NCBI GenBank assembly: GCA_021199475.1
Contig: JAJQHZ010000161.1
Span: forward strand, 1-43,276
Length of the DNA: 43,276 nt
From: Lachnospiraceae bacterium
GTDB taxonomy: Bacteria > Bacillota > Clostridia > Lachnospirales > Lachnospiraceae
Direction of reading: 5' to 3'
Shown here one piece after another: positions 1 to 43,276 of the stretch. The notes beneath the pieces were generated by a model. The model saw nothing but the letters and a program-made list of their open reading frames with translations, was not told the DNA's origin and made no database searches. Each line of letters begins with the position of its first letter. Positions within the stretch are counted from its first letter, which is position 1. Made by a program: the position numbers and the translations under genes.

Positions 1-857
1 CCATAAAAGATCAGGGCGAGCATCCCCGGGCCTGTGTGTGCGCCGATGACCGGGCAGAGCATCGTAATCCGCACGTCCGCGTCCGGATTAATCTTCAGAA
101 TCATCTCTTTAAATTCTGCGGCGGTGTCCTTGCAGTCCGCGCAGCAGATATAGACGGCGTTGCCGAATTTTGTGTTATAGCGGGTTTTATAGCAGTCCGC
201 CAGATAACGCATGGCCTGTTTGCTGCCGCGCTTGTTCGCGACAGAGCCCAGCTCGCCCTTCGCATCAATCGTCAGGATCGGCTTGATATTCAGCGCCGTC
301 CCCACGACCGCGGTCGCTGCAGAGATTCTGCCGCCCCGTCTCAGGTAAACCAGATCCTCGACCATAAACCAGTGATTCAGATACGTCGTATTGTCCCGAA
401 GCCACTGGGCGTTCTCCTCCAGCGACATTCCCGCCTCACGGTTCTTCGCCGCGGACTCGGCCAGCATCCCCATGCCGCCGGTCGCTGAAAGACTGTCAAC
501 GACCTCAATCTTCGCACCCTCGTACTCCTCCATCATGGTTCTGGCCGCGAGGAGCGCGGACTCATAGGTCTTGGAAAGCCCGCTCGAAAGCGCGATGTAC
601 AGAATGGAAATTCCCTCTTTTAAATAAGGGCCGAAGGTCTCCTCATACTGGAACGGGGTAATCTGACTGGTTTTCGTCGGAATGTTCTGCCGCATGCTCT
701 CATAAAAGCGGTGCATCTGCTCATCGCTCTCCGGCCCGGTCGCCCGGAAGGTCTCGCCGCCAAGCATATATTCCATCGGAACAAAACGGATCCCATACCG
801 CTTTGCGATTTCCACATCGATATCAAGAGACATATCCACAAAAATCTCGTAATTCAT
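1..857 (-). CDS. DegV family fatty-acid-binding protein, 3' end off the window
   Basis: This is a DegV/FakB-type protein. The family binds one fatty acid and presents it to a FakA-type kinase for phospholipid synthesis in the cytoplasm. The reading frame opens with MNYEIFVDMSLDID and runs about 285 codons to the window edge, close to the family's usual 280-290 residues, so little is missing. Visible hallmarks are TKTSQITPFQYE (the TSQ lipid-contact loop), LSSGLSKTYESA, and near the end the family's IGAHTGPGMLAL motif. The ATG at 857 follows an AAAGGAT ribosome site. The gene stands alone behind its own promoter, with a leader of roughly 170 bases; no FakA kinase is visible here. Which fatty acid it binds cannot be read from the sequence. 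Confidence 0.93.
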   Translation of the reverse strand, partial: MNYEIFVDMSLDIDVEIAKRYGIRFVPMEYMLGGETFRATGPESDEQMHRFYESMRQNIPTKTSQITPFQYEETFGPYLKEGISILYIALSSGLSKTYESALLAARTMMEEYEGAKIEVVDSLSATGGMGMLAESAAKNREAGMSLEENAQWLRDNTTYLNHWFMVEDLVYLRRGGRISAATAVVGTALNIKPILTIDAKGELGSVANKRGSKQAMRYLADCYKTRYNTKFGNAVYICCADCKDTAAEFKEMILKINPDADVRITMLCPVIGAHTGPGMLALIFY

Positions 858-1031
858 TTTTTCATCCTTTCATAGCTGCAAATTTTCATAGCCGTGAACA
901 CAGGCACATACGCCTTCGTCAACAGATAAATCTGCATGTTTCATCTGTCGCTCCAAACAGCGCGAAGCGGGCATCACCGGTGTCCGGCATCTGTGCTTTT
1001 GTTATTCAAGCTGTTATGAACTGTTAGAATG

Positions 1032-1060
1032 AATATACAATACCGGGGGTAGATTGTCAA
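1032..1060 (-). promoter_or_regulatory. Sigma-A-type promoter of the DegV gene
   Basis: On the minus strand there is a perfect -35 TTGACA (1060-1055), a 17-base spacer and a -10 TATATT (1037-1032). The spacer holds ACCCCCGGTA, which is complementary to one arm of the neighbouring activase terminator. The leader down to the ATG is about 170 bases and contains no recognised riboswitch. Confidence 0.72.
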
Positions 1061-1075
1061 CAAATGAAGTATGAT

Positions 1076-1146
1076 ACAAAAATACCCCCGGTTCGTCACT
1101 TCCCTTATGATGGAAGGATTCCTGCCAGGGGTATGTCTTTTTTTGA
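1076..1146. terminator. Bidirectional intrinsic terminator after the activase gene
   Basis: Arms TACCCCCGG (1083-1091) and CCAGGGGTA (1124-1132) form the outer stem, with a second inner pairing CTTCC/GGAAG. On the minus strand the hairpin is followed by TTTTTG, and on the plus strand by a run of seven T (1138-1144), so it could stop transcription both ways. It sits about 65 bases past the activase stop codon. Confidence 0.6.
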
Positions 1147-1208
1147 AATGTCAGCCCTCCGCTGCGCGAAACGGCTCATCTGTCTGCTTCCCTGTGAGGC
1201 TCATCCCC

Positions 1209-4200
1209 TCAGTGCGCCGTGGCAAATTCCCCGCTGTGCTGCCCGCGCTTCTCTTCCTTTGCGGACCGGCCCATCTCGGGTGTGTGGCTGTCGCCTTTTG
1301 CGTTCATGATCAGCATCTGCAGGCGGTTTTCGATGTTCGCGAAGCTGACGTCCGGGTCATAGTCGAGCGGCAGAATCTGCGCGTCCGGGTAGATCTCCTT
1401 CAGTTTTTTCGCAATGCCGCGGCCGACCACATGGTTCGGCAGGCAGCCAAAGGGCTGCAGGATGACGAAGGAACGGCAGCCTTTTTTCGCGTGATGCAGG
1501 ATCTCTCCCGGAATCAGCACGCCCTCACCGGCGTCAAAGGTGTGGTGAATGATCGGGTCGCTGTCCTTCACCAGCTCCGGCAGACGCGCCGGACGCTCAT
1601 AGAGCGGGTGCGTGCAGGCGATGGAGTCGCTCACGCTGTGCGCCAGATCAAACACCTCGTTCACAGTTGCCGGCCACGCTTTTTCCGTGAGCCTGCGGTC
1701 CAGATGGTATTCCTTATTCTGCGCATCCTGGTAAAAATACGTCTTCTGAATGACGTCTGTCATTCTGGCTTCGATGATTTCAAATCCGTTCTTTTCCAGA
1801 TAATCCTCGATGTCATGATTCGCCCCCGGATGGAAGTTCAAAAGGTACTCGCCGACAATCAGCACGCGCGGCTTCGGTCTTGAGCGGTCATAGTCGATGT
1901 TTTTCATCAGCTCGATACCCTTCTTGAAGCCATGTCTCGCTCCGTTCAGGCCATGCTTTTCCAGTCCGAAAATCAATTCATCGATCGCCGCTTCAAAGGC
2001 GCGGTTCGCGCTGCCCGGCTCCTTTTCGTAGGGGCGGATTTTGCGCAGGAGCTCCTCGAGCTCGTCAATCATCGGCAGGCAGAACGCAATCTTGATCGAG
2101 GCAAGCAAACTTAATTTATAGCCCGGATGCAGGTTGTGAGAGTCGACATCGTCATTGGTCAGAATCGGCACATGAGCGTAGCCTGCGTCGTCGAGCGCTT
2201 TGCGCAAAAGGGCGCTGTAATGGGTCAGCCGGCAGTCGCCGACGTATTTCGCCATCGCAATGACGACCTCTTTGTCACCGTATTTTCCGCTTCTAAGGGC
2301 TGCCAGCGCCTCGCCGATGACAATCTGCGCCGGAAAACAGATATCGTTATGGACGTACTGTTTGCCCAGGCGGATCGCCTCCTCGCGTCCGTTCTCCAGC
2401 GCTTCTGCTCTCAGATTATGCTGGCTTCCCATGGCCGCCGCCATCAGCCGCGCAAACGCGTGCGAGGTGTTCGGCACCAGCAAAATCTTCTCTTTACGGT
2501 CTGCCTTTGTAAATTTCACCGGATATGGATCCGAAAGCTCGTGCACCTGCAGCGACTGCTGCTTGCGGCGGCGTTTCGCCACGGTCTCCACAAAGGAGCG
2601 GACACGGATGCGCAGCGGTCCCTGAATATCGCTTTCGTCCACCTTCAGCACAAGCGGAATCTTTCCGGAGATTTCCTTCATCATCCGGATAATCTCGTCA
2701 GACAGATATGCGTCGTGGCCGCAGCCAAAGCTTACGATCTGCACGTATTCCAGATGCTTGCTCTGGGCCGCCAGAATCGCAGTGCTCAGCATCCGCGCAT
2801 GATAATTGTTTACAATGTCCAGACGGCTGTGGCTCAGGTCAACCTTATCGATGCCCGGCACCGAATCCGCGGTCAGCACCGGGATTCCCTGACTCGTAAA
2901 CATCTCCGGGAGGTCGTGATTGACCAGCGCATCGTTCTGATAGGGGCGAGACGCAAGCACAACCGCGTAGCTGCCCTCTTTTTCCACCTGATCGATAACC
3001 TCCTGCCCCGCCTTTTTCAGCTCAGCGGAAAAGGTCTCCTGCGCCGCGTCGCCCGCCGCGATCGCCTGCATCGTCAGTTCCTCCGGAATGCCGAAGGTCT
3101 GTTCCATGTACTCCGTCAGCTGACAGTTCCGGTCCGTCGTTTTATGCCAGTGGAACAGAGGCGCGTCAAACGGAATATTCCAGCGTTTTTCCGGATTGTC
3201 CGAATTGCGGATGACAATCGGATATCCTTTCACGACCGCGCACATCGACTCGCTCGTCTTCTCGGTGTTCTCCGAGCTGACCTTCGTGATCGAGGGCATA
3301 AAAATGCGGAATTTCGGCTCAGCTGACGATAACGGTTTGTCTGCCGGACACGCTGCATTGTTCAAGTCGGTCTGCTGTGCGCAAGATACGCCTGCGTCCA
3401 TTTTCTTTGCGTATTCCACCAGATTCCGGATGTGCCCGTGCACCAGCTTTGCCGGGAAGCACACCGTATCCGAGGTCACGGCGGAGAGCCCGCTCTCATA
3501 AATCTTCCGCGTGCTTTTATCGGAAATTTTCACCCGGAAGCCAAGGGATTTCCAGAATGTCGTCCAGAACGGCATCGTCTCCCAGAAGGAAAGCACGCGC
3601 GGGATACCGATTGTAATCCCCCTGTCAGGCGCCGCATCCTGCTGCCGCTGCCCTTTCCGGTTTTCAGACCGGTCTGAGGCTTGTGAATATCCGCTCTGAG
3701 CCTCGCTCCGGTCAGCTTTCGTCTTTTCTGTATCCGATGGATGATACAGGTTCGGATGCGGATACTCGCGGAACAGAAGCTCCTCGCGCAGCCGGAACAG
3801 GTTCGGCACGCGGTCCTTTTCCGCCTTTTTCTCCTTTAACTGCTCACGCACACTTGCATCCTTCGGGTCGCCGAGGATTTCGCCGCGCTCACAGCGGTTG
3901 TTGGTAATCCACGAATTTCCGTTCGAGAAGCGGACAATCGTGCGCTTGCAGTGGTTCGTGCAGAACGGACACGGCGAATTTGCCTCCTGCGTGTAGGAAA
4001 ACTGCTCAAGCTCATCCAAACCGATGAATGTACGCGGAAATGGCGCTTCCTCCTTTTTCCCTGCTGTAGCAGCCTCTGCACCGCGCTTCGTCTGTGAAGC
4101 CGTTCGCTCCAGGCGGTCGTCGTTCTCCGCCTGCGATGCTACACGCTCCAGGCGGCCGTCGTTCTCCGCCTGCGATGCTACACGCTCCAGGCGGCCGTCG

Positions 4201-6221
4201 CTCTTCGTCTGCGATGCTGCACGCTCCAGGCGGCCATCGCTCTTTGTCTGCGATGCTGCACGCTCCAGGCGGTCGATGCGCTCCGCAGCTGCCTCCTCAC
4301 AGTGCTCCTTCGTCAGCAGAGCCGCGCCGATGGCTCCCATCAGCCCCGGATAAGGCGCGCGGGTCACCTCGCGGCCCGTGTACTGCTCCAGTGCGCAGAG
4401 CACCGCGTCGTTCTGGAAGGTACCGCCCTGTACGACGATCGTGTCGCCGAGCGAGTCCAGATTCGAGATACGAATTACCTTGGTAAAAACATTTTCTATG
4501 ATAGACCGGCAAAGCCCCGCCATGATATCGCCGGACTGCTTGCCGTTGCGCTGCTCCGTAACAATGCTGCTGTTCATGAACACCGTACAGCGGCTGCCGA
4601 GTACCGCCGGATGCTTCGATTCAAATGCGGTCCGCGCAATCTCCTTCACCGGAATATGCAGCGAGGACGCAAAATTCTCCAGAAACGAACCGCAGCCCGA
4701 AGAGCAGGCCTCGTTCACCACGATATTTGTCACAATGCCGTGGTCGACCCAGATCGCTTTCATATCCTGGCCGCCGATGTCCAGGATAAAGGTTGCATCA
4801 TCAACATATTTTGCAGCCGCCCGCGCGTGGGCGACAGTCTCCACCATGTGGCACTCTGTATTCCACGCCTTCGACACCAGCAGCTCGCCATAGCCGGTCG
4901 AGCCCGCCGCAATGATATCCAGCGTGGCTCCCGCGCTGCGATAACGGTCACGGATAGCCAGAAGCGCTTTTTTTGCCACCATCAGAGGCTCGCCCTCATT
5001 TGGCGAATAAAAAGAGTCCAGAATGTTTTCCTGCTCATCCATCAGGACAAATTTCGTCGTCGTACTGCCGGAGTCAATACCCAGATACGCGTGCACCGTC
5101 TCGCCGGCATGCGGCTCATACGGCACACATTCCTTCAGGACATGGCGTGCGAGGAACCTCTTATGCTCCTCTTCAGACGCAAAGAACGGCTTCGACGGGT
5201 CATAGCCCGCACCGCCGGTGGAAAACGGATGGGCAGTGTCAGCTTCCGCCGCTGCAGACCCGGTCGTTCGATCCGATACTGCGTTCGCATAATCGGCGTC
5301 CCGGGTCTTCCCTGCTTCCGCGCCTGCCTCCAGCCGTCCACGCAGCTCTTCCGCCGTATAGACGGTCGTGCGGGCCGCGAACATGGACTCCAGAGAGAGT
5401 GACGCGCCATAGGCGATCATAATCTCCGGATGCTCCGGGATCAGCGTATCCTCCGGGCGAAGTCCGAGGCGCTCAGCAAAGACCCCGATCAGCCGCGGGT
5501 TGAAGGTCAGCGGGCCGCCCTCAAAGACGACCGGCTTTTCAATGTCCAGGCCCTGCGCCAGACCGCCGATGGTCTGCTTCGCGATCGCGTGAAACGCAGA
5601 GAGAGCCAGATCCGCGCGCGCCACGCCCTGATTCAGAAGCGGCTGAATGTCCGTCTTCGCATACACGCCGCAGCGCCCGGAAATATCATAAACGCAGGTG
5701 CCTTGCTCCGCCAGTGCATTGAACTCCTCCACCGGGGTCTTCAGCACCGTCGCAATCTCATCAATAAACGCACCCGTGCCGCCCGCGCAGCTTCCGTTCA
5801 TGCGCATATCGCTTACCTTCAGAACGCTGCCGGAGGACGCATCCGCCTCGGTGTCTCTGTGAAAGAAAATCATCTTCGCGTCCTGGCCGCCCAGCTCGAT
5901 CGCGGTGCCCACATCGGTATAATACGAGCGCAGTGCGATCGAATTCGCCACAACCTCCTGTATGTACGGGACCCCGAGGCGCTTCGCAATCTCTCCGCCG
6001 CCGGAACCGGTCAGCGCCAGCCGCAGAGAGGCGTTGGGAAACTTCTCCATAAATGAGTCGAGCGCAAGGCACACACTGTGTACCTGCGCTGCGTTATGTC
6101 TTTTGTAATCCGAATATACGATCTGTTTTCTTTCGGAATCTGTCACAACTATCTTCGTCGTCGTAGAACCTACATCAATACCGACCAGAAACATCCGGGA
6201 ATCTGATGGTTTCTTAGGCAT
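1209..6221 (-). CDS. Large acyl-CoA dehydratase activase (BadF/BcrA-type double ASKHA protein)
   Basis: This is a 1670-residue member of the giant CoA-substrate-specific activase family. Smaller relatives such as HgdC use ATP to push an electron into 2-hydroxyacyl-CoA dehydratases. Two ASKHA ATPase domains are visible: residues about 11-285 (GIDVGSTTTK at 14, Cys145 in NGSCAGGTGAF) and about 379-640 (GIDSGSTTTK, Cys in NEACSSGCGSF), each with the cysteine expected to share a [4Fe-4S] cluster. A Cys cluster, CPFCTNHC, lies at 751-758. The rest matches the DUF2229/HgdB-like C-terminal half. A 13-residue RLERAASQ-type repeat occupies the linker at about 651-712. The ATG at 6221 has an AAGGAG site nine bases upstream. 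The gene appears monocistronic; no dehydratase subunits adjoin it, so the substrate is unknown. Confidence 0.94.
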   Translation of the reverse strand: MPKKPSDSRMFLVGIDVGSTTTKIVVTDSERKQIVYSDYKRHNAAQVHSVCLALDSFMEKFPNASLRLALTGSGGGEIAKRLGVPYIQEVVANSIALRSYYTDVGTAIELGGQDAKMIFFHRDTEADASSGSVLKVSDMRMNGSCAGGTGAFIDEIATVLKTPVEEFNALAEQGTCVYDISGRCGVYAKTDIQPLLNQGVARADLALSAFHAIAKQTIGGLAQGLDIEKPVVFEGGPLTFNPRLIGVFAERLGLRPEDTLIPEHPEIMIAYGASLSLESMFAARTTVYTAEELRGRLEAGAEAGKTRDADYANAVSDRTTGSAAAEADTAHPFSTGGAGYDPSKPFFASEEEHKRFLARHVLKECVPYEPHAGETVHAYLGIDSGSTTTKFVLMDEQENILDSFYSPNEGEPLMVAKKALLAIRDRYRSAGATLDIIAAGSTGYGELLVSKAWNTECHMVETVAHARAAAKYVDDATFILDIGGQDMKAIWVDHGIVTNIVVNEACSSGCGSFLENFASSLHIPVKEIARTAFESKHPAVLGSRCTVFMNSSIVTEQRNGKQSGDIMAGLCRSIIENVFTKVIRISNLDSLGDTIVVQGGTFQNDAVLCALEQYTGREVTRAPYPGLMGAIGAALLTKEHCEEAAAERIDRLERAASQTKSDGRLERAASQTKSDGRLERVASQAENDGRLERVASQAENDDRLERTASQTKRGAEAATAGKKEEAPFPRTFIGLDELEQFSYTQEANSPCPFCTNHCKRTIVRFSNGNSWITNNRCERGEILGDPKDASVREQLKEKKAEKDRVPNLFRLREELLFREYPHPNLYHPSDTEKTKADRSEAQSGYSQASDRSENRKGQRQQDAAPDRGITIGIPRVLSFWETMPFWTTFWKSLGFRVKISDKSTRKIYESGLSAVTSDTVCFPAKLVHGHIRNLVEYAKKMDAGVSCAQQTDLNNAACPADKPLSSAEPKFRIFMPSITKVSSENTEKTSESMCAVVKGYPIVIRNSDNPEKRWNIPFDAPLFHWHKTTDRNCQLTEYMEQTFGIPEELTMQAIAAGDAAQETFSAELKKAGQEVIDQVEKEGSYAVVLASRPYQNDALVNHDLPEMFTSQGIPVLTADSVPGIDKVDLSHSRLDIVNNYHARMLSTAILAAQSKHLEYVQIVSFGCGHDAYLSDEIIRMMKEISGKIPLVLKVDESDIQGPLRIRVRSFVETVAKRRRKQQSLQVHELSDPYPVKFTKADRKEKILLVPNTSHAFARLMAAAMGSQHNLRAEALENGREEAIRLGKQYVHNDICFPAQIVIGEALAALRSGKYGDKEVVIAMAKYVGDCRLTHYSALLRKALDDAGYAHVPILTNDDVDSHNLHPGYKLSLLASIKIAFCLPMIDELEELLRKIRPYEKEPGSANRAFEAAIDELIFGLEKHGLNGARHGFKKGIELMKNIDYDRSRPKPRVLIVGEYLLNFHPGANHDIEDYLEKNGFEIIEARMTDVIQKTYFYQDAQNKEYHLDRRLTEKAWPATVNEVFDLAHSVSDSIACTHPLYERPARLPELVKDSDPIIHHTFDAGEGVLIPGEILHHAKKGCRSFVILQPFGCLPNHVVGRGIAKKLKEIYPDAQILPLDYDPDVSFANIENRLQMLIMNAKGDSHTPEMGRSAKEEKRGQHSGEFATAH
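4105..4275 (-). repeat. 39-bp tandem repeat in the activase linker, four full copies plus a partial
   Basis: Copies start at 4105, 4144, 4183, 4222 and 4261 (partial), exactly 39 bases apart with few mismatches. Each encodes 13 residues of the pattern RLERAASQTKSDG. The period is a multiple of three, so copy changes would keep the frame. The repeat joins the second ASKHA domain to the Cys cluster. Confidence 0.95.
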
Positions 6222-6291
6222 ACTTTAATACTCCTTCTTCATACCAGCTGTCAGCTGTCTTTTGTTTCTCTAGTTTCTTACGTATTTAATT

Positions 6292-6319
6292 ATTTTAGCA
6301 CAGCACCCGACCCTGTCAA
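6292..6319 (-). promoter_or_regulatory. Sigma-A-type promoter of the activase gene
   Basis: Minus strand: -35 TTGACA (6319-6314), 16-base spacer, -10 TAAAAT (6297-6292). The start codon lies about 70 bases downstream. A repeated GACAGCTG sequence occurs in the leader near 6246-6260. Confidence 0.65.
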
Positions 6320-6391
6320 GTGAAAAAAGTCTAAACGCCTCCTGCCATACTTCCACCTACTGCAGTCAGCTCCGCGGCTGTGCACTCCGAC

Positions 6392-7705
6392 TCAGTTCTC
6401 AGCCGCAGCCGCGCTGGTTTTTTCGCTTTCCTCCTCTGTCGCATCCGCCTCCGGCAGCAGCAGGCGCACGAGCTCGATCTTATTTTCCTCCATCTTCAGC
6501 ACCGAGATCTGTGTGCCGTCCTCCATCGAGACGGAGTCCTGCTCCTCCGGCAGATCATCGAGCATCTCAATCACCAGACCACCGATGGAATCACAGACCT
6601 CGGACTCCAGTGACAGCCCCAGCGCGTCGTTGATGTCGTCCAGCCGAACCGAGCCGTCGATTTCATATTCCCGCTCTGAAATCTTACGAATCAGGTCCTC
6701 CTCGTCCTCGTCGTACTCATCGCGGATGTCGCCGACGATTTCCTCAATCAAATCCTCCAGAGAGACAATGCCGACCGTCTCCCCATACTCGTCGAGCACG
6801 ATGGAAAGACTTGCCGAGTCCTCGCGCATGGACAGAAGCAGATCCGATGTCTTTTTGAACTCATAAGTAAAATGCGGCTTGTACATGGCTTCTTCGATAG
6901 AAAAGCCCTCGCCGCTGTCGTAGCAGAAAAATTTCTTGATATTGAGAATGCCCACAACATGTGCCGGATCCTCATGGTACACCGGGAGCCGTGAGTATTT
7001 TTCCTGACGGAAGGTCTCCTTGATTTCCTCGTACGTATCCGTATCGCTGATCATGACGACCTCCGAGCGCGGGAGCATCACATCCTTAACAATCGAATCG
7101 CCAAAATCCACCACATTGTAGATCATCTCGCGCTCCTCTTTTTCAATGACGCCCTCCTGATGGCTGACATCGACAAAGGTGCGCAGCTCCTGCTCCGTCA
7201 TGGTATTCATCGAGCCATCCAGATCGATATGAAACGGCTTCAGCAAAAGCCGGCAGATGGCGTTAATGACAATAATCACCGGTGTCAGAACCTTCATCAG
7301 AACGCGGATAATCGGGCAATACAAAAGCGCCATCCGCTCCGGGTAAGTGGATGCGATGTTCTTCGGCGTAATCTCTCCAAATATAAGAATCAGGATCGTA
7401 ATAATGGCTGTGGACACACTGATAGAACCATCTCCCGCCAGCTTGATTGCCAGAGACGCACTCAGCGCAGAGAGAAAGTTGTTCACCAGATTGTTCCCAA
7501 TCAGAAGGGTACTTAGAAGTCTGGGACGGTTTTCAATCGTTTTCAGAACCGTAAGAGCCCGCTTGTCCCCCTCGTCCGCCAGCGCCTGCAGCCGGATCCG
7601 GCTCGCCGTGGTCAATGCCGTCTCTGCGGAAGAAAAGAACGCGGATAAAAGCAGCAAAATCAACAAAATCATCAATAGTAGCCCAGTGGCGTCATCCGAT
7701 GCCAA
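6392..7705 (-). CDS. CNNM/CBS-domain transporter of the hemolysin C/CorC family
   Basis: This membrane protein of about 437 residues has the full family layout. An N-terminal DUF21/CNNM membrane domain covers about 1-190 (FFSSAETALTTASR, then several hydrophobic helices), then a CBS pair at about 200-330 (MLPRSEVVMI, SIVLDEYGETVGIVSLEDL), then a CorC_HlyC domain near the C-terminus. Relatives move or regulate Mg2+ or other divalent cations; transport here is inferred. An ATG at 7714 lies directly against the AAGGAG ribosome site, too close to use. The in-frame TTG at 7705 has nine-base spacing and gives the N-terminus LASDDATG, so TTG is chosen. It starts 19 bases past trkH, last in the K+ uptake run. 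The C-terminal tail is Glu/Ala-rich. Confidence 0.92.
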   Translation of the reverse strand: MASDDATGLLLMILLILLLLSAFFSSAETALTTASRIRLQALADEGDKRALTVLKTIENRPRLLSTLLIGNNLVNNFLSALSASLAIKLAGDGSISVSTAIITILILIFGEITPKNIASTYPERMALLYCPIIRVLMKVLTPVIIVINAICRLLLKPFHIDLDGSMNTMTEQELRTFVDVSHQEGVIEKEEREMIYNVVDFGDSIVKDVMLPRSEVVMISDTDTYEEIKETFRQEKYSRLPVYHEDPAHVVGILNIKKFFCYDSGEGFSIEEAMYKPHFTYEFKKTSDLLLSMREDSASLSIVLDEYGETVGIVSLEDLIEEIVGDIRDEYDEDEEDLIRKISEREYEIDGSVRLDDINDALGLSLESEVCDSIGGLVIEMLDDLPEEQDSVSMEDGTQISVLKMEENKIELVRLLLPEADATEEESEKTSAAAAEN

Positions 7706-7723
7706 AAAAATCATCTCCTTTTT

Positions 7724-9160
7724 TCACTTTCTCCATGTGCTCCGCGAGAACAGGATCAGCAGCGGAAACAGCTCCAGCCGCCCGGCCAGCATATCAAAAA
7801 TCATTACCAGCTTCGACAGATACGAGAATCCGGCAAAATTCCCGGTCGGTCCGACCACCTCGAGACCGGGGCCGATGTTATTCAGGGTCGCCGCAACCGC
7901 CGTAAAATTGGTGGTAAAATCAAAATTGTCAATCGACACCAGCAAAAGAGAAATCGCAAAAACAGCCGCATAGGCGACCAGAAACACATTCACGGAGCGA
8001 ACCACATTCCCTTCAATAACGTGCCCGTCCATCTTCTGCTTTCTCACATGGTGCGGGTGCGTAATGACATCCAGCTCGTTGCGGATGGATTTTACCAGAA
8101 TCAGGATGCGCTGCACCTTGATGCCGCCGCCGGTGCTGCCCGCGCAGGCGCCGATGCACATCAGCATGACCAGAATCGTCTTGGAAAATGCCGGCCACAG
8201 GTTAAAATCGGTCGTGGCAAAGCCGGTCGTCGTAATGATCGTTCCTACCTGGAACGCAGCCTGCTTCACCGTTTCCGCCACACCGTCAAACATTCCATAA
8301 ATATTGATGGAAATCAGTACAATCGAAGTCAGAATGATCAGCAGATACGCCCGCACCTCCACCATACTGAATGCAGCTTTGAATTTTCGCTTCCAGATCA
8401 GATAATAGAAGCTGAAATTCACGCCGAACAGAATCATAAACACCGTCGTTACCACCTGAAGGTAGGAGTTGTAGCTGGCCATGCTGTCGTTTCGGACACC
8501 GAATCCGCCCGTGCCCGCCGTGCCAAATACGGTAATCAGAGAATCAAACAGCGGCATCCCGCCAAGCAAAAGCAGAACCAGCATCATAAGACTCAGATCA
8601 ATGTACATCCGGTACAAAATCCCCGCAGTACCCCTAACCTTCGGCACCAGCTTGCCCACGGACGGGCCGGTGCTCTCCGCCTTCATCATATAGACATTGC
8701 CGCCGCCGGCCAGCGGAAGGATCGACATGACAAACACCAGCACGCCCATACCGCCGATCCAGTGGGTAAAGCTGCGCCAGAACTGTAGACAGTGCGGCAT
8801 CGTCTCGACGTCCGTCAGGATCGTAGACCCCGTCGTGGTAAAACCGGAAACCGTCTCGAACAGCGCATCAATATAATTCGGAATCGCGCCCGCGATCACA
8901 AACGGGAGCGCGCCGAACGCACTCATCACAATCCAGCAAAACGATACCGTCACAAAGCCCTCTCTGGCGCGCATGGACTTATTTTCCGGCACATTTAATG
9001 TCAGCAGGAGTCCCGCCGCCGCGCAAAAGCCCATCGCCGACAGCAGTCCAAATCCGGACCATTCCTGATAAATAACAGCCACCACCAGAGCCGGAAGCAT
9101 CAGCCCCGCCTCCAGCAGCAAAACCCATCCAAGAATAAAACGGATCAATTTATAATTCAT
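7724..9160 (-). CDS. trkH: TrkH/KtrB-type potassium channel subunit
   Basis: This is the membrane pore subunit of a Trk/Ktr K+ uptake system, 478 residues, a normal length. Four pore loops with their selectivity glycines can be read: SGFTTTGSTI, GTAGTGGFG, TTTGFATTDF and NNIGPGLEVVG, each between paired hydrophobic helices. The family hallmark CAGSTGGGIKVQR follows the third loop. The start at 9160 lies 14 bases after the trkA stop, behind an AGGGGC ribosome site. Co-transcription with trkA, which encodes the nucleotide-sensing gate, is strongly suggested by order and spacing. Nothing in the sequence is unusual. Confidence 0.96.
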   Translation of the reverse strand: MNYKLIRFILGWVLLLEAGLMLPALVVAVIYQEWSGFGLLSAMGFCAAAGLLLTLNVPENKSMRAREGFVTVSFCWIVMSAFGALPFVIAGAIPNYIDALFETVSGFTTTGSTILTDVETMPHCLQFWRSFTHWIGGMGVLVFVMSILPLAGGGNVYMMKAESTGPSVGKLVPKVRGTAGILYRMYIDLSLMMLVLLLLGGMPLFDSLITVFGTAGTGGFGVRNDSMASYNSYLQVVTTVFMILFGVNFSFYYLIWKRKFKAAFSMVEVRAYLLIILTSIVLISINIYGMFDGVAETVKQAAFQVGTIITTTGFATTDFNLWPAFSKTILVMLMCIGACAGSTGGGIKVQRILILVKSIRNELDVITHPHHVRKQKMDGHVIEGNVVRSVNVFLVAYAAVFAISLLLVSIDNFDFTTNFTAVAATLNNIGPGLEVVGPTGNFAGFSYLSKLVMIFDMLAGRLELFPLLILFSRSTWRK

Positions 9161-9174
9161 CTCGATACTGCCCC

Positions 9175-10533
9175 TTATGCAAGAATATCCTCAATGTCAT
9201 CCAGACCCTTTTCCTGCGTGATGATAATAACACTGTCCCCGGTCTGCATCCGGTCCGAGCCGCCCGGGATGATAATTTTTCCTTCACGGTAAATGCAGGC
9301 CACCAGAATCCCCTTTCGGATCGGGAGCTCCTGAAGCGTCTTCCCCGTCACGCGCGAAGACCCCCGGATGATGAATTCCAGCGCCTCCGCCTTCCCGTCA
9401 ATAATTTTATGTAAGGTCTCCACATTGCTGCCATAGGAATTTTTCATGGAGCGCGCGTAGCGGATGATCATCTCTGCCACGATATTCTTCGGATGGACGA
9501 TCGTATCCAGATCCAGCTCCCGGATCACCTCGTCAAACGCGATCCGGTTCACCTTGGTAATGATTTTTTTCTGACCGCCCATCTTTTTGGCGTAGAGCGA
9601 AATCAGAATATTTTCCTCATCAATATTGGTCATCGCGGCAAACGCCTCGTATTTCTCCAGATCCTCTTCCAGAAGCAGCTCTTTATCCGTGCCGTCCCCA
9701 TGGACGATGGTCGCCTTCGGAAGCATCTCGCTGAGCTGCTCACACCGACTGTAGTCCTTTTCAATAATCTTAACGCGGATTCCCACCGCTCCGAGCAACT
9801 TCGCCAGATAATACGCCATCGGGCTGCCGCCGACAATCATAATATTTTTCACCTGATTGGAGATAATCCCTACCTGGCGGAAAAACTGATTCGCGTCATT
9901 GCTGCCGCCGACAATCGCGATCTGGTCCTTCTCCCGCAGAATGGTATTGCCATCCGGAATGATCAGCTCCTTGCCCCGTTCAATCGCGCAGATCAGAATA
10001 TTTCCATGCACCTTCCGCGACAGATCCGCGATCCGGAGCCCGTTCAGCACAGAGCCTTCCTTCACACGGAATTTCAGGATATCGACACGGTTCTTCGCAA
10101 AGGAATCCACGTCAATCGCGGACGGAAACTTCAGATTCCTCGAAATCTCCAGCGCCGCCACCAGATCCGGATTAAGAATCATGGAAATATGAAAATTATC
10201 GCGGATATACGCAATCTCCGAATTGTATTCCGGATTCCGCACTCGCGCAATCGAGTGGCATTTCCCGCTGCTTTTTGCCATCAGACAGCAGAGAAGATTC
10301 AGCTCATCCGAACCGGTCACCGCAATGAGCATATCCGCATTTTCAATGCCCGCCTCCATCTGAATCTGATGACTCGCACCATTTCCGGTGATCCCCATCA
10401 GATCATACTGGCCTGTGGCATCCTCCACAAGCTCTTCCTTCTGGTCAATGACCGTGACGTCATTCTCTTCATTGCACAGCTCCGCAGCCAGGGTCATACC
10501 CACCTTGCCAAGGCCGACAATAATGATCTTCAT
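9175..10533 (-). CDS. trkA: TrkA, peripheral RCK gating subunit of the K+ transporter
   Basis: This 452-residue cytoplasmic protein has two RCK halves, the long TrkA form. The first opens with the Rossmann motif MKIIIVGLGKVGMTLAAE and continues with TrkA_C at about 140-220. The second Rossmann fold starts near residue 230 (IMIVGGSPMAYYLAKLL, a weaker glycine motif) and ends in a second TrkA_C domain with IIPGGSDRMQTGDSVIII. Such proteins bind NAD(H) or ATP/ADP and gate TrkH. The ATG at 10533 has a GGGAG site ten bases upstream. It is 27 bases downstream of the aminotransferase gene and 14 upstream of trkH, which fits one transcript. Confidence 0.96.
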   Translation of the reverse strand: MKIIIVGLGKVGMTLAAELCNEENDVTVIDQKEELVEDATGQYDLMGITGNGASHQIQMEAGIENADMLIAVTGSDELNLLCCLMAKSSGKCHSIARVRNPEYNSEIAYIRDNFHISMILNPDLVAALEISRNLKFPSAIDVDSFAKNRVDILKFRVKEGSVLNGLRIADLSRKVHGNILICAIERGKELIIPDGNTILREKDQIAIVGGSNDANQFFRQVGIISNQVKNIMIVGGSPMAYYLAKLLGAVGIRVKIIEKDYSRCEQLSEMLPKATIVHGDGTDKELLLEEDLEKYEAFAAMTNIDEENILISLYAKKMGGQKKIITKVNRIAFDEVIRELDLDTIVHPKNIVAEMIIRYARSMKNSYGSNVETLHKIIDGKAEALEFIIRGSSRVTGKTLQELPIRKGILVACIYREGKIIIPGGSDRMQTGDSVIIITQEKGLDDIEDILA

Positions 10534-10560
10534 TTGTCTATTCTCCCGATATACGCTTTT

Positions 10561-11880
10561 TTATAAAGAAAACTCCTCCGCCAGCTTCTTAAACTCCGGC
10601 AGCGAATTCACAATCGTCTCATAGGAAACGCAGTACGCCAGCCGCACATACCCCGTGCACGCGAAGGAGCTGCCCGGCACCGCCAGAATGTGATATTTTT
10701 TCGCGGCAGCCACAAATGCGGCCTCCGCTGCAAGGCGGTTCCCGGCATCATCCGCTCTGGTTTCGCTGTCAGCGTTCCTGCGGCCTTTCGAATCCGCTTC
10801 GCTGCCCGCGCCACACGCCTGATCCGCTCCTGCTCCGCCTTCCGCATCGCACACGGAACCCGTCTCCGGCACCTTCACCCACAGATAAAATGCGCCCTGC
10901 GGGCGGATACAGGTAAAGCCAAGGCTTGTCAGTCCTTCATAGAGCGTCTTGCGATTCCGGTCATAAAACGCCAGATCCGCCTGGCAGTCCACGCAGCGGC
11001 CTACCGCCAGCTGAATCAGAGAAGGCGCATTCACACAGCCGCTGATGCGGTTTGCGATCGTCGCCGCGTCAATTGTCACCGCGCTGTCCTCCAGCTCATC
11101 CGGAATCAGCAGATAGCCAATCCGCTCACCCGGAAGCGACAGCGACTTGCTGTAGGAATACACCACCATTGTGTTCGCATAATAGTTCGTCACAAACGGA
11201 ACCGTCGCCCCGTCAAAGACCAGCTCCCGATACGGCTCGTCCGAAATCAGGTAAATCGCATGTCCGTACTCCTTCTGCTTTTCCTCCAGGATCGCCGCAA
11301 GCGCGCGGATCGTCTCCTCCGAATATACGACGCCGGTCGGATTGTTCGGATTGTTGATAATCACGGCCTTTGTCTTTTCGTTCATCTTTGCGCGGAATCC
11401 CTCCTGATTGATCTGGAACGTCGACTCGTCCGGGTCGACCGTCACCAACACGCCGTCATAATTTGTGACATACGCACGGTACTCCAGGAAATACGGCGCG
11501 AATGTAATCACCTCATCGCCCGGATCAAGCACTGTCTTGAACGCGACATTCAGTCCGCTCCCGGCTCCCACCGTCATAATCAGATTCCGCTCGGTAAACG
11601 AGGTGCCGAACCGCCGGTTCAGGTTCTCCGCAATCGCCGCGCGCACCTGCGGATACCCCGCATTGCTCATATATCCGTGAACAAAAAGAGGATCCTCCTC
11701 ATCAAGGATCTCCTTAATCGCCTGATTCACCTTCTCCGGCGCCGGCACGTTCGGATTGCCAAGGCTGAAATCATAGACCTTATCCGCGCCATAAAGCGCC
11801 GCCATCTGCTTCCCTTCCTCAAACATCATCCGGATCGCGGAATTATTCGCGAGGAACGGGCGCATTTTTTCTGAAATCAT
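10561..11880 (-). CDS. Class I/II PLP-dependent aminotransferase (aspartate aminotransferase-like)
   Basis: A cytoplasmic fold-type I aminotransferase of 439 residues. Family motifs are intact: NNPNNPTG at 177-184, the SDEPYREL segment (Asp214, Tyr217), PLP lysine Lys245 in YSYSKSLSLPGERIGY, and the substrate-carboxylate arginine in YVRLAYC near 413. Residues about 340-385 are a Gly/Ala/Asp/Arg-rich low-complexity stretch between FYLWVKVP and the AAFVAAAKKYHILAVPG segment; removing it leaves the typical length of about 395. The ATG at 11880 follows a GGGGGA site. It heads the trkA-trkH-CNNM run. The preferred amino acid cannot be told; the close match of the SLGNPN and SYSKSLS segments to gut clostridial aspartate/tyrosine-type enzymes is from memory. 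Confidence 0.92.
   Translation of the reverse strand: MISEKMRPFLANNSAIRMMFEEGKQMAALYGADKVYDFSLGNPNVPAPEKVNQAIKEILDEEDPLFVHGYMSNAGYPQVRAAIAENLNRRFGTSFTERNLIMTVGAGSGLNVAFKTVLDPGDEVITFAPYFLEYRAYVTNYDGVLVTVDPDESTFQINQEGFRAKMNEKTKAVIINNPNNPTGVVYSEETIRALAAILEEKQKEYGHAIYLISDEPYRELVFDGATVPFVTNYYANTMVVYSYSKSLSLPGERIGYLLIPDELEDSAVTIDAATIANRISGCVNAPSLIQLAVGRCVDCQADLAFYDRNRKTLYEGLTSLGFTCIRPQGAFYLWVKVPETGSVCDAEGGAGADQACGAGSEADSKGRRNADSETRADDAGNRLAAEAAFVAAAKKYHILAVPGSSFACTGYVRLAYCVSYETIVNSLPEFKKLAEEFSL
10728..10865 (-). repeat. Low-complexity insert inside the aminotransferase
   Basis: About 45 codons rich in Gly, Ala, Asp, Glu and Arg (for example GGAGADQACGAGSEAD) lie at a position where family members have a short surface loop. 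The frame is kept on both sides. Confidence 0.7.
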
Positions 11881-11910
11881 TGTAATATCCCCCTGTACGA
11901 TTCTTAACCG

Positions 11911-11945
11911 TTCAGAACATCATCAAAGCAACCCGCTGTTCTGAA
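11911..11945 (-). promoter_or_regulatory. Perfect inverted repeat in the aminotransferase leader
   Basis: TTCAGAACA (11911-11919) and TGTTCTGAA (11937-11945) are exact inverted repeats separated by 17 bases, 30 bases ahead of the ATG. No T-run follows, so this is an operator or leader hairpin rather than a terminator. The rest of 11946-12170 holds no gene; a second weaker dyad, GGACG/CGTCC, lies near 11962-11992. Confidence 0.45.
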
Positions 11946-12098
11946 TTTTAGTCATCCGCCTGCAGGACGAATGTTCCTCCTCAAGCATCCCGTCCTTTAT
12001 AGACGCCTATACTTTACTACAAGAGTATCTCCTTTTCAAGCCCATTTTTCTGCAAAAACTCCGCCAATTCCTGCATAAAATCCAGAACATCGGTATTC

Positions 12099-12192
12099 GG
12101 CCCATACTTCTCACCCGCCCAGATGCTCTGCATGTGCAGAAGTATCTGCTTTTCCGCCGGCCCACACTTCTCACCCGCCCAGATGCCCTGCA
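12099..12192 (-). repeat. 60-bp-spaced direct repeat duplicating the 3' end of spoVAB
   Basis: A 34-base block occurs at 12099-12132 and again at 12159-12192 with two mismatches. The right-hand copy holds the last codons and TGA stop of spoVAB. The left-hand copy, 60 bases further downstream and in the same frame, repeats the codons for HLGG and a TGA. Confidence 0.85.
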
Positions 12193-12587
12193 AAATACAG
12201 AAAGCTGCCTACGGTTTTCCCGGCAGCGAGCGTGGCGACAAACCAGCCCGCCCCCTTCGTGATGCCAAACCGTCTGCTGTAGACCGGAAACAGATCCACC
12301 AGCTCCGCCAGTGCCAGAATCCAGCCTCCGACGAACACGCCGATGAACAGCCCCGCCGTCGCCAGAAGCCACACACCGACCGCGGCTTCAAACTCAAACA
12401 CCGTGACCACCGCTCCGCAGACGCCGCCCAGAAGGATTGCATCCTCATACCACAAAATCTGCCGCGCCGTGTGCGTTAGACCGATAAAGCGGGTGAGAAT
12501 CCCCAGTCCGACCATCACCGACACCACGCCTCCCGCAATCAGGAATCCGGCAGAAAATCCAATGATTGTAATAAGAGCCTGTCCCAT
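12171..12587 (-). CDS. spoVAB: Stage V sporulation protein AB
   Basis: A small four-helix membrane protein of 138 residues, matching SpoVAB in length and pattern: FSAGFLIAGGVVSVMVGLGILTRF..., a Glu-containing second helix, then IGVFVGGWILALAELVDLFPVYSRRF near the C-terminus. SpoVA proteins sit in the inner forespore membrane and take part in dipicolinic acid traffic. An upstream ATG at 12596 touches the AAGGGAG ribosome site; the ATG at 12587, nine bases away, is the better start and gives the family-like MGQALITIIG. It starts 21 bases past spoVAA. The usual spoVAC-AD-AE genes do not follow. Its 3' end is duplicated downstream. Confidence 0.9.
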   Translation of the reverse strand: MGQALITIIGFSAGFLIAGGVVSVMVGLGILTRFIGLTHTARQILWYEDAILLGGVCGAVVTVFEFEAAVGVWLLATAGLFIGVFVGGWILALAELVDLFPVYSRRFGITKGAGWFVATLAAGKTVGSFLYFAGHLGG

Positions 12588-12608
12588 GCTTTCCATCTCC
12601 CTTTCGTC

Positions 12609-13220
12609 TCAGCCAGATTTTTTGCTCTCGATCAGGGTTTTCTCCACATCCTCCTCGTAAACGCGCATCTGCACCTGCAGCGGAGTCGGGTCTGACTTAC
12701 TCTTTTTCCGGGCAAAATGATGGAAGAAAATCAGAATCCCAAGCCCCACGCCGACGGAATACGAGATCTCCAGCAGCGTAAACCCGCTGGAGGTTCTGCC
12801 CGTAACCATTTCATAGAGCCTTCCAAACAGCTCCGTGATCCCCACATCCGTATTGAATGCCATAATCGTAAACGCGGCCCCGAAAAAAGACAGAAAGCAG
12901 AGCAGCGCCGTCTTGATCCAGGTCCAGACATCTGCCCGCGCCTGTGATTTTTCCAAAGTCAGAATAAAATCCGTCTCTCCGAGATTATTAATCTCAAGCT
13001 TCGGATATTCCTGCCAGATGACCGGCAGCACATCCAGAATCGAATAGACATAACGCCCCGGCCGTCGGACCCAGTCCATCGGAAGCCGCAGCGTCTTCAC
13101 CTTGCTTTCCACCGTCTTTTCCGCGCAGCAGATCTGCGCAATCTCTCCCAGCCTGACCCTGTCGCTGGTCACCTTCACATTCTTCCCGATTTTCAGATAC
13201 AGCGTGTCTGATGTACTCAT
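12609..13220 (-). CDS. spoVAA: Stage V sporulation protein AA
   Basis: A 203-residue protein of the SpoVAA family. The soluble N-terminal half (LYLKIGKNVKVTSDRVRLGEIAQICC, then DWVRRPGRYVYSILDVLPVIWQEYP) precedes two membrane helices, about 105-125 (TALLCFLSFFGAAFTIMAF) and 140-165. The segment MAFNTDVGITELFGRLYEMVTG between them is a family signature. The tail is basic. The ATG at 13220 follows AAGGGAATT. It is followed closely by spoVAB, as in Bacillus. A forespore (SigF/SigG) promoter would be expected, but no convincing one was found. Confidence 0.92.
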   Translation of the reverse strand: MSTSDTLYLKIGKNVKVTSDRVRLGEIAQICCAEKTVESKVKTLRLPMDWVRRPGRYVYSILDVLPVIWQEYPKLEINNLGETDFILTLEKSQARADVWTWIKTALLCFLSFFGAAFTIMAFNTDVGITELFGRLYEMVTGRTSSGFTLLEISYSVGVGLGILIFFHHFARKKSKSDPTPLQVQMRVYEEDVEKTLIESKKSG

Positions 13221-13376
13221 AATTCCCTTGCTCCCATCCTCTTCCTTTCGGACCGATTCTTCTTTCTTTTTTCTCTTCCATCACCGCTGCCTCCGCGTTC
13301 CCGGACTCAGCGGTCGTCTTTGCTGTCACTGTCAACGCATTCCTGACTCCATGGTCATTTCATTCGGTCTTCTCTG

Positions 13377-13517
13377 TCAGATTCGAACCGCTTCCTCCGC
13401 GCACACCAGCGTCGCGTTGCGCGGCCGGTTCATCTGTGTTGACACCATCCAGACTCCAAAAGCGAAACTCATCGCGAGAAGAAATGCCACCATCGTCCAC
13501 CATATTCGTTTCCGCAT
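13377..13517 (-). CDS. Small single-pass membrane protein, unknown
   Basis: A 46-residue frame reads MRKRIWWTMVAFLLAMSFAF and ends in a short polar tail with NRPRNATLVCAEEAVRI. The basic start plus a 19-residue hydrophobic stretch predicts one membrane helix with the tail outside. The ATG at 13517 has an AGAAGG site six bases away; the frame opens 48 bases earlier at 13565 with a poorer site. It lies directly upstream of spoVAA and might be co-expressed during sporulation. I do not recognise a family, and short frames can arise by chance. Confidence 0.45.
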   Translation of the reverse strand: MRKRIWWTMVAFLLAMSFAFGVWMVSTQMNRPRNATLVCAEEAVRI

Positions 13518-13644
13518 ATTGCGCCTTCTTTCCTGCTTCAGCATACAAAACTGTTCCCAATCCATACGCTTCCCAAAAAGGGGTTGATTTATTCTGTTTC
13601 CACTTTGGTTTTTAAATTCATTTTTTTACATCAAAAAGCGGTTT

Positions 13645-13685
13645 AAAAAAAGACCCCTGCTTTGGCAAACGCTGACGCAGAAGTC
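13645..13685 (-). terminator. Intrinsic terminator after the arylsulfotransferase gene
   Basis: Minus strand: arm GACTTCTGC (13685-13677) pairs with GCAGGGGTC (13660-13652) through nine pairs, two of them G-T, followed at once by seven T. It lies 70 bases past the stop codon at 13756. Confidence 0.75.
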
Positions 13686-13690
13686 CTTTC

Positions 13691-13753
13691 TTATTATCTA
13701 TTATTTATTTTCTATTTATGTTCTATCTATTATCTATCTATTATTTATTCATT
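13691..13753. repeat. AT-rich imperfect TATC/TATT repeat tract
   Basis: About 63 bases made almost entirely of TATC, TATT and TTAT units lie between the arylsulfotransferase stop codon and its terminator. The tract is strikingly unlike the G+C-rich surroundings. The units are too degenerate to be a clean slippage tract. Confidence 0.7.
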
Positions 13754-13755
13754 CC

Positions 13756-16700
13756 CTATTCACAGGTAAAGCTCCCTTCGATGTTGTACAGCTCATCGTC
13801 GTACATCACCTGAATCGTGTAGGTGTCCGCTTCCAGGGTAGTCAATGGAATCGGGATCTCGTAGCGGTAGCTGTCTACATCGCTCGACTGGGAATCGATA
13901 TCCGTGATGTCATAGACGTAGGTATGCTCCGTTCCATTGAAAATTACCTGTGTAAACATGTGATCGCTGTTCTCCATATACAGCACGCCGCCCCGCAGGG
14001 TGAAGCTTAAGGTCTCCGCCGAAAGCGTTTCATTCTCCGTGATGGTCACCACATCTTCGGAATCCACCTCAACCGGCGCGCGCAGCGTTCCCTTTATGCT
14101 GTTCTCAGAAAGTGTATAAGCCCCGGCGCAGTCATTCATGGAGAGCGAGATTGCATAGCCCCGGTAGAACCGGTGCGTGATTTTCCAGGTGTTCAGAATC
14201 TCTCCGCTCTCGTATTCAATTTCATAAATCTGGCCGCGGTTCGTCGTATTCAGAGACGAGGAAAGATACGCGTTTACCGAAAAAACCCGGTTTTCCTCGC
14301 TGTCGTAAAACGCATTGGAGGTAATGACCGAATAAGCGGTCTCATAGTTTTTCAGCTGCGTCACCGTCATCGCCTCTGCATCCACCGAATAGATTTTCAC
14401 ATAGGAGGAGCCGGTGTAATCGTAGGTCGAAACGCTCCGATATGCCGAATAGTGATTGTCAAACAGCATGATTTCCACCGTCAGCGGATTGCCGTCGAGG
14501 TCTTCTTCCAGCGCGTAGGCGGCGTGCTGCTGATAGTGCCATTGGATATCCTCCGTGGCCGTGAGCACCTTGTCCTCATATCCGGTGCCCTCCCACATCG
14601 TCGGGTCAGCAAGAATCCACAGGATTTCATCGGTCGACCAGTCAATCCGGATGACCGAGTGCAGATTGCGGCAGCTGATCAGAATCGAGTCCGTCGCCTC
14701 ATCGTAGGACACGGTGTTGGTGTGGCACCAGTCATCGCGGTCGATGTAAGAAAGTCCCTCAAACAGCTCGTTCAGGTTCAGCGATTTCACGACCTCGCCC
14801 GTCTCGCGGTCAATCTCCTGAATCATGTTCTGCTCATAGCCATCATTCGAATTCGTAAGAACCAGAAAGTTGCCGTCCGGCGTCATTTCCTTGATATCGT
14901 GATGGACGCCCTCCGGGAAATAATAGACGTTGTAAACCCGGCCGAGGTAATCCATCTCCCAGAACTCCGGGGAGTTCGGCATACTCGCATTCGGATAGAG
15001 GACATTCTCTGCTTCCATCAGGAAATGCCCGTTTTCCAGCATAAACAGCCCATAGTATTCCCACTCGATCGTGCAGTACCAGCGGATTTCGCCCGTCTCG
15101 TCAAACGCATACGCATACGGCGCGGACAGACCGGAGACCAGCATCAGATCCATGGCGGACTCCGTCGTATACGTGCCGGTCTCTACCTCGCCCTGCAGCG
15201 CGGACGGCAAAGCCTCGGTCGTGATTGTGATGCTTCTCGTATCCGTCACGTTCCCATCCGAATCCAGGAGCTCCAGCACCACTTCATTGTCATATCCGGC
15301 ATACAGACCCAGCACCGGAACGATGTGCAGCGTGTCCGCATCGATCGTGTCCGTGATATCCTGCGCGTCCGAAGCTTCCTCTGAATCTGTTCCCTCCTGC
15401 GATTCCTGATCTTCCTGTGCGCTGCTCTTTCCCTTTACGGTCACGCGCACCTCGCACGCTTCGTCCGTCTCAAACGCCACCACAGCCGTCAGCGGCGTAT
15501 TCTGATACGGATTCTGGATCACCAGAGGATTGTTGAACGTATAACCATTCGTCTCCACCTCCGCGACGATCGCGTCTGAGATTGCCTGCGTCTGCTCCGG
15601 CGCCGTCAGCTCCGTCTCAAGATCGGTCTCAATCCCGGCTGCGGAGCTCAGCGCATCAGCAGAAAGCACGGTATAGCTTTGGCCGTCCACATCATAGAGC
15701 ACATACTGCGCGCCTTCATCCTCGACCGATTCTCGCGTATCCACGTAAACATTCCAGTAGTTTCCGGTCCGGTACAGCGTCCCATTGTTATACAGATAGA
15801 GATAATAGCGGTGTCCGGCCTCCACAGAGTCCGCGGTAATCCAGAGGCTGAAGTTCACCTCACCCTCGACCGTCGAGGTTGTCGACGCCGCAATCGAGAA
15901 CCGGCAGACATCGCCGGATTCACTCACCAGCACCAGCGACGCGTCCTCGCCCGTCTCCGGCCACGAGCCGGAGATCACCAGCCGGTCCGGCTTTTCCAAC
16001 AGCTCCGTAATGCTAAAGGCAGCAGTCTCCGATACAGCAGACAGGACGCTTGTTATATTCGCATCTTCTCCATTCTCATCAGCACCAGCCTCATCGATAC
16101 CGGCCTCATCGACACCGGCTTCATCGGTCTCAGATTCTTCGACATTTTCCACTGTCTGGCTGTCCACATCCGCCAGCAGGCTTTCAAGCGGGACCGCCTC
16201 TCCATCCACGTTGACCGTCAGCTCCTCTATATCCTCTTGCGCAACACTGCCCAGGCTGCCGTACCAGTGTGCTTCCTCTGTAAGACTGTACGTAGTTTCC
16301 TCCGTGTACAGAGACGCACGGATGCTGCGGTAGGTCGAGGAAGGAATTGTCATCTCATAGACCAGCTCATCCCCGATGATCAGGTCGATGTACGTGCACT
16401 TATTTCCCTGGTTTGCCTGCGGCACCGTCAGATCATAGCTCGCAAGCTCCTCATTGTAGCTGTTGCTCCCGGACGTGATCCAGTAGGTGTCCTCGTCCAG
16501 ATACTCTGCCCCGGAAATATAGGAAGAATACCAGGAGGCACCTCGCTCTTCTCCGTAGCTCCATACCTGCTCAATCGTCATCGTCTCCGTATCGATGTGA
16601 TAGCGTACCGCCCTCGAGTAAACATCATCCCCCGAGGTCGCCTCATCCTCCGCTCCGACCTTCGTCCGCTGTTTCCCATTATCAAAAAGCAGAATGTCTC

Positions 16701-18843
16701 CGTCCGGAAGGAAGGACGCGTTGTGCTGCGCATACTGCCACTCAAAGTCCTCACCGTCAGAAACATCCGCAGCTGCATCTTCCTCGCCGCCGGAAACGTC
16801 CGCAGCTGCATCTTCCCCGCCGCCGGAAACGTCCGCAGCTGCATCTTCCTGGGCTTCTGCTTCTGCGTCTGCCTCCTCGTCCGCCTCCGCTTCTGTATCC
16901 TCCTGCTCATCCGCACTCACTTCATCCTCTGCAGCCGTGACCGGCGTGAAAAACAGGTCCTCCGATACGCTCGTAAAGCCGCTCGGGTCGCCCAGAATCC
17001 AGATCAGCTCCTTCTCCGTCTTGTTAATCGCAAGCACGGCGTCCAGATTCCGGCAGGAAAGGAGGATCGTGTCGGTTTCCTCATCATAATCAATTGCGTT
17101 GTTATGGCACCAGTCCCTCTCTGACGCGTTAAGAGAACCTCCGTCTCCCTGTTCGATCAGGTCCGAAACATTCAGCTCATAGACCACCTCGCCCGTCTCG
17201 CGGTCGATCTCCACGATCCGGTCTTCCACCGTGGAAAAATCCTCCACGCAGGAGCAGACAAGGAGATTCCCGTTTTCCAGCTCCATAAAGTCATGATGCT
17301 CCCCGCCCGGGATCAGGTAGATGGAATAAAACTTGCCGATCAGATCAAACTCCACAAGTCCGGTGTAATAATAGGTCTCGCAGACCATCTCTGTCGTAGA
17401 CGACATCATCCGGCCGTTGGCCAGACGTTTCATGGAAAACGCAGAAATGTAGTCTTCATCCATAAACCAGCGGACATCACCCGCATTATCAAGGGCAACA
17501 ACACCGCAGTCTCCGTCCATTACAGTCTGGATACATGCAAATGTCAGCTCATTCTCTGAAAAGGCATCGCACCCGGCGAACGCATCCGCATCGTAAACGG
17601 TCACCTCCGCCTCCGTCAGGGACCCTTCCAGCGCCTCGGTCGTAATCTCCAGCGTCGTGCTCGTGCCGTCATCCAGTGTCAGCACGACCTCCGTCGTCTC
17701 TCCGGCATAAAGTCCGTAGATTGGCAGGATATGTGTGGTATCCGCCTCAAAAGAAGCCGTGATATTGTTCGCATCATCTTTGCCGCAGACCACAACCTCC
17801 ACGCCAGTCTCCTCCGCCGTCGTGAAAATCACCATCGCCGTCAGAGGCGAATTCTTATAAGGATTTACCACAACAAACGGATCCTCAAACGAATAGCCGC
17901 TCTGTGCCTCCGCATAGAGCGCCTCGTCAATCGCGCTCTGCTCTTCGAGGTAATCCTCATAGTCAATCTCCGTCCAGGTCTCTTCAGTCTCAGCTTCTGT
18001 CTCAGTCTCCGTCTCAGATTCCGTCTCAATTTCTGTTTCAGCCTCCGAAGCAGCTTCCGTTTCGGTCTCCGACGCCGTTTCCGTTTCGGTCGCCGCCCCG
18101 GCTTCCGTTGCTGTGGTCTCGCTCTCTACCGCTGCGGTCTCATTCTCTGCCGCAGCAATCTCGTTTTCTGCCGCTGCAGTCTCACTCTCTGCCGCCGCGG
18201 TCTCACTCTCTGCCGCCGCAATCTCGCTCTCCGGCGCCGCGGTCTCACTCTCTGTCGTTCCGGTCTCACTCTCTGTCGTCCCAGTCTCCGCTTCCGATTC
18301 ATTTGCTTCGAATTCCACCGGAATCACGAGCTCCTCCTCCGCAAATGAGCACACGAATTCCAGGTCTTCTGCCTCTTCCGGAATTCCAAAACAGATCCAC
18401 CCTTCATAACTGCCAAAGTTCAGATTTGTTCCGGGCAGACGGGACATTCCAAAATCCGCCAGAAAACTGTCCTCAATCCGCGAGTAGCTATTGCCCTCTC
18501 CATCCGTCAGACTCACATTCTCCCAGTCAATCTCCTCCGTACTGTCAACCTTGACAAAGGACAGCTTCAGCAGACAATACTCATATCCTTCCTCCGCGCT
18601 CTGCTCGATGTCCGTCGTTTCAACACTCGTATATCCCAGCGATACGCTCACCGTATTCAAAGACGCCGCCCGGTCCTCGTCCTCCAGACTAATCTGCCAT
18701 CCGGCCGCCTCGTAGACGACTGCTTCCTCCGCGTCTTCCGACGCGAGCACACTGCCCGCAGGAGAGAGCACACTTGCGCCTCCCCACAAAAGCACTGCTC
18801 CCATAGCAAACGCAGCCGCAAATCTGTTCTTCCATGAATCCAT
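13756..18843 (-). CDS. Secreted protein with two tandem arylsulfotransferase (ASST) modules
   Basis: A 1695-residue exported protein. ASSTs move sulfate from one phenol to another without PAPS, through a sulfo-histidine. A signal peptide is present (about 1-35, ending VLAS). An E/T/S/A-rich spacer covers about 180-290. Module 1 (about 320-760) has the ASST N-domain (FEDPFVVVNPYKNSPLTAMV) and all catalytic landmarks: GGEHHDF (His516-517), DWCHNN (His580), SCRNL (Arg598) and QHNASFLPDG (His707, equivalent to the sulfated histidine). Module 2 (about 1115-1580) repeats every one: NNPLVIQNPYQNTPLTAVV, VHHDI, DWCHTN, SCRNL and YQQHAAY. A beta-rich C-terminal domain follows. The ATG at 18843 has an AAAGGAG site. 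Known ASSTs have one module of about 550-600 residues. No anchor motif or dedicated disulfide-forming protein is visible. Confidence 0.93.
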   Translation of the reverse strand: MDSWKNRFAAAFAMGAVLLWGGASVLSPAGSVLASEDAEEAVVYEAAGWQISLEDEDRAASLNTVSVSLGYTSVETTDIEQSAEEGYEYCLLKLSFVKVDSTEEIDWENVSLTDGEGNSYSRIEDSFLADFGMSRLPGTNLNFGSYEGWICFGIPEEAEDLEFVCSFAEEELVIPVEFEANESEAETGTTESETGTTESETAAPESEIAAAESETAAAESETAAAENEIAAAENETAAVESETTATEAGAATETETASETETEAASEAETEIETESETETETEAETEETWTEIDYEDYLEEQSAIDEALYAEAQSGYSFEDPFVVVNPYKNSPLTAMVIFTTAEETGVEVVVCGKDDANNITASFEADTTHILPIYGLYAGETTEVVLTLDDGTSTTLEITTEALEGSLTEAEVTVYDADAFAGCDAFSENELTFACIQTVMDGDCGVVALDNAGDVRWFMDEDYISAFSMKRLANGRMMSSTTEMVCETYYYTGLVEFDLIGKFYSIYLIPGGEHHDFMELENGNLLVCSCVEDFSTVEDRIVEIDRETGEVVYELNVSDLIEQGDGGSLNASERDWCHNNAIDYDEETDTILLSCRNLDAVLAINKTEKELIWILGDPSGFTSVSEDLFFTPVTAAEDEVSADEQEDTEAEADEEADAEAEAQEDAAADVSGGGEDAAADVSGGEEDAAADVSDGEDFEWQYAQHNASFLPDGDILLFDNGKQRTKVGAEDEATSGDDVYSRAVRYHIDTETMTIEQVWSYGEERGASWYSSYISGAEYLDEDTYWITSGSNSYNEELASYDLTVPQANQGNKCTYIDLIIGDELVYEMTIPSSTYRSIRASLYTEETTYSLTEEAHWYGSLGSVAQEDIEELTVNVDGEAVPLESLLADVDSQTVENVEESETDEAGVDEAGIDEAGADENGEDANITSVLSAVSETAAFSITELLEKPDRLVISGSWPETGEDASLVLVSESGDVCRFSIAASTTSTVEGEVNFSLWITADSVEAGHRYYLYLYNNGTLYRTGNYWNVYVDTRESVEDEGAQYVLYDVDGQSYTVLSADALSSAAGIETDLETELTAPEQTQAISDAIVAEVETNGYTFNNPLVIQNPYQNTPLTAVVAFETDEACEVRVTVKGKSSAQEDQESQEGTDSEEASDAQDITDTIDADTLHIVPVLGLYAGYDNEVVLELLDSDGNVTDTRSITITTEALPSALQGEVETGTYTTESAMDLMLVSGLSAPYAYAFDETGEIRWYCTIEWEYYGLFMLENGHFLMEAENVLYPNASMPNSPEFWEMDYLGRVYNVYYFPEGVHHDIKEMTPDGNFLVLTNSNDGYEQNMIQEIDRETGEVVKSLNLNELFEGLSYIDRDDWCHTNTVSYDEATDSILISCRNLHSVIRIDWSTDEILWILADPTMWEGTGYEDKVLTATEDIQWHYQQHAAYALEEDLDGNPLTVEIMLFDNHYSAYRSVSTYDYTGSSYVKIYSVDAEAMTVTQLKNYETAYSVITSNAFYDSEENRVFSVNAYLSSSLNTTNRGQIYEIEYESGEILNTWKITHRFYRGYAISLSMNDCAGAYTLSENSIKGTLRAPVEVDSEDVVTITENETLSAETLSFTLRGGVLYMENSDHMFTQVIFNGTEHTYVYDITDIDSQSSDVDSYRYEIPIPLTTLEADTYTIQVMYDDELYNIEGSFTCE

Positions 18844-18944
18844 TAAAAACTGTCTCCTTTCAAAAAATATTGATTCTATCTTTTCCAAAATCTTTTCTGC
18901 TTCTTCCGGCGCTCGCATCTACCGCTGATATTTCAGAAATTTCA

Positions 18945-19013
18945 TGTCCATATTCGCGAGCGAATATGGACGAAGGCCGCGCCAATCGCTAAGCGATTCT
19001 CCATTGCGCGGCT
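18945..19013 (+). repeat. Interspersed repeat A, copy 1
   Basis: A dyad around TATTCGCGAGCGAATA is followed by a 49-base core (18965-19013) that starts TATGGACGAAGGCCGCGCC and contains a second dyad. The core recurs in opposite orientation at 33531-33579 with about four mismatches. The element lies in the divergent gap between the arylsulfotransferase and endoglucanase genes. The remainder of 18844-19345 holds repeat B, the endoglucanase promoter and a leader hairpin; no further gene is seen. Confidence 0.8.
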
Positions 19014-19050
19014 TCCATTGTGCCATGATAGAGTACCGTTTTCAGGCTAT

Positions 19051-19098
19051 GAACCACCCATCGAAAGCTAATAAGACAGCAGACGACCAGTTTCGATG
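19051..19098 (+). repeat. Interspersed repeat B, copy 1
   Basis: A block of about 48 bases starts with ACCACCCATCGAAAGC and is matched at 30711-30759 in the same orientation, with short mismatches spread through it. It directly follows repeat A here, but stands alone at the other site. Confidence 0.7.
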
Positions 19099-19207
19099 CC
19101 GGCATAGATCCATCGCTGTTTTTACCAGCCACAACAATCTTGCATAATCGGATAAACACAGTATAACAGGTCTTAGAAAAAAAGAAAATCAAAATGCGAA
19201 AAAATCC

Positions 19208-19236
19208 GTGACAATATCGTTTGGCCTTGCTAAAAT
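19208..19236 (+). promoter_or_regulatory. Promoter of the endoglucanase gene
   Basis: Plus strand: -35 GTGACA (19208-19213), 17-base spacer, -10 TAAAAT (19231-19236). A second, weaker candidate lies upstream: TTGCAT (19140-19145), 16 bases, TATAAC (19162-19167). Confidence 0.55.
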
Positions 19237-19245
19237 AATCCCATC

Positions 19246-19274
19246 CCCGCCTGGCGTTCCGATGCAAAGGCGGG
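19246..19274 (+). promoter_or_regulatory. Leader hairpin of the endoglucanase transcript
   Basis: CCCGCCT (19246-19252) pairs exactly with AGGCGGG (19268-19274). It would lie at the very 5' end of the transcript from the promoter at 19208-19236. No T-run follows, so a stabilising or regulatory stem is likelier than a terminator. Confidence 0.45.
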
Positions 19275-19345
19275 CGGTTTCGATTATTATGGGAGAAAAA
19301 TTCCCTGACCCCCACACCCGGTTTTTATGAAAGAAAGGAGTTCTT

Positions 19346-20320
19346 ATGGCTCAGACGATCTCATCTTTACCAGCAGGAGGCGAATCCTCTTCCGCAACCG
19401 CCGCTCCCTCCATCTGCGGTGCACTGCAGGTCATCGGCACACAGCTCTCGGATAAAAATGGCAATGCAGTACTGCTAAATGGCATCAGTACGCTTGGCCT
19501 TTGCTGGTACCCGGAATATATCAATAAAGACTGCTTTTCCCAATTTAAAAAAGAGTGGAACCTGAATCTGATCCGTCTGGCGATGTATACGGCGGAACCG
19601 GGCGGCTACTGCACGGACGGCGATCCGGAAGCCCTGAAAACGCTGATCAAAAACGGCGTGAGCTACGCCACAGATCTGGATATGTATGTGATCATCGACT
19701 GGCATATTCTCTCCGACGGCAACCCGAACACCTATATTGAAGAAGCGAAGGCCTTTTTTGAAGAAATGTCTTCCGAATTTGCCGGAAATAATAATGTACT
19801 GTATGAAATCTGCAACGAGCCAAACGGCAATACCACCTGGGCGGACATCAAGTCCTATGCAGCGGAAATCCTTCCCGTCATCCGCAGGAACGATCCGGAT
19901 GCAGTGATTCTGGTCGGTACGCCGAACTGGTCCCAGTATGTCGACCAGGCCGCAGCCGACCCCATCACTGGGTATGACAATCTCATGTATACCCTGCACT
20001 TTTATGCGGCTACGCACAAAGAACCCCTGAGAGAGACTCTGGTCTCAGCTGTCGAAGCGGGGCTTCCGGTTTTTGTATCCGAATACGGCATCTGCGACGC
20101 CAGCGGAAACGGCATGCTTGACTATGACCAGGCCAATCAATGGATGGAGCTGCTTGACCGCTGCCAGATCAGCCGCGCCATGTGGAATCTCTCCAACCGG
20201 GATGAGAGCTCTGCCATCCTCAAAAGCAGCTGCACAAAGATCAGCGATTTTACCGAGGAGGATCTCAACGACTCCGGCAAATGGCTGTATGAGCGAAACG
20301 ACCGATTTTTAGCACAATAA
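19346..20320 (+). CDS. Glycoside hydrolase family 5 endoglucanase without a signal peptide
   Basis: A 324-residue GH5 (GH5_2-like) catalytic domain, expected to cut beta-1,4-glucan internally. Catalytic residues are intact: acid/base Glu158 in YEICNEPNG, nucleophile Glu246 in VFVSEYGIC, with His120 (IIDWH), His218 (LHFYA) and Trp280 (AMWNLSN). The N-terminus MAQTISSLPAGGESSSATA has no hydrophobic segment, and an in-frame TGA lies 18 bases before the ATG, so no longer start can supply a leader. The AAGGAG site with seven-base spacing is strong. It is the only clear plus-strand gene in the window and ends 27 bases from the converging exporter ATPase gene. There is no carbohydrate-binding module. 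It may act inside the cell or leave by another route. Confidence 0.95.
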   Translation: MAQTISSLPAGGESSSATAAPSICGALQVIGTQLSDKNGNAVLLNGISTLGLCWYPEYINKDCFSQFKKEWNLNLIRLAMYTAEPGGYCTDGDPEALKTLIKNGVSYATDLDMYVIIDWHILSDGNPNTYIEEAKAFFEEMSSEFAGNNNVLYEICNEPNGNTTWADIKSYAAEILPVIRRNDPDAVILVGTPNWSQYVDQAAADPITGYDNLMYTLHFYAATHKEPLRETLVSAVEAGLPVFVSEYGICDASGNGMLDYDQANQWMELLDRCQISRAMWNLSNRDESSAILKSSCTKISDFTEEDLNDSGKWLYERNDRFLAQ

Positions 20321-20347
20321 TCGCACGGACAGAAGTCAACACCGTCT

Positions 20348-21019
20348 TCATTCATGCAGCTCCCCATCCACGATGCGCACGATTCGCTTCGCGTTTTCGG
20401 CAACGCCGAGGTCATGCGTAATCATGACAATCGTATTTCCCATCTCGTTCAGGCGGCGAAACAGCTTCAGTACTTCTTTTCCGCTGGCCTGATCGAGCGC
20501 TCCGGTCGGCTCATCCGCCAGCAGAATCGCCGGCTCGCCGACCAGGGCGCGGGCAATCGCGACACGCTGCTGCTGCCCGCCGGAAAGCTCGCGGGGCTTA
20601 TGATGGACGCGCTCCTCCAACCCCAACATTTTGATGATATCCTCGCTCTCCTCCTCCGCCTCATCCAGCGTCATGCCGCGCATCAAAAGCGGCATCACGA
20701 TATTCTGCACTACATTATAGGTCGGTATCAGATGATATTTTTGAAAAATAAACCCGATCTTTTCATTGCGAATCTGCGTCAGCTGCTTTTCCTTTGCATT
20801 ATGCACCTCAATCCCATCCAGAACATAGGTGCCGCCATCCGCATGATCCATACAGCCGATAATGTTCATCAACGTACTTTTTCCGGAACCGGACGGGCCG
20901 AGAATTGCCAGAAACTGCCCTTCCTCCACATCCAGGGAAACATTCTTCAGCGCATGGAGCTGCGAATTCCCAATCGAATAATATTTTTCAATGCCGCGCA
21001 TTTCAATGATATGACTCAT
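20348..21019 (-). CDS. ABC transporter ATPase, MacB/LolD type
   Basis: A 223-residue ATPase with all motifs: Walker [10 protein letters not shown] (41-49), Q-loop FQKYHL, signature LSGGQQQR (145-152), Walker [13 protein letters not shown] (165-176), and the switch histidine in MITHD. The family powers FtsX/MacB-type permeases that push substrates or lipoproteins out from the membrane surface instead of carrying them across. It is the last gene of the exporter run and follows the lipoprotein gene after a 125-base gap with no visible terminator. The permease is 1.6 kb upstream in the same direction, so the lipoprotein gene is embedded between the two transporter halves. Confidence 0.96.
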
Positions 21020-21144
21020 ACTTTTGCCTCGCTGTTATTCTTCTTTCCTTCGGCATTCCTCACCGCTGTGACTGCATCCGCCAATTTTTCTTCGCGAATT
21101 CAGAAGGGCAAAACCCGCTGCAACGATTTCTGAGCGCTTTCCAT

Positions 21145-22503
21145 TCACTCTGCCCCAATCAGCCACATCGCCGTAATGACTTCATTGCCGTCCTCGTCCG
21201 TCTCAAACAGCACCTCCAGCTCGTCGCCTGCCTCAAGAATGGAAAATGTCTTTTCTTTTCCTGTAGAAGTGTACACGACCACGCCGACCGGAAGGTACAC
21301 GGTCGTCGTCTCCTGCGTACTTCCGCTGACCAGCTCCGTCAGATCCGTATCGCCGCTCATCACGTCTGCAATATCGCTCATATCGATGCCGCCGCTGCTA
21401 AACGCTTCCGCCACATCGCTCATGTCGACCTCACCGCTGCTAAATGCTTCCGCCATATCACTCATATCAGAATCGCCCATCTGGCCGCCTCCGCGCATAC
21501 CGCCATTGCCTCTGTCCGAGCGCTCACCCGTTGAAGAATCCGCATCCGCAGAGATTTCTTCTGATTCATCTGCTTCCGTCTGCGCTGCATCTGCGTCCGT
21601 TCCTGTCTCGATCTCATCAGACGTGGATTCGCCGTCCCCATCCTCGGCAACATTCGTCTGAGACGCATCTGTTTCCGTGTCCGCATCGGCCTCTGTTCCT
21701 GCGCCAGCTTCCTCCTCTTCTCCGTCTGAAGAACTGCCGTCATCGTCCGAAGAGTCGTTGGCATCATCCGAGGAGTCGCTCCCCTGCCCCGGCATCGAAC
21801 CCATATCGATATCACTCATGTCAGGCATATTATCCGAATCCATATCGCCCATGGCAGGCATATTATCCGAATCCATATCGCCCATGGCAGGCATATTACC
21901 TGAGTCCATATCACTCATATCCGGCATTTCACCAGCATCATCGGACGCAGCTGCTTCCTCAGACACATCCGAAGCATCAGCCATACCTGTTTCGTCCTCC
22001 GTGGCATCCCCGTTTTCGCTCTCTGCGGAACTCCTGGTTTCGTCTTCTTCTGCGCTCCCGGTTTCGCCTTCTTCTGCGCTCCCGGTTTCGCCTTCTTCTG
22101 CGCTCCCGGTTTCGCCTTCCGCGGCGCTCTCTGTTTCGCCCTCCGCGGCATCCCCGGTTTCACTCTCTGCAGCACTCTCCGTTTCGCCCTCTGCGGCATC
22201 TCCGGTTTCGTCTTCCGCAGCGCTCTCCGTTTCGGATTCCGTTTCCGTCTCTTCTTCGGTCTCTTCTATATATGTGAGCTCATTTCCGGTGATGGAGACA
22301 ACCTGAATGGTCGCTTTGCGCTGCCCTTCGCCAAGCTCTGTCTCTGTCTCATCACTGGAAAGTCCCAGCTTCTCACTTACCGTTCCTGTCACGCTGCTGG
22401 CCACTTCGCCCACGGTTCCTGTCACGCTGTTCACGTTTTCACACCCCGTCAGCGATATCGTCAGCACTGCCGCCAGCCCCAGACTCAGATATTTCTTTTT
22501 CAT
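21145..22503 (-). CDS. Acidic Met/Asp-rich lipoprotein of the exporter cluster
   Basis: A 452-residue predicted lipoprotein with lipobox ISLTGC (Cys21). Residues 83-175 are E/T/S/A/G repeats with a 24-bp DNA period. Residues about 192-240 are Met/Asp-rich (MPAMGDMDSDN in 11-residue repeats). Residues 344-384 hold three DMSD-type repeats (DSDMSDMAEAFSSGEVDMSD). A small C-terminal beta-rich domain (TTVYLPVGVVVYTSTGKEKT to AMWLIGAE) could be the folded part. A shared DMSDMAEAF segment links it to the permease. I recognise no family. It lies between permease and ATPase genes, so it is probably a partner of the exporter; metal binding by the Met/Asp segment is only a guess. Confidence 0.85.
   Translation of the reverse strand: MKKKYLSLGLAAVLTISLTGCENVNSVTGTVGEVASSVTGTVSEKLGLSSDETETELGEGQRKATIQVVSITGNELTYIEETEEETETESETESAAEDETGDAAEGETESAAESETGDAAEGETESAAEGETGSAEEGETGSAEEGETGSAEEDETRSSAESENGDATEDETGMADASDVSEEAAASDDAGEMPDMSDMDSGNMPAMGDMDSDNMPAMGDMDSDNMPDMSDIDMGSMPGQGSDSSDDANDSSDDDGSSSDGEEEEAGAGTEADADTETDASQTNVAEDGDGESTSDEIETGTDADAAQTEADESEEISADADSSTGERSDRGNGGMRGGGQMGDSDMSDMAEAFSSGEVDMSDVAEAFSSGGIDMSDIADVMSGDTDLTELVSGSTQETTTVYLPVGVVVYTSTGKEKTFSILEAGDELEVLFETDEDGNEVITAMWLIGAE
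21822..21920 (-). repeat. 33-bp tandem repeat, three copies, in the lipoprotein gene
   Basis: Copies at 21822-21854, 21855-21887 and 21888-21920; the first two are identical and the third is diverged. They encode the MPAMGDMDSDN-type 11-residue unit. A separate 24-bp repeat (three copies, 22051-22122) encodes GSAEEGET. Confidence 0.92.
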
Positions 22504-22628
22504 AATTCTGCCTCTTTTCTCCCGTGCCGCATATAATCATAGTCCTGTTTATGAGAAGAAAACCTGCTTCTCTGTTCCGCTTCAATGCAATCCTGTCCTG
22601 AATACTTGAACCATCAACCATTTTCTGT

Positions 22629-24539
22629 TTAATCTGAGTTCAGCGCCTCCACCGGTACCAGCTTGGATGCTTTCCATGCCGGATAAAAGCCAAAAATTGT
22701 GCCGGTCAGGATGGAAAACGCCAGTGCCGCTCCCCAGGCTGTCGCATTTGCCTCCACGCGGACGCCGTTGTACTCCACGAGCGGCGTCACCAGAAAGCTC
22801 GCTCCGACGCCAAGGACTCCGCCGATCAGGCTGATGGCGGCTGACTCAAACAGGAACTCAAAAAGAATCGTGCCTCTCGATGCGCCCAGCGATTTCAGAA
22901 TGCCGATTTCGCCCGTCCGCTCCTTGACGGAGACAAACAGGACATTCATGATCCCGATTCCGCCAACGATAAAGACAATGACGGCCATTGCCGAGAGCAG
23001 CACCGTCAGAATCTCATTCGAGGATTCCGCCGCCTCCAGCTTACTGCTTGCATCGGAAAAGGTAAATTCCGCCGTGCTGTAATTTTCTTCCAGTACCGTC
23101 TCCACATCTTCTTTTACCGAGTCAACCAGATCCACGTCGTTGCAGATGACCGTAATGACCGGACTGATATCGGTTCCGGTAATGTATTTGATTCCGGTCT
23201 CATACGGGACAAAAATCGATTCATCCGGAGTAATATTTCCGGATACCGTAGAGGAGGAGGACAGCACGCCGACTACCTCATAGGCACGGTCATCCAGGTA
23301 AAGTGTCTCACCGTAAGCGTCCGCTGCACTTCCGAATAAATCCTTCGCCACCGTGCTGCCAAGCACACAGACCCGCGCCTGGCTGTCGCTCTCATCATCC
23401 GTAATAAACTCGCCCTCTGCCATTGACAGATTGCTGACCGTGTAATAGCTGTAATAAACCCCGGCCACTGTATAAGTCTCTGCCTCGGTCAGATCTCCGC
23501 CTTCGACCGAAGTCCGGGAGGTGTAGGAAATCGTCGCATCGTCAATATCCGTCACAAAGGTCTCAATGTCTTCCACATCGTCAATCGTAAGAATAATATT
23601 TTCCTGATTCAGACGCTCATCCGTCAGATCGCTCTCATCTTCTGTCTCTTCTTCTGCCGCTGCAGCCGCCGCCTCCGTCTCAGCCTCTGACGAACCTTCC
23701 GCATCCTGCCCCGTCATTTCTTCATCGGAGACAGTTGCCTCACCATCCTCACCGGAAGCTCCAGCAGAGTTACCTTCTCCTTCATCAGATGCACCAGCAG
23801 CGTCTCTATCACCTTCACTGGAGCCGTTTGCAGATTTCCCGTCGCTTTCGCCGGACGCATCCGCAGAATTCGCATCGCCAGAGCTGTCCGAAGCGTCTTC
23901 TGCAGCCTCTCCGGAACCATCTTCCGCCGCAACACCGTTATCACCTTCATCAGAAGCTCCCTCCTGCATTCCGCCGGAAAGCATTGATTGCAGATCACTC
24001 ATATCCATATCGCCGCTGGCAAAGGCTTCCGCCATATCGCTCATGTCGCTGTCCGAAAAATTTCCTCTATCCCCTCTGCCGGATGAACTGCTGTCGGAAG
24101 AATCGTCCGAAGAAGCACCGCCGCCCATTGTCATACCGCCGCCTGCCATGGCCATACCGGCATCCATGGAAGCACCGCCGGTCATCCCACTTCCGGAATC
24201 CGACGTACCGTCGCTGCTCCCGCCGCGGCCGCCACCGCCGCCAAGGCTGAACATATTGCTGATATTACTCATAAAAGAGCTGCCAATATCCGAGAAAGAA
24301 AAGCTGCCGCTTCCCCCGGCGGAGGTCTCCTCCCCCTCATAATCATAGGTAATATCAATCGAACCGGCATTCAGGCTGGCGAACTGCTCCGCGACATCCA
24401 TTTTCCCGCCGCGGCCGATTGCAAACACCATCACGATGGTCGCCGCACCAACAATGATTCCGATGGACGTCATGACCGTTTTAAACTTGTTCTGGTTAAT
24501 ATTCAGCCAGACAAGCCGTAACAGCTCTGTTAACCTCAT
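22629..24539 (-). CDS. MacB/FtsX-type ABC transporter permease with a large low-complexity insert
   Basis: A 636-residue permease. The first membrane helix is at about 20-42 (MTSIGIIVGAATIVMVFAIG). The extracytoplasmic MacB_PCD domain has features such as DDVEDIETFV and RVCVLGSTVAKDLFG. Three C-terminal helices form the FtsX part (VKERTGEIGILKSLGASRGT, then the end APVEALNSD-like WKASKLVPVEALNSD). Between about 70 and 308 lies a Gly-, Met-, Ser- and Asp-rich insert, with SMDAGMAMAGGGMTMGGG at 124-141 and DSDMSDMAEAFASGDMDMSD at 163-182; the second segment is nearly the same as one in the neighbouring lipoprotein. Family members without this insert are near 400 residues. The start overlaps the adaptor stop by four bases (ATGA), so translation is probably coupled. 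Confidence 0.95.
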   Translation of the reverse strand: MRLTELLRLVWLNINQNKFKTVMTSIGIIVGAATIVMVFAIGRGGKMDVAEQFASLNAGSIDITYDYEGEETSAGGSGSFSFSDIGSSFMSNISNMFSLGGGGGRGGSSDGTSDSGSGMTGGASMDAGMAMAGGGMTMGGGASSDDSSDSSSSGRGDRGNFSDSDMSDMAEAFASGDMDMSDLQSMLSGGMQEGASDEGDNGVAAEDGSGEAAEDASDSSGDANSADASGESDGKSANGSSEGDRDAAGASDEGEGNSAGASGEDGEATVSDEEMTGQDAEGSSEAETEAAAAAAEEETEDESDLTDERLNQENIILTIDDVEDIETFVTDIDDATISYTSRTSVEGGDLTEAETYTVAGVYYSYYTVSNLSMAEGEFITDDESDSQARVCVLGSTVAKDLFGSAADAYGETLYLDDRAYEVVGVLSSSSTVSGNITPDESIFVPYETGIKYITGTDISPVITVICNDVDLVDSVKEDVETVLEENYSTAEFTFSDASSKLEAAESSNEILTVLLSAMAVIVFIVGGIGIMNVLFVSVKERTGEIGILKSLGASRGTILFEFLFESAAISLIGGVLGVGASFLVTPLVEYNGVRVEANATAWGAALAFSILTGTIFGFYPAWKASKLVPVEALNSD

Positions 24540-26053
24540 TCCGTCACCTGGCTTTCTATCAGGACCGTCTGTCCCTCCTCCAGACCGGAGGTCACCGCCA
24601 CCGTCGTTCCGTTTGAATACCCGGTCGTAATCGTCACTTCCTCGATCGTTCCGTCATCCTGGAGCACCTTCACATAAGAGGTCGCGCCATCCGTAAACAC
24701 CGCCCGGTTCGAGATATAAAGCGTATCCGCTTCCTCTTTCGTGATAAACGTCACCTCGCCGGTCATATCGGAATACACCTTGCTGATATCACTGGTAAAT
24801 GTCACCGTCACCTCGTAGTTTACAGTCGAAGAGCCGGTCGTCGCTGAGGTGGAAATCGAGGTCACCTCGCCCTCAAAGGTCTCGTCCTCATAAGCGGTCA
24901 GCTCGATGGATACCGTATCTCCCGTGGAAATATCGGAAATATCATTCTGGGAAACCGCGACCGTCATTGTCACGTTATCCGAATCGGAAAACGTCACTAC
25001 GGTAGAGTCACTGGTCAGCGAATCACCGGCGCTGTATGAAATCGACATGACGGTTCCCGAATATTCCGAATAAATAACTCCATCCCCGATCTGCTCTTCA
25101 AACTCCTCCAGCGCCTCCTGTGCCTCCTCGAGCGTTTCCTGCGCATCCTCCAGGTCATCCGTGAGACCGTCCGTATCAATCTCATAAAGCTGATCCGCAT
25201 ACTCATAATTAGTCATTGCATTTTCATAGGTCTGCTTTGCTTCAATCGACTGCGTCGTAAGATTGTTCTTCGCGATCTCCAGGTTCGCCTCGATGGTATC
25301 ATAATTCAGCTGCGCATCTTCGAGGTCGTCTTCCACGTCCTCGCCCGCGTCATACTCGGACTGCAGCTCCTCTACCTCATCTGCAGCTTCCTCAAGATCC
25401 TCCTCCAGCTCCGTCACCGTATTTTCCAGGCTCGTAATCGTCGCGTTGTACGTCGCCTCGGCCGTCTCTCCTTCTGCAATATAAGTCGCATAGGTGTAGT
25501 CCGCCTCCGCCTGCTTCGTCTCTACATTGATCTCCTCCTGCTTCACAGTCAGCTCTGCACTCGTAACCGCCGCTTCCAGCTCCTCCCGGTATGCTTCAAT
25601 GCTCTCATCCGTAATCTTCATCAGCGCATCACCTTCTGAAACCACCTGACCGACCGACACATACACCTCCTCCACCTCCAGAGAGGTCGATGAACTGGAG
25701 CCCGATGTCGTACTCGCCGTCGATGTCATGCTCGTCATATCCATACCGGAGTTTCCCGATGAATTCCCGCCCGAAGACGAGGAAGAGGATGTCGACGAAG
25801 TGGAAACCACCTCCTCCACCTCAAACTCCTGATCCGCGGTTCCGTAGGTCACTGTCCCGCTTTCCGTGATGCCGGTAATGACCGAGCCGTATTTTACAGT
25901 TTCCTGCTTATATGAAACCGTTTCCTCCGTATCGGTGGTCTGCTGGTTCTCATACACCACGTAGCCGCCCACGCCCGCCGCCGCAACCACGACCAGGAGG
26001 AAAAAATTTCTGAGATAATGATGCTTCTTTTTCCTTTTTTTACTGCTGCTCAT
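24536..26053 (-). CDS. MacA/HlyD-type adaptor, second of two
   Basis: A 505-residue membrane-anchored adaptor. A lysine-rich start precedes one helix (NFFLLVVVAAAGVGGYVVY, about 16-34). A split lipoyl/barrel-sandwich motif follows: EVEEVYVSVGQVVSEGDALMK in the N-terminal half, and IYSEYSGTVMSISYSAGDSL after a long coiled-coil hairpin (about 165-315). A beta-barrel segment (NVTMTVAVSQNDISDISTGD) and a membrane-proximal domain complete it. A Ser/Thr/Gly/Met insert lies near 95-120. In monoderms such adaptors sit on the outer face of the membrane and link the permease to cargo. The ATG at 26053 follows AAGGAGATGGCGGT and lies 12 bases after adaptor 1. Its sequence parallels adaptor 1, suggesting an old duplication. 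Confidence 0.93.
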   Translation of the reverse strand: MSSSKKRKKKHHYLRNFFLLVVVAAAGVGGYVVYENQQTTDTEETVSYKQETVKYGSVITGITESGTVTYGTADQEFEVEEVVSTSSTSSSSSSGGNSSGNSGMDMTSMTSTASTTSGSSSSTSLEVEEVYVSVGQVVSEGDALMKITDESIEAYREELEAAVTSAELTVKQEEINVETKQAEADYTYATYIAEGETAEATYNATITSLENTVTELEEDLEEAADEVEELQSEYDAGEDVEDDLEDAQLNYDTIEANLEIAKNNLTTQSIEAKQTYENAMTNYEYADQLYEIDTDGLTDDLEDAQETLEEAQEALEEFEEQIGDGVIYSEYSGTVMSISYSAGDSLTSDSTVVTFSDSDNVTMTVAVSQNDISDISTGDTVSIELTAYEDETFEGEVTSISTSATTGSSTVNYEVTVTFTSDISKVYSDMTGEVTFITKEEADTLYISNRAVFTDGATSYVKVLQDDGTIEEVTITTGYSNGTTVAVTSGLEEGQTVLIESQVTE

Positions 26054-26065
26054 ACCGCCATCTCC

Positions 26066-28759
26066 TTACTCCTCTGTCACCGTGACCGTCGCCCCGATTC
26101 CGGCGCTCAGCCGTCCCCGGCTATTGTCAATTGAAACGACCACCTGGTAATTCACCGTCGTCCTCGATGTTCCTTCTTCCGCTTCCGTGCTCTTCTCTGT
26201 AATCGTTCCCTCATACGTTCCATAGCCGGAAAGCTCGACACTCACCGTATCGCCCACCGCCATCTTCGCGATTTCATACTGAGAAACTTCAAGTGTCACC
26301 GTAACAACGTCTGTTTCATAAATGCTGTACAGCGCGGTATCCGCGCTCAGCGTATCATCCGCCTCATAATTGACAGCGGAAAGGCTTCCCGCCGCCTCGG
26401 CCGTGACTGTGCCGTCTTCGAGCTCCTGCAGTGCTTCCAGCGCTTCCTCCAGCTCGGTCAGCGCATCCTCATAGGTCTGAAGCTCCTCCTCCAGTGACTC
26501 CACGGTCTGCTGATACGTAATCTCCGCCAGCTCCGCCGCCAGAATGGTGGTGTCATAGGTATACTGAATATCCAGCTCCGTTGTCGTCCGGATTCGCATC
26601 AATTCCTCATACTGCAGCTGCACGTCTTCGAGAACCTCGTACAGCTCTTCCAGGACCTCCTCCGCCTCATCGGAATCCGTCGCCGTCAGCTCCAGCGCAC
26701 TCTCCGCCTCCGACAGATCATAGGTATCTCCAAACAGGCTGTCACTGCTGTCGCTCCCGGAGCCCATGCCGCCGGATGCCAGCGCTGCGGCAGCATCTGA
26801 GGCCGAAGAGGTTATCGTTTCCGTCGATGCGGCAGCCGAGCTGTCTGATGAAACACTGCCTGCAGTCCCAGACGCGGCCGTTGACGATCTGTTTCCCGAT
26901 GACGCGGACTCCATCGCAGATGCCATCGCAGAAGCCATGGACGAATAATCCGAGGAGTCTGCCGCATCCGAAGAAGCCGACGAATCAGATGCCCCCGCCG
27001 CGGCCGAGGAACCAGTCATCCCCGCAAACGAGGATGCATCCATTCCGGTCAGTCCATTTGTCCCCGACGCGCCCTCAGTGCTCGTTGTGCCGTTCGCAGC
27101 CGCCGTGCCATCCGCAGCTGTCGTGCCGTCCGCGCTCATCGCCCCATCCGCGCCGATCGTGTTCTCTGATGTTCCACTCAGCTGTGCAATCTGTGTCTCC
27201 AGCACAGCAATCCTCGCCTCTTTGCTTTCAATGGTATGTATTACATCATAATAATCAATATACAGCTGCTGCCGGGTTGCCTCCATCGCGTAAAGCTCCG
27301 CGAGTAAGGATTCAAGGGTTGCCTCGGTCTCGGTTTCCTCCTCTGTGTCCTTTTCCGTGTCTGCATCGGAATCTTCCTCGTCAGATTCATCCGTGATGCC
27401 AGATGAATCGTCATCATCTCCGCTGCTGCCCGTACTTCCGGTTGTGTCATCGGAAGTACTTCCATCTGTTCCGCTGCTTGTGCCATCATTGCTGCTTGTA
27501 TCTGCCTCAGTTTCTGTCTGCGTCTCGGACTGTGTCTCTGTCTGAGTTTCTGACTGTGTCTCCGTTTGTGTTTCCGTTTGCGTCTGCGCCTGTGTCTCTG
27601 TTTGCGTTTGCGCCTCCGTCTGTGTCTCTGTTTGCGTTTGCGCCTCCGTCTGTGTCTGTGCTTCTGTTTCCTCCGTCTCCGTTTCCGCCACGGCAGCCGC
27701 TTCGGTCGTCTCTTCCGCTACCGTCGCGATCTGCGTTTCTTCCTCTGCCAGCGTCTCCTGCGGCAGATCCTCCGAGGAATTTGTCATTGGGAAACCATCC
27801 CCCGAGCTCTCCAACGCAGCGGTCGTCTCAGATTCCGTCTCACTCGCCGTGTCCAGCACCAGATGCCCCGCTCCGGCCAGTACAGAAGTATCGTACTCCT
27901 CCAGCGCATACATTTTTTCAAGAATTGCGTTATACGCCTCGTTCTGCTCCTCTATCTCCGACTCCAGCGTCGACTCCGTCTGTTCAAGAGCCGTCACCTC
28001 GCTCTCCAGCACAGCCTTCTCCGATTCTAGCGCAATCAGCGGATCCTCAGTCTCGGTCTCTGTCTCGCTCTCCGTCTCAGTCTCGGTTTCCGTCTCGCTC
28101 TCCGATTTCTTCGACTTCTCGCTCTCTGTCTCGGACTCTTCTTCCTGAGAAGAACCGGACGAACTGCCTGATGAGCTCGACGATGAGTCATCATCGTATT
28201 CGCCATTTTCCAGATCCTCGATCCGCTCCTCGAGCTCCGTGAGCATTTCCTCATGCTCCGCAATCGTATCCTCCAGCTCCGCCTCCGACTGAGACCTCAC
28301 AAACTCCGCCTGCTCCGCCTCAGCCTGCGCCAGCTCCAGCGTATACTCCGCGGACTGCATCCCCTGTGTGTACGTCAGCTGCTCATCCGTGAGATTATTC
28401 TCGGCCCGGATGATTGCCGCATTATAATAAGAAAGCGCACTCTGATAGCTGTCATCCGTAATCTTTAAAATGCTGGTTCCTTCCTGCACATACGAGCCGG
28501 AAGAAACATACACTTCCTCCACGATCAGCTCCACCGCTGTCGTACTGAAGTCCGCGTAATAATCCGTCGAGGAAATCTGTGTCGTCCCCTCATATTCCAG
28601 ATCCTCAGCCAATACCATCGGACTGTTCATCATCTGCCCGCAAAAAACAGCCAGCGAAAGAACGCAGCTTTGCACTGCCCTCCTCCCTGGCCCTTTTCTC
28701 CGGCTACTCTTTATCCTTTCGTTTGCACTCGTCTGTGCACCTGTCTGATAACCACTCAT
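26066..28759 (-). CDS. HlyD-like adaptor with very long low-complexity inserts, first of two
   Basis: An 897-residue exported adaptor that heads the exporter operon. The N-terminus has a basic region and one hydrophobic stretch ending MVLAED, a likely signal peptide or anchor. The lipoyl half-motif VEEVYVSSGSYVQEGTSILK lies at about 85 and the returning half ELEDGTVTAEAAGSLSAVNY near the C-terminus, followed by VTVTLEVSQYEIAKMAVGDT and a terminal barrel. Coiled-coil segments flank E/S/T/Q-rich spacers (TETQTQ-type repeats) and a Ser/Ala/Met-rich stretch, together several hundred residues. The frame opens at 28795, but the ATG at 28759 has a GGGAGGA site six bases upstream and is preferred. 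Adaptor 2 lacks inserts of this size. Its unusual length suggests it spans the cell wall, which is inference. Confidence 0.87.
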   Translation of the reverse strand: MSGYQTGAQTSANERIKSSRRKGPGRRAVQSCVLSLAVFCGQMMNSPMVLAEDLEYEGTTQISSTDYYADFSTTAVELIVEEVYVSSGSYVQEGTSILKITDDSYQSALSYYNAAIIRAENNLTDEQLTYTQGMQSAEYTLELAQAEAEQAEFVRSQSEAELEDTIAEHEEMLTELEERIEDLENGEYDDDSSSSSSGSSSGSSQEEESETESEKSKKSESETETETETESETETETEDPLIALESEKAVLESEVTALEQTESTLESEIEEQNEAYNAILEKMYALEEYDTSVLAGAGHLVLDTASETESETTAALESSGDGFPMTNSSEDLPQETLAEEETQIATVAEETTEAAAVAETETEETEAQTQTEAQTQTETQTEAQTQTETQAQTQTETQTETQSETQTETQSETQTETEADTSSNDGTSSGTDGSTSDDTTGSTGSSGDDDDSSGITDESDEEDSDADTEKDTEEETETEATLESLLAELYAMEATRQQLYIDYYDVIHTIESKEARIAVLETQIAQLSGTSENTIGADGAMSADGTTAADGTAAANGTTSTEGASGTNGLTGMDASSFAGMTGSSAAAGASDSSASSDAADSSDYSSMASAMASAMESASSGNRSSTAASGTAGSVSSDSSAAASTETITSSASDAAAALASGGMGSGSDSSDSLFGDTYDLSEAESALELTATDSDEAEEVLEELYEVLEDVQLQYEELMRIRTTTELDIQYTYDTTILAAELAEITYQQTVESLEEELQTYEDALTELEEALEALQELEDGTVTAEAAGSLSAVNYEADDTLSADTALYSIYETDVVTVTLEVSQYEIAKMAVGDTVSVELSGYGTYEGTITEKSTEAEEGTSRTTVNYQVVVSIDNSRGRLSAGIGATVTVTEE

Positions 28760-28990
28760 ATGCTTCCTCCCACTATCATAAACGGCGTTTTCCATTGCCC
28801 GAAGCTTATACTATTCTGGATTGAGCATACGTGGTTTGTGTGTTCATTTATCGGAAAAAATTTGAAAATTATGTGAACTGTTATTCATCACTTCTTATTC
28901 GCTCTGTATTTATATTATCCTTTTGTCGCTCAAATCATGCTATGTACGCAAAAAGCTTAGGATAACGTCCCTGATGTTCCCGGATGTATG

Positions 28991-29941
28991 TCAGCTGTTT
29001 TCCAGATCATAAATTGCAGCATTCTCCAGGCTATTCAGAATAAACGGAGAATGCGTGGATACGATAAACTGAACATTTGGGAACAGCGTTGTAAGAAATG
29101 GCAGAATATTTTTCTGCAATTCCATATGAAGATGCGTTTCAATTTCATCAATCAGGACAATCCCCGGCATTGAAAAGTCAAATACCTTATCAGATTTTTG
29201 GTCCATTCGGATAATCAGGTCAACCACAATATCTAAAATCGCCGCATAACCGCTTGACAGTGTGTTAAAGTCAAAAGGTTCCCTGTCCTTCATGACAATC
29301 GAAAACTGGAATGTATCAATGTCAAAATTTAGTTGTAAAGAGTCATCATCAAAAATTCTACGCAGCAATTTTTGAAACTCCTCAAACCACAGACGAATTT
29401 TCTCGGATTTTTCCAGCATTCCTTTTGAAGCTGCGATTGATTCTGTCACTTCCATATCCAGAAGATACTTAACGAACACAGTTCGAGGTGTTTCTTTTAT
29501 AGAATAGTGATCTTTCGTAGTTACTTTTTCTACATGTTCTGGAATATCAGCTTTAAATACACGATCCGCCCTATAATACGCAACAACAAAATCACCCTCC
29601 TGAAACTTCTGGTATACAGCAGGTAATGCGAGATTCATCTCTAACATAATTTCCTGAGAAGCCTTTTTCACAATTTTCTTTTTTGACTCCATAATCGACG
29701 GAAACATGGAATTATTCTGCCCGTTCCCGTTTTCTACAATATCTACGGCCTCTCCCATTTTTTTATCCGTTGTCAATGAATCAAGAAATCCGCAAATCGC
29801 ATTTAAGAGGGAAGTCTTTCCGCTCCCATTCTTTCCGGTAAGGATCAGATGCTTCATTTTCTCATCTGACACAGGAATATCAATATGCGTCAAATGGCGA
29901 ACTTTATTGATATTTACCTTTTTAACAAAAATCTGTTTCAT
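28991..29941 (-). CDS. AAA family ATPase, apparently short at the C-terminus
   Basis: A 316-residue SMC-like AAA ATPase (AAA_15/AAA_21 group). Walker A is LTGKNGSGKTSLLN (36-43 core), a signature-like LSSGYAAILDIVVDL lies before Walker B, Walker B is GIVLIDEIETHLH near 257-268, and the D-loop/switch is FIVSTHSPFILNSLENA. The frame stops five residues after AAIYDLE. Relatives I know continue well over 100 residues beyond this point, so the gene may be truncated. The ATG at 29941 follows GGAGG; the frame opens 12 bases earlier. It lies alone between the exporter and the metallophosphoesterase. Base composition is lower in G+C than its neighbours, hinting at transfer. Its role is unknown; proteins of this group occur in defence systems, but no partner is visible. 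Confidence 0.87.
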   Translation of the reverse strand: MKQIFVKKVNINKVRHLTHIDIPVSDEKMKHLILTGKNGSGKTSLLNAICGFLDSLTTDKKMGEAVDIVENGNGQNNSMFPSIMESKKKIVKKASQEIMLEMNLALPAVYQKFQEGDFVVAYYRADRVFKADIPEHVEKVTTKDHYSIKETPRTVFVKYLLDMEVTESIAASKGMLEKSEKIRLWFEEFQKLLRRIFDDDSLQLNFDIDTFQFSIVMKDREPFDFNTLSSGYAAILDIVVDLIIRMDQKSDKVFDFSMPGIVLIDEIETHLHMELQKNILPFLTTLFPNVQFIVSTHSPFILNSLENAAIYDLENS

Positions 29942-30108
29942 CGTTCCCTCCATATTTTGAAATCACACTCTTTCTGGATATTATATTAAGGCTAATGTCG
30001 TTTCCTGTGTTTTCTTGTTTACATCTTTTACCCTGATATGAATGCTTTTACTTTACCACAAGACACTCCTTGTCTCAAGTGCCAAATTCCGCATTTTCTT
30101 CCCGCAAA

Positions 30109-30131
30109 GAGGGCAGCTATTCGCTGCCCTC
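30109..30131 (-). terminator. Hairpin overlapping the metallophosphoesterase stop codon
   Basis: GAGGGCAGC (30109-30117) and GCTGCCCTC (30123-30131) form a perfect nine-pair stem with a five-base loop. The TAG stop lies in the stem and loop. Only TTT follows on the minus strand, so termination may be partial. Confidence 0.5.
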
Positions 30132-30680
30132 CTCCTTCTGACATCTTCGGTTAAACGCTTCGTTATTCCTGACCAGCTCGTTAAACGTGACCGGCATATA
30201 CCCGTTTATCATGCACCCGGCGTTCAGCGCACGTTCCTGGCGGCGCATATATGCGCCGGTGCCGCCGCGCAGCCCCAGATGAATGTGCCCGTAAACATGC
30301 CACACGCCCCGATAGTATCCGTACCACTCCGCAATCGGGTAATGGCAAAGGACAATTTTTTTACCATCGTCCATAATGCCAAGCAGCGGGTCGATGGACG
30401 CAAAGTACTGCCGCACCTCTTCCCTCTTAATGATGCCCCGGTCATGGTTTCCCTGGATCAGATGCTTGTGTCCCTTCAGCTGCTCCAGATACCATTCCGG
30501 CTTCTGCTTTGCGTTGAAGCAGAAATCACCGAGAATATAAACATCATCGTCCTCCTGCACCCGATAATTCCAGTTCTCAATCAGTACGCGATCCATTTCT
30601 TCCACATCCTGATAGGGACGCTGATCAAAGCTGATCGCGTTTTTATGTCCAAAGTGAATGTCTGCTATATAAAATATCAT
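30117..30680 (-). CDS. Calcineurin-like metallophosphoesterase
   Basis: A 187-residue cytoplasmic phosphoesterase. The full metal-binding set is present: Asp7 and His9 (YIADIHFGH), Asp52 (LGDFC), Asn78-His79 (GNHD), His113 (CHYP) and His132/His134 (YGHIHLG). Length and layout match the short YfcE/phage-type group often annotated as a phosphohydrolase; the substrate is unknown. The ATG at 30680 follows AAGGAGG with very short (three-base) spacing. Intergenic repeats separate it by about 280 bases from the winged-helix gene upstream, so it may be read independently. The stop codon is embedded in a hairpin. Confidence 0.92.
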   Translation of the reverse strand: MIFYIADIHFGHKNAISFDQRPYQDVEEMDRVLIENWNYRVQEDDDVYILGDFCFNAKQKPEWYLEQLKGHKHLIQGNHDRGIIKREEVRQYFASIDPLLGIMDDGKKIVLCHYPIAEWYGYYRGVWHVYGHIHLGLRGGTGAYMRRQERALNAGCMINGYMPVTFNELVRNNEAFNRRCQKEEGSE

Positions 30681-30710
30681 AGTCCTCCTTCTCTCCAGAT
30701 CGACCTGTGT

Positions 30711-30759
30711 AAACTACCCATCGAAAGCCAATGGGACTGCAGCCGACCTGTTTCCTTAC
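30711..30759 (+). repeat. Interspersed repeat B, copy 2
   Basis: The sequence begins ACTACCCATCGAAAGCC and aligns with 19051-19098 in the same orientation, sharing most bases including the GAC.GCAG.CGACC.GTTTC pattern. Confidence 0.7.
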
Positions 30760-30820
30760 ATTCTGCGATTGCCCGTTCTTTCGATCTGATCTGCGATGCT
30801 TCCGCTGACTCGGCCGCAGT

Positions 30821-31028
30821 CAGTCATCATGATTCACCAAAAACGATTTACAAACCGCATAACCGTCTTTGACAGATGGCATTCCGCTATCAGTCATCGC
30901 GTTTTACCAAAAAGTATCTGCAGACCGCATAACCGTCTTTGACAGATGGCATCCGCGGTCAGTCATCGCGTTTTACCAAAAAGTATTTGCGGACCGGATA
31001 CCCATTTTCGACAAAATCATCGCTCAGT
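30821..31028 (-). repeat. 69-70 bp tandem repeat covering the 3' end of the winged-helix gene
   Basis: Three units start at 30821, 30891 and 30960, each beginning CAGTCATC. The unit at 30960-31028 is the true 3' end of the gene, with its TGA at 30959-30961. The two units below repeat it downstream. Units 1 and 2 are more alike in their distal half than either is to unit 3. Unit 2 is in frame and would encode YFLVKRDD and a stop again. Confidence 0.9.
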
Positions 31029-31600
31029 ACCAGATACTCCAGGAAATATTCTTCTGTATATTTTTCCATCTGGTTCAAAATGCGGTGCAGGGTGCTTTTG
31101 TGAATGTCTCCGCCCAAAAGCTCGCCAATCTCCTTCGCGGTCACGCAGTCGTCATTGTCAAGAAGCACATCCAATACTGCCAGCGGCAGCAGGCGTTTTC
31201 CGGCTACCTTCGGCGCTTCTTTGCTGTCATTCTTCGGGCAGCAGGAATAATAGGCCTTGCCGCCCGAAACAGTTTTCCGGATTTCGAAATGGCGAAATGT
31301 ACTCCCTGCCATCGCCTCCAGATGGCGCCTTGCCGTATTCTTCTGAAGCAGCGTCAGATCCGATTCCCATACGTCGCAGTAGCCCTGATTCACTCTCCGG
31401 CAGATCTCCGTCACTGTCATCGGCGAATTGCTGGCCTTCAGCTGCTGCCAGATCATGATTGCAAAAAAGCGGTTCGTTCCTTCTTTCATACTTTCCTCGC
31501 TGTTTAACACATTCTTCGGAATCCCGTGAATCTGAGATTTCTTCTCCGTACTTCCGGACATCCCCAGACTGGTTCTCGTACTTTCTTTTCCGTTCTCCAT
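30959..31600 (-). CDS. Double winged-helix DNA-binding protein, probable regulator
   Basis: A 213-residue protein with two winged-helix-like segments: about 42-118 (RFFAIMIWQQLKASNSPMTV, TEICRRVNQ, then a basic helix KNTARRHLEAM and a wing) and about 134-210 (RLLPLAVLDVLLDNDDCVTA, KEIGELLGGDIHKSTLHRIL, wing EYLVLSDDF). The second resembles the N-terminal helix-turn-helix of the WYL regulator next door (LLPLYVLAIIRFF). There is no sensor domain. The first 35 residues look disordered. The ATG at 31600 directly follows the TGA of a short upstream frame, and its AAAGGAG site lies inside that frame. The 3' end is duplicated twice downstream. Function as a regulator is inferred from fold alone. Confidence 0.77.
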   Translation of the reverse strand: MENGKESTRTSLGMSGSTEKKSQIHGIPKNVLNSEESMKEGTNRFFAIMIWQQLKASNSPMTVTEICRRVNQGYCDVWESDLTLLQKNTARRHLEAMAGSTFRHFEIRKTVSGGKAYYSCCPKNDSKEAPKVAGKRLLPLAVLDVLLDNDDCVTAKEIGELLGGDIHKSTLHRILNQMEKYTEEYFLEYLVLSDDFVENGYPVRKYFLVKRDD

Positions 31601-31816
31601 TCAGGTACACTCCTTTCCACTTACTGAAAAGAATGTACCTGTTTGGAAGTGCAGAAATCTGAACTTAGGGGTGCTCCGAACCAAAAATTTTAAATTTTTT
31701 GAAATTATTATCTTTTCCCAGACCGCGTCAATCTGCCCTTCACCCTTCAGACGATGATAGATGAACCAGGAATTCCGTGACAGCTCAACTGTATCAATGT
31801 CGTTGTGATTTGCCAT
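31601..31816 (-). CDS. Short frame upstream of the winged-helix gene, unknown
   Basis: A 71-codon frame starts MANHNDIDTVELSRNSWFIY and stops exactly against the next gene's ATG (TGAATG), with that gene's ribosome site inside its last codons. Such an arrangement would couple translation. It has no clear ribosome site of its own, is A+T-rich, and matches nothing I recognise. It could be a leader peptide, the remnant of a larger gene, or chance. Confidence 0.3.
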   Translation of the reverse strand: MANHNDIDTVELSRNSWFIYHRLKGEGQIDAVWEKIIISKNLKFLVRSTPKFRFLHFQTGTFFSVSGKECT

Positions 31817-31868
31817 TTATATATTAAACAATGCAATTTATACAAATCATTTTGCAACCGATCCCAGT

Positions 31869-33350
31869 TCATACGCCCTTCTCATACAGTTTGAGCATCG
31901 TTTTGAACTTCTCCTGTATCTTTTCCGCCAGCGCTTCCGGCTTCACCACCTGACAAGACTCTCCATACTGCAGGCAAAACGGGAGAATGCCTTCTTCGGA
32001 GGCTGTGACGTCGATCCGGTAGCAGTTGTCCTTTTCTGAGGTTCCCTTATGGCGAATGTGCATTCTCGTGCCAAAGGTGTCTACCAGATTGTTCAATACT
32101 TCCCTTCTGCATTTTAAGGTAACCGTCACCGGAGTCCCTCCATACATCACCGGATGCTCGTTCCGGTACTTCACCGCGTTGAACGATTCGCTTCGGCAGT
32201 ATTCCTCCAGCTCATCCGGCAGCGGTTCACTCACCTCGTCCGTCATCTCCAGAGAATAAATCCGGTCAATCCGGTAGTTCCGATACTTCACACCGCGCCC
32301 CGGCGCGTGCGCGATCAGATAAAAATAACCGTTGGCGCTGAACACCGCGAATGGGGAGAATACATCCTCCTCGCCGCAGGGCTGCAAAACCGGCGTAAAG
32401 TCCTTGCCGGGGCCATACGAGCCGTAGCGCATCCTCACCTTGCGTTTTTCGCGGACCGCATCCATCAAAAGAGAGAGACGAGCAGTGACGACATCCTCCG
32501 GCTTCTGCTTTTGGGAACCCTGGGCCGTCTGTCCAAGCTTGTCGTCCTTGTGAAGGCTGATGTAATACCGTTCATCCTTCTCCTTCCGCTCATCTCTGGA
32601 CGCACCCCGAACCCGGTTCAGTTCCCGGAGAAGACGCTCCGTTGCGTCCGCGGACAGAATCTGATTCGCGACCACCGAAGTCTTCAGCATCTGGATTTCG
32701 CCCTCTGAGAGCCTGCCCCGAAATGCATAGCAGAGTTCTTCCCGCCCGTTTACGCGCAAAAGCTCCATGGCATCCACTTCTACATAATGCTTCGTCTCCG
32801 TTTTCCCTTTTTTCACTGTCACTTCTTCATAACAATGAAGAGTTCCGCCGTAAAACTCAGGCAGCGTCAACGGAATCCGCGCTTTTTCAGAATAACCGGA
32901 ATTCGGGCCGCCATAAAAAGCCTTGCGCAGCGTCCGCAGACAGGTATAGACGCTGCCCTTCGAAACCTTCGCATTCGAAGCATTCCCCTTATTCTCCTCA
33001 TTCTCCGCGATATGCTCCAGCTCGTCTATGATATACGGCACACTGACGGGCTTTTCCTCCGTTCCAAAAAAACGGATAATCGCCAGCACATAGAGCGGCA
33101 AAAGATTCTTGTTGACGGGTTTGTTGTTCGGTTTATCCGCCGCTTCGTCCGCAACTTCGTCCGCCATTTTATTCGCTGCTTCGCCTGCAGCTTCGTCCGC
33201 CATTTTATTCGCCGTTTTGTCGGTGATTTGGCCTGTCGTTTTGTCCGCCGTTTTGTCTGTGATTTGACCTGTCGTTTTATTCGCCATTTTGTCCATCGTT
33301 TTATTCGCCGTTTTTCCGGCGCTCTTTCTGACCGTCTTTTTCTCTTCCAT
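31869..33350 (-). CDS. WYL-domain transcriptional regulator with a repetitive N-terminus
   Basis: A 493-residue regulator. Residues about 12-77 form a Lys/Thr then Asp/Glu/Ala-rich repeat (TGQITDKTADK, NKMADEAAGEAA). A winged-helix domain follows at about 82-160 (LLPLYVLAIIRFFGTEEKPV). The WYL domain lies at about 295-370 (KVRMRYGSYGPG, then SPFAVFSANGYFYLIAHAPG and YRNYRIDRIYS), then a C-terminal WCX-like extension. WYL domains sense nucleotides or other ligands and control defence or DNA-damage genes in several systems. The frame opens at 33380, but the ATG at 33350 with a GGGGGA site is preferred. It is downstream of the two paralogous unknown genes and upstream of the winged-helix gene, and may control that group; the target is unknown. 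Confidence 0.93.
   Translation of the reverse strand: MEEKKTVRKSAGKTANKTMDKMANKTTGQITDKTADKTTGQITDKTANKMADEAAGEAANKMADEVADEAADKPNNKPVNKNLLPLYVLAIIRFFGTEEKPVSVPYIIDELEHIAENEENKGNASNAKVSKGSVYTCLRTLRKAFYGGPNSGYSEKARIPLTLPEFYGGTLHCYEEVTVKKGKTETKHYVEVDAMELLRVNGREELCYAFRGRLSEGEIQMLKTSVVANQILSADATERLLRELNRVRGASRDERKEKDERYYISLHKDDKLGQTAQGSQKQKPEDVVTARLSLLMDAVREKRKVRMRYGSYGPGKDFTPVLQPCGEEDVFSPFAVFSANGYFYLIAHAPGRGVKYRNYRIDRIYSLEMTDEVSEPLPDELEEYCRSESFNAVKYRNEHPVMYGGTPVTVTLKCRREVLNNLVDTFGTRMHIRHKGTSEKDNCYRIDVTASEEGILPFCLQYGESCQVVKPEALAEKIQEKFKTMLKLYEKGV
33131..33316 (-). repeat. Degenerate in-frame repeat in the WYL gene N-terminus
   Basis: Units such as TTTTGTCNGTGATTTGNCC and ATTTTATTCGC recur at 12-44 base spacing. 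They encode alternating NKT/DKT and DEAA blocks of charged low-complexity sequence. Confidence 0.7.
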
Positions 33351-33750
33351 GAGTGATTCCCCCTGTGGTTTCATGATCATCTGCCCGGATAGCCGTGCTT
33401 CATACGCGCAAGCAATTTTATATTGTGCGGTTTTTTTATTTCACACGGCTGTGCTCCGTTCGCGAGTCTCTGACTCGCTCGCCGACCGGGCTGTCGCACG
33501 GCTCATAGCTTACGCATATGATTAAATGAGAGCCGCGCAATAGAAAATCGCTTCGCGATTGGCGCGGCCTTCGTCCATACACGCTTCGCAAGTATGGGCA
33601 TATGATACCATGATTTCCAGCGGTGCGAAACAACATGGCAGCGGAAATTTTACATCACTTTACAGGACAATTCTTCTACCAGACGCTACTTCAATAAGAC
33701 TGGGGCGTGAACAGTTCCGGGCCTTCACAGTTCCCAAACATGCACGCAGG
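33351..33750. other. Intergenic region with repeat A and several dyads
   Basis: This 400-base gap holds no convincing gene. It contains a dyad CGAGTCTCTGACTCG near 33463-33477, the inverted copy of repeat A, and a direct repeat of CAGTTCC at 33711-33735 close to the stop of the upstream gene. The WYL gene's promoter must lie within it or further upstream; no clear -35/-10 pair was found. Confidence 0.6.
33531..33607 (-). repeat. Interspersed repeat A, copy 2 (inverted relative to copy 1)
   Basis: Read on the minus strand the core is TATGGACGAAGGCCGCGCC and onward, the same 49 bases as at 18965-19013 with about four changes. The flanking dyad differs in sequence (ACACGCTTCGCAAGT) but sits in the same place, a sign of compensating change in a hairpin. 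Confidence 0.8.
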
Positions 33751-34938
33751 TCAGGGCGCCTGCAGTCTGTAACTTCCGGATTGGCAGGCCTCCCCCAGCG
33801 CGTCCAGGAACATCTCCTCCGCAAGTCCTTTTTCAAAAATTTCAATACAGTCCTCACGAATTTTAAGACCACAGATGGCCGCCTGAAACCGACACTTGCA
33901 TTGCGGATCCTCCTGCACCAGCAGTTCCACGCGCTCGCAATCCGCTCTGCGCTCTTCGACTGCCTCCGGAAGCATTTTGGGCAGTCCCAAAAATGGCCCG
34001 ATACAGTGATCGTGAAGGTAATAAGAGCCGTCTGTAAACTTATCGATTTCCCAGATTGACACCGGTCCTTCTGCTGCAGGAGGCACCGAAATCATGTGTG
34101 TGACAACCCGGCAGGGACCATGCAGATTAGACTTCTTTATGAGGTATCTCAAACGCGGTTCTGCCTCGTCCCCGGCAATCATACGTATAAAAGAATCCAT
34201 GCTCCACTCCCGTGTGATATCATTCAGGTACCATCTCCTGCCCTGTTCCCATTTCCAGGAAAGCAGTTCCTTCGTTTTTTCAATGTCCGCCATCCAGGAG
34301 CCCCAAAACGCCATGCGGAGGCTGCGCCAGTCCGTGTAGTACCGGCCAAACGGCCCGGTGAACAGTGCGCCCTCCGGCACATAGCTCCTCGGTTCATGGA
34401 CTCCCTGGTCGTTTTCTTTCCAGCCATGTTTCTCCCAGTGATCCTCCACGCTCCAGGACAGAACCCGCACCTCCACGCTTTCCCCGCAGAATGGATAATT
34501 CATAATCTCGCAGGCCTCGCACCCGCTCATCGAATCCTCCAGGTTTCTGAATTCTTCATCAGAAGCCTTCAGCCAGATGTCAAAGCTCAGATTGGAAAGA
34601 AAATTCCACCTGGCTTTGTCCAGAGCTTCCAGCTGGATTCCCGGATTCTTTGTTCCCCTCCTCGAATCATTCAGCGCCGCCAGCACAAACTTGTCTTTCT
34701 GCGGAAGCGCATAGATCGGTATCCGTCTTCCGTCCGCAAGTTCCACCGAAAACCAGTCCCCCTTTACCATGTGCGCATGCAGGAACCGATGCAGATAAGA
34801 TTTGCTCAGGGAGTCCCGAAACGGCGGCTCCGCCTTCTCCCTCGTACTCCCGATATTATCCGTCAGGCGCTCAAACGCCTTTGAAGCTGTGTACGGAAAC
34901 CCCGTTGGCCACCTCTTTACATATTTGATCCGTATCAA
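33751..34938 (-). CDS. Unknown protein, paralogue of the gene upstream
   Basis: A protein of about 395 residues, rich in Trp, Tyr and acidic residues, with no signal peptide, membrane helix or known catalytic motif. It matches the upstream neighbour at the N-terminus (EPPFRD, then WFS/WYSF), in the middle (NDSRRGTKNPGIQLEA against DNSRNGIYTPFQMAC) and at the C-terminus (IEIFEKGLAEEMFLDALGEA against MEVFGKELALNRFEDVLREA). The frame opens at 35010, overlapping the neighbour, but a GGGAGG site inside the neighbour's last codons sits eight bases before a TTG at 34938, four bases past the stop. That TTG is taken as the start, giving coupled translation. Tandem paralogues of such soluble proteins resemble immunity-gene arrays, but no toxin is visible. 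Confidence 0.8.
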   Translation of the reverse strand: MIRIKYVKRWPTGFPYTASKAFERLTDNIGSTREKAEPPFRDSLSKSYLHRFLHAHMVKGDWFSVELADGRRIPIYALPQKDKFVLAALNDSRRGTKNPGIQLEALDKARWNFLSNLSFDIWLKASDEEFRNLEDSMSGCEACEIMNYPFCGESVEVRVLSWSVEDHWEKHGWKENDQGVHEPRSYVPEGALFTGPFGRYYTDWRSLRMAFWGSWMADIEKTKELLSWKWEQGRRWYLNDITREWSMDSFIRMIAGDEAEPRLRYLIKKSNLHGPCRVVTHMISVPPAAEGPVSIWEIDKFTDGSYYLHDHCIGPFLGLPKMLPEAVEERRADCERVELLVQEDPQCKCRFQAAICGLKIREDCIEIFEKGLAEEMFLDALGEACQSGSYRLQAP

Positions 34939-34942
34939 ATTC

Positions 34943-36277
34943 TCAGTCCTCCCACTTATTCCGAATCTCATAATTTCCGGAGGCCTCCGCCTCCCGGAGC
35001 ACATCCTCAAACCGATTCAGAGCCAGCTCCTTTCCAAAAACCTCCATACTGTCGTTTTTAAGAAGGAACCCACAGACCGTGTGCGCAAAGCTCTCCTGCC
35101 CATACAGCTTTTCCTCACAATCCACCACCAGGATATACCGCTCCATCTCCGCACTGCGCATCTCACAATACACCTGTGCGAGCAGCTCATCAAACTCCGG
35201 ATATTTATACGTCAGCGTCTGCCCCAGCGACCAGGAACCGTCCGCTTTTTTGTCCACAAGAAACATCGGAAGCTTTCTGCACATCATATCCTGAAAAGAA
35301 TGCAGATGATTGATCACCCGGAAGGTTTCCTTGTCCGGAAATTCCGATTCCTCCATCCCAAACTCTCCGGACGAGACCGAATAAATCCACGCTTTATCCT
35401 CCTCTTCCTCCAGCGCCTGACTGACCGCACTCATTCTGGATACACGATACGGATTTCGCAGCGCCAGCTTCACATAATCCAGAAGGCTATATTCCTCGGT
35501 CTCTTCCATCAGACTCAAACGTTCTCTTTTTCCGCGTCCCGCCGCAAGATGAGCGATCGTATCCGAAAGATCATTCAGCCAATAGTACTCCACTGCGTTT
35601 CCAAAATCCCACGGATCCATATAGTACTTTCCGTCTTTTCCCATGCAGAGACCATACCCGGCTCCATACATAAGGTGAGGCTCCAGCTCGGTAAAATAAT
35701 CATCCTCCCACTCGCAAAGAGAAACACGCTCGGTCACGGTCAGCTCGATTTCCCTGCCCTGATAGCGATAACCGCTGACCAGATATTCCACATCCCGACA
35801 GACATGCCAGCCGCAGCTGTTCTGCTCCATACAGATCAGGATATCAAAGGGCAGCGAAACCATATAGGGCCATGCCTTGTCATCCAGTCGGCAGGCCATC
35901 TGAAAAGGCGTATATATGCCATTGCGGGAATTGTCAATCAGCAGCAGCGCAATCTTATGAACATTGTTCAGATCACAAAATGCCATCCGCGGGCTGTCCC
36001 AGACCGGCTCGTGTTTTGGCGTTGGAAACGAATACCAGTCCTCATCCAGTTCACTGCGAATCACCTCCCGGAAATACCCGGCGCTCTCCGGATCCCGGAA
36101 CGGCGGCTCCGTGGCCGCTTCAAAAAACCTCTGGAACTGTTCCAGACCTTCCTGCGGATCCGGCTCCTTCTCCACCATCTGAATCCGGACCGGCCGCTGC
36201 TCTTTCAGTATCAGCGCGCGCTGCTCCCTCTCCCTTCGGGCCTCCTCCGTGCCCATACGTATGATTCTTCTGCTCAT
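34943..36277 (-). CDS. Unknown protein, first of a paralogous pair
   Basis: A protein of about 444 residues with an Arg/Glu-rich start (MSRRIIRMGTEEARRERE), then aromatic and acidic sequence without recognised motifs (EPPFRDPESAGYF, DWYSFPTPKHEP, LPFDILICMEQNSCGW). It is soluble and cytoplasmic by appearance. The frame opens with a GTG at 36286 that touches the AGGAG site; the ATG at 36277, eight bases downstream of the site, is preferred. It shares ancestry with the following gene by the matches given there, at low identity. The pair lies between the surface-protein gene and the WYL regulator. I do not recognise the family. Confidence 0.82.
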   Translation of the reverse strand: MSRRIIRMGTEEARREREQRALILKEQRPVRIQMVEKEPDPQEGLEQFQRFFEAATEPPFRDPESAGYFREVIRSELDEDWYSFPTPKHEPVWDSPRMAFCDLNNVHKIALLLIDNSRNGIYTPFQMACRLDDKAWPYMVSLPFDILICMEQNSCGWHVCRDVEYLVSGYRYQGREIELTVTERVSLCEWEDDYFTELEPHLMYGAGYGLCMGKDGKYYMDPWDFGNAVEYYWLNDLSDTIAHLAAGRGKRERLSLMEETEEYSLLDYVKLALRNPYRVSRMSAVSQALEEEEDKAWIYSVSSGEFGMEESEFPDKETFRVINHLHSFQDMMCRKLPMFLVDKKADGSWSLGQTLTYKYPEFDELLAQVYCEMRSAEMERYILVVDCEEKLYGQESFAHTVCGFLLKNDSMEVFGKELALNRFEDVLREAEASGNYEIRNKWED

Positions 36278-36397
36278 CGCTTTCACTCCTGTCGTTAATC
36301 GCTCACATCCGTGCCATTTCCCTTTCCCAAACCTCCCGGCACCGTTTCTGATATACTCAAAACAGCGGACATGCGAATTCGTGTAATACCATCATTT

Positions 36398-36424
36398 CAG
36401 TTCCATACATTACAGTTCCATACA
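36398..36424 (-). promoter_or_regulatory. Direct repeat of a 12-base motif upstream of the paralogue pair
   Basis: CAGTTCCATACA occurs exactly at 36398-36409 and 36413-36424, 15 bases apart, about 120 bases ahead of the start at 36277. The arrangement suits a regulator binding in tandem; the neighbouring WYL protein is a possible binder. Confidence 0.35.
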
Positions 36425-36480
36425 CAACATTCTCTCCTGTATGAATCATCTCCGGAAACAGTATCGCATACGCGCGCACT

Positions 36481-36507
36481 AAAAATGCGACAGCCAAAGG
36501 CTGCCGC
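36481..36507 (-). terminator. Intrinsic terminator after the surface-protein gene
   Basis: Minus strand: GCGGCAGCC, loop TTT, GGCTGTCGC (36507-36487, one mismatch), followed by ATTTTT. It lies 40 bases past the stop codon at 36547. Confidence 0.8.
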
Positions 36508-36546
36508 AAAAAATATTTTGAAAACATTTTGAAAAGCATACAATTT

Positions 36547-37986
36547 TTAGTCTCTCTGGCGCTTCCGCTCTCCCATCATCAGCAGAACCGCTGCTGACAG
36601 CAGGAACAGAGTAAGCCAAATATTTAGCGGCGTGTCGTCCCCAGTCTGTACCGGAGCTTCCGTCTCTGTCTCCGTTTCGGCTGTCTCGGTTGCGGCGTTT
36701 GTTTCCGCTTCCGTCCCGACTTCCTTTATTGCCGTCTCTGCCTCGGTCACCGTGGTCTCGGCCGTTGCTGCCTCGGTTGCCGTCGTCTCAGGCGTTGCGG
36801 CCTCCGTTGCCGTGGTCTCGGGCGTTGCCGCTTCTGTTGCCGTTGTCTCAGGTGTTGCGGCCTCCGTCGCTGTGGTCTCGGGCGTTGCTGCTTCCGTTGC
36901 CGTTGTTTCGGGCGCTTCCGTCTCTCCGGACGACTGCGTGATCAGCTTCCAGGCAACAGCGATTGGCGACAGACCGCTCAGGGTCACCTGAATGCCGTCA
37001 TCTGTCTTTGTGACGGCCAGATTTTCCGTATCGCCCGGCGTATGCCCGAACGCGGTCGTTGTAAACATATGGGTCACGAAGAAGTCATATTCGTCTTTGT
37101 TCGTGCCTTCCGGGTAAGGCAGGACAATCGTAAGTCCTTCCTCCGGGAAATTCTCTTCCGTCGCCTTTACCCACGTCTTGCCCCCGTCAAAGCTGACCAT
37201 CAGGGTCACCTCGTAATAGGCGATATTTTCCTCCGTATAGCCGGTCTGCTCGCAGACAATCGTCGTCAGGCTTGCCTCGATCTCCTCTACGGTGTCCAGC
37301 GCCGAATTGGTCTCCAGCGCCTCCGGCACCTCAGAAACTCCTTCTACCAGCTCGATCTTATGCTCCGCATCTTCATCCGGGAAGGTCTGCTCCGGCAGCT
37401 CCACCAGGGCCGTCACCGTCAGCGCCGCCGTCAGCGATTCGATCGTCTCATAATTGTTCGAGTCACCGGTGAACGCCGCGGTTGCCGTTACACTCCCCGT
37501 ATCCGTCCGGGTATTGTTCGAATAGGTCACCGTCACACCGTCCGGAAGCGTTCCGCTAATCTCCAGAGCCTTTTCCGTCCCGTCGTACTCGACGGTCGCA
37601 TCCTCAAAGCTCACACCGCTCATGTCGTAGGTGGCTTTCGCAATCGTAAACTCCGCCGTCGTCGTCCCGGTCAGGGCGTAATTCGTATCCGTGATCGTGG
37701 CCGTCACGGTATAAGTACCAGCCAATGTCGGCATGCTTGTGCTGTTATACACTGTGCCGTCATTCGCCGTGCCGGTGTAGGTCAGGGCCGCCTCGACGCT
37801 GTCCGCATCCGCCTCTAATACACCGTCCAGCGCTGCCGTTGCCGCCGTGATCGTGCCGCCATAGGTCCCGCCGCCTGCGGTAATCGCCGCGGTAATTTCC
37901 TTCGCCGCAATCGTTATAGTAAAGCTGCCCTCCGCTGTTTCATGGTTCGCCGCCTCAGCGCGGTAGTAAACCGTATAAGTCCCGGC
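36547..37986 (-). pseudogene. C-terminal part of the surface protein with its wall anchor, cut off by an in-frame TAG
   Basis: This continues the 37987-42678 frame without a shift; only the TAG at 37989-37987 separates them. About 479 codons follow: the end of an MBG-type domain (AGTYTVYYRAEAANHETAEG), another MBG pair, a folded segment with VSFDGGKTWVKATEENFPEE, a 10-residue PETTATEAAT repeat region, then TETEAPVQTGDDTP, a hydrophobic stretch (LNIWLTLFLLSAAVLLMM) and GERKRQRD. The last three are a sortase-type sorting signal with a variant motif ending in QTGDD. The first possible start is a GTG at 37752 without a ribosome site, so it is unlikely to be made alone. With readthrough the whole protein would have about 2043 residues. 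Confidence 0.85.
36751..36920 (-). repeat. 30-bp tandem repeat, five copies plus a partial
   Basis: Copies start at 36751, 36781, 36811, 36841, 36871 and 36901 (partial). Each encodes the 10-residue unit PETTATEAAT, a wall-spanning spacer just before the sorting signal. Confidence 0.93.
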
Positions 37987-40900
37987 CTACGTAAATGCAG
38001 GAACCGTTTCCGAATATTCCCCTTCTTCCGACGTGCTGTAGGTGAAGGCTACCGCGTCATCCGTCCCATCCACGGTCTCCGCGCTGGCTGTGACTTCGGC
38101 GGTCTGCGCCGTCCCGTCATAGGTGAGGGTTCCGGACTGAGAAACCGTAACATTGCTCAGCTCCGCAGCCGTGATTGTCAGCGTTGCGGTCATGGACGCA
38201 ATCGTCTCATAATTATCCGCATCTCCGGTGAATGCCGCTGTCGCTACCGTGCTGCCAACATTCGTCAGAGTATTGTCTGTATAACTTACAGACACCCCAT
38301 CCGGCAGGTTCTCGTCTCCGGTAATCGTCAGCGTCTTCTCTGCACCATCGTAAGTGCAGGTCACATCCTCAAAGCTCACGCCTCTCATGTCGTAGGTAGC
38401 TTTCTCTATGGTTACAGTAAAGCTGCCTTCCACCGTCTCGTGGTTCGCCGCCTCAGCACGGTAGTAAACCATGTAAGAACCGGCATTCGTAAATGCAGGA
38501 ACCACCGAGGTATATGTTCCATCTCCATCTGCCGATGTGCTGTAGGTAAAGGTAACTTCAGAATCATCCACGGCCTCCGCGCTTGTCGTAACAGCAGCGG
38601 TCAGCGCTGTGCCATCATAGACCAAAGTACCGCTCTGCGCAACGGCAACATCCGTCAGCTCGGCAGCCGTGATCGTATAAGCTCCCTCCCCGTTTACAAA
38701 GGTAATACTGTAATTGTCATTTTGTGCTGTACCTGTAATGTCGTAAGAGCCAACATCGGATAAACTGGCCGCTTCTGTAGCAAGGGAATAAATCCCCTCA
38801 TCGCCTTCCACGATACTGCCGTTGGTAACTTCGGCCGTAAGCTCTACAATCTCGTTGCCGTAGGTGCTGTTCTTGCTGTCAATGGTGACAGTAACTGCTC
38901 GTTGAGTGATGATAACCCTGGCAGAGCCAGCTACCTCATTATAGTTTGCTTTGCTTACCTTATAGTAAACCGTATAAGTTCCTGCGTCAGTAAACGCCGG
39001 ATTGGTTTCTGTATACTCCTTGTCATCCGCGGTCTCTTCTTCGCCATCCGCTCCCAGATCATCCGAGTATTCTTCATCCTCCGTATCTTCGGTATAGCAG
39101 TAAGTCACCGTTGCGCCATCGTCCGCTTCCACTGTAATACTATGCTCTCCGCCATCGTACACGCCTTCATATCCGGTTACCGTCACGGTAAGATCCGCAT
39201 TAGTGATGGTCAGCGTTGCGGTCATGGACGCAATCGCCTCATAATTATTCGCATCTCCGGTGAACGACGCTGTCGCCTCCGTGCTGCCAACATTCATCAA
39301 AGTATTGTTCGTATAACTCACAGAAACACCGTCCGGGAGCGTTCCGCTGATCTTCAAAGCCTTCTCGCTTCCATCATAGGTGCAGGTCGTATCCTCAAAG
39401 CTCACGCTGCTCATGTCGTAGGTTGCTTTCGCTACAACAAACTCCGCCGTCGTCGTCCCGGTCAGGGTGTAGTTGGTGTCGCTGATGGAAGCCGTCACCG
39501 TGTATGTCCCCGCCTGCGTCGGTACTGTCGTGCCATTATACACCGTGCCGTCATACGCTGTTCCGGTATAAGTCAGGGTCACCTGCACGCTGTCCGCATC
39601 GGAACTGCCTTCGCCGGAACTGCTTTCATCCGTGCTGACCAGGCCGTTCAGCACTGCCGACGCAGGTGTGATTGTCCCTCCATAGGTTCCACCGCCCGGG
39701 GTAATCGTGACAGTGATCGCTTTTGCCGTGATATCCGCTGTAACACCTTCCGTCTCGTAGCTGATGTTGTAGTTCCCTTTGTCATTGCCGGTCACCGTTG
39801 CTCCTGTCGTAACGACAGTGACCGTCTTACCCGTTCCCACATTGGCGTCCGCAAACGCGCCCGTCAGGCCCGTGATTGTGATGCTGTCACCCTCTGCCAG
39901 ACCTTCTGCCGCTGTTAACGTGGCCGTCACGGTGGCATCGGTTGTCCCATCGTACACTTTATCCTCTGCGCTGACCGCAGCCATCACGGATTTTACCGTG
40001 ATGCTCGCCGTAACATTTTCCGTCGCGTAGCTGATGCTGTAATTCCCTTTGTCATTGCCGGTAACCGCTGCTGACTCGGTATTGACAGTGACCACTTTAC
40101 TCGTTCCTACATTGGCATCCTCGAAGGTGCCCGTCAGATTGCTGATTGTGATGCTGTCGCCGTCTATCAGGCCTTCTGCCGTTGTCAGCGTAGCCGTCAC
40201 GGTGGCATCGGCTGTTCCGTCGTACACTTTATCCGATGCATTGACGGTAGCGGTCACGGTTTTTGCCATGATATCCGCTGTAACATTATCCGTCGTGTAG
40301 CTGATGCTATAATTCCCATTGTCATTTCCAGTAACAACCGCCTCTGTGGTATCGACGGTGACTGTCTTACCCGTTCCCACGTTAGCGTCCGCGAACGTGC
40401 CTGCCAGGCCACTGATCGTGATGCTGTCTTTACCTATCAGGTCGTCCTCGCTCACGGTGGCAGTGACGGTGGCATTGGTTGTCCCATTGTACTCTTTATT
40501 CGATGCGCTGACAGCGGCGGTCACGGTTATAGGATTAATGGTAAAGTGGTAGGTCAGAGTCCCTGTATATTCCCCCATCCCTTCGATCGTAATCGTAGCC
40601 GTCCCCTTATTGACGTTGTCGGAATAGGTCACAGTATAATCTGTACCTTCCGTCAGACCGCTCGTACTCGTGATCGACTTAGTGATTTCAGAGCCGGTAT
40701 AGGTTTCCGAATCCGTATTCACTTCGAAGTCATCTTCGGTCAGTGGCGTGAGGCAGTACAGCTCCAAATAAGCCCCATCGCTGTTGGTCTGGACGCCGTA
40801 AGCCGTATCGTCAGAGAAGAAATAGCCAGCCGCACCGCTGTAATAGGCTGTTTCACCCTCTGCGGCGGTGATTTCAACCGCTGTGCTGCCGGTCGGCTTG

Positions 40901-42678
40901 GTATCTGTCGTCACGCCGATGGACGCACCCTCGCTTAACTCGCCCGCGAGCGTGATGTAATTGCTGTTTGGCAGAAAGACATTTTGTTCGTCACCATTTT
41001 TTGTATTGCCGGATATTACAGGAGAGCCGGATACTGAAAACGTGCCGGTACCCAAATACACGCCGCTTCCTTGATTTCCACTGTATGTATATGTATTTGT
41101 CACCGTATTACTTGTAATCGTTCCGCCGCTCATGGTGAAACTGCCGCCGTAAAGATATACACCGCCACCGCAGATGGTTGCCGTATTGCCCGAAATCGTT
41201 CCGCCGCTCATGGTGAAACTGCCAGAGAGAACCCTAACACCCCCACCTTGTCCATTTGTCGTGTTATTTGAAATTTCGCCGCCCATCATAACGAAGGTGC
41301 AATACCATACAGCTACACCGCCACCATTTCCAGAGTTACCACTAGAACCAGAGTCTGCCCCATTTCCCGAGATTGTGCCGCCCTTCATATTAAAAGTAGC
41401 ATTCGCAGAATATACATACACACCGCCTCCGCTGCAGTTATATCCTGTTAGACTATTGTTAGAAATTGTACCGCCCGTCATGGTAAACGTGCTGCTGCCC
41501 TGTACATATACACCGCCGCCATAAGACTTAGCCGTGTTGCCGGAAATTGTGCCACCGACCATATTGAAGGTGCCGCCACTTACATACACGCCGCCTCCGT
41601 ATGTTGCACTTCCCCCTGTCACAGTACCGGTCTGTCCTGTGCTACTGTCCTTCAGGGTCAGAGTGCCGCTATTTATAGTAATCACAGAACCGCTTCCCGT
41701 ACCGGTCAGGGTATGGCCGGCCAGATCCAGTGTAATGGATATGCCAGATGAAATCGTAACATTTTCTGTCACATCGTCCAGCAACGTCACGGTGTCTTCG
41801 CTTTCCGCCGCATCATCGATCGCATCTGCAATGGTAGAATAGGTAGTTTCCCCAACCTGAGCAACAGCTGTCTCTGCCAGTGAGATTGCGCCGCTGAAAT
41901 AATCCAGAATCTCCCACAGCATATCAATATTGGAAACCAGCTCCTGATCTTCTTCAGACAATGCGTAATAAACATCACAGATGTCCGAGGCTAACGCATA
42001 GACCTCATTCTGTCCGTCGGTGTCCATCTCGGCAATCTCATCCACCCCCGGCAGCGCGGCGATCTGTGCTTCTACCTCGCAGACCGCGCAGGTGGAGGCG
42101 TCATTGCCGTGGTCACAGAGTGCCGATGCGCTGCTGCCAAGAAGTACGGCAGTTGTTTCGCTTTCGGTTTCGTCTTCCGTCCCGGACTCCGCTGCTGTCT
42201 CTGCGGACTCCGCCTGTACGGCTTCCGTTTCGGATTCTTCCCCGGTCACGGTTGTTTCCGTCACAGCCTCGGTTTCCGTCCCGGTCTCTGCTTCCGTCCC
42301 AGACTCCTCCGAAGACTCAGTCTGTGCAGCCCCGGCTGCGGTTTCCGTCTCCGCGGCCTCTGTCACAGCCTCTGTCAGCGTTGTCTCCGTCACGGACTCG
42401 GTTTCCGTCTCCGTCTCTTCCGTCTCGGTTCCCGCTTCGTCCTCCGCCGCTTCTGCCCCGTTTTCGGTTTCACCGGCAGCAGCCGTCACGCCTTCGTTTT
42501 CACCGACCTCAGCCGCCACGCCTTCGTTTTCACCGACCGTTGCCTCCGTGCCCGCCTCCACAGCGACCGCGTTCGCATCGTCCTGCGCAAAAACGGTGTC
42601 AGGGATCATCCCGACAATCAGGCAGAGCGTCAGCACCAGACTCAAACATTTCCGGAACCTCTTCTTGTTTTCTCTCAT
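37987..42678 (-). CDS. Giant secreted surface protein (beta-helix, YDG and MBG repeats), ended by TAG before its anchor
   Basis: A 1563-residue exported protein. The signal peptide covers about 1-31 (MRENKKRFRKCLSLVLTLCL, cut after VFA). An E/T-rich stalk follows, then a small Cys-bearing segment (CDHGNDASTCAVCE). A right-handed beta-helix of about eight GGTISGNT/GGGVYV turns comes next, then three 90-residue YDG domains (KVYDGTTDATVTATL), then MBG domains (ATYDMSSVSFEDTTCTYDG, repeated). The architecture is that of adhesins on gut bacteria. It ends ETVPAFT then TAG where sister repeats have an Asn or Asp codon (AFTNAGSY, AFTDAGTY). As written it would be released, not anchored. The frame opens at 42792; the ATG at 42678 with GAAGGAG upstream is the start. 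No sortase gene lies nearby. Confidence 0.9.
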   Translation of the reverse strand: MRENKKRFRKCLSLVLTLCLIVGMIPDTVFAQDDANAVAVEAGTEATVGENEGVAAEVGENEGVTAAAGETENGAEAAEDEAGTETEETETETESVTETTLTEAVTEAAETETAAGAAQTESSEESGTEAETGTETEAVTETTVTGEESETEAVQAESAETAAESGTEDETESETTAVLLGSSASALCDHGNDASTCAVCEVEAQIAALPGVDEIAEMDTDGQNEVYALASDICDVYYALSEEDQELVSNIDMLWEILDYFSGAISLAETAVAQVGETTYSTIADAIDDAAESEDTVTLLDDVTENVTISSGISITLDLAGHTLTGTGSGSVITINSGTLTLKDSSTGQTGTVTGGSATYGGGVYVSGGTFNMVGGTISGNTAKSYGGGVYVQGSSTFTMTGGTISNNSLTGYNCSGGGVYVYSANATFNMKGGTISGNGADSGSSGNSGNGGGVAVWYCTFVMMGGEISNNTTNGQGGGVRVLSGSFTMSGGTISGNTATICGGGVYLYGGSFTMSGGTITSNTVTNTYTYSGNQGSGVYLGTGTFSVSGSPVISGNTKNGDEQNVFLPNSNYITLAGELSEGASIGVTTDTKPTGSTAVEITAAEGETAYYSGAAGYFFSDDTAYGVQTNSDGAYLELYCLTPLTEDDFEVNTDSETYTGSEITKSITSTSGLTEGTDYTVTYSDNVNKGTATITIEGMGEYTGTLTYHFTINPITVTAAVSASNKEYNGTTNATVTATVSEDDLIGKDSITISGLAGTFADANVGTGKTVTVDTTEAVVTGNDNGNYSISYTTDNVTADIMAKTVTATVNASDKVYDGTADATVTATLTTAEGLIDGDSITISNLTGTFEDANVGTSKVVTVNTESAAVTGNDKGNYSISYATENVTASITVKSVMAAVSAEDKVYDGTTDATVTATLTAAEGLAEGDSITITGLTGAFADANVGTGKTVTVVTTGATVTGNDKGNYNISYETEGVTADITAKAITVTITPGGGTYGGTITPASAVLNGLVSTDESSSGEGSSDADSVQVTLTYTGTAYDGTVYNGTTVPTQAGTYTVTASISDTNYTLTGTTTAEFVVAKATYDMSSVSFEDTTCTYDGSEKALKISGTLPDGVSVSYTNNTLMNVGSTEATASFTGDANNYEAIASMTATLTITNADLTVTVTGYEGVYDGGEHSITVEADDGATVTYCYTEDTEDEEYSDDLGADGEEETADDKEYTETNPAFTDAGTYTVYYKVSKANYNEVAGSARVIITQRAVTVTIDSKNSTYGNEIVELTAEVTNGSIVEGDEGIYSLATEAASLSDVGSYDITGTAQNDNYSITFVNGEGAYTITAAELTDVAVAQSGTLVYDGTALTAAVTTSAEAVDDSEVTFTYSTSADGDGTYTSVVPAFTNAGSYMVYYRAEAANHETVEGSFTVTIEKATYDMRGVSFEDVTCTYDGAEKTLTITGDENLPDGVSVSYTDNTLTNVGSTVATAAFTGDADNYETIASMTATLTITAAELSNVTVSQSGTLTYDGTAQTAEVTASAETVDGTDDAVAFTYSTSEEGEYSETVPAFT
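39721..40530 (-). repeat. Three tandem 270-bp repeats encoding YDG domains
   Basis: Units start at 39721, 39991 and 40261, exactly 270 bases apart, and align without gaps. Each encodes a 90-residue YDG domain with the pattern YDGT..ATVTAT, GDSITI.GL.G.F.DANVGT, TVTGND.GNY.ISY. Confidence 0.95.
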
Positions 42679-42781
42679 TATGAACTCCTTCCCGGCATCA
42701 CAGCCATTTTTATTTTTGTATGTATCCTCGAAACACCAGTCTTTGCTCCATCGGACAGGCGGCAACCGCAAAACACCCTCG

Positions 42782-42945
42782 CCGGGTGACATCCCACGCT
42801 TCGCATGGGATATGCTTTACCCGGTCCTGCGCATAAAAGAGATGCACCTTGACGCATCCCCGCAAAGCGTTTTTGCTTTATAGGAACGAGGTTTCCAATA
42901 AAACAAAAAACAAAGCGCATCTCACCCGCGAATCATACGCGAGTG
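42782..42945 (-). ncRNA. Multi-hairpin 5' leader of the surface-protein gene, candidate structured RNA
   Basis: Four dyads are visible. The first is CCGGGT/ACCCGG (42782-42787 with 42819-42824) enclosing ATCCCACGC/GCATGGGAT. The second is a 17-pair stem with two mismatches, 42870-42886 with 42893-42909. The third is a closing stem, GAGATGC/GCATCTC (42839-42845 with 42917-42923). The fourth is CACCCGCG/CGCGAGTG (42923-42930 with 42938-42945). They lie 104-267 bases ahead of the ATG on the coding strand. No known riboswitch class was recognised. Confidence 0.5.
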
Positions 42946-43014
42946 AAACACGCTCTGTAATAAAAGCACCATGTACGATTAAAGTCACAGCAAAAGCAGA
43001 CAGAATTATCTATA

Positions 43015-43046
<32 letters not shown>

Positions 43047-43052
43047 CAAAAG

Positions 43053-43080
43053 TCTATCCCTGTTTGGCATTGCCCGTCAA
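43053..43080 (-). promoter_or_regulatory. Possible promoter of the surface-protein gene
   Basis: Minus strand: -35 TTGACG (43080-43075), 16-base spacer, weak -10 GATAGA (43058-43053). Transcription would then start at or just before the TCTG tract. The remainder, 43081-43276, shows a dyad AAGAGGGCC/GGTCCTCTT near 43124-43148 and otherwise nothing I can identify. Confidence 0.35.
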
Positions 43081-43276
43081 GTCCTTTTTGAAATTATTCT
43101 TTAATTCTTATATGCAGACCTTGTAAGAGGGCCCGACTCAGGTCCTCTTCACACAATAACCGCATCTATTCTTTATTCTACCATATTTTCCCTTTCTGGA
43201 ATAACCATTCGTGCAGTCAAGTCAGGGTTGTTTCACGAACATTTTCTGTTGCCATCCATCGCTTTGTGTAAATGAA

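Follow-up and report, generated by a model that had tools for sequence, protein, structure and literature searches.

A sequence repeat shared by the permease and the accessory lipoprotein of a MacAB-like exporter from uncultured gut Lachnospiraceae

A MacAB-like operon with two adaptors

The window analysed here, a stretch of 43,276 nucleotides from one of a group of uncultured gut Lachnospiraceae, carries on its minus strand (20348-28795) an exporter operon of five genes, for two adaptors of the HlyD type, a permease (MacB_PCD and FtsX domains), a lipoprotein (LIP) and an ABC ATPase, in a gene order conserved across orthologous operons. The five same-strand genes and their repeats are as described in the initial annotation, although the range given there, 21145..28759, leaves out the ATPase gene and starts adaptor A at 28759, a later in-frame ATG of an open reading frame whose longest form begins at 28795.

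Adaptor A (909 aa; 26066..28795, minus strand) matches Pfam HlyD_3 (5.2e-9), keeps its position in orthologous operons and, judged by eye, has a signal peptide and no additional TM segment; it also contains long Thr/Glu- and Gly/Ser-rich inserts. Adaptor B (505 aa; 24536..26053, minus strand), of the HlyD/RND_mfp type and with an N-terminal TM segment (again by eye), matches HlyD_3 at 3.7e-16 and NCBIfam RND_mfp over its cut-off, and its lipoyl hairpin bears a Ser/Met-rich loop (residues 84-124, GMDMTSMTSTAS; 25682..25804, minus strand). The permease (636 aa; 22629..24539, minus strand) matches MacB_PCD (5.6e-23) and FtsX (1.6e-18), and has MacB, Spr0695 (5xu1) and YknZ as relatives with solved structures. 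The ATPase (223 aa; 20348..21019, minus strand), likewise kept in position in orthologous operons, matches Pfam ABC_tran (1.5e-35); its top NCBIfam matches, MacB, DarD and LolD, all fall under their cut-offs.

On sequence grounds, the system is a MacAB-like (type VII ABC) exporter with two adaptors, as had been proposed and as the Pfam and NCBIfam matches support: the permease scores 82.8 bits for MacB_PCD (cut-off 27) and 67.4 bits for FtsX (cut-off 25.5), a LolD/MacB-type cognate ATPase lies within the operon, and two HlyD/MacA-type adaptors are present, with HlyD_3 over the Pfam cut-off. Against the NCBIfam equivalog of MacB proper, a fused protein (PRK10535, cut-off 966 bits), the permease reaches 176.7 and the ATPase 242.2 bits. 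The operon thus shares with the MacAB/MacB family, whose members work by mechanotransmission, a MacB_PCD permease with C-terminal FtsX, HlyD-type adaptors and a LolD/MacB-like ATPase, but differs in having separate ATPase and permease, two adaptors, a long insert in the extracellular domain and an extra anchored subunit. Two different adaptors also occur in TriABC-type pumps, which are, however, RND pumps of a Gram-negative. In the Lachnospiraceae lineage, an outer membrane is not expected. Of 78 related loci, 18 contain two-component genes, a hint that exporters of this sort are inducible.

In Gram-positive bacteria, MacB-type systems (YknXYZ, AS-48EFGH and Spr0693-0695) confer protection from antimicrobial peptides, an accessory membrane protein being part of two of the three (PMC5985334). 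YknWXYZ of Bacillus and AS-48EFGH of Enterococcus resemble the present exporter in being Gram-positive and MacAB-like and in having such a protein (PMC5985334). AS-48E is predicted to span the membrane four times (PMC5985334), whereas LIP has one TM segment or lipid anchor and an extracellular core, a distinction drawn from description only. Spr0693-0695 of Streptococcus pneumoniae likewise has a separate, sequence-related permease (5xu1), as well as an adaptor hexamer in which flexible lipoyl loops form a gate (PMC5768738), but it has a single adaptor, and the passages of PMC5768738 drawn on here mention no accessory lipoprotein.

The accessory lipoprotein and the permease insert

LIP (452 aa; 21145..22503, minus strand) bears the lipobox LTGC, with its cysteine at position 21. 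Its conserved core is divided into an N-terminal part (residues 59-77, EGQRKATIQVVSITGNELT; 22273..22329, minus strand) and a C-terminal part (residues 404-451; 21151..21294, minus strand) by a low-complexity insert with a net charge of -105 (residues 78-403; 21295..22272, minus strand). No Pfam or NCBIfam family exceeded its cut-off for the window LIP, nor did any Pfam family for three of its relatives. A relative of the C-terminal core was not found in the PDB, where the whole-protein profile matched only Piezo2, at 7.6e-4 and within the acidic stretch that splits the core, and prunin (E 7.4). Relatives of LIP sit between the permease and the ATPase: at 18 further loci found in the family the ATPase gene always adjoins LIP, and so does the permease gene in 17, the 18th locus starting at a contig end. 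Judged from these sequences and their arrangement, LIP represents a family of accessory proteins in Lachnospiraceae that has no name as yet and goes with this exporter. Among the titles and abstract openings listed in literature searches, we found no description of this lipoprotein or of the repeat discussed below.

The initial annotation suggested that LIP might replace an outer-membrane partner, for which we found no evidence, or be a substrate. The latter would make it a lipoprotein moved by a Lol-like exporter, in keeping with the distant relationship of LolC, LolE and LolF to the permease and with the lipobox found in all 12 LIPs of the repeat-bearing clade. A simple lipobox pattern is, however, missing from 34 of the 37 LIP relatives outside the clade, so that this feature is not conserved in the family as would be expected of a Lol-type substrate, and the LIP gene lies inside the operon; we therefore regard a substrate role as very unlikely. 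The pattern itself is approximate, since one positive (L122) resembles a TM helix and one negative (L100) has a near-lipobox.

In the permease, alignments with MacB break at residues 66-313 (23601..24344, minus strand), an insert with a net charge of -54 placed after the first extracellular strand and ahead of the conserved segment that follows RLNQE. The earlier view that inserts of this kind are missing from MacB-type permeases fails in this family, as all 74 orthologous permeases measured (with L154 dropped) have one at the same point, 31-248 residues long, mostly Gly-rich and disordered-looking. Without the repeat, the insert is retained even where LIP is absent, and the inserts are older than the repeat. 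Charge per 100 insert residues ranges from -22 to -27 in the clade and from -13 to -29 in sister permeases without the repeat, so an acidic insert does not set the clade apart.

A conserved repeat common to the two proteins

Both inserts contain a 14-residue repeat, D-[MLVIF]-S-[DS]-[IMVL]-A-[ED]-A-[FM]-x-S-G. The permease block comprises two units (residues 161-189, FSDSDMSDMAEAFASGDMDMSDLQSMLSG; 23973..24059, minus strand), and the LIP block three full units and one partial (residues 344-392, DSDMSDMAEAFSSGEVDMSDVAEAFSSGGIDMSDIADVMSGDTDLTELV; 21328..21474, minus strand). That the two proteins share this element, each time after a DRGN segment, had been noticed before and holds in the window, where the longest exact common run is 11 residues, DSDMSDMAEAF, compared with at most 8 in composition shuffles (n=400). 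Over 60 bases, the DNA of the two blocks is identical at 45 positions, and is hence not a recent copy; with 15 of 60 positions differing and each version conserved across species, we rejected the idea that one gene recently acquired the block from the other by DNA duplication or gene conversion.

The repeat is specific to the permease and LIP genes, and it is not generic low complexity. Searching 47 genomes of the genus with a repeat profile (E<=0.001) returned 45 matches, every one within these two genes of this operon, so the possibility raised earlier that the segment recurs in many unrelated proteins is not borne out. In the genome to which the window belongs, the profile had three hits at E<=10, which fall in the permease and LIP and none in an adaptor, and profiles built from either protein alone detected the other, whereas of the remaining proteins among 4,318 ORFs the best had an E of 0.3. 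At the DNA level, a 15-base pattern proved too strict and gave no matches.

The permease block is under purifying selection and better kept than its surroundings: amino acid identity is 0.78 (0.58 and 0.42 in the two flanks), the gap fraction 0.01 (0.15 and 0.33) and dN/dS 0.08 (0.24 and 0.16). These properties bear on the reading that the repeat is a low-complexity expansion of little function, with the likeness following from similar composition and from a mutational bias that acts on both genes alike. Such a reading draws on the low complexity and many indels of the surrounding inserts, on Ser- and Thr-rich runs that occur in the adaptors too, and on the gapped alignment of the whole permease and LIP inserts in the window, the score of which was reached in 8 of 100 shuffles and is thus weakly above them. 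This last result also indicates that the signal sits in the block rather than in the inserts at large. Against the reading stand the confinement of the block to two genes, its few gaps, the purifying selection and the ability of a profile from one protein to detect the other, all of which make it unlikely.

Exact common runs above every shuffle were seen in 5 of 12 clade genomes (in L090 the run is one of Glu/Thr rather than of the repeat) and, outside the clade, in 2 of 25. When whole inserts from 37 genomes were aligned with gaps (100 shuffles per pair), same-genome pairs exceeded random pairing, but showed no excess over near relatives (0.261 against 0.276). Whole-insert likeness is therefore explained by descent, and we rejected co-variation of the two inserts. 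Candidate third and fourth copies of the motif, in the adaptors, gave p values of 0-0.47 for adaptor A (12 of 14 at <=0.05) and 0-0.95 for adaptor B (5 of 14 at <=0.05), the sequences in both sets being related and hence non-independent.

The repeat arose once, in one clade, where the inserts of both proteins gained and retained it; given this single origin, permease and LIP together provide one event rather than two. Its absence from orthologous operons, named earlier as grounds for doubt, holds outside the clade, including four divergent operons of the genus. Kineothrix alysoides and Butyrivibrio strains, laboratory Lachnospiraceae with the exporter and a relative of LIP, are likewise without the DMSD repeat.

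Possible roles of the repeat

The initial annotation viewed the shared segment as a docking or metal-binding element. It is fair to suppose that the segment serves in docking or binding, because the element is real, specific to two genes and conserved, whereas metal binding finds no support. The MxxM spacing in DMSDM and the Met-rich runs in permease and LIP would suit a Met-rich element binding Cu or Ag, but among 70 units, chosen by a pattern that restricts the allowed letters, Met is absent from position 2 in 36 and from position 5 in 55, with Leu, Ile, Val or Phe instead. Cys occurs in none and His in one of the 74 permease inserts, and LIP inserts have almost none, so the Met, Cys or His ligands expected of a Met-motif Cu/Ag protein are, by sequence, not conserved among the orthologues. 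With Met so readily exchanged, we consider metal binding highly improbable.

The same substitutions keep positions 2, 5 and 9 hydrophobic, and the helical moment exceeded shuffles in four of six unit sequences (shuffle fraction 0.036-0.05), though not in the other two; DLSDIAEAFSS, included among the six, is a hand-made composite sequence. Each unit may accordingly form a short acidic amphipathic helix, with hydrophobic residues at positions 2, 5, 6 and 9 and acidic residues or Ser at positions 1, 4 and 7, strung with its neighbours along flexible anionic linkers.

The common repeat suggests that permease and LIP either take hold of one partner together or bind one another. In the second case, like repeats would pair directly and so fasten LIP to the permease, as might be expected from a motif present in both proteins and acquired in the same clade, and from the LIP gene adjoining that of the permease. 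Both blocks are acidic, however (net charges -7 and -14), so pairing would need a cation or a mainly hydrophobic interface; moreover, the number of LIP units differs among species, and the permease insert, if not the repeat, persists without LIP. We thus hold direct pairing to be possible but rather doubtful.

Our tentative preference, itself far from assured, is for a common partner: a MacAB-like exporter with an anchored LIP, in which units on both proteins would bind one and the same ligand, perhaps a peptide substrate of amphipathic character, perhaps the ring that the adaptors form. The partner would probably be cationic, since the same element occurs in two strongly negative proteins. 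Many weak contacts could then keep the ligand, or the subunits, in place at the outer opening of the pump during the MacB-type conformational change that the ATPase would drive. Considerably more speculative, and in our estimate improbable, is a multivalent extracellular capture layer, in which identical acidic amphipathic mini-helices on the permease loop and LIP, and degenerate Ser/Ala-rich ones on the adaptors, would form a flexible anionic mesh over the mouth of the pump, where cationic amphipathic peptides would be caught and passed on to the adaptor channel. To our knowledge, no intrinsically disordered substrate-capture module has been described for MacB-type ABC transporters.

What adaptors do without an outer membrane is posed as a question, and the role of YknW called enigmatic, in PMC5985334. 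An unnamed accessory family, together with an element common to two pump subunits and, across the genus genomes searched, confined to their genes, provides concrete handles on these matters. The two blocks, of 29 and 49 residues, are deletable, and would offer a way into how such a pump is assembled, or catches its substrate, without an outer-membrane duct.

The exporter operon and its lipoprotein

The exporter operon lies on the minus strand and comprises, in order, adaptor A (26066-28795) and adaptor B (24536-26053), both assigned to Pfam HlyD_3, a permease (22629-24539; MacB_PCD and FtsX) whose start overlaps the 3′ end of adaptor B by 4 bases, the accessory lipoprotein LIP (21145-22503), and an ABC ATPase (20348-21019; ABC_tran). 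Among proteins of solved structure, the permease family is related in sequence to MacB, Spr0695, YtrF, YknZ and the Lol permeases. Judged by eye, adaptor A is apparently secreted, its signal peptide ending in VLAED and a transmembrane anchor being absent; adaptor B differs. A plus-strand ORF (19346-20320), which by eye looks like a GH5-type endoglucanase, is convergent with the operon and ends near the ATPase gene.

The window LIP belongs to no family in Pfam or NCBIfam. Across the 48 proteins measured, inserts of 13-396 residues interrupt its short conserved core (EGQ...GNELTY and IPVGTxVxTxLG..TTFSxLxxGD...IxxIWI). A profile of the C-terminal core has matches in 19 (counting the own genome) of the 397 family genomes searched. 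In all 18 loci besides that of the window, LIP has the ATPase gene next to it, and in 17 also the permease gene; the remaining locus begins at a contig end. Among 291 genomes of the class, convincing matches were restricted to two family members, own included, and one weak match elsewhere (4e-5) had neither an ATPase nor a permease gene adjoining. By a simple pattern, a lipobox is present in 12 of 12 LIPs of the repeat-bearing clade and absent from 34 of 37 relatives outside it; the lipobox being a trait of that clade, LIP is best named an anchored accessory subunit. Two LIP relatives (L105:10319-11845 and L128:10332-11762) are transmembrane-anchored, with very long charged N-terminal tails (181-226 residues) that are presumably cytoplasmic.

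A repeat shared by permease and LIP

All 74 measured permeases have an insert that follows the first extracellular strand and precedes the next conserved segment; the matched segments of the MacB alignments break at this place too. By the residue numbers of a review, which we take to be those of 5lil, this site falls in the Porter subdomain. The inserts are Gly- and Ser-rich with raised Met, and span 204-248 residues in the clade and 31-182 (median 62) elsewhere. Because LIP-less operons retain the insert, its older role was probably not LIP docking. In one such operon, the permease (L134:8998-10623) has MPDMSQMPEGGE repeats and also a GNRGDRGN stretch in its insert, so Met/Asp repeats of another kind occur in a permease alone.

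In the window, the 14-residue unit, D-[MLVIF]-S-[DS]-[IMVL]-A-[ED]-A-[FM]-x-S-G, occurs twice in the permease and as three full and one partial copies in LIP. An exact run of 11 residues is common to permease residues 161-189 and LIP residues 344-392, versus a longest run of 8 in 400 composition shuffles. Each block is preceded by an Arg/Gly segment containing DRGN, and their 60-base DNA blocks are identical at 45 of 60 positions. Across the clade, 5 of 12 genomes (window included) exceed every shuffle, one of them via a Glu/Thr run; the exact-run evidence is thus weaker in the other clade genomes, and the case for a shared element rests on profile tests.

Across 47 whole genomes of the genus, a profile of both block versions gave 61 matches at E<=10. 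Every one of the 45 at E<=0.001 falls within this operon's permease or LIP, as do all three in the own genome, and the remaining 16 have E values of 0.0065 or more. For 294 further genomes of the order, the best match was 8.3e-4. A permease-only profile (14 copies) retrieved 12 LIPs, namely 11 clade LIPs among the collected loci and that of L108, a locus of a congeneric genome; a LIP-only profile retrieved the 13 clade permeases among the collected loci; beyond these, the next match in 4,318 ORFs had an E value of 0.3. The initial annotation had named presence in many unrelated proteins of this genome, as generic low complexity, as grounds for refuting its proposal. The segment is not generic low complexity: convincing genus-wide matches are confined to these two genes.

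Selection is uneven along the permease insert. In 15 permeases, the block shows an amino acid identity of 0.78, a gap fraction of 0.01 and a dN/dS of 0.08, versus 0.58 and 0.42, 0.15 and 0.33, and 0.24 and 0.16, respectively, in its two flanks; the ratios are approximate, as synonymous sites approach saturation. For 13 LIPs, block identity is 0.67, with 4% gaps and a dN/dS of 0.17, and the preceding low-complexity stretch has an identity of 0.43 and 52% gaps.

Distribution and origin

The operon with LIP, whole or partial, occurs in 19 of the 47 genus genomes, the genomes analysed being mostly metagenome assemblies. The repeat is found in both proteins in 14 genomes, in LIP in G012, where a contig end cuts the permease, and in neither protein in the divergent operons of G001, G003, G024 and G026. 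A permease-profile scan of named species genomes yielded 78 loci from the best 80 of 84 relatives; among these 80, titles mostly name Lachnospiraceae or its genera (including Kineothrix alysoides, Butyrivibrio, Acetatifactor, Parablautia and Eisenbergiella), and the rest give only a higher rank. Of 75 operons whose permease reaches at least 400 aa, with the window and L154 counted in, 50 encode LIP; three of the LIP-less operons stop at a contig end.

In a tree of 74 permease cores, all 14 repeat-bearing permeases form one clade (100/99). The repeat thus arose once, and its presence in two proteins represents one evolutionary event. LIP presence requires 3-4 changes on this tree, with which, the root being drawn at midpoint, an ancestral LIP followed by some losses would fit.

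Among the more distant operons, many encode three adaptors instead of two. The lipoyl loop of the third (ORF starts L102:7310, L124:7140 and L120:7235) carries a GGLDMFSQIFSMAG-like run, which recalls the IGQMFGNMFGG run of some permease inserts. Adaptors A and B have Ser/Ala-rich segments that may resemble the unit. In Butyrivibrio sp. XPD2002, a single ORF (L154:8005-9744) has an adaptor-like N-terminal part followed by the C-terminal half of the permease, whether by genuine gene fusion, deletion or misassembly.

Possible mode of action

The residue pattern of the unit suggests a short amphipathic acidic helix. Within the letters allowed by the search pattern itself, positions 1, 4 and 7 are chiefly Asp, Ser or Glu, Ile predominates at position 5 and Phe and Met at position 9, and Met at position 2 exchanges with Leu, Val, Ile and Phe; the helical moment of four of six tested unit sequences exceeds shuffles at about the 5% level. 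Metal binding via Met, as proposed in the initial annotation, is disfavoured, since such hydrophobic exchange argues against these residues being ligands.

The window inserts carry net charges of -54 (permease) and -105 (LIP), and clade inserts are strongly acidic, sister permeases without the repeat being about equally so per residue. The permease repeat might pair directly with that of LIP, but this is less likely because both copies are acidic, which makes a shared, probably basic, partner the likelier arrangement. That acidic helical units of both proteins bind such a common partner is our best overall explanation, a tentative one at somewhat short of even chances; it is weakened slightly by the small number of genomes in which the exact-run test is strong and by an acidity that is not specific to the clade.

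Response regulator and histidine kinase ORFs, with Pfam run on one of each, occur within the stretch collected around the exporter in 18 of the 78 related loci (e.g. L092:7983-8657, L097:11906-13343 and L153:1222-2556), both with and without LIP, and in none of the window clade. The MacB-type systems studied in Gram-positives act against antimicrobial peptides (PMC5985334). Given this role and the two-component ORFs, the preferred though unproven reading is that the exporter would capture peptides.
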